From: Hexactinellida sp. DTS-2022 | Taxonomy: Eukaryota; Porifera; Hexactinellida | NCBI GenBank assembly: GCA_028753945.1 | Contig: JAPNXP010000002.1 | Location: 744,001 to 808,000 of the forward strand | Direction: 5' to 3' | Length of the DNA stretch: 64,000 nt | Part shown: piece after piece, positions 1 to 64,000 of the stretch | How positions within the stretch are numbered: position 1 is the stretch's first letter | How the letters are laid out: each line of letters opens with the position of its first letter | Notes under the pieces: generated by a model | Seen by the model: the letters and a program-made list of their open reading frames with translations, nothing else | What the model was told of the DNA's origin: nothing | Database searches by the model: none | Position numbers and translations under genes: made by a program

Positions 1-1030
1 AATACCTCCGTTTGTGTTGACGGTTGAATCTAAGGGCTACTCTTCAAGATGCCAGCCTGTCGCTACAATAGGAACACCGGAATTAAGGTGTCAGTATCCG
101 CAGGGAATAGCTTATGACAGCATAGACAATGCTGTGTACATATTAGATAACACTTCCTGTAAGCTATATTCCTATTCCATCGACAGTAAAGCTGTACGTG
201 AAGGGAACTTCGTCGGTTTCACATCCACTTTTGAAGGAGAAGTTAAAGTACTGTCTTACGATGATATAATCTTGCATACTAAGAAAAAATATCCACCGAA
301 AATTCAAAAACAGCCTATATCCTATCCTATTCCCATTGACTATTATGGACCTAATAGGGATTCAATTCTACAGCCCTGCGGTATAGAGTTCAATGACAAC
401 AAACTCTATGTGAGTGCTGTGTCTCGTATCACCCACACTTTTGATATTATAGCGCGTATCAGTTTTACACATGATAATTATTACAAGCATATTCAATGGG
501 CTGGTTATTTCGGTAAGCATGGTACCGAGGAGGGAGAAATGAACACCCCCAGAGGGCTAGCGTTTTCAGATTCCCACCTGTACGTGTGTGACTCCTTTAA
601 TAACAGAATTAATGTGTACTTTAACCAGTCTATTGTACGGACATTCTCACACAGCTGTCTCTACCGACCTCTTGATGTTAAAACTGATAAGAGCAAAATA
701 TTCGTTCTAAACAGCAAACCTCCTTTCGTAATAGAATTCCATCACACAGGAATCCTTACCAATACATACCTAAGTACCGATATCGTATCTAGGTTTGCTC
801 CCTCCTTCTTCTGCATAGACACGTCAGGTCGCTTCCTAATCTCGGACGCTAGGCTCCCCTACGTGTACGTGCTCAGCAGAGACGCTAGCATGAAGAGAGC
901 TCTGACTGACCGGCTGGAGCTGCGACACGGAGAGGAGAGACAGGTGGAACCGAGAGGAGTCTGTATCGACACACAGGGGAGAGTGTATGTAGTCTGCAAC
1001 TACAAACAGGCCATGCTACAGATATTCTGA
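1..1030 (+). CDS. NHL-repeat beta-propeller protein, 5' end outside window
   Basis: The frame is open from the first bases of the window (it reads I-P-P-F-V-L before the first GTG), so this is the C-terminal part of a longer gene and no start codon is visible. About 340 residues remain. They contain repeated hydrophobic blades of the NHL type: 'PQGIAYDSIDNAVYILD', 'PRGLAFSDSHLYVCDSFNNR' and the final 'PRGVCIDTQGRVYVV'. The protein ends right after the last blade (MLQIF, stop at 1028-1030). NHL propellers occur at the C-terminus of TRIM-NHL ubiquitin ligases and in other scaffold or RNA-binding proteins. No RING, B-box or coiled coil is in view, so the subfamily cannot be named. No intron is evident in the visible part. 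Confidence 0.85.
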   Translation, partial: IPPFVLTVESKGYSSRCQPVATIGTPELRCQYPQGIAYDSIDNAVYILDNTSCKLYSYSIDSKAVREGNFVGFTSTFEGEVKVLSYDDIILHTKKKYPPKIQKQPISYPIPIDYYGPNRDSILQPCGIEFNDNKLYVSAVSRITHTFDIIARISFTHDNYYKHIQWAGYFGKHGTEEGEMNTPRGLAFSDSHLYVCDSFNNRINVYFNQSIVRTFSHSCLYRPLDVKTDKSKIFVLNSKPPFVIEFHHTGILTNTYLSTDIVSRFAPSFFCIDTSGRFLISDARLPYVYVLSRDASMKRALTDRLELRHGEERQVEPRGVCIDTQGRVYVVCNYKQAMLQIF

Positions 1031-1039
1031 CCTATTGTA

Positions 1040-1330
1040 TACCTATAGAGTAAATAGTTGTTGTATCAACCCCGCTATCATTTATTTGTATACTTTATGT
1101 TATAACTATTTGGTTTTGTTATTTTCTCAACCTATCTCATTTATTTGTATACTTTATAGAGTAACTAGTTGTTGTTGTTGTTTCAGCCTCTCTCAAATTT
1201 ATTTTTGTATTATTTTTGTAACTAGTTTGTCTCAATCTCTCTGTCATTATTTATATACTTATTAGTCTTATATCAACTATTTTTGTTGTTGTTGACTCAA
1301 CTTCGTCATTTATTTGTATACGTACTTTCT
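1040..1330. repeat. degenerate tandem repeat, about 60-bp unit, about 5 copies
   Basis: The 3' flank of the NHL gene repeats a unit of roughly 50-65 bases made of 'GAGTAACTAGTTGTTGTT', a TCAACCTCTC-type block and 'CATTTATTTGTATACTTT'. Copies start near 1040, 1096, 1155, 1215 and 1262 and are imperfect. An open frame crosses it (1035-1265) but is low-complexity and starts at a non-ATG codon. Confidence 0.6.
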
Positions 1331-2351
1331 ATTATTAGTAATAATTATTAAAAGTTAGTATGTTATTTAAGTTGACACCTCTATGGCTCTATCTCCAAAG
1401 AATTTAGATTTCTTCTAGTAAAAAACGTGCACACTATTGAATTTACCTCTGTCGGACTTCCGGCCGACCGTACGCGATGGCCTGACTAAACCATTGGTGA
1501 TAGAGATTTAAAATTTGGACAGGAGATATAGAATTTCCTGAAGATGATCACCTCGAAGCCCAAATTCACAATTTCGCTTTTGTTCATCAGTTAAATCGAA
1601 ATTTGTGTTCTGGTCCAGTGACTCTTTAATAATTCGAATTATCAATTGAAATTATAGAGGTTGTATTCTCCTAAGGATGTTCTTTCTATTTATCAATTAA
1701 AATGAATAGGTCGCTAACCAACTCTAGGTTTTATTAACGATTGTTTACATAAATCAGCCATCTTCTCCATATTGTAATTACTCTATAGTATACTTGAATA
1801 CTATAGAACATATTACATAAGCCTTTACAATCTGCTAGATAATGTGACTGTTATTAATTGGTTTGTAAGTGAATATGTGTTTCACAAGTGCAATGAAAAC
1901 ACTTGGCAGTTGGAACATTTTACAAGTTGATGATGATGTCAATAATGAATTATATTATTCAAATGTAACGTAAATACTACAACGTATTCCTAATTCTATT
2001 TGTAATAATTAATCTTTAATTAATTTAAACATTTGAAGTCTTCACAATTCAAACATTAATTAAATTATATTACACTATTAAAGATGAAATGTAATTTTAA
2101 TATTGAAATTCTAGTTAAATTAAACATTCGGGAAGTGCAATCAGAAGGAGCACACACTCCCATCCCGTCTGTGAGGGGGTTTTTTTATTTGTAGTTTTTC
2201 TTTATTCGTTTTCTATAACTTTTTTTGAATATTTCTTGTTTCTGTATATTTTAGTAATGACTAGACTCACACTCATAATAAAATTGACCCCAGTACCCCC
2301 TTATTGGAGAATATCCCTTTACTACCGAATAGCACTGATAATGTAGAAATT
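1331..2351. other. AT-rich spacer, no gene recognised
   Basis: About 1 kb with no supported gene. It has a short, more GC-balanced patch at 1440-1600 and a T-run at 2176-2182. A 3'-splice-site-like 'tgtatattttag' ends at 2253, just upstream of the membrane-protein gene, and could mark an unseen 5' exon. Confidence 0.4.
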
Positions 2352-3316
2352 ATGATACTGAAAAAGCGCTGTTTTTTAAACCGCAGATATTTATACTATT
2401 TGGCCTCCCTTCCCCACATTATCACTCTACTCCTTATTGATTTGTACACCTTTCATTTAATCCGGTCTTTAATTGGAAGCGCTCTTATACACTGTCTACC
2501 TCGTTACGCTGAACTTATTCAAACTATTTGTTCAGTTATTATCCGCGTTTTTCCAGCTTGTAATCTTCACAACAATTCTGTTAATTCTTCTATTACAGAT
2601 CCTCCTATTAGCCATCGATCCCTATTCGTATTGTGTTGCAAACTCGAGTGTGTACACATAAACTCGACCGATGATCTCTTTGAAGACATATTCCTAGTTA
2701 CTGCTAATATAACATTTTCTTTCCTGTCATTTGGGTCAATATATTTCTTGTACGTCAATTCTTGTATAATCAGAGAACTTAATTTCAATGTGACTAAGCG
2801 GATTTCATTAAATTCGATTAAAATTCAACTTCCAACAGGCAGGAATTCCTAAAAGTAGACGTTGCGCTCGACCAACTACAGATCGTACTCACTGCTCCTA
2901 ACCCTAAGTCATCTGGTCAGCTATTCGTTAGGCTAAAGGATTATGTATATGCTAAGGAGTTAACTGAAGTGAGGGCGTTCGGCTATACAGAGGGTAGTTT
3001 TGAAAAGTTAAATTCGTATTTAGGTGAGCAGAAAGTGCATATATTGGTGATTGAAAATAGTCATTTATTTTCTCTCATGGCGAAGAATTCTACCCTTCTG
3101 AAACACTGTAAATTGCTTGGCTGTGATGAGCTCTACGGGAGTTTCTATTCAAAACAAGTACCAACAACAATAGCTAACTGTTTTGGCAAGCTTTATTTAC
3201 TACGAGTATTTGGGCTAACTCTTGTTTCTATTTATCTGATTATTAGTGTTTTGTTGATGTCCGCGAGTATTATATCACTCAACGCGAAACTAACCAAATT
3301 CAGTGATAGCTACTGA
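2352..3316 (+). CDS. hypothetical multi-pass membrane protein (two-exon model)
   Basis: I do not recognise this protein. The proposed model joins 2352-2789 to 2843-3316 through a 53-bp intron (GTGACT...GGCAG), giving 303 residues. It has an N-terminal hydrophobic segment (YLYYLASLPHIITLLLIDLY), a second one ending the first exon (ANITFSFLSFGSIYFL), a soluble stretch of about 120 residues and a C-terminal membrane segment (LYLLRVFGLTLVSIYLIISV). The joint keeps one open frame and drops the stop-ridden bases between the two halves, but the donor is weak. ATG 2352 is the first in frame; an upstream exon is possible. The layout (membrane segments, soluble lobe, last membrane helix) loosely recalls ligand-gated channel lobes, but no diagnostic motif is visible. 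A decayed gene is the alternative. Confidence 0.35.
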
Positions 3317-3659
3317 GTGATAAGAGAATTCGCGACTTTTTACACGAATAGAGAGAGAACAGACTGGTTATAATTCTGAGACAGGATTTGTTGCTTGTTT
3401 CTGCCAGCAAAGCGCGATTTGAAATATCCTTGTTGGGCGACATGTCTTCTGGGTTCGTGTACGGTATAATATTAAATTATTAATAGGCACAACTCTGCTA
3501 ATGGCCTTCATTGCTGATGTGTATTATATAGTACTGTAATGTAGCTGTAAGTATTTGAGTATTTTTATGCATTTTTTGTTTTTTTATAGTTTGAATGTAA
3601 TTAATGTCAAATCCCTTTTGCTTGATTATCTCTCTATATACAAGCCAGATAATTCTCTA

Positions 3660-3766
3660 TACTGTTGACTCCTAATTAATAGGGTCAATTTTGTTCCAGG
3701 GTAGTTTGACCCAATTAAGCAGAGAAATCTAATAAGTGGTTGCTCTATTAAGCGGAGTATACTGTA
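3660..3766. mobile_element. short TIR element, family E (degenerate copy)
   Basis: It starts 'ACTGTTGACTCC', contains 'GGGTCAA', and ends 'CTCTATTAAGCGGAGTATAC' followed by TGTA. This matches the better copies at 39736-39911 and 56177-56365. It lies in the 520-bp spacer before the array (3317-3836); the rest of that spacer is AT-rich with nothing recognised. Confidence 0.55.
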
Positions 3767-3836
3767 AATATTTAGTTTATAAACATTTTAATTAATTAAT
3801 TATCTTACTCCAATTTGTATCATTATTATTTAGCTA

Positions 3837-5822
3837 ATGTCTTTGACGAATCCAATCCAAAGTAGTCTAGTTAGCCTCATAACAGAGCATAAAGTAGAGA
3901 TTGAAGATATTCCAGATTTCTATCTCCATTCCTTCCCTTATCTATTGGGAAGAGAGAATTTGGTTCTAGAAGGTTTCCCATCTGATCTGACTATTAAATT
4001 ACTCGATTTATTTGTGCTGGAACAAGCAAAGTATTTCCAAACTACAAAAAATCTCACTCTTGTTTTCTTTGGTGAGAATAGTAAAGAGATTTCCATAATA
4101 TCTTCCTTAGAACCGCTCACATTAATCCCTAGTTCCCCTGTGATAGAACTAACTGTTGAGAATCTCAAGGCGCTAATGGGAGCCACCAGCTGTAAAGATA
4201 TTTCTAATTTCAAAGATTTTTCAGTCACACTAGTTCTATTCCTGATAACTGAAGTGATTTCCGATTTAGTATTTCCGCCCGATTGGCAGATTGTTGTTAT
4301 ATCGCGTGACAAGTTTGAGGGCCCTTGTAAGAATAAGTCTGTTGGCTTTCTAAAAATCGCGAAAAGTGATGACGGAATGAAAATTGAGAGATTACAATCC
4401 GAGTTTCAAAATAGTGACACTTCTGATTTAACTAACAAATCTGAAAAGGTTAAAAACAGGAATAACAGTGAAACTATCGAAATTCTTAAATCAGCACAGA
4501 TGATCTGTAAAAACCATGGATACGCCATTGACCTTAACGATGTTTTGTTGCCTTCATTGATATACACTTTATTGGGAGAGAATGTGATTATGCACACGTA
4601 TAGCGAAATGGACTTTATTCAACTGGTGTCTATACTAGCTTGTGAGAATGAATTAGAACAAATTAATATTGGAAATCTCTATATTTGTATAAATAGCTCT
4701 GAAGACCGAAATAATTTATCAAGCATCATGCCTTCACTGGAATTTAGCAAATACAATATATTAGAAGCAACGAAAGAGGGTTCTTGTAAGAACTTTTTAA
4801 TTACATTACATGAGCTATACTCCTTAAAATTCTCTAAGAATATCCATGGTCTAGTAGCAATCCTATCTTCAGTGCCTAGGGACCTTACCAAAGCACTAGC
4901 TAGTATACCCAATGGTTTTACCTTACTGCTTGGCACTGCTTGTTATTCTAGTGAGCTGCTTATTATTATGCCCAGGTCTCGGTTCATTTTGCTCTCAGGC
5001 TACCCTATACGCCCCATACTATGTGTCGGCTATAAATCTGAAGAATGCCAGTTAGTTAACCTATCAGCTTTGCCTTCTGTTGCATTAATGAAGCCAACTT
5101 CGCACCAGAAATCGATACGAAAACTTAAGCAGGGATCGACTAAGTCTAAGGTTAAATCTAAAATTGAGCCGATTAAATCTAAAATTGGGTCGATACCTCT
5201 CTTCCCTATAGAGAACACCTTACAACTGGAGGAACATGCTAACTTCCTATTAGCAGCTCTGTTAAAATCTAACTGTAATATTTTGATAAACTACGTATCT
5301 TCTTTTGATCCGCAAACATACTTGAACCATTTATTAACCGTAGTCGATTTGAAAAGCAAAACTTTACAAGCGATCATTCACGGGGATGTCTCTTCTATTA
5401 ACATTGTATTTGAGAAGTTTTGTATAGCGAATAGGGACACAAGTTATGTAGCATTCTATTTCGCCGGCGGAGAAACTTCCTCTCTTAAAGCTCTGCTAAT
5501 CAGCGATAAAATACAGATTCTGTTTATCCCAACTGGTGAACTGATGGCAGCTATTCGCTCCGGTGTTATTGCATTGGAATGTAAAGTATTAATGTGTCTA
5601 TCGGTTGGTAACAACAGCCAACCTCTCCCGTTAAAAACTCTGTCAAATATGCATAAGCAAACTGGGGTAAAATCTCAGATTGTGCTAGTTAGTAGAGATG
5701 AGTTGGAAATAGATTCAATAATGGAATTAATTCCTCGTCCGTTCTACTTTGTACAAGAGTCGAGTGATCTAGAAAAGGAAAGATTCAATGTAACCTATTG
5801 TAATTATTCTATGAGTTTTTGA
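3837..5822 (+). CDS. degenerate DEAD-box-like module protein, array gene 1 (661 aa)
   Basis: Intronless ATG-to-stop frame. It contains about three copies of the array module: residues ~8-175 (opens SSLVSLITEHK), ~215-420 (opens SAQMICKNHG) and ~440-661. Between modules 2 and 3 is a short basic linker with a repeated K-S-K-(I/V) motif. Each module follows the order of a DEAD-box first RecA domain: a helical 'LL.G.N.(I/V)(I/L)' start where the P-loop would be, alternating hydrophobic strands, then a strand such as 'RFILLSGYPIRP' or 'SIMELIPRPFYFV' at the place of the SAT motif and following strand. No Walker A (GxxxxGKS/T) or DEAD box survives, so ATPase activity is not expected. The last module ends with the same kind of C-terminal strand pair as array genes 2 and 3. 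The function is unknown; the relationship is inferred from pattern, not from a search. Confidence 0.75.
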   Translation: MSLTNPIQSSLVSLITEHKVEIEDIPDFYLHSFPYLLGRENLVLEGFPSDLTIKLLDLFVLEQAKYFQTTKNLTLVFFGENSKEISIISSLEPLTLIPSSPVIELTVENLKALMGATSCKDISNFKDFSVTLVLFLITEVISDLVFPPDWQIVVISRDKFEGPCKNKSVGFLKIAKSDDGMKIERLQSEFQNSDTSDLTNKSEKVKNRNNSETIEILKSAQMICKNHGYAIDLNDVLLPSLIYTLLGENVIMHTYSEMDFIQLVSILACENELEQINIGNLYICINSSEDRNNLSSIMPSLEFSKYNILEATKEGSCKNFLITLHELYSLKFSKNIHGLVAILSSVPRDLTKALASIPNGFTLLLGTACYSSELLIIMPRSRFILLSGYPIRPILCVGYKSEECQLVNLSALPSVALMKPTSHQKSIRKLKQGSTKSKVKSKIEPIKSKIGSIPLFPIENTLQLEEHANFLLAALLKSNCNILINYVSSFDPQTYLNHLLTVVDLKSKTLQAIIHGDVSSINIVFEKFCIANRDTSYVAFYFAGGETSSLKALLISDKIQILFIPTGELMAAIRSGVIALECKVLMCLSVGNNSQPLPLKTLSNMHKQTGVKSQIVLVSRDELEIDSIMELIPRPFYFVQESSDLEKERFNVTYCNYSMSF

Positions 5823-5946
5823 ATAGTTTTAGTAAATTCTGGGTAAATGATTATATCTTAGTTTATTCTTATAAACACGTATCCACTTATGTTAAACTTG
5901 AATATAATTAATTCCTTTTCTCCACATTAGTTACTACGGATTTGGA

Positions 5947-8900
5947 ATGGCCAGCTGGGAAGATGGTTGGGATTCCGAAAACGATTTATGGGACACTAAC
6001 CCTTCTACATTCCATACACCACACAACGTATCCAAGGATGAAACTAACATGATTAAGTACAGCAATAAACATTCTGTAAATTTGCCTCACATGAAGTCTC
6101 TATGTGAATTTATATTTAAGTATTCTAAAGAGGAACGTTCGCTATTAATTTCAGAAAATTCTCTCTCAATTCGCATTTGTTTACTGGAATGCATCATGTC
6201 GCCCTTTCTGATAAATTCTAATAAAACCGTGTTTATCCACATTTCCGAGTTTCTACCAATTATAACATCGACTCTTGACTTCAAGTGTTCTCCCCTATTC
6301 GGGGGCACATTTGCTAACTTCTCTATTAGCAACAGTAAGAAGATATTCTCAGTTTCTTACAAAGATTATTCTTACTTGGAATACGAAGTAATACCTAGTT
6401 TAGGGGATGATAAAATCCTGTTTATTTATTTAGGAAATAATCTATTAAATTCCTCTCTATTGCCAGGGTTTAAGCATATACAGAATCTAATTCTCTCTCT
6501 CAAGTTTCTAACAAACGATACAATCAAATCTCACTACCCATACACACACGTGTACAGGGATGAGTTGTATAATCTCTGTATAGAACACCACAATAATGTA
6601 TCCTATAATAAAGACGAAGTTTTAAGTTCGCAACAGTCTCCACTTATTCCCAAACCAATTATATCCACTACCGATCCGTTACTTGATAGACTGGTCACCA
6701 AACACAATGCTACGCAATACAAGAGTGAGGTAGAATACCTAATTAATATTGTATTGCAATGTATAGAGAGGAGAGCCTCATTAGTTGTAGATGGGTTCTT
6801 TACAAGTATACTGACTTGTATGTTGGATTATGTTATTATGAGCACGGTAGAAATAGCAACTGGATCGTGTATTATTATTGATTATTCTAATTCAATGGCT
6901 GAACAAATTAGATCGTTAGAAATTATGGGAAAAGAATGTGATATCAACTCTTCGAGAAAAGTTATACTTGCACACTTAAGGGAATTTAGTGATTATAACA
7001 TTTTGTATAAAAGTTGTATGCTTATTAGCTATACATCAGATGGATGTAAATTACCTAAATTGCCTTTGTTTAATGGCCCATTTCTATCAATTTCACCTAG
7101 TAAGATAAGTGATAAACATATTTCCAAAGTCTCGAGACCGTTTTTACATATACACTACGTGAAGAATAATAATAAGATAGTTTGTACACGGTGCAATGGC
7201 TTTGATTTGGATGTCGATGTAAAGATGCCTGCTGATAAATTAATCGGAGATTTGCCTTTTAATTCCTACGGAAATGAATTTACATCCGAAAATAAACCAT
7301 CGAACTCTACAGAAAGTTTACTGACTCGACTAACACAAAAATTTAATTGTGATCTCAGGTTTATTTCAACTCTCTGTTCCATTCTTTCATATTTACTTGA
7401 GAAAGGAGATTCTGTGATTATGGATAACTTTTCTATCGAACAATTGGCTTGTTTGCTTGATTTTGTTATTGCGAATAGAATTAATAACAATTTTCCACTA
7501 ATTTTTTGTGATACGAAATTGCTCGATTCAACTCTATCATTATTAGATGTAGTACAGTCAAGCCAGTACTTAGTTGTCGATTCAAACTTCCCTTTGCACT
7601 CAAATAACAAAGTTCTATTTCTGGATGACATGAAAGGATTAAATTTTTACCAAAAACTAAAAACACAAAAGTGGTTAAACCCATCATACCTACTGATTAA
7701 GTTTTCTTCTCAGACGGATCAATTAGATCTCATGTTTTCACATTCCAATTGCCAGATCCTATGCCTCACTGTTGCTACAGTCGAACAGTCTATTAAAGAC
7801 TTAATACTGAGATCCTACATCAATATCAGACATACTAAACAGAATGATTTCGAGGTTAATGACTTTAGATATAAAGTTCCTACTCCTTTATCCGTAATAG
7901 ATAACATCCCTAATGATACACCGATATATTCAAGTTATTGTAAAACAGATAGTGATACCAATGGAAATGAAGAATCACTTGATTACCCTACAATATCCTC
8001 AACCGATCAGTTACTGTACAGATTGGCTATTAAGCATGATGTATTTAGGTTCAAGAGTGTATTAGAATACATAATTGGAATTGTACTGGAATGTATAGCA
8101 ATGGGAGCCTCAGTGGCTGTAGATGGGTTTAATATGAGTGCACTCAATTGTATGTTAGACTATGTTATTATGACGAGAGTGAGGCATGCTACACAGCTAT
8201 GCACTGTTGTAGAATATACCGGTTCAATTTCAAAAGAATTAGAAACTCTAGATATTGTGAAAACTAAAGACTATGCTAGAGTAAGGAATTTAATTTACAC
8301 ACAGAAAAAAGTGTTATTTTCTCGATTGAAGAGCTCAGATTCTCATCTCCTAAGCACTCTTCCTGACGATTGTCTGTTCGTTATTTATTCCAAGTCTGGC
8401 TGTAATTTCAAATATCTTTCTTTGGTTGGCTGTCCTTTCCTTACACTCTCACCAAAGAAATTAGGCGAATCTCTGCTCGCAAGGATAAATAGGCCATTTT
8501 TGCATGTGAGAATTAAAGAGCTTACTAATAATGTAGTTTGTACTCTTAGGCATGTATTCGGGAATAACCAAAATATTAATCCAATCGAACGAAGTTTTGA
8601 TATCGAGATGCAACCTAGATTATCTCCAGCAGACCAACACGAATCAGCTGTTCCAGTAGATTCTGTTCCTCCCGAAATGGCCCAATCGAAATCCCCAGAT
8701 TATTTACTCTCTCAACTAACTACAAAGTATAAATGTAATCTTGAATTCACCTCGAGTCTCTGTACAACTCTGGCAGATTTTCTCCATAACGGAAAATCTG
8801 TAATTGTAGACAAGTTCTCACTGCCCCAGTTAGCTTGTTTGCTTGATTTCGTTATTTCAGACAGATTAATAAATGGCTCCACTAACAAAATAATTATCTA

Positions 8901-11900
8901 TTGCTACAAAAAAACTTTCAAATCAACTCTTCAATATTTGGATGTAGTACTTTGTAATCAATACCAAATTATTGACGAAAACCTTTCCTTCAACCCAGTT
9001 ACAAGAGTGCTGATAAGTCATTTCGAAAGTAAGCGTTTCTATAGAGATCTGAATAGACTCTTGGAGTTAGACCGATCTTGTCTCTTTGTAAATCTTGATA
9101 AAAATGGTTCAAATCTTCCTTTACTTTTCTCACTTACCAATTGTCAGATCCTAGGTCTTTGTGAGAGCGCATTAAAAAAGTTTAAAATAAAGACAATACT
9201 AAGACCCTTCATTAATATCAGGCATACTTCAATGAATACTTTTGAAGTTAATGACTCTGATCAGCTTAAAATTCCTACTGTATTAATTCCCCCAAACAAA
9301 AACAAAAGTACCATACAACCAGAGAAATACAGACACGAATACCTCACTCAACAGAATTATACATCTCTTGACATTAAAAATAGCTCTGAAATTAACTCTC
9401 TATTTCTCCATAAACAGAACCCTATTTCTAACCTAATTAATCAGCTGTTCGACAAGCATAACATTACACTACTAACAGAGCTCCCATCAGATCTATACAA
9501 CACATTGTACACACTCCTATTAAACAGAAGGAATCTGGCAATTGACGGATTCTCTGTGACATATGTCTGTCCGTTATTTAGCATATATGCGTTAGAATGT
9601 AAATCCTTGGGCACTCCAGTGAGTATTTGCTATGGAAAAGTCACAATAGTATTACTGAATCAGTTCAAATATATCTCTGTAATCCCGACTGACTCAATAC
9701 TACATACACTAGCTACAAATACAGATACTAACCATTTATGGTTGTTCATTGGGCTGGATAATACACTGTTGTCTCAATTAATCCCATTTATTAAGATTCC
9801 ACATCAGAGCGTGTTTCTGCTATCCCATGGATTCCCATATCTGTTAGAACAAGCGCACGTTCCTATCACCAGAGTATATAAGCGGTCTGACTGTATTAAT
9901 ATTCGTTCTTACAATTCACAGCTGACTAGTTTAATGCCTGAAAATGTGAATACTTTCTATAGAGATTCGCTTGAAATTACGTCAGAATGTGTTCAAACAC
10001 AATCTGGTATTTCTGTGGACATTATACCAGCGACTTACACTGCAATTACAACTCAGCAAGAGTCTAATAATCAGAATATATTTTTAGATACAAAGGAACT
10101 GATTCTCCCTAATCAAACTGATAATTCTTGTATTTCTATGAATGCATTAGATTCCGTTTTAGAATATGCGTCTTTAGACTTAATAGAAATTGGACATAAC
10201 TCATTTCAAGATAATAGCCAACGAGTCAATAGTTCCTTTCTTGGTAAAAATTGCACAACTCTTTTGTCCGAAATAGTTACTGAAAGTGCTCATATTGAAT
10301 TTAATGTAGACTTAACGAATAACGAATTGTATTCTAACATGCAAACGCTTGATAGCGCTGATTCTAATGAAGTTGAAAATAGCTATAGTATTGAAATTAT
10401 AGCAAATCCTAATTTTACAAGAGAACTGATGACAAATCATGAATATCTAACTACTCTGAATGGAATTAACCAAGATTTGATTACCGCACCTCCACCAATA
10501 GACACAGCAACAGAATATAATGACGAACTTGTTATTACCGGAAATGCGATCTCAGAATTAGAATCAATCAAATCATTCGACACGAGCACTCAACCTCCTA
10601 TCCGGTATGGAAATTTATCTTATGAATCAGACAATACAATTAATATAGATACACCTAATACCTCAAATAACCTCTGGGCCACAGACCTTATAGCAGAACA
10701 GGTCTCAAATGAAATATCAGATTTATACTGTCCTCCTATAGAATTACCTATCTTACTACCAGATAGTAAAACACCAGAATTCAATTCTTTATTAACTTCT
10801 GACTTAATTACTTCACCAGTTTTGAATCCAGCTGAGTTTAATACTGAGTTATTTAGTAATGCAAATGCTCTTCTTATACCAGGATTGGAAGAAAATACAA
10901 ATATAATGACAGAATCAGAAACTAACTCCGAGTTAATATCTCCTATCCAACACATAACTACAGACCTAATAACCGAACAGGTCTCAAATGAAATTTCCGA
11001 GTTATATTGTCCTCCTATAGAAATACCTATCTTACTACCAGATAGTAAAGCTAACGAATTCAGTTCTTTATTAACTTCTGACTTAGTTACTTCACCAGTT
11101 AAGAACACAGACACAAGAATCGAACAGGTTATTACTCCCGAACTTTCCAATATAGAATCATTCAATTCGCCTATCACAAATACCCAATTTTCCCCGTTAG
11201 AAACCACTAATACACTACCAGAGTCAGAACACTTTACGGATATCTCAGAACAGCTAGAACCTAACCCATTGACTACACCTACTACAACAGAACTCCCTCA
11301 TCCTATAATAACCCCTCTACCTCTACCTGATAGTACAGTGTCTGAATCAGATCCTATTCCTGGCTGTGACAGTATTATCTCTCCAGCCGTGGAAACATAC
11401 ACAGAGACTGAGTTTAATTCTGAGTTATTTAGTAGTAATGCAGATGTTCTTATACCAGGGTTAGAAGAAAATACAAACATAATGATAAAATCAGAAATTA
11501 ACTCAGAACTAATATCTCCTATCCAACACATAACTACAGATCTAATAACCGAACAGGTCTCAAATGAAATTTCAGACTTATACCCTACACCACTACTAGA
11601 TAGTATAGCACCCGATTCTTGTTCCTTTGGCTCAAAACAAGACAAGAAGCAGTCTCCCTCTCAGCTAGGCCTGCAGCTGATAACCTCCCCCCTACACTCA
11701 GGCATACACACAGTCCTACACAGCAGTGACTCCACATACTATACCCACATCCTCCATCGCATAGCTAGCGTGCTAGACTCTACAACTAATTCCCTACAGA
11801 TAGTGCTCACTTCACAGAGCCCTGAGATCTGCTCTCAAATATTGAGTCTCGCATCCTCGCACTTACACACTGGTACCAACGGGTTCCTGTACAAAACAGG

Positions 11901-12231
11901 CCCGATTGATCAGTTATCTAATTTCATTGTTAAACAGAAAATACAGATTCTATCGATTCCTGTGTCTCCACTTATTTCTCTCGTACAGTCAAATCCGACT
12001 TTATTTATCGAGAATAAAATCCTTGTATATGTTGAAGATAACACAGCATGTTCTATTTCAGAGTTGTTAGCAAAAAGCATAGCCAAACAATACATATTCA
12101 TTTTATCTGACAACAAAGCATTTTCTACACTTTTACATTTATTTCCTACACCATATTGTGAAATAAAATTTCATCAATTTTCCGCTGAAACTGAAAGATA
12201 CACTGTTGAATTTAATTTTCCTTCTCTGTAG
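5947..12231 (+). CDS. giant degenerate DEAD-box-like module protein, array gene 2 (2094 aa)
   Basis: One uninterrupted 6.3-kb frame beginning 124 bp after array gene 1. The N-terminus (MASWEDGWDSENDLWD) is acidic and Trp-rich. Modules: 0 at residues ~50-200, A1 ~243-425, B1 ~457-650, A2 ~687-880, B2 ~918-1112, C ~1158-1330 and a C-terminal module ~1898-2094. A1 resembles A2 (CMLDYVIM; PFL(S/T)(I/L)SP; RPFLH) and B1 resembles B2 (LACLLDFVI; NCQIL; INIRHT; FEVND), so a two-module block was duplicated. Residues ~1330-1900 form a Ser/Thr/Glu/Asn-rich, probably disordered region with long repeats. No P-loop or DEAD motif is visible in any module. The strand at the SAT position reads 'FLLSHGFPYLL' in module C, which resembles 'LLFSATFP' of DEAD proteins. 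A scaffold role is plausible but unproven. Confidence 0.8.
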   Translation: MASWEDGWDSENDLWDTNPSTFHTPHNVSKDETNMIKYSNKHSVNLPHMKSLCEFIFKYSKEERSLLISENSLSIRICLLECIMSPFLINSNKTVFIHISEFLPIITSTLDFKCSPLFGGTFANFSISNSKKIFSVSYKDYSYLEYEVIPSLGDDKILFIYLGNNLLNSSLLPGFKHIQNLILSLKFLTNDTIKSHYPYTHVYRDELYNLCIEHHNNVSYNKDEVLSSQQSPLIPKPIISTTDPLLDRLVTKHNATQYKSEVEYLINIVLQCIERRASLVVDGFFTSILTCMLDYVIMSTVEIATGSCIIIDYSNSMAEQIRSLEIMGKECDINSSRKVILAHLREFSDYNILYKSCMLISYTSDGCKLPKLPLFNGPFLSISPSKISDKHISKVSRPFLHIHYVKNNNKIVCTRCNGFDLDVDVKMPADKLIGDLPFNSYGNEFTSENKPSNSTESLLTRLTQKFNCDLRFISTLCSILSYLLEKGDSVIMDNFSIEQLACLLDFVIANRINNNFPLIFCDTKLLDSTLSLLDVVQSSQYLVVDSNFPLHSNNKVLFLDDMKGLNFYQKLKTQKWLNPSYLLIKFSSQTDQLDLMFSHSNCQILCLTVATVEQSIKDLILRSYINIRHTKQNDFEVNDFRYKVPTPLSVIDNIPNDTPIYSSYCKTDSDTNGNEESLDYPTISSTDQLLYRLAIKHDVFRFKSVLEYIIGIVLECIAMGASVAVDGFNMSALNCMLDYVIMTRVRHATQLCTVVEYTGSISKELETLDIVKTKDYARVRNLIYTQKKVLFSRLKSSDSHLLSTLPDDCLFVIYSKSGCNFKYLSLVGCPFLTLSPKKLGESLLARINRPFLHVRIKELTNNVVCTLRHVFGNNQNINPIERSFDIEMQPRLSPADQHESAVPVDSVPPEMAQSKSPDYLLSQLTTKYKCNLEFTSSLCTTLADFLHNGKSVIVDKFSLPQLACLLDFVISDRLINGSTNKIIIYCYKKTFKSTLQYLDVVLCNQYQIIDENLSFNPVTRVLISHFESKRFYRDLNRLLELDRSCLFVNLDKNGSNLPLLFSLTNCQILGLCESALKKFKIKTILRPFINIRHTSMNTFEVNDSDQLKIPTVLIPPNKNKSTIQPEKYRHEYLTQQNYTSLDIKNSSEINSLFLHKQNPISNLINQLFDKHNITLLTELPSDLYNTLYTLLLNRRNLAIDGFSVTYVCPLFSIYALECKSLGTPVSICYGKVTIVLLNQFKYISVIPTDSILHTLATNTDTNHLWLFIGLDNTLLSQLIPFIKIPHQSVFLLSHGFPYLLEQAHVPITRVYKRSDCINIRSYNSQLTSLMPENVNTFYRDSLEITSECVQTQSGISVDIIPATYTAITTQQESNNQNIFLDTKELILPNQTDNSCISMNALDSVLEYASLDLIEIGHNSFQDNSQRVNSSFLGKNCTTLLSEIVTESAHIEFNVDLTNNELYSNMQTLDSADSNEVENSYSIEIIANPNFTRELMTNHEYLTTLNGINQDLITAPPPIDTATEYNDELVITGNAISELESIKSFDTSTQPPIRYGNLSYESDNTINIDTPNTSNNLWATDLIAEQVSNEISDLYCPPIELPILLPDSKTPEFNSLLTSDLITSPVLNPAEFNTELFSNANALLIPGLEENTNIMTESETNSELISPIQHITTDLITEQVSNEISELYCPPIEIPILLPDSKANEFSSLLTSDLVTSPVKNTDTRIEQVITPELSNIESFNSPITNTQFSPLETTNTLPESEHFTDISEQLEPNPLTTPTTTELPHPIITPLPLPDSTVSESDPIPGCDSIISPAVETYTETEFNSELFSSNADVLIPGLEENTNIMIKSEINSELISPIQHITTDLITEQVSNEISDLYPTPLLDSIAPDSCSFGSKQDKKQSPSQLGLQLITSPLHSGIHTVLHSSDSTYYTHILHRIASVLDSTTNSLQIVLTSQSPEICSQILSLASSHLHTGTNGFLYKTGPIDQLSNFIVKQKIQILSIPVSPLISLVQSNPTLFIENKILVYVEDNTACSISELLAKSIAKQYIFILSDNKAFSTLLHLFPTPYCEIKFHQFSAETERYTVEFNFPSL
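10678..11590 (+). repeat. coding repeats in the disordered region of array gene 2
   Basis: The protein motif 'EQVSNEIS(D/E)LYCPP' followed by 'ILLPDSK' occurs near 10695 and 10975, and the first part again near 11550. 'GLEENTNIM.(K/E)SE.NSELIS' occurs near 10885 and 11460. DNA identity between copies is high, which suggests recent unequal exchange inside the gene. Confidence 0.85.
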
Positions 12232-12390
12232 TATTTCGTATGTATTTATCTAATTATTTTGTAGCTATTAAAATACTTTCCTTGGAATTTATAACTTACC
12301 TAGAAACTGATGTATTTATATAATTTATTCAAATAATTCTTTATATTTCTTTATAATTCCATTTTTTATCCTTGCTCTAGTTTCACTATT

Positions 12391-15300
12391 ATGTCAGCTG
12401 ATAAAGATTTCTCTGCACAAGATGTTCCAATTATTATTGAATTAGAGAATAGTAAGTCTTCTCTCCTGGAGCAAACATTAGGTAATATCTTGCCTGAAAA
12501 TACCACAGAAAAATTAGGTAGCAGTTGTAATATTATGGAAGATAAATTGACCTCAGCCGAACCTAAATCCTTACCAGAGGCTTTCAAGCGAGTGAAATCA
12601 TTCCAGGAGCTGAGACTTAGCACAGAATTAACCAGCAGTCTATTTGCTAACGGCTATGAGAAACTAACCGAAACGCAGGCCCGTATAATACTCCCGTTAA
12701 TCCAAGGGAACTCTATGCTAATAGAGTCTGAACCTGGGAGTGGGAAAATGACAGCGCTCTCTATACTGTTAATACAGAGGTGTGTCCCACGTAATGTCCA
12801 TCTCCAGGGCCTGGTTATAACCGGCAGTAAGCAGTACAGTTCTGCTGTTGAGCTAGTAGTTAGTTTGCTATCAGAGGAAGTGACTGCCATTAATCTTGAT
12901 GACCTAGAAGATACCCAACCTGGGGAAATAGCTGATCACCAGTTTATGGTGGGGAGTGAGGCGAGCTTTGGATTACTGTGTGGTGTTATTGGTAGCATTA
13001 GGCGGCCTATTATGCTCTGTCTCTACAATGTAAATGTAGAGTCGGGTGCTTTAATGGAGAAGTTAACTTTAAATTTATCTAAGTTCAATCAAATTGTGGT
13101 AATGAGGGACCAGAATGTAACTCTTGACTACGCGCTAATTCCAAAGCTCCTTGACAACAAAACACTATATTACTCCAATAATATGCCAGTGTCACATGTT
13201 AACAGTATAGTAGCCATTTTGGTAGAGGCTAATAAACCTCTATCAAAAGTTAATTCTTCAACAAACCCAATTTCGAAACCGCAACAAGACCAGAGTTCAG
13301 AACCAATAAAAGAAGGCCCGGATTTAGAAATATTCCGCAATCTCAATTCTGGAGAGAAACTAATAGATTTATTCCAAAGACACAACCTTAGCTTGAGTGT
13401 CCCTACTTTCTACATATTCGTATTCCACTATCTCTTGAAAGGTGTGAGTGTAATACAAACCGGTTATAAGGCACCAGAGCGCACCAACTTGCTCTGTTTG
13501 GTGGCCAAAGAGTTCGACAGACATTTGACTACTCCGGTGCAAGTTGTGATATGTTATGACGGCAAGGAACTTGACGGTTCTAAGCTGTTGACAAATCAAT
13601 CTGTTTATACGCTTAAAGATGAGGAGTCTCTTAATGATATTCCTAGCAGCAAAACTATCGTAATAGCTTCCAGCGCTAAAACTATATCCGTTATAAAATC
13701 ATTCCCGAATTTATTTAAGTCTACAGGAAGAATCATAGTGTTCTTCAACACGCAACCGGATAGGTTCAGAGGAATGTGTAGTCTCCTACCAGACGGAGTG
13801 CTATTCCTTGCGATGCTCACTTGCCAAATCAGCTCTGTATCAGGCGACATTAAAACGCCCTTTATTCATGTCTCAAAGCAAGCGAATAGCTTACAAATAC
13901 ATCCGTACTTAGGGGCCAAGGTGACTCCTGATGAACTAGCGTGTCTAGACAAACTCTCACAGATTAAATCCAATCCTCCTATGACCGCTAATTCCAATAC
14001 AAACACCAGAACATTTCCCCCAGTTAAGCATCAAATGCCTGCTAGGATTTGGCAACAGAGGGATAGAGAGAGACAGGAGGATTCACACACGATGCCTAAC
14101 ATGGTAAGCGCTAATTTGCTACGTACTATCTCTGCTAAACACGGCATAGATCCCAAGGGCGTTCTGCCATTCTATCCAGAGGTATTCTCATTCTCCATCA
14201 GAGCTGATAACATCCTTATGGTCGGGTTTAATTGCATAGAGTTCTCTCCTATTGTTAACATTGTTGTGTTGGAGAGAGTTAATTCTGGTGCGGAGCCAGG
14301 CTGCCAGGTTTTGCTGTATTACGACTCCAGCGCTGAGCAGAGTTTAGTTGCACATCCTAACTGCAAGCGTATGCTGGCTTCTAACGAGGATTCTATATTG
14401 GACGTGTCTCCATTGGTTTGTGTGAACAGTATTACTGATATAGTGCGTCTGTACAAGCGACAGAACAAACAGTTTGTCACCTCTCCAAAGCTTGTTGTGC
14501 TAGTTGGCGTGAGACTCGACGAGTGTATCGAACTCCTGGCAGACCAAATGATGTGTCAGTTTATGTTTGTTCTCAGCGATTCTCCTTCAGACGAGTATCT
14601 CGATAATCTCCCGACCACTTTTGTCAGATTCCTTAACAATAGTGGGTCAGTTAGAATTGAGAAAGTTGGGAGAGACGAGTCTCTTTCTACTCACGGAACA
14701 ACAGAGGAATCCTCTCCCGATTTAGCAGAACAAACATCAGAAGATAAATCAGCTGATCATTCAATGGCTACGCCTCAAATGCACTCCACTCCCTTAGAGG
14801 GGCAGGAAACCTCTCTCGTTGAAGAGATTCTCAAGAGACACGAAACGAACACAGCTCAAAACCCTGTATTCTTCAGAACAGTCCTATCCCATACGCTCAG
14901 TGGAGATAACATTGTTATCAACGAGTTCACTAAGGAGTGTATTACACAGCTGGTAACAATGCTATACAGTGATTACTGTGTTAATGTGCCGAAAGGTGCG
15001 TACACATTGTTCTGTTTGGGATCTAGAATCACAGAACTACTCATGCCTTCGTTTAGGTGCCCCTCCTCTTTATGGCTGCCGGACAATAAACCGATTATAT
15101 CTCTCCCAGATTCTGAGAGGGAAATACACTTCCTGACCATATCCAGGCTGACTAGCATTCTTAATACCGAGTTTAGTTGTCTGGTCGCCCGTCCTTGGCT
15201 TATCGTGTTCATCGGTCTCTCTCACGACGAAACTCAAGCCTGCATTCCTTTCATCCCCTTGTCAAACCAGTATTTGTTCATATTAAGCATAGACCATCCT

Positions 15301-16134
15301 CAGTTCCAGAAGTTCATGTCCGCTCCATATATAATCGTAACCAAGACTCGCTCTAAGCCTATTGTAACCGAGTGGGTGCACCTGGGTAGAATGAAGTCAT
15401 TCCTATCTGTCTACAAACAGGCTAGTAATTACACTGGAGACTCACTTGATTCCGTGGCTAGGGTAACGCCTGTAGAAAACTCGATTGAAACACCGTCTGT
15501 GGAATCCGTAGTAGAAAAGCCCGCTCCATCTCGTACGCTCCGAGATGTCTCTTCTTCCATTCTGAATTCCGGCAGGCATATACTGCTGCAGGCTAGTAGG
15601 GAGTCAGGGAAATCAACTCTAGCCTTTGAGTATGCATTGTACAATATCGATAGGAGTAAGATGTGTATTCAGGCTATATTTAGTACGCCGACCCTGTTCA
15701 CAAGTGTTAAGCTGTTCACACTTCTCAACCAGTATATGGTTCGGAATAATGACATCGGGGTTAATGCTTTCTTGCACGCGAAAGGTGATTCCGCTCAATT
15801 ATCAAGTTACGTTTCGAAGAATAAATTTCAGTTACTGATCACAACTAATAAATTCTTAGATAAAGTGTTGAGCGAATCTGGGATTGTTAGTGAGTGTGGC
15901 CTGATTGTTTTTGATGAGTTGTATGACAACGATTTCAAAGAACAAGCTAATACTATTCTACCAAATTTAATAAGCAATTCAATCCCACGTGGCATTCAAT
16001 GTGTATTTATAACAACCCCTTTAGAAAACACGGGAAAATTTCTACAAATTATTCCAGTGCCTTTATTTCATATCCAACAGATTCGTACACAAAACTCAAC
16101 CACTACTAGCTACTCAATTGACTGTTATTTTTGA
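12391..16134 (+). CDS. DEAD-box-like multi-module protein with remnant P-loops, array gene 3 (1247 aa)
   Basis: Intronless, starting 159 bp after array gene 2. This member shows the ancestry. Residues ~71-290 carry a Q-motif-like start (FQELRLSTELTSSLFANGY, then TETQARIILPLIQG) and a Walker A-like 'ESEPGSGKMTAL' at ~112-122, but 'VVMRDQN' near residue 238 stands where DEAD is expected. Modules 2 (~319-505), 3 (~570-770) and 4 (~808-1000) are degenerate like those in array genes 1 and 2. The C-terminal module (~1050-1247) keeps 'ASRESGKSTL' (Walker A, ~1068-1077), 'STPTLF' (motif Ia place), 'ITTNKFLDKVL' (motif Ib place), 'VFDELYDND' (DEAD changed to DELY, ~1173-1181) and 'FITTP' (SAT place). 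The second RecA domain of a helicase (HRxGRxxR) is absent. ATP binding by the terminal modules is possible; unwinding is unlikely. Confidence 0.8.
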   Translation: MSADKDFSAQDVPIIIELENSKSSLLEQTLGNILPENTTEKLGSSCNIMEDKLTSAEPKSLPEAFKRVKSFQELRLSTELTSSLFANGYEKLTETQARIILPLIQGNSMLIESEPGSGKMTALSILLIQRCVPRNVHLQGLVITGSKQYSSAVELVVSLLSEEVTAINLDDLEDTQPGEIADHQFMVGSEASFGLLCGVIGSIRRPIMLCLYNVNVESGALMEKLTLNLSKFNQIVVMRDQNVTLDYALIPKLLDNKTLYYSNNMPVSHVNSIVAILVEANKPLSKVNSSTNPISKPQQDQSSEPIKEGPDLEIFRNLNSGEKLIDLFQRHNLSLSVPTFYIFVFHYLLKGVSVIQTGYKAPERTNLLCLVAKEFDRHLTTPVQVVICYDGKELDGSKLLTNQSVYTLKDEESLNDIPSSKTIVIASSAKTISVIKSFPNLFKSTGRIIVFFNTQPDRFRGMCSLLPDGVLFLAMLTCQISSVSGDIKTPFIHVSKQANSLQIHPYLGAKVTPDELACLDKLSQIKSNPPMTANSNTNTRTFPPVKHQMPARIWQQRDRERQEDSHTMPNMVSANLLRTISAKHGIDPKGVLPFYPEVFSFSIRADNILMVGFNCIEFSPIVNIVVLERVNSGAEPGCQVLLYYDSSAEQSLVAHPNCKRMLASNEDSILDVSPLVCVNSITDIVRLYKRQNKQFVTSPKLVVLVGVRLDECIELLADQMMCQFMFVLSDSPSDEYLDNLPTTFVRFLNNSGSVRIEKVGRDESLSTHGTTEESSPDLAEQTSEDKSADHSMATPQMHSTPLEGQETSLVEEILKRHETNTAQNPVFFRTVLSHTLSGDNIVINEFTKECITQLVTMLYSDYCVNVPKGAYTLFCLGSRITELLMPSFRCPSSLWLPDNKPIISLPDSEREIHFLTISRLTSILNTEFSCLVARPWLIVFIGLSHDETQACIPFIPLSNQYLFILSIDHPQFQKFMSAPYIIVTKTRSKPIVTEWVHLGRMKSFLSVYKQASNYTGDSLDSVARVTPVENSIETPSVESVVEKPAPSRTLRDVSSSILNSGRHILLQASRESGKSTLAFEYALYNIDRSKMCIQAIFSTPTLFTSVKLFTLLNQYMVRNNDIGVNAFLHAKGDSAQLSSYVSKNKFQLLITTNKFLDKVLSESGIVSECGLIVFDELYDNDFKEQANTILPNLISNSIPRGIQCVFITTPLENTGKFLQIIPVPLFHIQQIRTQNSTTTSYSIDCYF

Positions 16135-17545
16135 TTTTATACAATATAATGCTCTGCTTATATGTTACATTAGAATATTGATCTATTAAATTGAATTTCT
16201 AGCATATCTTTGTAACTTTACTAATTAATTGACTAAATTTATTATAATTCAACTTAACTAAGAAAGCGTATGCAATTAAGATGAGTTCTGCGGCTAATTT
16301 ATATGACCTGAAAATCCAGTAATTCCTGTTCATAGAATATACGTTGTAATCAAATTGTGCTTACTATAATACTTTAGTATTACAGGGTCTCGTGATTAAT
16401 TATGTTATAATGTTTAACTTACTGGAATTTCTTTAACAAATTATACAATAAATTGTGCTATTCTAACAAAACAGCATACTTGCCATATATTGCAACACTT
16501 TACTTCCACAATAATATACATATTTGATAGTGCGTATTAACAGAATTGGTGATTTGCTTAATTTCAATAGAAGGCAAGATTATACGCAATTATTTGGATT
16601 TCCAGTAGTAAGGTCTGAAAATTTCTATATTTATATGATAATAATGTTTATTTATAAATATTTTCTGTCATATATTTGTCAAATCATGAGAATCTACTAA
16701 TAAGGTTTACTATATTGAACTTACTTAAGTATTATGTTTGCATTTTCCAAAGTAAATTGCTATTAATTTACATTGACTAACTTTCAAGTTAATTTCAAGT
16801 TAAATCATTTATTCAAAGGAATTACTTAGTATATCAACCAATATACTAAGACAATACGGTAAATTTCAACTGATCATTCAAAAGTTTCCCTTGTTAATTG
16901 AGATTTTATCTCCGATTAAGTAACCGATGTGTTGTCCCGATTTACTGGTGAACTTTTAATGCAAAAATATGTTACCTACCAAGTTATCCCGATTAAGCGG
17001 CTTCCACTGTACTGAAAAGATGTTTGCCGATGTGTAAGTAAACCCATTTTCAAAACTAGTATTCACCCTCTAATTCGGTTTATTGTCAGTACAGTTGTGC
17101 CCACTAACTAACGTGTATTGTAGAAACATTGTTTGGTTTGTAGGATCCTACTTGGATAGTTCATTTCTTCAAAAATAATCAAATACTGTATACGTGGGAT
17201 ATATGGAAAAACCCTGTCCATAAAGGGAATTGTGAAATATTTCAATATATTTTCAATATATTTTGACAATTTTATTGAACTTTCATTTGCTAAAATTCTT
17301 ATTTCTACAAACTAACCCACTTTTGAGTTATCAATGCCACGTGCTCTATAGATAATATACAAGGTTATTCCAGCAATCATTATTGTAGATCATTTACTTA
17401 GTATTTATTAACATTATCTCATATAGAAAGCGATCTCCTAATTAATTAATTATATTTGATTGCTTAGTAAAATTAATAAGTAATTTCATTGTGAAATGTA
17501 TAAATACTTAGTAAACAACATTATTAAATACAATAACTCTATTGA
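16135..17545. other. AT-rich spacer with a partial TIR element
   Basis: No gene recognised. At about 16915-17012 there are remnants of family E ('TCCCGATTAAG', 'CGATTAAGCGGCTTCCACTG'). The remainder is AT-rich without clear structure. Confidence 0.45.
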
Positions 17546-17636
17546 ATGGAAAATATTATTTCGAGAGGCGCCCTCCCGTGTAACATCCCATATTCACCAG
17601 AAATGACCTACCAACAACAGCAACAACAACAACAGC

Positions 17637-17682
<46 letters not shown>

Positions 17683-18472
17683 GCAACAACAACAATCCTT
17701 TTTACATAGAAGATCTGAAGATAATCTAACTGAGCGAAATAATGGCTCAGTTCCCGAATACTATCCGAATCAAGTAGTAAGAGGAAATTTTTCAAATGAA
17801 GAGATTGCATCAGACCTCCTTATCCCTACGAACGCATCTTCTAACACAGAAAAGCAGTTGGACCTAAGCGACGAAATATACGGGTTAAAGTGGACAGCGT
17901 ATACAATGGAAAGTCAAAACATTGAACTGAGAAAGGAAATACAACTTTTGAAGGAACAGAACTCTATTTTAATAGACAAACTGAACAATCAAGTTATTGT
18001 CGATCTTAAAAATTATGAAGAAGAGAAGCGACAGTGGGCATTGGATCGAGAAGAATTAGAATCAAAAGTGAATTTGTATAACGGTATTATACGTGGCCTG
18101 AATGAAGACAAGGTCCATATGGGAGAGAAGATATCAATGTTAGAAATGAACCTAGCTCGTCCAGCCTACTTTCCGCCAGTTCAAGAGTACCCTTACAACC
18201 CGCGTGACGCTATGAGCACTGGATATTCCCAAGGGAATTCCTCACAGCAGTTTGACTCATCCTACAAGTTTACCGGTCACAGCAATGAAATAGCAGCATA
18301 TACCCAGCAAACCCCGTCTCAGGAATACTCGCGTGTGTCACACACAAGCTCTGCTGCAGCAATGGCGTATGATCCAGTGCTAGCCTGTGAAATATGTGGG
18401 GCGAAATTCTTCTATGGAGAAATACAAAAGGCAAAAGACCATTTAAATACTGTGCATCCTGTGAATAATTAA
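17546..18472 (+). CDS. polyglutamine, coiled-coil protein with C-terminal CCHH zinc finger (308 aa)
   Basis: Begins at ATG 17546 with no coding intron. After ~22 residues there is a run of 28 Gln. A charged helical segment at ~115-215 (QNIELRKEIQLLKEQNSIL and following heptads) looks like a coiled coil. A Tyr/Ser/Gln-rich disordered stretch follows, and the last ~30 residues hold one C-x2-C-x14-H-x4-H finger (CEIC...DHLNTVH) that resembles the single C-terminal ubiquitin-binding fingers of autophagy adaptors such as TAX1BP1/CALCOCO-type proteins. That similarity is by spacing only, so a nucleic-acid-binding finger cannot be excluded. No family name is assigned. Confidence 0.8.
17612..17695 (+). 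repeat. CAA/CAG trinucleotide repeat coding 28 Gln
   Basis: 28 consecutive Gln codons, nearly all CAA with four CAG interruptions. Likely length-variable between individuals. Confidence 0.95.
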
Positions 18473-18505
18473 TCCTGATTCCTGTATTTTAATTATGAGT
18501 TTACT

Positions 18506-18639
18506 TATCCACCGATCATCGGCGTTTGTATTAAAAAACCTCGCTACCTTTCTACCGATTGTTTTTTTATGTTAATCAAAAAACACCATCGGTAGAAACT
18601 AGCCAGGTTATTTAATACAACGCCGATGATCGGTGGATA
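18506..18639. mobile_element. fold-back element, 134 bp, near-complete hairpin
   Basis: The first ~60 bases (starting TATCCACCGATCATCGGCG) are nearly the reverse complement of the last ~60 (ending CGCCGATGATCGGTGGATA), with a loop of about 10 bases. It lies 33 bp after the stop of the polyglutamine gene, so it may be in that gene's 3' UTR. Confidence 0.85.
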
Positions 18640-18796
18640 GTAAATTCTTTAATTAGCATATTGTGTACCATCTTTTCTTCGAATTCTCTCATTACTCTAT
18701 TTTGTAATGATAATCATAATAAATAAAAATGACAAATTCATAATTTTTTGAATTGATAGCACTTAAATTTATCCAATTTTAGTAATCTGCTGCGTA

Positions 18797-19220
18797 GTTG
18801 ACCCATGTCCTACTATATTATACGGCTAGATAAGTCAAGTATTTGCCATTTTATTTCCAGGCCAGTGTTTACTTTCTAATTGCTCGTGAAATGAATTATC
18901 TATTGTCATGGAATAAACTAAACTTAAGATTTCAAATACGCCGGAAACATCTAAAATACTTTTGAGAATGATTTCGCATCGGATTTAACCACAATGACGT
19001 AATAAAATATACATACCCATATATGACAATTAATACTAATTATGAAGTAGAGATTTGAAGTAGAGATTGAAGCAGAGATTAAGTGAAAACCTAAGTTTAG
19101 TTTATTCCATGACAATAGGTAATTTATTTTATGAGCAATTAGAAAGTAAACACTGGCCTGGAAATAAATTAGCAAATACTTGACTTATCTAGCCGTATTA
19201 TATAGTAGGCCATGGTTGAC
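18797..19220. mobile_element. inverted-repeat element, ~130-bp arms
   Basis: The arm at ~18797-18928 (contains GGCTAGATAAGTCAAGTATT and TCATGGAATAAACTAAACTT) reappears inverted at ~19091-19220 with about 90% identity by eye; the unique spacer is about 160 bp. Ends are approximate and no target-site duplication was fixed. Confidence 0.8.
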
Positions 19221-19293
19221 CGTTATTCAATACACTGTATGGTTATATAAGGAAAAGTAATCAAAATATAATAATTTAACCTCCGCCAAATAT

Positions 19294-20112
19294 ATGATGA
19301 AGCTCCAAGTTGACAAATTGCAAGAATTCAGTTCGGCCTTTGAATTCCATGTAAAATCGTATGAAAATTATTTGAAACTAGTATCTGCCTCTCAACAATC
19401 CTTCCTTCAAGATTTCCTCGATCCATGCAGAGAATTGCAATATCCCAGTGAGAATATGTATGCTCCTCATATCCATAGGGCAAAAAGTATATTCCATAAA
19501 TGCAAAGGGAGAGTCAGTTCTCTTTTATCCGAATTATTGCCGATGCGGTGTCGACGAACAAAACTGGGAAAAAGTTTGAAGAGGGAGTTAGCTGAGATCA
19601 ATGAATTGGTTAAAGGAATAATTGTTCCTAAGGACGGTGATGATTGTATTCTTGATTCGGACAGAAAAAACCTAGAGAGATGTAATTATCATTTAAAGGA
19701 ATTTAACAACTTACTCATCAAATTTCCAACCCCACAAGAAGACAAACCGACAAATATATTGAAAAATAGAGAACTAATAACAAATGCTCATAACGATTAT
19801 CGGCTTCTATCGGTTCTACAATTTTTGACTGTCCCTCTAATCCAAGAGACAATACACTTTCTCAAGCACCCACAAATCATTAGAGTTCTTAAAACTGGAT
19901 TTTGCCGGTTTGCATATCCAGGGGAAAGGGGAATGTGTTCCCTCCCCTGGACAGCTAAATTTCCCAGGAAACCTCCGGACCCAAAAGTGTTTAGTTTTCC
20001 CCTCCCCCAGGCTTTCTTTCATCCTGGGAAAATTTACCGAGCTCCTAGATTTAGTTTGAGCGGGTTCAGTTTTCATTTTGTTCGCCTATATTTGTCATCT
20101 TGTATTAATTAA
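19294..20112 (+). CDS. unknown duplicated gene, copy 1 (272 aa)
   Basis: I recognise no domain. The ATG-initiated frame is intact and closely similar over its whole length to the 286-aa frame at 26205-27065. Residues 1-195 look helical and charged ([35 protein letters not shown]). The last ~75 residues are Pro/Phe/Lys-rich ([20 protein letters not shown]) and lie on DNA with an internal inverted repeat, so the C-terminus may be repeat-derived. Differences between copies include a 6-base in-frame indel and many substitutions but no stop or frameshift, which argues that both have been coding. The copies use different stops because copy 1 has a 4-base insertion near its end. Confidence 0.6.
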   Translation: MMKLQVDKLQEFSSAFEFHVKSYENYLKLVSASQQSFLQDFLDPCRELQYPSENMYAPHIHRAKSIFHKCKGRVSSLLSELLPMRCRRTKLGKSLKRELAEINELVKGIIVPKDGDDCILDSDRKNLERCNYHLKEFNNLLIKFPTPQEDKPTNILKNRELITNAHNDYRLLSVLQFLTVPLIQETIHFLKHPQIIRVLKTGFCRFAYPGERGMCSLPWTAKFPRKPPDPKVFSFPLPQAFFHPGKIYRAPRFSLSGFSFHFVRLYLSSCIN

Positions 20113-20247
20113 GTCTATTAGAGAATCTCTCGATATTGTATGCCTAGACTAGATTTTGTACGCCTAGATTAAAATCCTGCCAAATCACGCTCCTTTAAGC
20201 GCGCCCAGCACGCCTGGAACACCCTGCTCTCCCCTCATCGAATATTT
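20113..20247. repeat. 3' flank shared with 27066-27160, ending at a sharp homology boundary
   Basis: After the stop of each copy of the duplicated gene the similarity continues ('AAAATCCTGCCAAATCACGC', 'CACGCCTGGAACACCCTG') and stops at 'CCTCATCGAATATT'. The '...ACACCCTG' string near the end resembles the inverted terminus of the CAGGGT-type elements at 25002 and 42040, so the duplicated unit may have moved with, or next to, such an element. Confidence 0.6.
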
Positions 20248-20289
20248 CTGTTCAGAGATTCCCTTGTATGCTAGTTATGATATAGTTTG

Positions 20290-20321
20290 TAATATCTATC
20301 TCTATATTAAAAGCGCAATTG

Positions 20322-20372
<51 letters not shown>

Positions 20373-20890
20373 TCCAGAATTAATTGGAAAGACTACGAGT
20401 CCTAGAAAGCTGAAAATTTGTATACAGGGGTAATTTTGTACTGCGACAACGATCTATTGGTTTTTGAAGAGAAATATTCACATTTGAAGGTGACAAAAAA
20501 TGTTAGCCAATTAAATTCGAGGGTTTGTTAGTATGGATTAGCAGATTTCATCAATTAGTATAAATAGCCTGCGCATAATAGAAATATTTTCTGAGGCTCC
20601 AATTTGATTGATTGAAAATAAATTCATTTAACCAATCAATCATTTGTCTATTCTATTGCCTGTTTTTCTTTTAGTATTATTTTGATTCGAGCTTTCTTAT
20701 CGTGCAACTGAAATTTATTGAGCTATTAAAACTCATTATTAAAGTGATTGCTTTTGGGGAGGGAAAGGCCGCGAAGCGGCCGTTAATTGTATCGCGTAGT
20801 GCCTAATACGAACGAACAAAAGTCGCTTCGCGACTTTTGTGAGAGAGTGATCCGTCGCGAAGCGACCGAGACCGAAGGGCTCGTTTATTA
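20290..20890. mobile_element. dispersed repeat with GT microsatellite head and GC-rich palindromic tail, copy 1
   Basis: Begins around 'TATTAAAAGCGCAATTGTTG', followed by (GT)n at ~20323-20369 and 'TTTGTCCAGAATTAATTGGA'. It ends with short GC-rich palindromes: GGCCGCGAAGCGGCC, 'AAAGTCGCTTCGCGACTTT' and 'CGAAGCGACCGAGACCGAAG'+GGCTCG. The same head and tail flank a different body at ~35640-35980. A non-autonomous element (possibly Helitron-like) is inferred; the class is not proven. Confidence 0.6.
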
Positions 20891-20977
20891 GAACAGCAAA
20901 CTTGTTAGACCTTCAAAAGGGCTTATTGCTGTCTGTTCGTAAAAACTTAGAAGTCCTTATAAAAGTCAAATTTCGCT

Positions 20978-21113
20978 GTAAGCGCGTTATGGGGACCCCA
21001 GCGTTTTAGGCCCCCTATCCATAAATCGTTAGCGATATGGGACGGGGTCCCTAAAACACTAGGGCTTTAGGGATAGGGGTCCTAAAACGCTGGGGTCCCC
21101 AAAGCGCGCTTAC
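20978..21113. mobile_element. 136-bp inverted-repeat element
   Basis: The left arm 'GTAAGCGCGTTATGGGGACC' continues CCAGCGTTTTAGG and is matched by an inverted right arm ending 'GGGGTCCCCAAAGCGCGCTT'+AC. The loop holds CCATAAATCGTTAGC. It directly abuts the next TIR element. Confidence 0.85.
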
Positions 21114-21938
21114 ACCGGTGTCATAGTAAATCCTGTTCCCCCATCTTTTTGTTCCCCCGAACAATATTTCCTAGTAAATCCTGTTCCCCACACCATATTT
21201 CCTAGGGAATATTGTACCCCCCGAGTGTTTCCCCCTGGTTAATTTTGTTCCCCCGAACAATATTCAACTAGTAAATTCTGTTCCCCCGAACAATATTCAC
21301 TAGTAAATATTGTTCCCCCGAACAGTATTCACTAGTAAATATTGTTCCCCCGAACAGTATTCACTAGTAAATATTGTTCCCCCGAACAGTATTCACTAGT
21401 AAATATTGTTCCCCCGAACAGTGCAGATTCACTAGAAAATTATCTTCCCCTCAATATAAAATGGAACTAAGGTTACTAGAATATGTAGAAAAGTTGTGAA
21501 TTACCTATTATTACATACTTCTCGGTCTTTGAACACCCTGCTGTATACTTTCCTCCCGGAAGATATAGGCGAATATGGAGGTATTGAAAAGTACACATGT
21601 GTTGTCTACTTTTCAATATATGGAATATGGTCAAATTTCTCCATTGTGTTATGGATAAATGCAGAATAATGCGTAATACTGTTTAGTTTCTATAATTGTT
21701 TAATTAATTTATGGATAACTATTAATTGGATTTTCTCGAATTCACTTTCGATTGTGTCATATTAATATAACTAAACATACTGTACGGATGTTAATATTAC
21801 TACTGTACTAAAAGGGGGAACAATATTTTCTAGTGAATACTGTTCGGGGGAACAATATTTTCTATTAGGCAGAGGGGAACAAGATTCCCTAGGGGGAACA
21901 ATTTTCACGGGGGAACAGGATCTCCTCTGACACCGGGT
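21113..21938. mobile_element. ~825-bp TIR element with 32-bp subterminal tandem repeats
   Basis: The ends are inverted: left ACCGGTGTCA then 'AATCCTGTTCCCCC', right the reverse complement 'GGGGGAACAGGATCTCC' then TGACACCGG. At ~21236-21421 a 32-bp unit (ACTAGTAAATATTGTTCCCC + CGAACAGTATTC) is repeated about five times. Inverted versions of GGGGGAACAATATTTTCTAG occur at ~21815-21870. No transposase frame is present. Confidence 0.75.
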
Positions 21939-22403
21939 CAATAAAAATGGCATTTGTATGATAAAATTTAAACATATTAGTCGATAACTGGAGTGTAATT
22001 ACGTTGATTTTGAATTTTGGTAAATACTGTCGCTGAGAACCATTAGAACCCACCAAAATATTATTTTCTGAATTTAAAAAAAATACCAGGATAAATTTTG
22101 GTCAACGAAAAAATAAGCGCCGGGCTTATTCGAAGCAATACGGTAATTAATTTTATTTCTTCCTTTGTGACTCGAATAATAAACGTGTCGTGTTTTCTAT
22201 TAGCAAGTATGTCAAATGTGCCTTGGAAATAATATTCGCTTCCATAGTAGCAATAAGCGCTGCACACCTAATAGCTTTCTTATACTACCAGAAATAATTA
22301 TCCTTAGTTCATACTATTCTCCCACCCACAATTCTAATTAGAATTTCCAATATCTTACCTAATTAGATATTCATATTTATTACCTTATATTCCCGTACAC
22401 ACA
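21939..22403. other. 5' flank of HSP60, nothing resolved
   Basis: AT-rich. I looked for alternating GAA/TTC heat-shock elements and found only weak, incomplete ones (for example around 22335-22355), so no promoter site is claimed. Confidence 0.4.
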
Positions 22404-25400
22404 ATGGCTCTTTTCAGAACGTATTCTGCCCTATTCCGGAGCAGACACCAAGTCACCAGGATATTCCTCTTGCCCTCTCAGTCACACAATATCTCACTTC
22501 AGAGGAGATACTTTGCTAAAGAATTAAAGTTTGCAGGCGACGCCCGCTCCCTCATGATGAGAGGAGTCAATATTCTGGCGGACGCGGTCTCTCTCACATT
22601 AGGACCCAGGGTACTATTCTATTTATAGATGCTATTACATGCCGGATATAAGAACAATGGTATATGCACATAATATTATATTGGAAAACGGTTGCCATAT
22701 ACACCTATAGAATTTATGCCGGTTATATGAACATTATATGCAGTTCCCGACGATGTTCTTATATTATAACCGGCATCCACTATACTGTAAGCTTGTCAAT
22801 GGGCTTCATAATAATATGCTAACATATTATGAATGTTATACTAATTTTGTCGGTTTTTAGTTCCCGAAATTGAAATACTTATTTCAAATAAGAACTAGTT
22901 CGATCACAATATAAATTTGCTCCAATAATTTCACAGCCTGTGTGTCAGTATGGCCCAATTGGAATGCTGACTATTTATATATAAATATTCATTATTATGA
23001 TTTCCTCTACAGGGTCGACTGGTTATTTTAGAACAGTCCTGGGGTTCGCCTAAAATAACGAAGGACGGAGTTACGGTGGCTAAAGCGATAGAACTTAAAG
23101 ACAAATACGAGAACATCGGGGCTCGCCTGGTGCAGGACGTGGCTAGCAAGACTAACGACGAGGCCGGAGACGGGACCACCACCGCTACTCTGCTGGCGCG
23201 AGCTATTGCTAAGGAGGGCTTCGAGAGGGTCACGCGAGGTGCCAACCCTCAGGAACTGAGAAAGGGTGAGTACAGTAGAACCTGCGTAATCTGACACCTA
23301 TAACCGGAATTCGCTTAATCCGACACTAATTTCCTATCCTAATCACCATCGAATTAGGCAGGGTCTACTCTATAGATTCTGATTTGAAGTTATCCCCTTA
23401 GTAAGTAGGGATTTAGCTTTAATTGGGACCAGTGTATTATACAGCCATTTATAAATACGCTCCTAATCCTGGTCTGATCAAATTTTCATACGCTTAAAAC
23501 ACGGTATAGGAGAAGGTTCCAAATTTTCGCACTCATAATTAAAAATTTCCAAAAATCATCCTCCAAAAAAGGAGCGTCTCCCGCTCCTGTATATTCCTTT
23601 ATTGGGACACCAGTTATAAGATAACTTTTTGTATAGGCATATCGGACGCAGTATCAGCTGTAGTTAAGCATCTACAGTCTCTCTCTGTAAACATATCTAC
23701 ACCTGGAGAAGTTGCTCAGGTAAGATGGTTAGAGTGGAGTTAGCGTATTAGCAATTCGTATAATAGCAAGTTACTTTTCATTCCAGAGAGAGCATTTAAT
23801 GTTAATTATGTTCCTCTGTTAGTAAGAAAATTTCGTGCAAAATTCGACTTGCCATTACGCGAATCCATTGTATATTGCATACAGTTTCTGACTCAATTTT
23901 GAGTATTTAGCTTGTCTATTGTTACCGTTGTAATTAGGTGGCTACTATATCTGCGAATGGAGATACAGAAATAGGAAGATTAATCTCAGAAGCGATGCAA
24001 AAAGTTGGAAACGATGGAGTTATAACAGTCAAGGTATTCTAATAGAGAACAATTATAAACCATAAGTTGGCTGTACTAGGAATACTCACTGTACCACGCA
24101 TACAGTAGATATACATTAACGAATAGCATAGCCAGTCTATTGACAATTAATATCCTTGGTATCAAATGTTTTACTTTCGCGACCCTCTTTTTTACTGTAC
24201 CGACTATACTATAGTATAGTGGCCCAGTGTTGTTCAGGTTGCGTTGGCGACCCAACTTTAATTATCCTAATTTAAATTTTAATATTTTTTAAAATATTTT
24301 GCTACTTTACTATGGGTCACGTACGCCCATGGTTTGTAGAACCTTGATTAATATGATACTTAATTAACCAAAGCTGACTCGGAATGTGAAAACTGAAAGC
24401 GAAAGTTAATTGAATTTCATTTCAATTGAACTGAAAGTGAAATGGGGTTTTTCTATATATACCTTTGTTCCCAAGCCCTCTTCGGTAATTAATTAATAAC
24501 TTGTAGTCTTGTATAACTTATTACGGTAGAGTCGAATGTTAGCACACCGGTTATAAGAACACTATGTTTGGAAAACGGTTGTCATGTACCCTATATAATT
24601 TATGTCGGTTATAAGCACATTAAGTGTGCAGTTCCCCACGATGTGCTTATAACCGGCAATTAATTTAATTAATATCTGGGTGTCTCTAGGATGGCAAGAC
24701 GCTAGAAGATGAGCTAGAGACGGTAGAAGGACTCAAGTTTGATCGCGGGTATATTTCCCCTTACTTCATCAACGTACCGAAAGGGAACAGAGTTGAGTTT
24801 CAGAAGCCCCTGATCCTCCTCTCGGACAAGAAGATAACTTCTGTACAGCAGATAGTGCCAGCCATGGAGCTAGCCAACACGCAGAGACGACCGCTCGTTG
24901 TTATTGCTGAGGACATCGAGGGAGAGGCACTCACAACCATGGTTCTTAACAGGTCACACTATTTGTCTTTTGTTATTTCAGGTTCTTTGAATGTTTGTGT
25001 ACAGGGTTTTATCCAGGAGCGTGCCATACGCCTAGAAGCGTATAAATTGGGATATGTTTGCGTTTAGGAGCGCGAAAACTGCCGAAAGTCCCCATAGAGT
25101 AATACAAACTTAACCTTTTAGGCGTACAAAATTCATTATCTAGTCTAGTGACCTTAGGAGTATTCAATTCTAGTCCTGTATAATACCCTGTTTGTGTCAG
25201 TGCATGGTAGGTACAGTAGATTCCGTGATAAATAAGGGATATTTTCCACTGCTTTTCCAATTAAGTTATTGCTTTTAATTGATTGCCTCTACCTATTTAA
25301 TTGGAATCACTCCGGCATTACGTTTACTCGTGTTTTATTGAATGTAAATGATGTGAAATATTTAGTGGCTCTCACATCTATGACAAAGGTTTTTGTGCCC

Positions 25401-28400
25401 GCACTCAAATATAATTGCCTACCCCGATGTAGAAAGTTTTACTTAATTAATATGCTTCGAAATATTTCTACTCATTTGTCTGCAATGTTACTACTCTCGG
25501 TGTTTTGGTGATGTAGATAATTCAAACAATTTTTCTCCTATCAGTGACATCACTTGTGACCACTTACTGTTATATTAATTGTGTTGCATTTTCGCTTTAG
25601 ATATGTTTAGTTAGGAAATTATATTTTCTTTTACAATGAACGATTGACATTGGCGTATCTTTCTGAATATGTAAGCTCAAAGATTCGGTTTCACTTATCT
25701 GAAATTAGTAATCCTAATTTTGTTATTAGAATAGTTCAGAGAAAGGAAAATTCGCCCACTCGCATGTTATATGCTCTTTGGAGAATCTTTGATGAGTTTG
25801 CAAGGTTGTCAACATTTATTATATGTTAGGCAACCTTACTGTATCGAATACGGACGAACAAAACACATCTCACGTATCGAAATGTCGGTATCCCCACAAT
25901 ACAGGATGTATAATATATTTAACTTGAATTGATTATAATAATATGATAGAAATTCTACTTGAAAAAGTTATTATCAATAATTAATGCGATGTACTTTCTA
26001 CTGAATACTAATAGAAACTCGATACGTATAGCGGTAAAGGTATAACTTAATATATTTCTACTGATATTAAGTGGTCAATATTTCTACTGTGCTGCAAGGT
26101 AGAAATATATTTCTACCTTGTTCAAACAGTTATATATTTAGTATATATATATATACTTATATATATAATTTGAAAAATTAAGGTATATTTATTACCACGT
26201 TAAGATGAAGCCCCCCCAATTTAACGAATTGAAAGAATTCAGTTCGGCATTTGAATTCCATGTAAAATCGTATGAAAAGTATTTGAAACTAATATCTGCT
26301 TCTGAACAATCCTTGCTTCAAGATTTCCTCGATCCATGCAGAGAATTGCAATATCCCAGTGAGAAAATGTATGCTCCTCATATCCATTGGGCAAAAAGAG
26401 TATTCCATAAATGCAAAGGGAGAGTCAGTTCTCTTTTATCCGAATTATTGCTAAAGCTGTGTCAACAAACAAAACTAGGAAACAGTTTGAAGAAAGAGTT
26501 AGCTGAGATCAATGAATTAATTAAAGGTATAATTGTTCCTAAGGACGGTAATGATTGTATTATTGATTTGGACAGAGAAAACCTAGAGAGATGTAATTTT
26601 CATTTAAAGGAATTTAACAACTTACTCATCAAATTTCCAAACCCACAAGAAGACAAACCGACAAATATATTGATATCTAAAGAACAAATGACAAATGCTC
26701 ATAACGATTATCGGAATCTATCTTTTCTACAATTCTTGAATGTCCCAGACCCTCTAATCCAAGTCACAATACACTTTCTCAAGCACCCACAAATCATTAG
26801 AGTTCTTAAAACTGGATTTTCCCGGTATGCATATCCAGTGGACAGGGGAATGTGTACCCTCCCCTGGACAGCTAAATTTCCCAGGAAACCTCCGGACCCA
26901 AAAGTGTTTAGTTATCCCCTCCCCCAGGCTTTCTTTCATCCTGGGAAAATTTACCGCGCTCCTAGATTTTGTTTGAGCGGGTTCAGTTTTCATATTGTAC
27001 GCCTATATTTGTCATCTTGTATTAAGTCTATGAGAGCATCTCTCGATATTGTATGCCTAGACTAGATTTTTGTACGCCTAGATTAAAATCCTGCCAAATT
27101 ACGCTCCTTTAACCGCGCCCAGCACGCCTGGAACACCCTGCTCTCTCCTCATCGAATATTTGTGGAACCGCCACTGTACTTATCCCAGCGAATACGTAGT
27201 ATATTTTGTTGTAAATTTAATTACACAATTTAATTGTAATTACATAACGAAATCAAAATATATATCATTTAGCTACATATTACAGGGGGGGGGTCAATCG
27301 GCAGATACTTGAACCATAGCCAAGTGGTGGGTCCCATTCTGAAAGGTACATGAAGAACCTTGTACTTCATGGAGGGTACGAATCAATATTATTGCGAAAT
27401 TTTGCAGCAAATTATCAGGAATTTACACTAAAGGTATTTTTAATAGTATTTTGTAACACCTAAAGGTTGCGGACTAATTAAAATTTAAACAGATAAAAAT
27501 TATTTTTGGGCTAAAAATGCTCGAAGGAGGACTTCGTAAACTAGATGTAAATACCTTCGTATTAATCCTTGCTAATCTGGTCACAGTCATTGTGGCAAAT
27601 ACTGTAAAAGCAAGAAGTACTTTTGTACTTTTTGTACTTTGTAAAGCAAGAAGTACTTACTACTTTTTGTACTTTGTAAAGCAAGAAGTGCGAAGTACTT
27701 TGTACTTCGCTAGGGGGTATGCCCTAAAAAATTATTTTCCATCAAGTAACCTATGGGCTAATTTAGTACGCTGTTGGTTGATCCCCCCAGCATATTAATC
27801 ACTCGGTTTTTTGATAAAAAAAGAACAATGAAACTTTTTGGTTTTGTTAATAGCAGTAATATTATAATAATTTTTTGAACCAACTTTTTATTATAATTAA
27901 TAGATACTGTATAATTAAATGACTTTCGTAGATCTCCGTTAGTACGTGTTTGACTCATTATAACTACTCCGGCTTATTTCGTATTTTCTTTCAAAGAAAA
28001 CAATTGTGTACGAAACGAGTATCACTCTATTCAGTTTATCAATAGGAGATTGAAATCAATTAACTATTGTGCCAATATTGTGATTACTAATAATATGATT
28101 AATTCTTAAAAAGCATTCCAGTTTAATATGTTTTACAATTAACAATCACAGTTAATCTGTTTCAAATTCCTAACTACAGCTTGATGCTTCATCAGCTCGT
28201 AGACTAACTTCATTTGACTGAGTTTGCTCGTTTTTTCTATGTAGTGATAGATTTTGTTTGGAACCGATTCGATAAATTTCGAAAAGTAATCCATAATGTC
28301 GCGATAATCTGCGTTTTTTGTCGCATGGCTGTATTTCTGTGCCAGATTATAATCTTCAGTTTGTGTGAAGTACAATAAGACTGAGGGGGTGTGTCCTAAC

Positions 28401-31400
28401 TTTTCGGTTATACTTCTGAGGCTGGCAATGTTCTCCGAGATTATTTGTAACTCAGCACTTGTATTGACTGTCCTGAATTCGCTCAATGATATGAAATAAA
28501 TCACAAAGTCGTATTTCTTTTCTGTTTTGCTTAACTCTTCTGACTCGTAGCCTGGCGTGTCAGTGACTTCAAATTTAATTCCACTCACTTTGAACTGTTC
28601 CGAGTTAATGCAGTTTGTTGGTATATCAATTTGCATTACATCTTGTTCAGATGGGATGTAGTATTCACTCGCTATTCTGGATATGTTATTCAGGAAATAT
28701 TCCCCCTGGCACAGCTTGTCTGTTTTTGTACAATTCGCGTAGAATTGTCTGACAACCGATTCTCTCCAGAAACGCCTAATTATTTCTAAGTGATTTGAAG
28801 GAATATATTCTACCGGGATTTTGCACTCTGATTCTTTTATTACTTCTCGCATTGCTGTATCCCCCAGATTTACTCCGCATTGTGTTTTAGAATCTATCAT
28901 TTCCTGAGCCAAATTCGCTGCCGTTTTGTAGACAATCTTTATAATCTGTTCCTTGTGTTCCAGACATTCTTTTTCTGTGAATCCCCCGTACTTTTTTCTG
29001 GCTTGTTTCAGAAATGTAGTTTTTCCGGAATTATTTCTCCCCAGCAGGAGAATTCTATAATCAGGAATGACCTCTTTGGCTATTAATGGTTCTTTTCCGT
29101 GTTTTGTGCGGGTTAAAGCTCGTACTACTTTTGGTAAACAGAACATTTTATTCAGTTATCGTTTTATTTTTTTTATTAAAGAGTTGTCCTTTTATAGTTT
29201 CAGTTTAAACACGATTCTATTGTCTAGCATTATCTAAGTTTCTAATTTAATTGCTGCTAAACCTTTCTTCCTTTTCATATTGTTGATAACATAGCTTAAT
29301 AGTGACATTTCCTTATGCAATATGATGTAATATTATGTAATATTATGAACATTCCATTTCCAAAAATAAAATTTTGTACGAACCTCATTTTACATAGCCT
29401 TTATTACTATGACGTATTCGCTGATAATGCTTCACACGTATCCAACAAGATTTTATATAATCGTTTAAATAAAATTACGCAATTACATTAGTAGGAGGCT
29501 TCTATGCACATTATCATTCATTAGAGTTCATTGACCCTATGTCAGTGATACGATCACGTGCATATTCACATGCAGTTGTTATGATATATGTAAAGTTGTA
29601 AACCTAATTCAAAGCCAATTTTACTACCGAATAACTGTACAGCTATTGTGTCTGATCTAATTACAGATAATTATATTATTAAGCAACTTCCTTATTCGCA
29701 CATGCAAGTTGATACTGTACTATAATATGATGATTTAGTGTCGTGCCTAATGCAATTTAGCTCCCAGTTTGTAATTCTTTATTAGGTATTTGTTCAAATT
29801 ACTAATGAGCTCATTCGATAGCATCTAACCATTACTGCTACACTTAGATTGAAGTTGGGTCTTCAAATAGCGGCAGTTAAGTCGCCAGGATTCGGCGATA
29901 ACAGGAAAGCCCAGTTGCAAGACATGGCAGCTATTACAGGGGGCAAGGTTTATGGGGACGAGGGACTCGAGCTTAAGATCGAAGATGTGTCCGTCAGCGA
30001 CCTGGGAGAGGCCGGGGAGATTATAATCACTAAGGACGATACGTTGGTTATAAAAGGGAAGGGAGAGAGTAAGACAATAACTGAGAGGATTGACGTGATT
30101 AAGGAGCAAATAGAAAATACTTCTTCTGAGTATGAAAAGGAAAAGCTGCAAGAAAGGCTTGCAAAACTAGCTTCTGGTGTGGCTATTCTGAGAGTAAGTC
30201 TAGTATCTTGTTTCTAATAAATTAGAGGTGTGTCCCTAAATATTTGATATCGTCATTATATTATGTTATGAGTAATGTAATTACTTCGTCATGCCGATTT
30301 TATATGATTCAACAATTGTTATTATTTCAATTTATTTGAAAGTTCAACTCTTCCCTCCTACTTTACTAAAAATAGAATTATTATATTCTATCCATGAAAA
30401 AAAAACATGTTTCACCCTTCCCGAGTTCTCCTTACTAATTATTGTAGAACCTCGTTAGTGCAAACACGGTTAATACGAACACTATTTCAGTCCCATTCAA
30501 AGCCTTTCAATACAATTGATAATGGTTAATACGAATTCAAGATAAGGCGAACGCATTTTGGATGTCCCCTGATGTTCCTATAACTAGGTTCTACTGTAAT
30601 TACCTTGTTTGCTAGGTGGGGGGTTCGAGTGAGCTGGAGGTTAACGAGAAGAAAGACAGAGTTAACGATGCGCTGAATGCTACAAAAGCCGCGATCGAGG
30701 AAGGAATCGTCCCGGGCGGCGGAGTGGCACTCCTCCGTTGCATTAGCATTCTCGATGACGTCAAGGTTACATCAAATGATCACAAGTTGGGAATAGATAT
30801 AATCAGGAGTGCGCTTAAAGCGCCTGCTTACACCATAGCCTTGAATGCTGGGGTAAATGCACAGTTGGTGCTGGACAAACTTATGAGCAGTGAGGGCAAC
30901 CAAGGGTACAACGCGCTAACAGGGGAGTATGTTGATATGATAAAAACAGGTTTGTTTGTTGTGAGAATTTAACGAGTTATTTTATATTGGACTTGTATTT
31001 AACTTAGGTATATGAGATAATAGCTTAATAGTTAATTATCGGCCTAGACCAGTTCTTTTGTATATTACGAAATTTATATTATAATATAATTCACATATAT
31101 CTGTTAAACTTGTACCTTATTTATCAACTATTTAACATAACGTACGTATCTCATCACTTTATGACCATTTCTAATTTCAATTGCAATTGAAGCGTTCTTC
31201 CTGAGTTTATCCTTTACACAATTACGAAATTCCTTTGTGGTTAATTCATATAATTTAGCAAATACATTTTAATTGAATACACGAACACAAATATAATCCT
31301 GCTTATGGAGCTCTTGTTGGCTTATCGTGTGTGTATTATTCCTATGTGAATACCTAACTCCATCTTTTCTATTGGCGTATATTTCATCATAAGTAATGTT

Positions 31401-32384
31401 AACTTGTCTGTACCATAATTTTGCTTATTAACTTTAATATACAAAATTACAAATGTAGACTTTCAATTCTTCTAATATTTCATCAGAGGAGGTGCTTTGG
31501 TTAATTATTACACAATTATTAACATCCTTATACTAAGGCGGTCTTCTGTGTGATAGATATTAATACAAAGTGCGAATATGAACTGGTAAAACGTTATTCG
31601 TATACATTATCATTGCAAATAGTAGTAAGTATTAGCTAGGCATCCTCTTCAGAACGGACATTGTTATCAAAATGTCTACGCCTCCAATTCATTTGATATA
31701 ATTATTTCCAGGAATAATTATATATTCGCTAACATGTGCATTTGAACAAATGTGTTGCTAGTCTTATTGATTATAAGCCATTCTCCCGCAAACGTACCTC
31801 GTCTCGCTTTATCACCAACGTTACATAAAACTATACACTCGTTAATACGAACACCATGGGACCGTCGAAGTTTGTTCGTAATAATTCGAAATTCTTGTCA
31901 TTTGATGCATTTGTATTAATTTGCTAGGAGAATTAAATTTGTACTCCATAACTGATATTTCTCCTTATCCGTGTTCGTATTAAAATAACAACTTTTTTAG
32001 AAACGTTAGTATGAAATCATTGAAATACAAAATCAGCATTATTATTTCCAGTTCATACTAAATATATGTTTATCAATATTATAATTTACTGTGCCGATTA
32101 TACTATGTACTATAGTGGCCCAGTATTGAAATGACTCCCTTGGTTATTATTATTATTATTATTATTATTATCATTATTATCATTATTATTCTCAAGGAAT
32201 CATTGACCCTACGAAGGTGGTGCGCACAGCTCTCGTAGACGCTTCAGGAGTCGCGTCTCTGCTAACAACAGCTGAGTGCGTGGTTGTAGAGCTTCCTAAG
32301 CCAGACCCTCCTATGCCCGCTGGTGGGATGGGAGGGGGCATGGGGGGCATGGGGGGCATGGGAGGAATGGGGGACATGATGTAG
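22404..32384 (+). CDS. HSPD1: HSP60, mitochondrial chaperonin (group I), 8 exons, 589 aa
   Basis: Forms the barrel that folds imported proteins in the mitochondrial matrix with HSP10 and ATP. Exons: 22404-22610, 23013-23265, 23637-23719, 23938-24033, 24690-24952, 29848-30193, 30616-30949, 32197-32384; all introns are GT-AG and phases match. Exon 1 encodes an Arg/Ser-rich presequence ([16 protein letters not shown]) before the mature start [13 protein letters not shown]. Family motifs are all present: [95 protein letters not shown] and the Gly-Met tail ([20 protein letters not shown]). Intron 5 is 4,895 bp and contains two further intact frames, one antisense. HSP10 follows 756 bp downstream on the same strand. 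Confidence 0.97.
22632..22788. mobile_element. short TIR element, family D (HSP60 intron 1)
   Basis: 'TGCCGGATATAAGAAC' at the left and '...TTATAACCGGCATCCACTA' at the right. Similar copies are at 24532-24658 and 34344-34498. The inner part shares 'GGAAAACGGTTG' and 'GCAGTTCCC.ACGATGT'. Confidence 0.75.
23273..23370. mobile_element. short TIR element, family C, inside the intron 2 donor region
   Basis: 'CAGTAGAACCTGCGTAATC' starts 8 bases into HSP60 intron 2, whose donor reads GTGAGTA. The right end is 'AGGCAGGGTCTACTC'. The TA of the donor context serves as the target dinucleotide. Other copies are at 44973 and 63415. Confidence 0.75.
23430..23600. mobile_element. TIR-like repeat, family K2 (HSP60 intron 2)
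   Basis: Begins 'CAGTGTATTATACAGCCA', contains 'ATACGCTCCTAATCCTGGT' and 'AAAATTTCCAAAAATCAT', and ends near 'GGAGCGTCTCCCGCTCCTG'. It is highly similar to 48346-48524. Confidence 0.75.
24532..24658. mobile_element. short TIR element, family D (HSP60 intron 4)
   Basis: 'CACCGGTTATAAGAACAC' left, 'GATGTGCTTATAACCGG' right, with the family D inner motif 'GGAAAACGGTTGTCAT'. Confidence 0.75.
25002..25190. mobile_element. TIR element, family K1 copy 1 (HSP60 intron 5)
   Basis: Left end CAGGGTTTTATCCAGGAGCG, right end 'AGTCCTGTATAATACCCTG'. The flanks TTTGTGTA and TTTGTGTC look like an 8-bp target duplication with one change, which suits a hAT-like element. It is almost identical to the copy at 42040-42222. 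Confidence 0.8.
26205..27065 (+). CDS. unknown duplicated gene, copy 2 (286 aa), nested in HSP60 intron 5
   Basis: Paralog of the 272-aa frame at 19294. ATG-initiated and uninterrupted, in the same orientation as its host gene. Identity to copy 1 is high throughout (shared [53 protein letters not shown]), including the Pro-rich C-terminus. The copies differ by a two-residue insertion (PD before PLIQ) and by the stop position. An AT microsatellite (~26133-26170) lies just upstream. As an intronic sense frame it needs its own promoter; expression is unproven. Confidence 0.6.
   Translation: MKPPQFNELKEFSSAFEFHVKSYEKYLKLISASEQSLLQDFLDPCRELQYPSEKMYAPHIHWAKRVFHKCKGRVSSLLSELLLKLCQQTKLGNSLKKELAEINELIKGIIVPKDGNDCIIDLDRENLERCNFHLKEFNNLLIKFPNPQEDKPTNILISKEQMTNAHNDYRNLSFLQFLNVPDPLIQVTIHFLKHPQIIRVLKTGFSRYAYPVDRGMCTLPWTAKFPRKPPDPKVFSYPLPQAFFHPGKIYRAPRFCLSGFSFHIVRLYLSSCIKSMRASLDIVCLD
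27606..27712. repeat. tandem repeat with AAGTACTT palindromes
   Basis: Three copies of a ~36-42-bp unit, 'GTAAAGCAAGAAGTACTT' plus 'TTTGTACTTT', ending in a small palindrome 'GCGAAGTACTTTGTACTTCG'. It lies in HSP60 intron 5, in which 27166-28138 otherwise holds no gene. Confidence 0.7.
28139..29146 (-). CDS. G-protein alpha-like pseudo-GTPase, intronless, antisense in HSP60 intron 5 (335 aa)
   Basis: The ORF runs from a true ATG (29144-29146) and keeps the G-alpha plan: a P-loop '[16 protein letters not shown]' (residues ~33-48), a helical insert of normal size, '[12 protein letters not shown]' at the switch I position, '[12 protein letters not shown]' at switch II and a helical tail. Key catalytic positions are altered. 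The switch I Arg (RVxTTGI in the family) is replaced, the DVGGQ motif reads DTPGY so the catalytic Gln is Tyr, NKxD is FTQTED, and the TCAT loop is not recognisable. The N-terminus has Cys3, a possible lipidation site, but no MG start; the C-terminus is INCDC. A divergent retro-derived copy with lost or changed GTP hydrolysis is the best reading. The long open frame argues against a recent pseudogene. Confidence 0.8.
   Translation of the reverse strand: MFCLPKVVRALTRTKHGKEPLIAKEVIPDYRILLLGRNNSGKTTFLKQARKKYGGFTEKECLEHKEQIIKIVYKTAANLAQEMIDSKTQCGVNLGDTAMREVIKESECKIPVEYIPSNHLEIIRRFWRESVVRQFYANCTKTDKLCQGEYFLNNISRIASEYYIPSEQDVMQIDIPTNCINSEQFKVSGIKFEVTDTPGYESEELSKTEKKYDFVIYFISLSEFRTVNTSAELQIISENIASLRSITEKLGHTPSVLLYFTQTEDYNLAQKYSHATKNADYRDIMDYFSKFIESVPNKIYHYIEKTSKLSQMKLVYELMKHQAVVRNLKQINCDC
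30443..30596. mobile_element. short TIR element, family B (HSP60 intron 6)
   Basis: 'GTAGAACCTCGTTAGTGC' left, 'TAACTAGGTTCTACTG' right, with internal repeats 'GGTTAATACGAA'. Confidence 0.75.
31833..31985. mobile_element. short TIR element, family B1 (HSP60 intron 7)
   Basis: Contains 'ACTCGTTAATACGAACACCA', 'GGGACCGTCGAAGTTTGTTC' and 'CTTATCCGTGTTCGTATTA', shared with 35050 and 44126. Confidence 0.7.
32143..32192 (+). repeat. (ATT)n microsatellite before HSP60 exon 8
   Basis: About 16 ATT/ATC triplets end four bases before the acceptor AG, so the pyrimidine tract of this splice site lies in a simple repeat. Confidence 0.85.
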
Positions 32385-33139
32385 CGATAGCCTAACCGAG
32401 AATCAGATTAGCTCTATCACTTATTAGAGTATGGTAGGAATATCATGGTGAATTAGGACAATGTATGCTAGGTTAATATATACCCAATCTCACTTTTAGG
32501 TGGTATTATACAAATTCGATTTAGTAACTTTCCAATCTTAGAATAAATTTATATTTTATTTGTTTAATTGCACTTTGATTTATTTGTACTTAATTAATTA
32601 GAAATATGCCGAATATTTTTCTTCCAGATATACTCTTAATATGTTTCGTAAGTATTTAATTTACCCTTCTCTTAATTCCATAAAATATGCTATAATTTGC
32701 TTAATATACAGTTTGTATTTTATCGAAAATCTCATCTAACGACTAATTACAATATTATATTACACAATTAATAAAATTTTATCGATTGTTTAATTATTTT
32801 GTCGCCTTGCTATCTAAACAATACAGAGTCCTTCTTGAAATTTAATTTGCAAGCAATTATAATATTGTTAAGAATTATCACAAAAATCAGTCTTCCCTAA
32901 TCAAGTTATTTCCGCTTATATTCCTACGGTAGACTTTTAATTTGAGGAAGCTTTTCCGTTTTGACTTTTCCTTTAATTTAATGCATTATTTACCTCACGT
33001 CCTATCTGCAATGTAAACAGAATGTGTACTGTATTATATTATTTGCATGTGATTTTATCGATTCTCTTTAGTTATTTCTTATTAGAATATTATTATTCTT
33101 CCACAAACTCTCGACACACAAGTATTATATACTGATCTA
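32385..33139. other. spacer between HSP60 and HSP10
   Basis: 755 bp, AT-rich. An AATAAA at 32542-32547 could serve HSP60 polyadenylation. No other structure was found, and the HSP10 promoter should lie here or in the HSP60 3' end. Confidence 0.4.
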
Positions 33140-34779
33140 ATGGTGAGTAATTAGGAAATGAATACCCAAATATCTTTCGTATGTATTTAGTAATAAAGTA
33201 CACCCTCGCTAATCCGAATAGAGGTGTTCCGATTAGTGAATTCGTTCGTATTAGTGAAGTAATACAATTTCTATAGGTCTCTATAAAATTAGACCCCGAT
33301 AATCCGAACCAAACTTGTCCTAACCTTTCTAATCCAAACTAAACATATAGTATACTACCTAAAATACTTCCTTTTTTGTAATTCCAAGTTAATATCTAAA
33401 TATTTAATAATTTTAACAAATTATACGAAAATAGTTTGGATCACCTGTTCGGACTAGCGAGGGTGTACTACTGTGCACTCAGGTTATTATTTTATGAACA
33501 TTCAAAGGATCAAAATTGTGTACATAATAGAAATAATTCTTAGTAAGCGATCTCAACTTAATACAATCCCTATGTAAGTTATTTATTTTGGACCATAGGG
33601 CTTGTTCATAATAAAAGTTTTCATATTAAGCAGAAGGAAAAATTGTTCACAATAAGCTGACCTGATTGTATATTAATTACCACCAATTATGTTAGTTAAT
33701 TCATTTCCTCATTCCAACATGTTTTTGGCTTTTAATCTATCTTAATTATAATGTTATGATTAATTTCTACTTTTTAGTCGGCTTTTAGAAAGTTCTTGCC
33801 TTTGTTCGACAGAGTTCTCGTTAGAAGAGCAGCCCTAGAGACGGTAATAATATCTCTTAATTAATTTAATATTTATCCGATTAAATTAATTATCCTGTTA
33901 TTCGATTAAACACTATAGTAGTATCTTTGTAGAGACAATGTTTGGAACCACATCAATCTATTAATTTAATTTAATTCCAAAGTTCAAATGTATTTTCCTA
34001 GACAGATAGCTGTTCATTCTTGCAACATCATTCTATTGAAAATAACAATTATAGAAATAATGATCCAATTAATATTCAATTTAAACTTCCCGGATGTGGC
34101 TTGTTTTTGCTGTGCAGCATTAAATGTAATATTTTGTTTTGTTTGTTGTAGCAAACAAAAGGAGGGCTCTATATTCCAGAGAAAGCACAGTCCAAAACGA
34201 ATAGGGCTACAGTGCTAGCTCTAGGGCCTGGGAAGAGGGACGATGTATGTAATTTGTAATTTCCTTTATTTACTTTGTATTTTACAGCCATGTTTGTTTG
34301 TACACAACTTGAATGTATATGTACAATATATTCATGTATAATACAGTGGATGCCGGATATAAGAACATCGTCGGGAACTGCATATAGTGTTCTTATAACC
34401 GGTGTAAATTATATAGGGTATATGGAAACCGTTTCCAATATAATGTTCTTATATCTGGCATGTTCTTATATCCGGTATGTTCTTATATCCGACGTCTACT
34501 TTATGGATATGTACAAACTGTAAAATCCCTTGGGCATATATTAACTATACATTGACTTTTTAAATACCTCTATTTAGAGTGGGAAGTTGGTTCCCTTGTC
34601 GGTAGCAATGGGGGAGCATGTTCTGGTGCCAGAATACGGAGGCACTAAAATAACACTTGAAGACGAGGTGAGTTTTGAGGGACAATTTTACAGACATTAA
34701 GATTAAAACATTTAAATTCTTATAGGAATTAACACTATTCCGTGATTCAGATTTCCTTGGCAAGTTCGCCTCTGCTTAA
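33140..34779 (+). CDS. HSPE1: HSP10, mitochondrial co-chaperonin, 5 exons, 101 aa
   Basis: Heptameric lid of the HSP60 chaperonin. Exons: 33140-33142 (ATG only, followed by donor GTGAGT), 33778-33843, 34152-34244, 34578-34667, 34726-34779; all phase 0 and GT-AG. The product begins M-SAFRKFLPLFDRVLV, which matches the family N-terminus, continues through the mobile loop (TKGGLYIPEKAQSK), then 'ATVLALGPGKR', 'GEHVLVPEYGGTKI' and a C-terminal 'LFRDSDFLGKFASA'. Length 101 against the usual ~102. Because the exons are 3-93 bases long, no single-frame search shows this gene. The ATG-only first exon is inferred from frame and the perfect donor; a different 5' exon is possible. It lies tail-to-head after HSP60. 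Confidence 0.93.
33201..33465. mobile_element. TIR element, family F, TA target (HSP10 intron 1)
   Basis: 'CACCCTCGCTAATCCGAA' left and 'TTCGGACTAGCGAGGGTG' right, each flanked by TA. Inner copies of 'AATCCGAAC' are present. Confidence 0.85.
33479..33665. mobile_element. TIR element, family G (HSP10 intron 1)
   Basis: Starts TCAGGTTATTATTTTATGAA and ends 'TTCACAATAAGCTGACCTGA'. The body contains 'CCCTATGTAAGTT' and 'TTGTTCATA'. It is related to 40744-40904. Confidence 0.7.
34344..34498. mobile_element. short TIR element, family D (HSP10 intron 3)
   Basis: 'CAGTGGATGCCGGATATAAG' after TA. The right part repeats 'GTTCTTATATC(C/T)GG' three times. Confidence 0.75.
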
Positions 34780-36081
34780 CACTAGCTGATTGAATAATAA
34801 TTATCCTTAGAAGACTACTAATATTACGTCGGAGTAAGCTAGGCAACAATGACACTTGTTATAGTAAGCGTTTTGTAATAGCAATTCTAATTTTGTATTC
34901 CCGAGAGATGTTAGACACTTTAATTCTACAATTGATATCATGATGACTTTAAATACATTTCGTAACGTATTTCTAATAAATAATGAAATCAACATCTCAT
35001 TAGTTATATTTTAGATACGAAATGCAAATTGTGTCTTATGGTTTAACTACAGTAGACTTGTTATTACCCACCCCAGGGCCAGGGGACCGTCGAAATTTGT
35101 TCGTATTTTACGGAATTCGTATAATCGGAGTCACATACAGTATTTATATAGGCTAGAGAATTAAACCTTATACTCGTTAACCGATATTTCACCGGATCAC
35201 CTTATCCGTGATAACTTATTTATGTAAGTTACTTTAGAATAACTTATTGTAGTAGTTTTTGCAATTATATTATCTGAACTCAGAAATATTTATCCACACA
35301 CCCACACCACTACTAGAAACTTGTCTATTGTAAGTTGTATGCAATTATGCTTAATTAACGTCTACATTAAGTTTTCAGATACAGTATATAACTATTGCAC
35401 CATTATTACTCTCAACAATATTATTATTTTCTACCTAACTTTAATTAGTTAGTGAATTGTCTTTAACTTTCTACGGGTGATTATATCAGTCTACTTATGC
35501 TAGTTATTTTGGCTAAGTGGACATATCTACTCTATAACGCTGTAGATAGTAATGAAAATATTTCAATATTCTAGCTACTTATCTTTAATTATTTAACACA
35601 ATCAGTTTCTACCTCACAAATCTATTTTATTAAATCTCGATTGTTGTTTGTTTGTGTGTGTGTGTGTGTTTGTCCGGATTGATTAAAGTGATTGGGGGAA
35701 TAGAAACCGCAATTAATATTGGGATATAAACTAACTTTCAAATGTTATAATAGGTAAACAAGTATGCTGAACACGAATTTCGCGTTTATAAATTTCTCAT
35801 ATTAATATTTGTTGTTGTTTACACAAATAGGTAAACAAATTAATGAAAATTCAAAATCATAACATCCCTTTCTACCATTTCCATGGTAGAAAGTGTGAGG
35901 AGTAAGGCCGCACAGCGGCCGTTAACTTGAGGTGCGTAGCACCGATCTGTTGCAAAGCGACCGAGACCGAAGGGCTCGTAAAATTGAAGTCATGATTGTT
36001 TACGAATATGCTTGTTGAATAAATAATAATATTTGTCGCTATTTGATTGCGAACTATAAATTGTTTAGTATATTGGATATA
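34780..36081. other. spacer with two dispersed repeats
   Basis: No gene recognised. A family B1 element lies at ~35050-35215 (CAGTAGACTTG start; 'GGGGACCGTCGAAATTTGTT'). The second copy of the GT-headed repeat lies at ~35640-35980: 'GATTGTTGTTTGTTTG'(TG)n then 'TTTGTCCGGATTGATT', with the GC-rich tail 'GGCCGCACAGCGGCC' and 'GCGACCGAGACCGAAG'+GGCTCG at ~35910-35978. Confidence 0.6.
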
Positions 36082-36781
36082 ATGGATCGTCCAGACAGAT
36101 CAGACGAATACAATTGTCCACTGCAATACTCCATTGGATCAGACTCTGCTTAGCGCTCGTGGTCGCCATTTCACCACTGATTTCGCTAATCGCTCTGGTG
36201 TCAGTTGCGCTTCTCTACTTAATGATTCCGTACCACCGAACTAAAACTACAATATACGGGCCAGGAATGGGGGTGTGGAGAACAGGGGTTCTCCTTCATT
36301 TGATAGAGATCCGTCCCTCCTGTCCCATCATACAACACAGTAGGGGGCCGATCCGCATCCCATTTACGCCCAGCATTTCTAACATGGGGAACTGCTCTCT
36401 GGATTTTTACGAAGGTATGGAACGTTCCCAATTCTTCCCCAACCTGCCTTCTCTAAGTCCGCTGTCTCAATATCGAAGGAAGCAGAGCCGTGTCGCTGCA
36501 GCGACACGGCTCTGCTTCCTTCGATATTGAGACAGCGGACTTAGTCTCGGACGTGACTGAGGCTTCCCTGGAGAGGTAGAACTTTGATTACGACCATGTT
36601 TATGAGCTAAGAGTGCCGCCTCCTTTTGTCGTTGCGAACTCTGAGGTTCTCCTCTCCGTGAGTCAGCAGGATATTCCGCGCGCCATAGAGTCCAGTACAT
36701 CCGGTCTCTCTCACATGACAACCTCGAGAAGCCAGCCATCATAGAGTATGCGCATCCGAGATCTCCACCGCTCTCCTACGA
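36082..36781 (+). pseudogene. decayed or misassembled membrane-protein gene fragment
   Basis: ATG 36082 gives a short frame (MDRPDRSDEYNCPLQYSIG, stop at 36151). Another frame, open from before 36114, carries a strong membrane segment (CLALVVAISPLISLIALVSV) and runs into the palindrome at 36453. After the palindrome a third stretch reads FDIETADLVSDVTEASLER, a TAG, then DYDHVYELRVPPPFVVANSE and on to a stop at ~36742. The pieces look like parts of one single-pass membrane protein split by frameshifts, one stop and an inverted duplication. The family is unrecognised. Confidence 0.35.
36453..36544. repeat. perfect 92-bp palindrome
   Basis: Two 46-base arms (left begins CTAAGTCCGCTGTCTCAATA) meet at CTGCAG with no spacer and no mismatch; symmetry ends exactly at 36452/36545. 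It could form a cruciform, or may be a fold-back or assembly artefact. Confidence 0.95.
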
Positions 36782-37108
36782 GTGAATTCTGTAAGGAACG
36801 CCCTCTCTCTCATATATTTTATATATTATAACATAAATACAACTAACAAGTGTTAATAAATTAAATATAAATATAATTTAATAAATCAAATAGTAGAAAT
36901 ATAATTTAATAAATCAGCCGATGACTTTCCTGGATTGATAATACAAGTTCGTGAGACCTGTACGTACAAATTAAATGATCGTATTGAACGAGATTCTGTT
37001 AGCTAACATTGGCTCACTAACAGATCCAAATGGTTACAAATTCACAACGCATTAAATTCTATTCTTTTATTGATTGTCATTGTATTTGAGAAGTCATTTT
37101 TATTATAC

Positions 37109-37150
37109 ACTAGCCGAAAAGCCGCCTCCGGGCGGCGTTTTTCTGCTAGT
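37109..37150. repeat. short GC-rich hairpin
   Basis: 'ACTAGCCGAAAAGCCGCC' pairs imperfectly with 'GGGCGGCGTTTTTCTGCTAG'+T around a 3-base loop, in the otherwise AT-rich 36782-37312 spacer. It may be a minimal fold-back element. Confidence 0.6.
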
Positions 37151-37312
37151 TAACTATAATTCGAATCCTTCTAAAGGAACAAATTCCAATTTAAAAATGG
37201 CACCCTAACATTTATGTTTCCACTTGACAATTATTAATTCTCACAATTCTAAGTGTTCTCATTGTCTCGATTATATATCCTATACCAGCGTACATTAGCA
37301 TAGTATACTAAC

Positions 37313-37873
37313 ATGTCGGCAACAAAGAAGTCGAGCTCTGCCAAGAAGAAGCGGCGACGCAGCCCGAGTCCCAAATTCGAGTCTGAGGACGAGGAGGTTT
37401 ACAGCGTGGAGAAGATTGTCGACAAACGCGTTGTGAGCGGAAAGGTGGAGTATTTCCTGAAATGGAAAGGGTTCGGATCAGCTGACAACACCTGGGAGCC
37501 GCAGGAGAACTTGGACTGCTCGAACCTGATAAACGAGTTTGAGCAAAACTTGAAAATAAAGAAACCCAAAGTTGAGAAGCGGGATTCCACCGGCGCAAAA
37601 GAGAAAGCAAAACCGATCCCCACCAGCTCTGACATGGACGAGAAAATCGGATTTGCCAGAGGCCTGGATCCGGAGCGGATAATCGGAGCCACAGAACAAG
37701 ATGGGAATATTATATTCCTAATAAAGTGGAAAGGTTCGGACGAGAATGACCTCGTGCCAGCTTCGGAAGCGAACATTAAATGCCCTCAGGTCGTCATAAA
37801 GTTCTACGAATCGAAGCTGACTTGGCATGAGGCCAAAGACGACGATGAAGGGGCACCTGCTTCTGAGAAATAA
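37313..37873 (+). CDS. HP1: heterochromatin protein 1 (chromobox), 186 aa
   Basis: Binds histone H3 methylated at Lys9 and dimerises to compact chromatin. A Lys/Ser-rich N-terminus ([10 protein letters not shown]) and acidic patch precede a chromodomain at residues 28-78 with the aromatic cage ([27 protein letters not shown]). A hinge (residues ~80-108) follows, then a chromoshadow domain ~109-172 ([43 protein letters not shown]). Length is typical of the animal CBX1/3/5 group, and the chromodomain-chromoshadow pair separates it from Polycomb-type chromobox proteins. No coding intron. Start: ATG 37313 begins the usual short basic tail. Confidence 0.97.
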
Positions 37874-38712
37874 CTAATTAGTATTTGTAGTTTTATAATA
37901 GAACAGTTGCCCACTTGAAGTCTATGAGTCCCTATTTTATCGGCTTTCTAGGAATCCAACATCCAAGCATACTGTTTCTACGATTAACTTTATACGTAAT
38001 TGTATTGTTAGATACATTCATCAGTTGACAAGTTAGATTGTATCTGCCGTGCTATCTATGGACAATTAATATTTGATTCAATCCTCTATGTTTACAGCAG
38101 CCTTGTTATTTGTAATCTTGCTTTGGATTAGTGAAGGGAATTGGATAAACGGGAGAGACTAACTAGCAAATATTACCAATCTATAGTAAATACTAAATAG
38201 ACATTAGTATAACAGTTCGCCTCGTTACAATTGCTCTAATAGGAATACTATATAACAAGTTATTGTGTCCCAAAGCGAGCATTATGATAATTCAGTTCCT
38301 CTAATAGAAAGTTCGCTTATTAGCAAGCAATTTTCAGGCTAAATGCGACCTGCTATTACGTTAACAGTTTTGGTTTCCCAATAACTTAAATTATCTCCGT
38401 TATCATTTGCATCCAGCTTGTTTCTACTATAACTTTCAAACTATGGATAACATGATTTCTAAAATTATAAACTTTCTATCATATAAGTACCTACTATAGT
38501 CGGACTTCATTAGGCCTCCCATCAAAATATTTCCACAACAGTAGGGATAAATATTAACTCCCCTAGTATCAAATGCCGGATCCATATAATGTCCAATTAT
38601 AATTATCCTTAAAATAAGACCGTACTTTAACTAATTCATAACAAACAGGCTAGGTTCTTGCTATAAATGTTTGACTATCAGATATGTAATTTTAGATTTT
38701 TCAACTAATAAG
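37874..38712. other. spacer between HP1 and NatD
   Basis: No gene. A weak, possibly repetitive block at ~38209-38365 (GCCTCGTTACAATTGCTCTA, 'AGTTCGCTTATTAGCAAGC') resembles another TIR-type unit, but its ends could not be set. Confidence 0.4.
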
Positions 38713-39300
38713 ATGTGTGCCTCAATGAGCAAGAGCTCAGCAGCTCGCAAACGAATTAAAAAAGCCAATCTTATACAGAGCACCCTTGATAACATTTCAA
38801 TCGACTTTTCCGACCCCAAATACACAATATCTTCAATTAAAATGTCGAACAGACCTCAACATATACAAGATTGGGTCTTTGAAATGATTAAAGCTAGCGT
38901 GTCACATTTCTACGATGACTCGTGTCCATGGTTTGACCATGAAAAGCGAGCTGAAATACTCCATCCAGATATGTGGAATATATTAGCTTCTACAGGAGAC
39001 AGCAATTTGGGGTTTTTGAATTTTAGATTTGACATGGATGAAGGTTATGACGTAGTATATTTGTACGAGGTACAGGTTGATCCCCAGGCTCGGAGAATGG
39101 GAATAGGAACTCTTTTGGTGCGAATTGTTGAGAAAATCGCATTTGAGAATAAAATAACAAAAGTAGTTCTAACGAGCCACAGAAAGAATACGGTATCACA
39201 AAAGTTTTTTCGCGATAAACTTGGGTATTTAGATGATGAGTCATCACCGATATTCGACCCTGTCAATTATGATATTCTCAGCAAATGCATACACCAATGA
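38713..39300 (+). CDS. NAA40: N-alpha-acetyltransferase 40 (NatD), ~195 aa
   Basis: Acetylates the N-terminal Ser of histones H4 and H2A. The GNAT core is clear: 'VVYLYEVQVDPQARRMGIGT' (acetyl-CoA-binding R/Q-x-x-G-x-G/A type loop RRMGIGTLL), 'ITKVVLTSHRKNTVSQKFFR' and the family C-terminus 'DDESSP...YDILSK'. The substrate-side motif 'SNLGFLNFRFD' corresponds to the family 'FSHFRFD'. The lysine-rich N-terminus (SSAARKRIKKANLIQ) is also typical. The frame is open upstream to 38671 but only from a TTG; ATG 38713 or 38725 are the reasonable starts, and a 3'-splice-like 'atgtaattttag' just upstream hints at a 5' UTR intron or trans-splice site. Confidence 0.92.
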   Translation: MCASMSKSSAARKRIKKANLIQSTLDNISIDFSDPKYTISSIKMSNRPQHIQDWVFEMIKASVSHFYDDSCPWFDHEKRAEILHPDMWNILASTGDSNLGFLNFRFDMDEGYDVVYLYEVQVDPQARRMGIGTLLVRIVEKIAFENKITKVVLTSHRKNTVSQKFFRDKLGYLDDESSPIFDPVNYDILSKCIHQ

Positions 39301-39609
39301 TGACAGAAATATTAACAAATTTAAATTATTTGTTCATTTAGAATAATAGAAAATTATTTTTATTTCATTATGTGTGTAGAAATAATAACAAGCAATTTAT
39401 TATGTACTACAATAGGTTTGTTATCGAGTTCGACAAGTCAATTTATTTGTGGCAGCCTTGGTGTTAATTACATTAAATTTGTTGCCAAAGCTATATTTGG
39501 TGGTTTATAGATAGCTAAGCCACCTGACCATGTTATTATCGATTCTGATTAGAAGATAGTAGAAATAATATTGTGCACTATCTGTAGTAGAAATGTTTGG
39601 AGCGAATTA

Positions 39610-39962
39610 CAGTAGAACTCGGTTATAACGTACCTGGGTTAGTAGCTAATTTATGTAACCTAATTTATAAAACAGTACTGTATGTATTTCTATGTAGGGT
39701 AAACTCGGTTACTACGTACACTCTGATAATACGTACAGTCGACTCCGCTTAATAGAGCCACCGGTTAATATGTAGATTTCTCCGCTTAATCAATTGGGTC
39801 AAAATTTCACAGGATTTATAGGACGGAATTACATTTTGGCTTAAAATATTTTCGGTTAATAAGATCAAAGCAACCTGGTCCCGAGGTTACTCTATTAAGC
39901 GGAGTCGACTGTACTTGTTTTCCTTTCCTAAGGGGGTACATTATACCCGAGTTCTACAGTAC
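39610..39962. mobile_element. TIR element, family I, split by a nested element
   Basis: Left end CAGTAGAACTCGGTTATAAC+GTACC, right end 'GGTACATTATACCCGAGTTC'. An element of family E is inserted inside at 39736-39911. The 39301-40141 spacer holds no gene otherwise. Confidence 0.75.
39736..39911. mobile_element. TIR element, family E, intact, TA target duplication
   Basis: CAGTCGACTCCGCTTAATAG left and its inverse CTATTAAGCGGAGTCGACTG right; both flanks are TA. Inner 'CCTGGTCCCGAGGTTACT' is shared with 56177-56365. Confidence 0.9.
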
Positions 39963-40141
39963 TATGGATTAATTAATATGCTTATATAAGATGGTGCAAT
40001 GGGAGATTTTCGACACCCGATGACCTCCTATTTTTATTGCGTGTTTGAACAGTACTAGTTAGTAGTATAAATAATGTGCGCTCAAGGGGTATTTGTCACT
40101 CTCAGGTATTACTTTATGTCCCAATTTAAGATTTGTGAGGC

Positions 40142-43100
40142 ATGAACTTCGGGCGAGTAGAGAAAGAATGGGACACATCTGCCCCTGACCCTCCCCCCCA
40201 GGCCCCTGCCCCTCAGATTCCGTCCTACTCAGTGCCGCTGCAGGCGGGCCCGGGCCCGGGAGTCGCGGCCGGCATGGGAGGGGTGCAGGGGGCGGAGCAG
40301 GCCCCTCCTATACGGATAGGCCGGGGGGCTATGGGGGCTATGGGGGCAACCCCCGCCTCGTATATAGGCACAGGGGCTGCTCCTCCTGTAGTGGCACCGA
40401 ACTCTGGACAGAAGCCGATACCAACAGCTGCAGCTAGCAATGTGAGTTCGTTAGTTATACGCATACTCCTGTAAATACTCCTGTATATTATCCTGTATAT
40501 TATACTTTGCCGCCGATTAGGCAAGCACCACTGTATGGTATTTACTCGAATAGTAGCCCATTAGGGGTATAATTAATAGTCACGAATGCAGTGAACTCTT
40601 GTTATAATGAAGTGCTTGGGACCTGTAAATGCCTTCGTTATAAGTGGATATTAATTGATGCATTTAATGCTCTGGGGGAAAATCTCCATTTCGTTATATC
40701 CGCTTTGGTTATTTACTGTATACTCTACCCGGCCAAAATATAGTTAGGTTTTATTATGAACATTCAAGGACCAAATTGTATTAATAATTTAGAGACTTCA
40801 TAATGAGCCAACTCAACTTATTACAAACCCTATGTAAGTTGTTAAATTGGGACCTTGTTCATATTAACATTGTTCATATTTTTGTTCACAATAAGCAGAC
40901 CTGATTGTACTTAATAAATAACCTGAACCTGAAACTAATGACATGTACACACATACACATATACCAACTTCAAGTATTCCAATGTAACATAAACGGAAAC
41001 CACTCTGTTTCTCATGTATATGATGATGGTCTCATATTTTAAGGATACCAATGTAATATGATTTGTGTCCTGTCATTAATTAAATTAACCACTTGTGGCA
41101 CAAAAATCTGATTGTTCAATACTTTTGCCGGGTATAGTATGTAGACTCTTTAAACACTTAAGTTTTAACCAACTCCCCTAAATTGCTTGTGTGGTGCTGT
41201 ATGATATTTATCCCCGGATTTTTACTTAGGTGTAGCTTAGGTATATTTAGTCTTACAGTATATACTCCGTTATAACCAAGTCGGATATAACGAAATGGAG
41301 ATTTCCCCCCTAGGGCACTAAATGCATTAATTATCATCCACTTATAACGAATATCCGGATATAACGAAGGAATTTACAGGTCCCAAGCACTTCGTTATAA
41401 CGAGACTGTATTAGTGACTATTAATTAATTTAAGAATTTAAATACTATTCAAGTGGTTTTGCCTATGATATTTTGCTATTAGGCGAACTATTAATTTAAT
41501 AAATAAGTTATCCTTTATGGGGCTACTATAATACTATTCAGTATATACTGCTGTACTATTCCTATTCCTTTAGGAGGACGAGAGTTTCGACGCGGGCGGG
41601 GCCTCCTACATCCGTAAGCTGCTGCGCACCGAATTGGTAACAAACAGCAATCCCATCGAGGTGATTAGAAACGATCCTAATTCCCCGCTATACTCAGTCA
41701 AGAGTTTCGAGGAGCTAAACCTACCAAAGCCTCTCCTTGACGGCGTATACGCTATGGGGTTCAACAAGCCTAGCAAGATACAAGAAACGGCTCTACCGAA
41801 CTTGCTCACTAACCCTCCCATTAACCTCATAGCCCAATCCCAGAGCGGGACCGGCAAAACCGCTGCGTTTGTTCTCGCTATGCTGACACGCGTGGATCCC
41901 GCTAAGCACCACCCCCAGATTCTGTGTCTCTCTCCCACTTACGATCTGGCCAAGCAGACAGGAGAGGTACATTCCATGCTCCCTATCCGTAGTCAGGTTA
42001 TGGGGCATTCAAACGTTACTTTCTAGAAATTATACACCCCAGGGTTTTATCCAGGAGCGTGCCATACGCCTAGAGGCGTATAAATTGGGATATGTTTGCG
42101 TTTAGGAGCGCGAAAACTGCCGAAAGTCCCCATAGAGTAGTGCAAAACTAACCTTTTAAGCGTACAAAATTATACTCTAGTGACCTTAGGAGTGTTCAAT
42201 TCTAGTCCTGTATAATACCCTATGTAACAACCCCCAATTCTATATCATGCTTTTTACCATTTTGCCACACTTCGGTATTCACACCCCCTTGAAGGCGTTA
42301 CGTAACTTTGAACAGTCGCTTATTAAAGTTTTAGGGCTGAAACGAATATTCGAAATGTAACGAACGAACCTTTTTCTAAACGAACGAATATTCGAATATT
42401 CGTTCGTTTGGATGACTAAGCATTAAATCAATTTCTAGAGACAAAATACATTGGAAAATAGGTTTTTGATACTGTTACAATGGTATAATAATAGTTACAA
42501 AGTGTATTATACACAAGTTAACTAATAATCAGCTAGTTTAAGTGGGAATTTATATTTACGATATCTCTAAGCTATACAAAAGTCTTGTTGTTGTCCAAAA
42601 TTAGTCAACGAATATCCGTTTCAATCTAATATTCGTCCAAACGAATATTCGTTTGCAAACGAACGAATATTCGTTCAATCATTTCGAACGAATATTCGAA
42701 TATTCGGTATATTCGTTTCAGCCCTAATAAAACTATAATAATCCGCCTCATACTATTATCAAGTTAATTTAGTATGTGTTGGGATTTTTATGATTTCAAT
42801 CTTAATTTAGTTACTATTTATGTTTGTCGGTCTATTTTAAAGATATTTTAATTATTAATTTATGATTCATTTGTTGAATAGAAAGAATTTAGCACTTGTG
42901 TGCTATCTTATTGTTATAATTCTTTTAAGCTAATTTGAGATAATTAGCAATTGACTCGTGGGAATTGTCCCTTTGATAAGGAATATTTCAAAATAGTTAT
43001 TTCCTTTTACAAATTATGAATTTATACTTTCTCTATAATTAAGGTTTTGCTCCAGATGGGAAAGTATTTGACTGATATTAATGTTGTCTTCGCGTTGAAA

Positions 43101-44788
43101 GCAACTCACAAATTTCCCGCGAAACACCGAATAACAGAACAGATTATACTCGGGACACCTGGCACCACTCTCGACTGGGTTAAGAGGAAATTCTTCGATC
43201 CCTCTCTTATCACCATGTTCGTGTTGGATGAAGCTGACGTCATGATAGCGACTCAGGGCCATCAAGACCAAACTGTTGGTTTAGATACATTTAGGAATTT
43301 AGGAATTACTTATATTTCGGCCAACATCTTTGTAGTGTAATTTAAGGCACTGGCAAAAGGTAAATTTTTAATAGAAAAAATACCTTGGTGACCCGGATTT
43401 TTATATTGAAAAGGTTTTGGTCGACGTAATTCCATATACAGAAGAACCTCGTTAGTAGGAACACCAGGGGACGGTCGAATGTGTTCGCCTTATCCAGAAT
43501 TCGTATTAACCAATATCATTTGTATTGAAAATGCTTTGAAGGGCACTGAAATAGTGTTCGTATTAACCGGAATTTTATATTAACTTATTTTCGTATTAAC
43601 GAACGAGGTTCTACTGTATTTAACAGTTAAATTTGACTACAGTAGAATCTCGTTACTACGAACACATCCCGGATTAGGCGAATGCCTTTAGACAAGTTCT
43701 CGGTGTTCGTACTAACGAGGTTCTACTGTAGTTTGTAAGTATATTCCACAGATATTTATATCTCGGATCTGTTAGGTTCGGATACACAATTCGCTCAGTT
43801 CCAATATCCAAGGAGTTCTGTTTTCTGCCACGTATGACGATGAAGTTATGAAGTTCGCTGCTACAATAATTCCCAATCCGACTGTAATACGTTTGAAGAG
43901 AGAAGAGGAGAGTCTTGACAGCATTGCTCAGTATTATATCAAGTGTAAGTCTCCGGAAGATAAATACCGGGCATTGGCAAACATATACGCATTCATTGAG
44001 ATAGGTGAGTGTTGCAGTTATGTGATCAAACGAGGGTAATTACATTTCAGAACCCTACCAGATTGTAAATGGAATATACTGTATTGTTATTCGTTTGTTT
44101 TCTCATAAAAAACTGGTTTCTTATACAGTGGATTCTCGTTAATATGAACACCAGAGGACCGTCGGAATTTGTTCGTATTATCCAGAAATTTGTATTAACC
44201 GGAGTCGTTTGCATGCATTTGTATAGGCTAGGGAAATTAAACCTTGTACTCCTTAATCGATATTTCGCCTTATCCGTGTTCGTACTTACGAGAGTCTACT
44301 GTACTTGAGTTTACTTTAGATGTTGTATGATTATTTCTTTCGTTTCAGGTCAAACAATAGTGTTCTGCCAAACCCGAAGATCGGCTCAGTTCCTGGCTGG
44401 GAAAATGGCGAAAGACGGACACTCAGTGGCGATCCTATCGGGCGACATGGAGATTTCAGCGCGCGTGGCTGTTCTTAACCGTTTCAGGGAAGGAAAGGAG
44501 AAACTTCTGATCACGACTAATCTGTGTGCCAGGGGGCTGGACATAGAGCAAATTACGCTTGTCATTAACTATGACCTGCCACTTGATTTAATGGGAAACA
44601 CAGATTTCGAAACGTACTTGCATCGGATTGGTCGAACCGGTCGATTCGGGAAGAAAGGTATCGCAATTAATTTCATTGACGGACCAGATAGTATGCAGAG
44701 ATTGCAGATGATTCAACAGCACTTTGGGAAACCAATAAAACTCCTTGATACTAACGACTATGACCAACTTGAGAATATAGCTGTATAA
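40142..44788 (+). CDS. DDX19: DEAD-box RNA helicase DDX19/Dbp5, 5 exons, 530 aa
   Basis: Remodels mRNPs on the cytoplasmic face of the nuclear pore during mRNA export. Exons: 40142-40441, 41574-41966, 43044-43274, 43776-44004, 44349-44788. Exon 3 is started at 43044 (acceptor AATTAAG), not 43056, because this restores VLLQMGK, the counterpart of the family VIEQMGK. Motifs: Q region '[20 protein letters not shown]', Walker A '[13 protein letters not shown]', '[13 protein letters not shown]', '[11 protein letters not shown]', DEAD '[17 protein letters not shown]', 'VLFSAT', '[10 protein letters not shown]', '[14 protein letters not shown]' and '[15 protein letters not shown]'. The N-terminal 100 residues (exon 1) are a Pro/Gly/Ala-rich extension ([18 protein letters not shown]) unlike the usual charged DDX19 tail. 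The introns are largely made of TIR elements. Confidence 0.96.
40589..40718. mobile_element. short TIR element, family A (DDX19 intron 1, reversed copy)
   Basis: 'CAGTGAACTCTTGTTATAAT' left, 'TCGTTATATCCGCTTTGG' then ATTTACTG right. The body 'TGGGACCTGTAAATGCCTTC' is the inverse of the body of 41256-41408. Confidence 0.85.
40744..40904. mobile_element. TIR element, family G (DDX19 intron 1)
   Basis: 'AGGTTTTATTATGAACATTC' left and 'TTCACAATAAGCAGACCTGA' right, with inner 'CCCTATGTAAGTTG'. Related to 33479-33665. Confidence 0.7.
41256..41408. mobile_element. short TIR element, family A (DDX19 intron 1)
   Basis: Left 'CAGTATATACTCCGTTATAA', right 'CTTCGTTATAACGAGACTG', TA on both sides. Confidence 0.85.
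42040..42222. mobile_element. TIR element, family K1 copy 2 (DDX19 intron 2)
   Basis: Nearly base-for-base the same as 25002-25190 over CAGGGTTTTATCCAGGAGCG ... 'TGTATAATACCCT'. The similarity suggests recent activity. Confidence 0.85.
42332..42726. mobile_element. hAT-like TIR element, ~395 bp (DDX19 intron 2)
   Basis: Ends 'TAGGGCTGAAACGAATAT' and the inverse 'ATATTCGTTTCAGCCCTA'. Both subterminal regions are full of 'CGAACGAATATTCG' palindromes. The TAGGGCTG type of end fits hAT elements. I found no clear 8-bp duplication. Confidence 0.8.
43439..43617. mobile_element. short TIR element, family B (DDX19 intron 3)
   Basis: 'CAGAAGAACCTCGTTAGTAG' left, 'AACGAACGAGGTTCTACTG' right; internal 'TTCGTATTAAC' repeats. 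Confidence 0.85.
43640..43728. mobile_element. 89-bp minimal TIR element, family B (DDX19 intron 3)
   Basis: 'CAGTAGAATCTCGTTACTAC' left, 'CGTACTAACGAGGTTCTACT'+G right. The left flank is TA and the right end is followed by TA. It lies 22 bp after the preceding element. Confidence 0.85.
44126..44301. mobile_element. short TIR element, family B1 (DDX19 intron 4)
   Basis: 'CAGTGGATTCTCGTTAATAT' left, 'GTACTTACGAGAGTCTACTG' right, TA flanks. Inner 'GGACCGTCGGAATTTGTTCG' is shared with 31833 and 35050. Confidence 0.85.
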
Positions 44789-47370
44789 GCATGCATGTCT
44801 CAATCTAAGTTTGAATATTATTTACTTTCATACATAGAAGAAATGAATTGGTAGACTTATTAAATTAATAATTTTCATCCTAGTATTCCCGTATTATTCA
44901 TTTGTACTTATACGCGAAAAAGTTTTTCAAATTTGCTTAATTTTTTGATCGAAATTTATAGTGTTGAAGTTACAGTAGAACCTATATAATCCGACGCTCG
45001 TTTATCTCCAGAAAAATTTCCGACATGAATTCGGGATTATAGGGTACAGTAGAACCTGCGTAATCCGACCCCCTATAAACCGGAATTCGCCTTAATCCGA
45101 CACATTTTTTCCTGTACCAATGTGTGTCTGATTAAACAGGTTCTACTAATTCGGATTATGCAGGTTCTACTGTAGTTATATTATACAAAAAATATTATTG
45201 CTAATAACACAGTCATATTATGGTGTTTCCGAGTAATTTATATCGTATAGTACCATAATCTATTCCTATCGTTAATAATTAGTAGCTTTACCTGTATAAT
45301 TAGCAAATTCTCTAAATTATTCTTAATCGTTGTTATCAATTCTGCTAATTCGCTAGATAATAGTGTTTGCTCCTAATTCTCTTTCAAAACAGATTAATCT
45401 TGTTTTGTTATAATACGCACATTATTTCTCCAGGAAAATTAATCTATACGTGTATATAAAAACTATAGTTCATATGTTCACGTAATATATGATTTTACTG
45501 AGTTCCTCTTAATTACTACTGAATATTAACTATTAACCAGATTGATTTTAGACAAATAATGATCTCTACTAATTATTCCACTGCTTTGTATGTCATTAAT
45601 TAGTAGCAGAATTATAATATTATTAGACTTGTTTGCTCAATTGAAAGCTGAATTCATCACTCAAATTTTACTTAATTTGAGTGATGCAACCTACTACTAA
45701 AATTAATTTGAAAGTGTCATTTTAGAATAATTTATATTTCCCAAAGTATATTTATGTTTCAACTGATATTACTAACATGGGTTATTACATTTGGGTTTGT
45801 TTTGTTTTCATTATTTGATTTTGTTGACTAAATTGGGTCTGAAATTCTAAAAATGTCCGTTGAATAATATGGTCTTTTTTAATATTTGCTATTTCAGTTT
45901 CAATAAATATATAATTAATGTTTTAATATTATTAATTAATTGATTAATTAATACTACATACAAATCAGTATATTGTACAATGTCAGTTTCAGTTCTTGAA
46001 CTCGTGTTTTAATGTTATTAGCCTCATGAGTGGGATTTCAACAAATTAGTACCACCCTTCCTTATTAATTGGTCATGTGCAATCATACAAAAGCTAGAGT
46101 AATATTTGATATGCAATTATAAGAATTACTACACATAATTCTGGGAATTCCACTCCACCAATCTGTTGCTGGTATTTCTGTATTTCTCTTCCTACGTTGT
46201 AATATTACCTATTTAAAATTAAGACTTGTTTAATTGATTGAACTATTTAATAATTCATTTGAAAATATATTCATAATTTATGTGTCAAGTATACTGACTT
46301 CTACAACACTATAGCTACATTATTAATTAATTGTTCCGATTATATTGAACTGTACTGTATGCGGTCAGAAGCCACTATGCTTTGTATTCATATAACTGCT
46401 GTGGTTCCTATAACGATAGCTAATTAATTCCTAAAACCTTACATATTAATAGCCTACTGCTTAATAAGAGTCGAATGGCTGTCTCTTTTGAGGCTCTGCC
46501 TTAATTCCTACAATAATAGGCGTGTGTCGTATTTCTGGTTTTAGATATTTTGGTTATTTTCTCCTTTGTGAGATTATTTTAATCACGCCCGCGATGGTTT
46601 AAGGGGAATTTGCCCTTGAATATACTAAGGAATAGATTCAGTAATCTGAGTATATTTCAAATCTCTTATTATTACGCCCTCTATTTGCTGATCATATTCA
46701 CTTTGAAAGCTTGAAGTACTGTTGCATAGCGTTTGATTGCAACTCCGAATTTTCAGGGATTTTATTATTAAATATGCTTAGATTAAGTTGAATTCTATAC
46801 ATTCTTGACTTGAGCATTGTTGCGCATTGACATTTTATCCCCGTAACTAATTCCGGGTTAACCAAACCCTACCTTTTCATTTCAAAATAGTTATTGCATG
46901 CAATATAGTCAGTGAATTATTCAATAGAAACACTGAATACAGTATAAAAAGGGTACTCCACTCCTATAACACAAATAGATTGAACTCAAGTTATATTTCT
47001 ATAAGTTACCTGGATACTCTGATTAACAAAAAGGTGAATATTTTATTTATTGAAACAAAAGCTAGAATGGATGCTACTCTAAATCAGCACAATTATTTTA
47101 TAAATTAAACACAAAATAATTTGTATAAACCTCCAAAATACGATTGTTAATTTAGGAATCAATGTTATTGTTAGTCATGAATAGAATTCGATTCTCTGTT
47201 TAGGAAACTTGTATGATTTTGAAATCTAATAATACTGTTACCTAATTTACTCGGGTTTTAAGTTTGAAATCTACTGAGCATAGCCTACCACACTAATAAC
47301 GCTTCATTTATTACAATTTATTACAACCTCTGCATTAAATTCCATTATTCTCTACTGTAGCTAATTCAAC
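44789..47370. other. 2.6-kb AT-rich intergenic region
   Basis: No gene on either strand. It contains the nested family C pair (44973-45171) and a small hairpin at ~45655-45687 (ATCACTCAAATT / AATTTGAGTGAT). The rest is unremarkable AT-rich sequence. Confidence 0.5.
44973..45171. mobile_element. family C TIR element with a second family C copy nested inside
   Basis: Outer ends: 'CAGTAGAACCTATATAATCC' and 'GGATTATGCAGGTTCTACTG'. The inner copy at 45047-45147 starts 'CAGTAGAACCTGCGTAATCC' after TA and ends 'AAACAGGTTCTACT'. Confidence 0.8.
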
Positions 47371-49994
<2,624 letters not shown>

Positions 49995-51275
49995 TACAGA
50001 ATGTGTTTAGTGAAAAGTGAAGGGGAGAAAGAAGTAAATTATTTTGTTTTTTCTTTAATCAACTAACACACTCCAAAACCTCATTTATCAATTAATTCAC
50101 ACTTTATAATCAATTGCTTTGTTACTGTAAAAGTGAGAGAACTTCTATCAATTTATTGTACACCTTTACTTACCAATTCCACATTTGATCATACATATAA
50201 AGTTATAATCTAATATATAAGAATTTTCAGAATTTCTAACACTTTAGTATTTTTTTAGTAAAAATAATATTAGAAATTATTCGTTGAGTTACTTAGATAG
50301 TGTTTGTTTTTTCCCATTTATTTCTTGAAATATTATCTAGACATATGGATAGATGACTAGGGGATTGTTATATGTTAGATATATGTTTTGTTATTTCAAT
50401 TATTGTAATTTAGCTATTTAAATTAAATTATTAATACTATACAATTCTAATTAACATTCAATTATTGGGTATTTAGACATACCATAGTAGTTTGTTCGTA
50501 AATGATTCCCATTATTGTATATTATTGCTCAATTTCTGCGGATTAGCACTCACTTCACAGTCAATGCAATAAATTAAATATTGTTTATTTTATTAGTTAG
50601 TCCATAGAACATTTAATTTCTGCTTCGTATCTTGGCTTTTCTTATAATAATTGAATGTCTTTACTTAATTATAAATTTACTAAGAATTTAAACACAATGA
50701 TTCGTCATTTAGTTCCATATTAACATACCTTGCTGTAACTTGGAAACTATATGAGCTAGAGAGTCAAACTTTGTTTTGAATATATAGCAAAATACAATAA
50801 TCTAATGGATTTTAACATAAAAAATTAGGGGTCCTGTGGCCATATTCCAGAAGGTCGGAGGCCTTAAATGATAAAGATGGAACTGATAGCAAATTAATTT
50901 TGATGGATAATGCTGAACATTCAATTATTTTGTTTATAGGAATTTAGTCTTATTTTAAATCTAAACATGTCTTTTCAGCACAATGTGTTGTTTATGTGGA
51001 TTGAAACATTTAAATTTATATTTACTTGACTAATGCAATAAATTAAGATTTATACCGGGGTATCTTGGTCATTAACAAAGTAATGGAATCCTAACAGACA
51101 TGTTTTTTATAATTTCCTTTTAAAATCATCCATATGAATTCACAATCTTATCACATAGATTGACATTAACTTTACAATTCCATAGAAATATTACGAGACA
51201 CTTAATTAACTCTGTGTTAATTATAATCTCACTGAAGTTTATATATGAATCTTTCATTTAATTTAAATTATACTA

Positions 51276-51463
51276 CAGTAAAACCTCCAAGAAATGAACA
51301 ACTCCAAAATATGAACACTTTTTCTCGGTCCCATATTTTCCCCATTGCTATACAGCTATAGACACACATTATGATAAATCATGGAAAGTGAACACTTCTC
51401 AAAAGTGAACGTTTTGGCTGGTCCCGACTCCCCAAGGGTATTCACCTTCTAAAGGTTTTACTG
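51276..51463. mobile_element. TIR element, family H, single copy
   Basis: 'CAGTAAAACCTCCAAGAAAT' left (after TA), 'CACCTTCTAAAGGTTTTACT'+G right. Inner 'AATATGAACA' and 'AAAGTGAACA' repeats. Confidence 0.8.
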
Positions 51464-51535
51464 TTCTATGTATTGCTAACCACGAAAATGATAGTTTTTT
51501 TCAAACATCGATTAATTCCATTCATACCGCTATTG

Positions 51536-51878
51536 CAGGGTTCCGCAAACTAGGTTTTTCAGGCTGCATGCGGCCTGAAACAACCTTATGTGTGGCCTTA
51601 TAGTTCAATGGAAATTGGAAATTGGTATCATGTGTGGCCTGAGAGACATTTCTAATTTTCATCTGGCCTGTACACATACACATATACACACTGATTATTA
51701 CCTTTTGACTAGAGTGCTTTATGCACATTTTGCTTAGAATTAGTATAGTTCTAGTATTTCAACAACATAATAGTTTTTGTTATAAATTTCGAAAAATTTC
51801 TCGATATTGTTTGCGGCCTGAGGAAAATTTTGCTAAGATTATGTGGCCTGATATAAATGGAAGTTTTGCGGAACCCTG
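51536..51878. mobile_element. hAT-type non-autonomous element with exact 8-bp target duplication
   Basis: Ends CAGGGTTCCGCAAACT and the inverse TTTTGCGGAACCCTG. The flanking octamer CGCTATTG is present exactly at 51528-51535 and 51879-51886. The inside repeats 'TGTGGCCTGA'. 343 bp, no transposase frame. Confidence 0.95.
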
Positions 51879-52524
51879 CGCTATTGTTATAGACTTACAT
51901 TACGCACGCATTACATAAGATTTACTATTATAATTTGTGTCTTTGGTTACGATGGCATTCGATTAAATATTTCAAAATAATGGACACGAAGAGTTAAATA
52001 CGCAGGGATACAACAACTTTATTCTCTGTTTTGGTTGTATTCATTAATTAAGTGCAGTGTATCATTGAATATCCTAAAATATTAATGTTAATTTACACTA
52101 ATTTACACTAATTTTGTTATGGCACATATAAAATTACAGATTACAATTAATTTCTTGGGAAGTTTGTGGAAAACTTTATGCGCTATAACTAGTACAATCA
52201 TCCTTATGCAATAGTTGGCCAATGCAATACCGGTTCTATTTCAAAGCTTTCTCATTTTGAAATGTATATGTACAATTGCATTTTCACTTTTTACCTTGAT
52301 ATACTACGTCAATGCCTCTCGACGTAATATATTGGCAAGCATTATGATAAGTATTAAGTATTGATAACAGTATATTATACGTTGTTATAATATTACTTAC
52401 GTTTGTACAGAAATATGTGATCAACTGACATCGAGTATACGTCATAAATTAATAGTGAACACTTTGGTTGTAAAGTTATGATCGTTAAATTTATATAGCA
52501 ACGTCATTGGAATGTATTTTTAGT

Positions 52525-52669
52525 TAATTCAATTCCTGTTATAACGAAATGGAAATTTTTCCCCCGAGCACTAAATACATTAATTATTATCCGCTTATAA
52601 CTAATATCCGGATATATAACGAAGGAATTTACAGGTCCCAAGCACTTCGTTATAACGAGAGTTCACTGC
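52525..52669. mobile_element. short TIR element, family A, abutting the BRX1 start
   Basis: The body matches family A ('TTATTATCCGCTTATAACTA', 'TTTACAGGTCCCAAGCACTT') and the right end is 'CGTTATAACGAGAGTTCACT'+G. The left end is worn. Only 20 bases separate it from ATG 52690. Confidence 0.85.
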
Positions 52670-52689
52670 ATATAACCTAGCATCTTAAA

Positions 52690-53595
52690 ATGCCAGCTGG
52701 TAAACGTAAGCACAAAAATATAATCTCAAAAGAACCCAAACGCCCCAAATTGGTTAAAGAGAAACCTCTCCCTATACCAGAGCCTCCCCTCCCAAATAAG
52801 ATAACCAGTAAGGAGTTAAAAGTAAAGAAGAACACTATTCTAAAGAAATGGACTAATCGCTCTCGCACGCTAGTATTCTCTTCTCGCAGTAATACATTTC
52901 GAATCCGGCATTTGATGAGAGATCTCCTGTCGTTACTGCCACACAGTAAGACGGAAGTAAAACTTGAGAAAAAAGATAATCTCAATGTTATAAACGAAAT
53001 TTGTGAACTCAGAAATTGTAATAATTGCATTTTCTTTGAAGTTCGTAAACACACAGACATGTATGTGTGGTTTTCGCGTGTTCCTGATGGTCCAAGTTTC
53101 AAATTTTTGGTAGAAAATCTGCATACAACTGATGAATTGAAATTGAGCGGAAATTCGCTCAAAGGGTCACGCCATGTTTTGTCTTTTGATGATAGTTTCA
53201 AACAAACGCCTTACCTTTCTCTGATACAAGAACTCCTAACACAGATATTCTCTGTTCCGAATTTTCATCCGAAAAGCAAACCATTTATTGACCACGTGTT
53301 AAATTTTTCATTTGCAGATAATCGTATCTGGTTTCGCAATTACCAAATTATCGCGAAAGGAGCCACTCTCCTTGAAATTGGTCCACGTTTTGTCCTGAAC
53401 CTAGTGAGAGCTTTTGAAGGTAGCTTTTCCGGATCTGTTCTCTATCACAACCAAGATTACATTTCTCCCAACTTACACCGGAGCAAATTGAGAGCTAAGA
53501 AAGCTATTGAGCATAGAATGAAAGTGGAAGGAGAGAAAGGAAAGAAGAGACAGAAATTAGCTCCGGAAATCGATGACCCTCTCGATATATTCTAA
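52690..53595 (+). CDS. BRIX1: ribosome biogenesis protein BRX1 (Brix domain), 301 aa
   Basis: Nucleolar factor for 60S subunit assembly. After a basic Pro/Lys tail comes the Brix domain: 'RTLVFSSRSNTFRIRHLMRD', 'LLPHSKTEVKLEKKDNL', 'VINEICELRNCNNCIFFEVR', 'MYVWFSRVPDGPSFKFLVEN', 'LKLSGNSLKGSRHVLSFD', 'HPKSKPFIDHVLNFSFADNR', 'IWFRNYQI' and 'EIGPRFVLNLVRAFEGSFSG', then 'SPNLHR'. The KGSRP/H-type motif and IWFRNYQ place it with BRX1 and not RPF1, RPF2, SSF1 or IMP4. Intronless. An upstream TIR element ends 20 bp before the ATG, so the 5' UTR or core promoter must overlap or adjoin that element. Confidence 0.96.
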   Translation: MPAGKRKHKNIISKEPKRPKLVKEKPLPIPEPPLPNKITSKELKVKKNTILKKWTNRSRTLVFSSRSNTFRIRHLMRDLLSLLPHSKTEVKLEKKDNLNVINEICELRNCNNCIFFEVRKHTDMYVWFSRVPDGPSFKFLVENLHTTDELKLSGNSLKGSRHVLSFDDSFKQTPYLSLIQELLTQIFSVPNFHPKSKPFIDHVLNFSFADNRIWFRNYQIIAKGATLLEIGPRFVLNLVRAFEGSFSGSVLYHNQDYISPNLHRSKLRAKKAIEHRMKVEGEKGKKRQKLAPEIDDPLDIF

Positions 53596-54123
53596 CTCCT
53601 GTTTCGTTATTAGATTCAATTGAAATCTAATATGCGTTGTTAGATTCAATTATATTCAATTTAATTAGTCAATTATTATGTTACAACAATTCTTAATTAT
53701 TTCAGTTACATAGAGTTTCCATATCTAGAAATATTTAGATTTTTGTCCCAAATCAGGATTAAACTAAACTATAGCTTATGCACTGACTAGACCCCCTAGA
53801 AATATTTAATACAAACAACTCTAGATTCACTCAACCCATTCACTTATTAGTACTTATGTATATCTTAGAATGGAAGGGTTATTTAGCATATTTACCATAT
53901 TTGTGGTTGTTTGAATTAGTCCTTCTGACCAATTGCCCACTTATTTGTTACGTGAATATTGAACCTCAATCTTATTCATGAAATTTATTGAAAATTATTG
54001 TTGTTGGGGATTCATAGCCATAACCAAATCTAAATTTATTCCTTTTACATAGTAAGAATCCCTATAGGCTATAATATGTACACAGCTATCTGTATGTAAA
54101 TAAATTAGTTATATTACATGTAA
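53596..54123. other. spacer between BRX1 and CDC50
   Basis: AT-rich, nothing recognised on either strand. Confidence 0.4.
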
Positions 54124-55527
54124 ATGGCTAATGAAAATACAGCAGTAGAGATGGCTGAGATACACGTAACAACAATATCGAACGAATCTACTGATATTGT
54201 AGACCCTCCTCAGGCTGCAACGAATGATAGTCCCGTGTCCGCATATAGCGGCGATAAGGAGGCCTCAGCTAGTTTGATGCGAAGAAAACGCGCCTGGACC
54301 AGATACGGCCGGCGAGACATCGGGAAATCCGCTAAAAAACTTTCTGACGAATGGTGGGAGGGCAAACAGCCTCTTGTTATCAAAGATAAGGTGGTCCCTG
54401 TTTTCATAATGAAATGGTTCCTATTCCTCAAGTTTGAGGAGCCGCCTAAGCACATAAGGTTTCTACAACAGTCGGCTTGGGCCTGGAGACCCAGACTCAA
54501 TTTCTGGTGTGTGTTCCCTATCCTGTTAGCTACCTGTATATTCTTCATTGCTTTCGGCATTCCAATGGTGTACTTCTTGGTAACGGGAGTATTCACGTTC
54601 GGCACTGACTACACACATTGTGTCACAACAAACTCTTCTAGCGAACTGAAAACCGCGATTTCGGCAATGCTGTCTCAGAGCTCATCAATTAATCCTTGTG
54701 TTTCTCCTGTTAATTTCACCGCCGCTAACCTCACTACCTGTGAGCAGTACTTATCTGCCATCCCCCGTTGTGTTCTGGCCACCGTTAGAATAAACTACCC
54801 TTGTGTGTGTTCTGTGGAAATCCAGGTTGATCGGCCGCTCCCCCCACCCGTGTTCCTATTCTACGAACTGAGCAACTTCTATATAAGCCACAGGAGATTC
54901 ACTCAGTCCTGGTTCGGATTTCATTTTCTCAACCAGAGGTTTACTGATGTTGACCGTTCTTGCGCTGCCTATTCAAAAGACGCTAATGGATCTACATACT
55001 TTCCCTGCGGTATGGTAACCAACGCGTTTTTTAACGACACAATCAATCCACTTAATTTTGATATCACCAAAAGTGGCATTACTTTTCCACGCTATGTTGG
55101 CAATAAATTTGTGGAACCATCAACAGCTACACAGCAAAAAATAATAAATGCTACATCTTTCCCTGCCGCCTGGCCCTACCCAGTGTACGACCTCCCTGGA
55201 GGGATGGAGAATGAAGACTTTATGGTTTGGCATTCCACGTCTGCTTTCCCTAACTTCAGAAAACTCTACGGAGTCATTAATGGTACAATTACTGCACAGA
55301 CTTATATGTTTAGAATTACATACAATTTCCCCGTAACGTCTGTAGGTGCCAGTAAGTTTATATCTATAGCAACTACTGCTTGGATGGGCGGACAGCCTAG
55401 CGGGTTTCTATCTTACGCTTACCTCGTATTCGGTATTTTCATTGCACTGGCTACGCTACTTATTGTAGTGATTCATTTCCCATTGAAGCACGTCAATAGG
55501 AAAAGCTATTTAAAACAGCCGTATTAA
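54124..55527 (+). CDS. TMEM30A: CDC50/TMEM30 family, P4-ATPase lipid flippase subunit, 467 aa
   Basis: Partners P4-ATPases for ER exit and phospholipid flipping. The N-terminal ~120 residues are cytosolic and charged and longer than usual. The first membrane helix is at ~128-153 (FPILLATCIFFIAFGIPMVY), followed by a large lumenal domain with several N-x-S/T sites and Cys residues, including 'FYISHRRFTQSWF', 'CGMVTNAFFNDT' (family CG.IANS.FNDT), 'MENEDFMVWHSTSAFPNFRK' (family E.F.VWMR.A..P.FRKLY) and 'YMFRITYNFPVTS'. The second helix is at ~430-455 (YLVFGIFIALATLLIVVI). Length is about 100 more than typical animal members, mostly at the N-terminus. Intronless. Which of TMEM30A/B/C it matches cannot be told. 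Confidence 0.94.
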   Translation: MANENTAVEMAEIHVTTISNESTDIVDPPQAATNDSPVSAYSGDKEASASLMRRKRAWTRYGRRDIGKSAKKLSDEWWEGKQPLVIKDKVVPVFIMKWFLFLKFEEPPKHIRFLQQSAWAWRPRLNFWCVFPILLATCIFFIAFGIPMVYFLVTGVFTFGTDYTHCVTTNSSSELKTAISAMLSQSSSINPCVSPVNFTAANLTTCEQYLSAIPRCVLATVRINYPCVCSVEIQVDRPLPPPVFLFYELSNFYISHRRFTQSWFGFHFLNQRFTDVDRSCAAYSKDANGSTYFPCGMVTNAFFNDTINPLNFDITKSGITFPRYVGNKFVEPSTATQQKIINATSFPAAWPYPVYDLPGGMENEDFMVWHSTSAFPNFRKLYGVINGTITAQTYMFRITYNFPVTSVGASKFISIATTAWMGGQPSGFLSYAYLVFGIFIALATLLIVVIHFPLKHVNRKSYLKQPY

Positions 55528-56176
55528 TATTAATGTTTTCAGGTGCATATTTCGTGTGTTTGTATTTTGTAGTATTTACCCATATTTAGCTGTCCTATTT
55601 ATCAATTAGTATTTTCTTTTGGATTATCATGTATTTTAATTATGCACGCATGTTCAATATTTATTCAAGTTTTGTATATAATCTAACGCATTATTTATTA
55701 GGGATAAAATGTACCCGATTAGCATTTATTTTGTCTATTCTTTATTGAGTGCTTAAAATTTATCAACTATATTCGTGAAAATCAATTTTGAACGCACAAA
55801 TTGGGAACCATCAGTTTGCTAAACCAACTATCTTCGTAATTAATCTCTATATGGTCTAGACAAACTGGTCTAGGAAATGTGGCTATTTCCCAGAAATATA
55901 TTATATTATAAAAGGATTTTAATTAAAATAACATTAGAGTGTTACAAAGTTTAATGAATACTTGCTAAAGTTATCAGGCCATGTTTATATGTTTTTGACG
56001 ATAAATGGATCTCTATTTTTCTATATAAATATAATTGAATCTGTTATCATCAACTTTGCTCTCTCTTGATTCTATCTCTTGTACCATACTGTGTGGGATC
56101 ATGGGAACTGCTATTTACACGTTACATTGATTAGCCAAAATAAACTGACAAACATGCTAATTAGCTAATTTTATTA

Positions 56177-56365
56177 CAGTCGACTCGACTCCGCTTAATA
56201 GCCAACGGTTAATAGATTTATCTGCTTAATCGGGTCAAACTTTATCCGGATTTATAGGACGGAATGACATTTTGGCTTAAAATATTTTTCGGTTAATAGA
56301 TTTCTCCGCTTAATCGGGTCAAAGCAACCTGGTCCCGAGGTGACTCTATTAAGCGGAGTCGGCTG
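56177..56365. mobile_element. TIR element, family E
   Basis: 'CAGTCGACTCGACTCCGCTT' left (a duplicated CGACT), 'ATTAAGCGGAGTCGGCTG' right, TA on both sides. Confidence 0.9.
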
Positions 56366-56387
56366 TATATGTTTATGTAAACAATTA

Positions 56388-56655
56388 CAGTCAACTCCCG
56401 TTATAACCAAGTCGGATATAACGAAGTAAGTACCTGCTTATAACGAAGTCATTCAATGGTCAGCAAATCATTCTATCTTATTACATTATAAAAACTTCGG
56501 TTACAACGAAATGGATATAACGAAACTCCCCTTATAACGAAGTCATTTAAATCCCATATAGTCTCTAATCTATTAATTTTTACTCCGGTTATAACTCCGC
56601 ATATAACGAAATGAAACTACGGTCCCGAGCATTTCGTTATAACGGGAGTTGACTG
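56388..56655. mobile_element. TIR element, family A, long copy
   Basis: 'CAGTCAACTCCCGTTATAAC' left, 'CGTTATAACGGGAGTTGACT'+G right, TA flanks. Inside, 'TATAACGAA' occurs repeatedly. Confidence 0.9.
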
Positions 56656-56856
56656 TATATGAAAAATCCTGTAATTTATTTATTGTCACCTTTACTGAGA
56701 TATGAATTGATTGAATTGAATTAATACAACTTACTTACCGGTAGGACAGATATCCCTCGAAAATAACAAAAATTTATTATAATCGTTTATTAATTATTGA
56801 ACTGCAAAGTAATTTATTTAGTTAACCACAGACTGAATAGATAATGGGAATATTAA

Positions 56857-59427
<2,571 letters not shown>

Positions 59428-59643
59428 CCAGAATGAGAGAAAGGTATGTATTTATATATTGTTTAATTTAAAGGTTTATTTACTTTGTTGTTTTGCAATT
59501 TTGCTTGCTTGCAGTGTAAATGTACAAAGTAAAATTTCCATTTTTACAATGACTCATAATTAAATTCACCAATTTCCCTATTTCTTCTCTATCCATATAA
59601 TTCAAACAGTACAACTAAATTTAGTTATTTCTGGATTATTCCT

Positions 59644-60558
59644 ATGTCAGTGATTGGTTTATTCCCAGGTCAAGGTGCGCAATGTGTCGGCATGTTACGT
59701 CACTCCCTCTCCCTCCCTTCAGTGCAGTCCCTCTGTAAGCTAGCTTCGGACACTCTCGGTTACGACATAGCGGGTATGTGCATATCGGGGCCGCAGTACA
59801 AACTCAATCAAACCCGATTCTCTCAGCCTGCCACCCTATTGGCTTCCCTGTCTTCCTATCTGCTATTCGCGGATTCTAACACAGCAGTGCCTGCGGTAGT
59901 CGCGGGGTTTAGTGTGGGAGAGATTTCCGCGTTAGTCGTGTCCGGGGCCGTTTCGTATCGTGACGCGTTCTTATTCGTGAGAGAGAGAGCCGCGGCTATG
60001 CAGTTCGCATCGGTTGCTAGGTCCAGTGGAATGCTGTCTGTATCAGGCGTAAGTGTAGCGGTAGTACAGTCCGTACTGGATACGTATAACCGAGATAGGA
60101 ATGTGGGATTATCTGCGGTTATTGCCAGCTATCTGTCTGATAACACTTGTTCTGTCTCGGTCGCGAAGAGAGATACAACTGAGTTGTCTTGTAGGCTGAC
60201 AACTTCCGGAGCTCGCAGTGTTAAGCGTATTCCGGTCTCAGGCGGGTTCCATAGCCAATTCATGGCACCAGCCACTGACAGGATAAGGGAGATATCCGAG
60301 AAAATACAGATCACACTCCCTTCCATTCCCACCTATTCTAACTCTACAGCCCGGCCCTATGAGAGTGTGCGTGAGATCAGAGATTCCCTGGTGTCCCAAG
60401 TGACTCATCCTGTCCTGTGGCATGGGATAATGAATAGACTGCTTGAGTGCTATAGTAGCCCACGTGTAGTCGAGTTCGGCTATGGAAACCAGTTATTGTC
60501 CATTCTGGCAAGAATAGATAGAAAAGCATACAAACTCGCTACTCCAATCACCCCTTGA
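59644..60558 (+). CDS. MCAT: malonyl-CoA:ACP transacylase (FabD/MCAT), 304 aa
   Basis: Transfers malonyl groups to acyl carrier protein in type II (mitochondrial) fatty acid synthesis. Starts almost directly in the catalytic fold (SVIGLFPGQGAQCVGM). The nucleophile is Ser90 in 'GFSVGEISAL', which differs from the usual GHSLGE by Phe and Val. 'RERAAAMQFAS' supplies the malonyl-binding Arg, and the catalytic His is His203 in 'VSGGFHSQFM'. The C-terminus 'HPVLWHGIMNRLLE' and 'EFGYGNQLLSIL' fit the family. No mitochondrial presequence is visible, so either an upstream exon is missed (ATG 59644 lies 10 bases before a 3'-splice-like CAG) or targeting differs. Intronless as read, 216 bp after AMPK on the same strand. 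Confidence 0.93.
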   Translation: MSVIGLFPGQGAQCVGMLRHSLSLPSVQSLCKLASDTLGYDIAGMCISGPQYKLNQTRFSQPATLLASLSSYLLFADSNTAVPAVVAGFSVGEISALVVSGAVSYRDAFLFVRERAAAMQFASVARSSGMLSVSGVSVAVVQSVLDTYNRDRNVGLSAVIASYLSDNTCSVSVAKRDTTELSCRLTTSGARSVKRIPVSGGFHSQFMAPATDRIREISEKIQITLPSIPTYSNSTARPYESVREIRDSLVSQVTHPVLWHGIMNRLLECYSSPRVVEFGYGNQLLSILARIDRKAYKLATPITP

Positions 60559-61653
60559 GCAGAAGTGAACTTCCTTAAAGAGTAATCATTCTTATATCGC
60601 GGCTATTCTCACTTCTGAAAGCTATTTTTTGCGATTTCTGTTAGTTGACAGTTTCATTGAATCACGTATGCTCACGTCTTATGCTTATAAATTGAGATAA
60701 TTTCTAGGCTCTCTGCTAATATGTCATTAGTCTCAATTTGGTGTTTAAGTTTATTTGTGTTTTATTCGAAGTTCGGGAGATTAGTTTGCTTTGCCCTTTC
60801 AACTGATTTGTATTAGGTATGCATTTATTTAATCTGATCCTTGTACTAATAGGTGTACCTTATACCAGGAATTATATTATATTCAGTGCAATTTGTGCCT
60901 TGGTGAATTTATACAATTTTCAATTATAATTAAATAATTAAATTGAGTTTATTGAAATGATTTGCCTGAGATCACTAGTTGTTGAATACGTGATATTATA
61001 TTTACCACAATACTTATTGTATATTTAGGCCGTATTAATTTATAATTATACTATTTTATCTAATATTAATTGATAGTATTTTAAATATTTAACTTTATAC
61101 AGTGTGAATATACATCAACAAAATACTCAGAACTTTTCACTGTCAATACTTAAATGTTCATAATAATAGAAGATACTTATAAGGGTATTGTATTCCTGTA
61201 TACATATAGAGCGCTTTACGAGGCCATTTAAGAAATCCTGCATTTGTCCTAGCAATGTTTCGCTTGAGTATGCGCGAAAAGCGCAATTATCATCAATTGA
61301 CATTTCTTTCTTAAGATCGACTAATGAAGACATAAATCTATAAAACTCGTATTTATGTATTTATTTCATTTATAAATCTTATTATTTGTTTGTTTGTTGT
61401 TATTTGTTCTACTTTTGTAATGATTCTGTCAATTATAACCTATACAGCAGTAAATAAAAACAAACTATTAATAAACATTAATAATACAATATAGTATACC
61501 TTACGGATATACATAAATAAGTACTTTTGAAACACTTTTACCAGTTCCTTATACTGGCGTTTAAATTCGTTATTCCTACCAAAAATCATAATTTATGCCT
61601 TGTAGTTTAGCCTATGTTAGAATTTCTGCGGGAAGTTATTGCTAGACCCACAC
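60559..61653. other. AT-rich spacer
   Basis: Apart from the small antisense frame at 61127-61333 nothing is recognised. The region between that frame and the WIP gene is AT-rich. Confidence 0.4.
61127..61333 (-). CDS. small hypothetical ORF, 68 aa
   Basis: ATG-to-stop on the minus strand. The composition is protein-like (MSSLVDLKKEMSIDDNCAF; TLLGQMQDFLNGLVKRSIC), with balanced charge and few low-complexity runs, unlike nearby random frames. It could be a small gene, a terminal exon or chance. No family recognised. Confidence 0.3.
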   Translation of the reverse strand: MSSLVDLKKEMSIDDNCAFRAYSSETLLGQMQDFLNGLVKRSICIQEYNTLISIFYYYEHLSIDSEKF

Positions 61654-64000
61654 ATGGATAGAGACTTACAAAAAGCTATTTCGAAAGGAGCTAGACTCAA
61701 GAAAACCGTCACAAATGACAGAAGTGGCCCAACACTAGATGGTAAGGAATAAGGAATTAATTATATATTGTCAACACCTTTTGTAATTGTATAATTTCAT
61801 GCATTTTGAAGGTAATTGTTTGGCGAAGCCGGGTTTATATTGAAGGTGTTGGCTGATACTTAAGTAAACCAGGAAATTTATAGCGAATCTTCAGAAATTC
61901 ATTGCTAGTATTTGTTCAAGAATCGAATCCTACAAAATTAATGGATGTTTAATTGTATTCCATTACCAGTAATATATAATTCGCTCATCAAGTGTGAATA
62001 TTTTTAGCCCGCTAACTGCTACCACCCGACTGTATATTGAGCCATCAGGTTCAGTGAGACGGATGTATGACTTCAAATATTATATATAAGGCCGCACTTA
62101 ATATTACTATAGTATGTTCTGATAAATTTTAAAATGCAATGCGATCTAACTCCCATTCTCAGTTACCGAAATGCAGGTAGAGTTTCAATTCTTGCTAATG
62201 GAATTATAATATTTTATTGTATTACATTTATTAATAATACTTAAGTGAATACTTATACAGCATATTAGTGAAAAGACAGTGTTATTATCAAACTTCCTAT
62301 CTGATGATCTTTGCTATAAACTGAGAAAAACATTGATTAGAAAGAAATTGAGAATTATAAAAAGTTATCGTGAATAATCGCTTTGTAGTATTCTCTAAAT
62401 TTATCAGATATCTTATTGGAACTGTTTAAATCAGTGTTTTTAGCCTTTTAAGCAGTTACACCCTCTTGATATTCTAAAATAAACTCCCTTTTGCTTAATA
62501 TTAGCAACTGGCTGTTCACTAATTTATTTATTCACTGAAATGTATATTACGTTAGCTATAATTAGTATATTGTTTATCTATAATATATCCAACATTCAAA
62601 CTATAATAATCTTAAACTTTAATGACTCTTTTGTTGTTGTTGTTGCTATTGTTGTTGAGGCTGAGGCAGTCCCCCTGGTTTATACTACATATTTGTATTT
62701 ATGAGATTCATTACGATTAACTGTGTGTAGCTGGCAAGCCTAGCGGACCTAGCGGCCCTAGCGGAGGAGGCGGGGCTGGAGCGGGCATGGGAGGTCCGCT
62801 GTTTGCTAACAAAGGAATGCCGCAGTTGAGACCAACTGGACCCAGATCAGGTAACAAGTTGTAATATACTCCCGGTATAAACAAATCGGTATAACGAAAT
62901 ACCCGCTTATATCTACAGTGAACTCCCGTTATATCATATAACCAAGTCGGATATAATGAAACAACTGCTTATAACTAACTACAGTGAACTCCCGTTATAA
63001 CCAAGTCAGATATAACGAAATAACTGCTTCTAATGAAATGGAGATTTCCCCCAGAGCACTAAATACATTAATTATTATCCGCTTATAACGAATATCCGGA
63101 TATAACGAAGGGATTTACAGGTCCCAAGCACTTCGTTATAACGAGAGTTCACTGTATTAGTGACTATTGGTATTTAACAGCTGTTACAACTTGAGTGTCG
63201 CTGTAGATATAAGACCCAACGCGAGTGTCCCAGTTAAATCCAGCTCAGCTCTGCCCAGTGCAAACTCTGGCTTCGGTCCCAAGATATCGGCGCCTCCCTC
63301 CAGACCGCAGAACACATTCGGGAACGGTCCCATTCCCCCTCCCCCTCCCAGGGAGAACCCCGGCGTCAGGCCAGCCACGAGACCAGGTACTCACTTACTC
63401 CACATTACACTCTACAGTAGAACCTGCGTAATTCGATTCCATATAAGTTCGTCTTATTCCGACACAAATTTCCTATCCCAATGAGTGTCGCATATTTGAG
63501 ATTTCACTTTATAAACCGGAATTCCCCTTAATCCCACCCATTTTTCCTGTCCCAACGAGTGTCGGGTTAAACAGGTTCTACTGCATTCCTGAGTTACTGA
63601 GTCTATTTATAGCTTTCGGCGGTGCCCCTCGGGCCCCTGCCCCTGCCCCTGTTCCTGCCCCTGCCCCTGTTCCTGTTCCTGCGCTTTCCAACACGCGCCC
63701 GCCTCCGCCGCCCAACAGAGGCGTCCCCAACCCCTCAAAGCCCGCGCCGCCCTCTGGCTTCAAGGCTAACTCTGTCGCTACAACAAACGACGCTGCCACA
63801 ACCAAAGTTTCTCCTTTCGCCCGTCCCGGCGCCCCCGCCCCGCCCCCCAACTTCAGAGGCGGCGGCCCCCGGGCCCCGCCCCCCGAGCAGAAGAACTCGC
63901 CTCCGATCTCCTCTTTCTCGCGGCCCCCCAGCTTCAGCTCTGGCGCCGCCAACAGAACTTTCTCGACCGGAAGCTCCGCGGGGAAGATACCCACTCCCCC
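61654..64000 (+). CDS. WIPF: WASP-interacting protein (WIP/verprolin family), 3' end outside window
   Basis: Regulates WASP-driven actin assembly. Exons 61654-61741, 62731-62850, 63207-63386 and 63613-beyond 64000; every intron is phase 1. Exon 1 encodes the WH2 actin-binding motif (LQKAISKGARLKKTVTNDRS). Exon 2 gives the Gly-rich stretch and 'GGPLFANKGMPQLRPTG', the counterpart of GGLFQAGMPKLRSTA in WIP. Exons 3 and 4 are Pro-rich with profilin/SH3-type tracts (PIPPPPPREN, PAPAPVPAPAPVPVP, TRPPPPPNRG). In exon 3 the acceptor at 63206 is used because the one at 63180 leads straight to a stop. The WASP-binding C-terminus is not in the window. A short Pro-rich first exon before the WH2 could also be missed, because the frame is open upstream to a TAG acceptor at ~61620. 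Confidence 0.88.
62864..63154. mobile_element. family A TIR element with three staggered left ends (WIP intron 2)
   Basis: Left-end sequences recur at ~62864 (worn), 62916 and 62982 ('CAGTGAACTCCCGTTATA'); one right end, 'TATAACGAGAGTTCACTG', is at 63137-63154. This looks like nested or repeatedly truncated insertions. Confidence 0.8.
63415..63583. mobile_element. family C TIR element, tandem left halves (WIP intron 3)
   Basis: 'CAGTAGAACCTGCGTAATTC' left, 'GGGTTAAACAGGTTCTACTG' right. The inner half-unit 'AAACCGGAATTCCCCTTAAT' is also seen at 45080. Confidence 0.8.

What the first reader, a model, noticed from the sequence alone, without database searches (positions are those of the whole stretch)
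3837..16134. Three-gene array of a DEAD-box-derived tandem-module protein family
Three adjacent intronless genes (661, 2094, 1247 aa) consist of about 15 repeats of one ~180-residue module. Seen: each module opens with LL..L..(K/R)H-like helices, then 'LL.G.N.(I/V)', a Leu-rich strand-helix stretch, and closes with a strand resembling the SAT region ('FLLSHGFPYLL', 'LFILSIDHPQF', 'FLSISPSKI') plus 'RPF..I'. Established: the DEAD-box RecA1 order is Q motif, Walker A, Ia, Ib, DEAD, SAT. Inference: the modules are RecA1 domains that lost ATPase residues and were multiplied into scaffolds. I know of no described protein with this architecture.
Basis: partly seen in the sequence, partly recalled or inferred. 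Interest (0 to 1): 0.88.

Follow-up and report, generated by a model that had tools for sequence, protein, structure and literature searches.

The report
Glass-sponge tandem broken-helicase-domain proteins
Three neighbouring genes, probably of a glass sponge, encode proteins built from about fifteen copies of what looks like one half of an RNA helicase, mostly with the motor parts lost, and a sister gene joins that half-helicase to a domain known from germ-granule proteins, which suggests a new kind of RNA-granule scaffold.

Summary
Three adjacent single-frame genes (661, 2094, 1247 aa) carry 3+7+5 = 15 modules of about 170-225 residues. Orthologues (42-89% identity; the two named ones from the glass sponge Oopsacas minuta) keep the linkage. 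Module profiles resemble each other above reversed decoys (27 of 105 pairs against 2 of 105 at P<0.01). The end modules of gene 3 are DEAD-box RecA1 domains; the C-terminal modules of genes 1 and 2 are their relatives; M3.3, and more weakly M3.4 and M1.2, match SF2 RecA1 lobes in predicted structure. P2's internal modules reach RecA1 only through other modules. No Helicase_C was found. Gene 3 has not lost all ATPase residues. New: a paralogue 180 kb away joins a LOTUS domain to DEAD-related modules, both over Pfam cut-offs; a second LOTUS gene has a DEAD match below cut-off. Some LOTUS domains recruit the helicase Vasa to germ granules. I read the family as non-catalytic RNP scaffolds; function is inferred, not shown.

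The parts
3837..5822 (+). P1 gene, 661 aa, one open frame, three modules
   Evidence: 7 orthologues, 42-82% identity
3843..4382 (+). module M1.1 (residues 3-182)
   Evidence: hhalign to M3.2 P 4e-5, M2.6 4e-4, M3.3 7e-4
4464..5111 (+). module M1.2 (210-425)
5199..5819 (+). module M1.3 (455-661), C-terminal class
   Evidence: M2.7 P 6e-10, M3.5 P 8e-7; Q2 of the LOTUS gene P 1e-9
5947..12231 (+). P2 gene, 2094 aa, one open frame, seven modules and a long linker
   Evidence: 3 orthologues
6034..6582 (+). module M2.1 (30-212), weakest of P2
   Evidence: M2.5 P 9e-5; two sequences only
6664..7176 (+). module M2.2 (240-410)
   Evidence: M2.4 P 6e-47
7309..7896 (+). module M2.3 (455-650)
   Evidence: M2.5 P 2e-47
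7993..8556 (+). module M2.4 (683-870)
   Evidence: M2.5 P 3e-15
8689..9264 (+). module M2.5 (915-1106)
   Evidence: M2.3 P 2e-47
9394..9921 (+). module M2.6 (1150-1325)
   Evidence: M3.4 P 1e-4, M3.3 4e-4
9922..11637 (+). P2 linker, polar, imperfect internal repeats seen by eye; length varies between orthologues
   Evidence: alignment; Tandem Repeats Finder lists nothing here
11638..12228 (+). module M2.7 (1898-2094), C-terminal class, no Walker A seen
   Evidence: M1.3 P 6e-10, M3.5 P 9e-8
12391..16134 (+). P3 gene, 1247 aa, one open frame, five modules
   Evidence: 7 orthologues, 47-89% identity
12568..13245 (+). module M3.1 (60-285): DEAD-box RecA1; Q-motif region and GSGK kept, no DEAD motif seen
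   Evidence: PDB eIF4A E 5e-8; DEAD profile P 2e-12
13333..13905 (+). module M3.2 (315-505); QTGYK, invariant in 8 of 8, where the P-loop would lie
   Evidence: M1.1 P 4e-5
14098..14685 (+). module M3.3 (570-765)
14797..15390 (+). module M3.4 (803-1000)
15523..16131 (+). module M3.5 (1045-1247): DEAD-box RecA1 with GKS and FDEL
   Evidence: Pfam DEAD best stretch 1056-1208; DEAD profile P 8e-10
2852..3197 (+). partial copy of the last module of the LOTUS paralogue, in a segmental duplication that also holds the NHL gene at 1-1098
   Evidence: 92.8% and 89.8% DNA identity to L042

Best explanation
A gene family, known here from glass sponges, made by serial duplication of the first RecA-like domain (RecA1) of a DEAD-box RNA helicase, without the second domain. 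Most copies lost the nucleotide-binding residues; at most the end modules of gene 3 and the last module of the LOTUS paralogue could still bind ATP. Without RecA2 and its arginine finger (recalled) none can be a complete helicase motor. Most likely the modules, joined by linkers, act as a multivalent scaffold in RNA-protein granules: the LOTUS-bearing paralogue would anchor or stimulate a Vasa-type helicase, and P1-P3 would supply extra binding modules. Shown: anatomy, module homology, conservation, linkage, no Helicase_C found. Inferred: no catalysis, scaffold role, granule and germline setting.
For: Pfam DEAD in P3 and in 8 of 8 family members. Module homology above decoys. SF2 RecA1 structural matches for M3.3, M3.4 and M1.2. 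No Helicase_C in P1-P3, in Q or in the scanned frame of W, nor among the families listed for P1 and P3 orthologues. Paralogue Q (L042; C11:562934-565015) has OST-HTH 35.7 bits (cut-off 23.8) and DEAD 27.2 bits (cut-off 26) in one open frame; its last module matches M3.5 at P 3e-20, M1.3 at 1e-9, M2.7 at 1e-6, while 0 of 70 decoys of that run reached P<0.01. Q's LOTUS matches, in the PDB, FI02030p (8e-10), TDRD7 (1e-6) and TDRD5 (4e-4); [quoted passage not shown] The face that binds ATP and RNA in RecA1 is not better conserved than the opposite face (0.597 against 0.594, permutation p 0.47), as expected if that chemistry is gone.
Against: P1-P3 have no LOTUS, Tudor or other RNP domain in Pfam; the granule link is by paralogy only. 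In the same paper MARF1-type LOTUS domains lack the Vasa-binding extension, and which type Q has was not tested. P1 and P2 profiles find no helicase in the PDB by sequence and none in Pfam (P2 orthologues not scanned). Direct hhalign to DEAD fails for 13 of 15 modules. Mean pLDDT is 47 and 37. Links between the internal and C-terminal module classes (best P 0.0013) do not beat the best decoy (0.0011). Conserved Walker residues in M3.5 (7 of 8) suggest that ATP binding may matter there. The conservation test uses strand limits from low-confidence models. No expression data.
Confidence: 0.5

Rival explanations
1. The arrays are ATP-switch or RNA-clamp proteins: M3.1 and M3.5 (and the last module of the LOTUS paralogue) still bind ATP and control the array or bind RNA, possibly pairing in trans with the RecA2 of another helicase.
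For: GK[S/T] and FDEL kept in 7 of 8 P3 family members, lysine kept in 8 of 8 N-terminal modules; paralogue Q has a Walker A-like AGPSKGKTS and CDELYG.
Against: In the N-terminal module M or L follows the lysine in 8 of 8 and no DEAD motif is seen; P0010 lost the C-terminal Walker A; ligand face not preferentially conserved.
Confidence: 0.2
2. The internal modules are RecA-like or Rossmann-like domains of another origin that were fused to DEAD RecA1 ends, not degenerate DEAD domains.
For: No direct profile link of the internal modules to DEAD (best P 0.04, while one module scored P 0.023 against the reversed DEAD profile); Foldseek's first 21 rows for the P3 model are KaiC, another RecA-fold protein.
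Against: The 50 VIA-align rows for each model are SF2 helicases as I recognise them; Foldseek's first row for the P1 model is the DEAD-box protein DDX21, though at E 1.4e-3; the C-terminal class shows a decay series (M3.5 and Q2 with Walker A, M1.3 and M2.7 without).
Confidence: 0.2
3. The genes are decaying or mobile-element-derived sequence without function.
For: Partial copies of the LOTUS paralogue's 3' half lie at about 14 places on C1, C4, C11, C12 and C14 (rows, overlapping rows merged by me), many with stops, two of them near a DDE transposase-like ORF (by eye).
Against: Proteins of like length with 42-89% identity and kept linkage in other genomes; P3 searched in its own genome finds one full-length copy, itself.
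Confidence: 0.05

Closest known systems
DEAD-box RNA helicases (eIF4A-type), Pfam DEAD PF00270
   Same: RecA1 domain and, in the N-terminal module of gene 3, Q-motif region and Walker lysine; M3.1 sits beside an eIF4A-like own-genome sequence in a tree (support 87/59, long branch) and eIF4A is its best PDB match
   Different: no Helicase_C found, most motifs lost, tandem RecA1-like copies
LOTUS (OST-HTH) germ-granule proteins: Oskar, TDRD5, TDRD7, MARF1
   Same: paralogue Q has a LOTUS domain that matches TDRD7 and TDRD5 structures by sequence
   Different: in Q Pfam finds DEAD and no Tudor; P1-P3 have no LOTUS. In the OST-HTH paper PMC2848206 a term search found 'helicase' once (for Vasa) and 'DEAD' not at all
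Brr2 and other SF2 helicases with a second, inactive cassette (recalled)
   Same: reuse of an inactive helicase part as a binding platform
   Different: there a whole RecA1-RecA2 cassette is kept (recalled); here only RecA1-like domains, many times

Membership tests
DEAD-box RNA helicase | RecA1 domain recognisable by Pfam DEAD | tested here: met
   P3 only: 55.3 bits, cut-off 26, two stretches; 8 of 8 family members. P1 and P2: 0 families
DEAD-box RNA helicase | RecA2 domain (Helicase_C) | tested here: not met
   not among Pfam matches at E up to 1 of P1-P3, Q or the scanned frame of W
DEAD-box RNA helicase | complete Walker A and DEAD motif in one domain | tested here: not met
   M3.5: GKS and FDEL, not DEAD; M3.1: GK followed by M/L, no DEAD motif seen; none seen by eye in the other modules
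SF2 RecA1 fold, M3.3 | structure match over most of the domain | tested here: met
SF2 RecA1 fold, M3.4 and M1.2 | structure match over most of the domain | tested here: inconclusive
SF2 RecA1 fold, M2.1-M2.6 | structure match over most of the domain | not tested
   not folded; both prediction jobs went to P3 and P1
LOTUS germ-granule protein (paralogue Q) | OST-HTH domain above Pfam cut-off | tested here: met
   35.7 bits, cut-off 23.8
LOTUS germ-granule protein (P1-P3) | OST-HTH domain | tested here: not met
   no match at E up to 1
LOTUS germ-granule protein (paralogue Q) | Vasa binding through the C-terminal extension of the LOTUS domain | not testable with these tools
   a match to a TDRD5 structure (3s93) covers query 15-95, which may include the extension; binding untested

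The most novel reading that the evidence does not exclude
Glass sponges evolved a new class of germ-granule or syncytial RNP scaffold: arrays of RecA1 half-helicases, with a sister protein that adds a Vasa-recruiting LOTUS domain. The spare RecA1 modules act as decoys or docking partners for the RecA2 or cofactors of working DEAD-box helicases and so set where Vasa or eIF4A acts in the multinucleate tissue.
Probability: 0.15. Interest if true: 0.8.

Novelty: new variant of a known kind. Interest (0 to 1): 0.6.

Why it matters
Pseudoenzyme repeats built from one lobe of a helicase would show that half of a two-lobe motor can be reused as a repeated building block. The LOTUS fusion gives an entry to germ-granule biology of glass sponges, animals with syncytial tissue: none of the ten papers listed on LOTUS, Vasa, Piwi and Tudor mentions them (0 occurrences). 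P1-P3 and Q make a testable set of four genes on one chromosome.

Tried and rejected
Direct hhalign of each module to an own-genome DEAD profile: only M3.1 and M3.5 of 15 match, so direct sequence proof for the internal modules was given up. Profile search of the P1 and P2 families in the PDB: no helicase. Weak Pfam names for P1 orthologues (VPS9 and four others, at most 2 of 8 members each) rejected as chance. The ligand-face conservation test came out negative. Foldseek's KaiC rows for P3 have TM-scores of about 0.1-0.2 over a largely low-confidence model, and I do not read them as kinship beyond the RecA fold; Foldseek gave 44 matches at E<=0.001 for P3 and 0 for P1. Vasa as the source helicase: not supported; eIF4A-like sequences are nearer, with modest support. 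Kinship of gene W's RecA1-like modules with the arrays: weak (best P 0.0073 to M3.4; to DEAD 0.005 and 0.038), so W is only a candidate member. Extension of the module to the linker strand before RecA2 was seen by eye and not confirmed. A viral or phage origin was not tested. Print was searched (titles and starts of abstracts of the listed papers seen); no listing shows tandem RecA1 arrays or a LOTUS-DEAD fusion. A term search of the O. minuta genome paper PMC10280926 found 'helicase', 'DEAD', 'Vasa' and 'LOD99' 0 times. Most subscription journals are not in that library.
Full report
Setting. The window is C11:744001-808000 of a 112.4 Mb, 18-contig genome. The two named orthologues of genes 1 and 3 are from the glass sponge Oopsacas minuta (LOD99_11675, LOD99_11677), and other window genes look animal (by eye), so I take it for a hexactinellid; no call names the species.

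Observation. Three adjacent plus-strand ORFs of 661, 2094 and 1247 aa, each one open frame. At E<=0.01 P3 has 7 orthologues (47-89% identity), P1 has 7 (42-82%) and P2 has 3 (48-71%); the searches for P1 and P2 scored only the candidates that share most words. Most are of like length; exceptions are a P2 orthologue of 1411 aa and a P1 orthologue of 596 aa. Their exon structure is not known to me. Going by equal contig lengths, P1 and P3 orthologues share a contig in 5 of 7 cases, and P2 and P3 orthologues in 3 of 3. This speaks for selection and a conserved cluster.

Modules. I cut 15 modules by eye and compared the ortholog profiles with hhalign: 27 of 105 pairs at P<0.01 against 2 of 105 reversed decoys; 17 against 0 at P<0.001. 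There are two classes: C-terminal modules (M1.3, M2.7, M3.5) and internal modules (M1.1, M2.1-M2.6, M3.2-M3.4). P2 holds a duplicated pair, [M2.2,M2.3] and [M2.4,M2.5]. Links across the classes are weak (best P 0.0013; best decoy 0.0011). M1.2 has no partner below P 0.011. M2.1 rests on two sequences.

Catalysis. No Helicase_C was found in P1-P3, Q or the scanned frame of W. M3.1 keeps the Walker lysine in 8 of 8, but M or L follows it in 8 of 8 and no DEAD motif is seen. M3.5 keeps GK[S/T] and FDEL in 7 of 8. I see neither in the other modules. The face that binds ATP and RNA in RecA1 is no better conserved than the opposite face over five modules (M3.2-M3.5, M1.2; 0.597 against 0.594, 155 positions each, p 0.47); the strand limits come from models of low confidence. 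One exception is the QTGYK of M3.2, invariant in 8 of 8.

LOTUS paralogues. Searching the own genome with P3 gave a 695-residue open frame, Q, on the same contig, C11:562934-565015 minus, about 180 kb from P1. Pfam finds OST-HTH (35.7 bits) and DEAD (27.2 bits) in it, both over cut-off. Its last module matches M3.5 at P 3e-20, M1.3 at 1e-9 and M2.7 at 1e-6, with 0 of 70 decoys at P<0.01; its other module is weaker (M3.4, P 0.0013). The whole protein matches P3 at E 2.5e-21 and P2 at 6e-7. Its LOTUS matches FI02030p (8e-10; a Drosophila name by recall), TDRD7 (1e-6) and TDRD5 (4e-4) in the PDB; Oskar is far behind (about 1). A second gene, W (C9, L057), has two LOTUS stretches (47.2 bits) and a DEAD match below cut-off (17.3 bits, E 0.004); its modules do not link clearly to the arrays. 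Two further LOTUS genes carry Tudor domains. Partial copies of Q lie at about 14 places on C1, C4, C11, C12 and C14, one of them in the window at 2852-3197.

Function. eLOTUS domains of Oskar, TDRD5 and TDRD7 bind the C-terminal RecA domain of Vasa and stimulate it, while those of MARF1 lack the extension needed (PMC5458760: start of abstract and 12 passages). From that, and from the loss of motor parts, I infer RNP scaffolds. Nothing here shows expression, binding or location, and P1-P3 lack LOTUS, so the germ-granule step is the weakest.

Novelty. No listing of the paper searches shows tandem RecA1 arrays or LOTUS-DEAD fusions, within an open-access library only.

Noticed in passing
window 1-1098 and 2852-3197; L042 2633-3698 and 7087-7432: Segmental duplication (89.8% and 92.8% identity) holding an NHL-repeat gene and a piece of the LOTUS paralogue.
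   Followed up: partly
P2 residues 1-20, window 5947-6006: Tryptophan-acid N-terminus (MASWEDGWDSENDLWDT), similar in two orthologues; could be a short binding motif.
   Followed up: no
window 9922-11637: Long polar linker of P2 with ITTDLITEQVSNEIS-like units seen by eye; length and copy number differ between orthologues; Tandem Repeats Finder lists no array here.
   Followed up: partly
window 19294-20112 and 26205-27065: Two ORFs (272 and 286 aa) that are alike over most of their length by eye, a local gene duplication.
   Followed up: no
L043 1042-2206, L045 4717-5593: DDE transposase-like ORFs (by eye) beside partial copies of the LOTUS paralogue's last module.
   Followed up: no
L057 1258-3837: Gene W: LOTUS domains plus a weak DEAD match and, by eye, one intron before a last exon.
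   Followed up: partly
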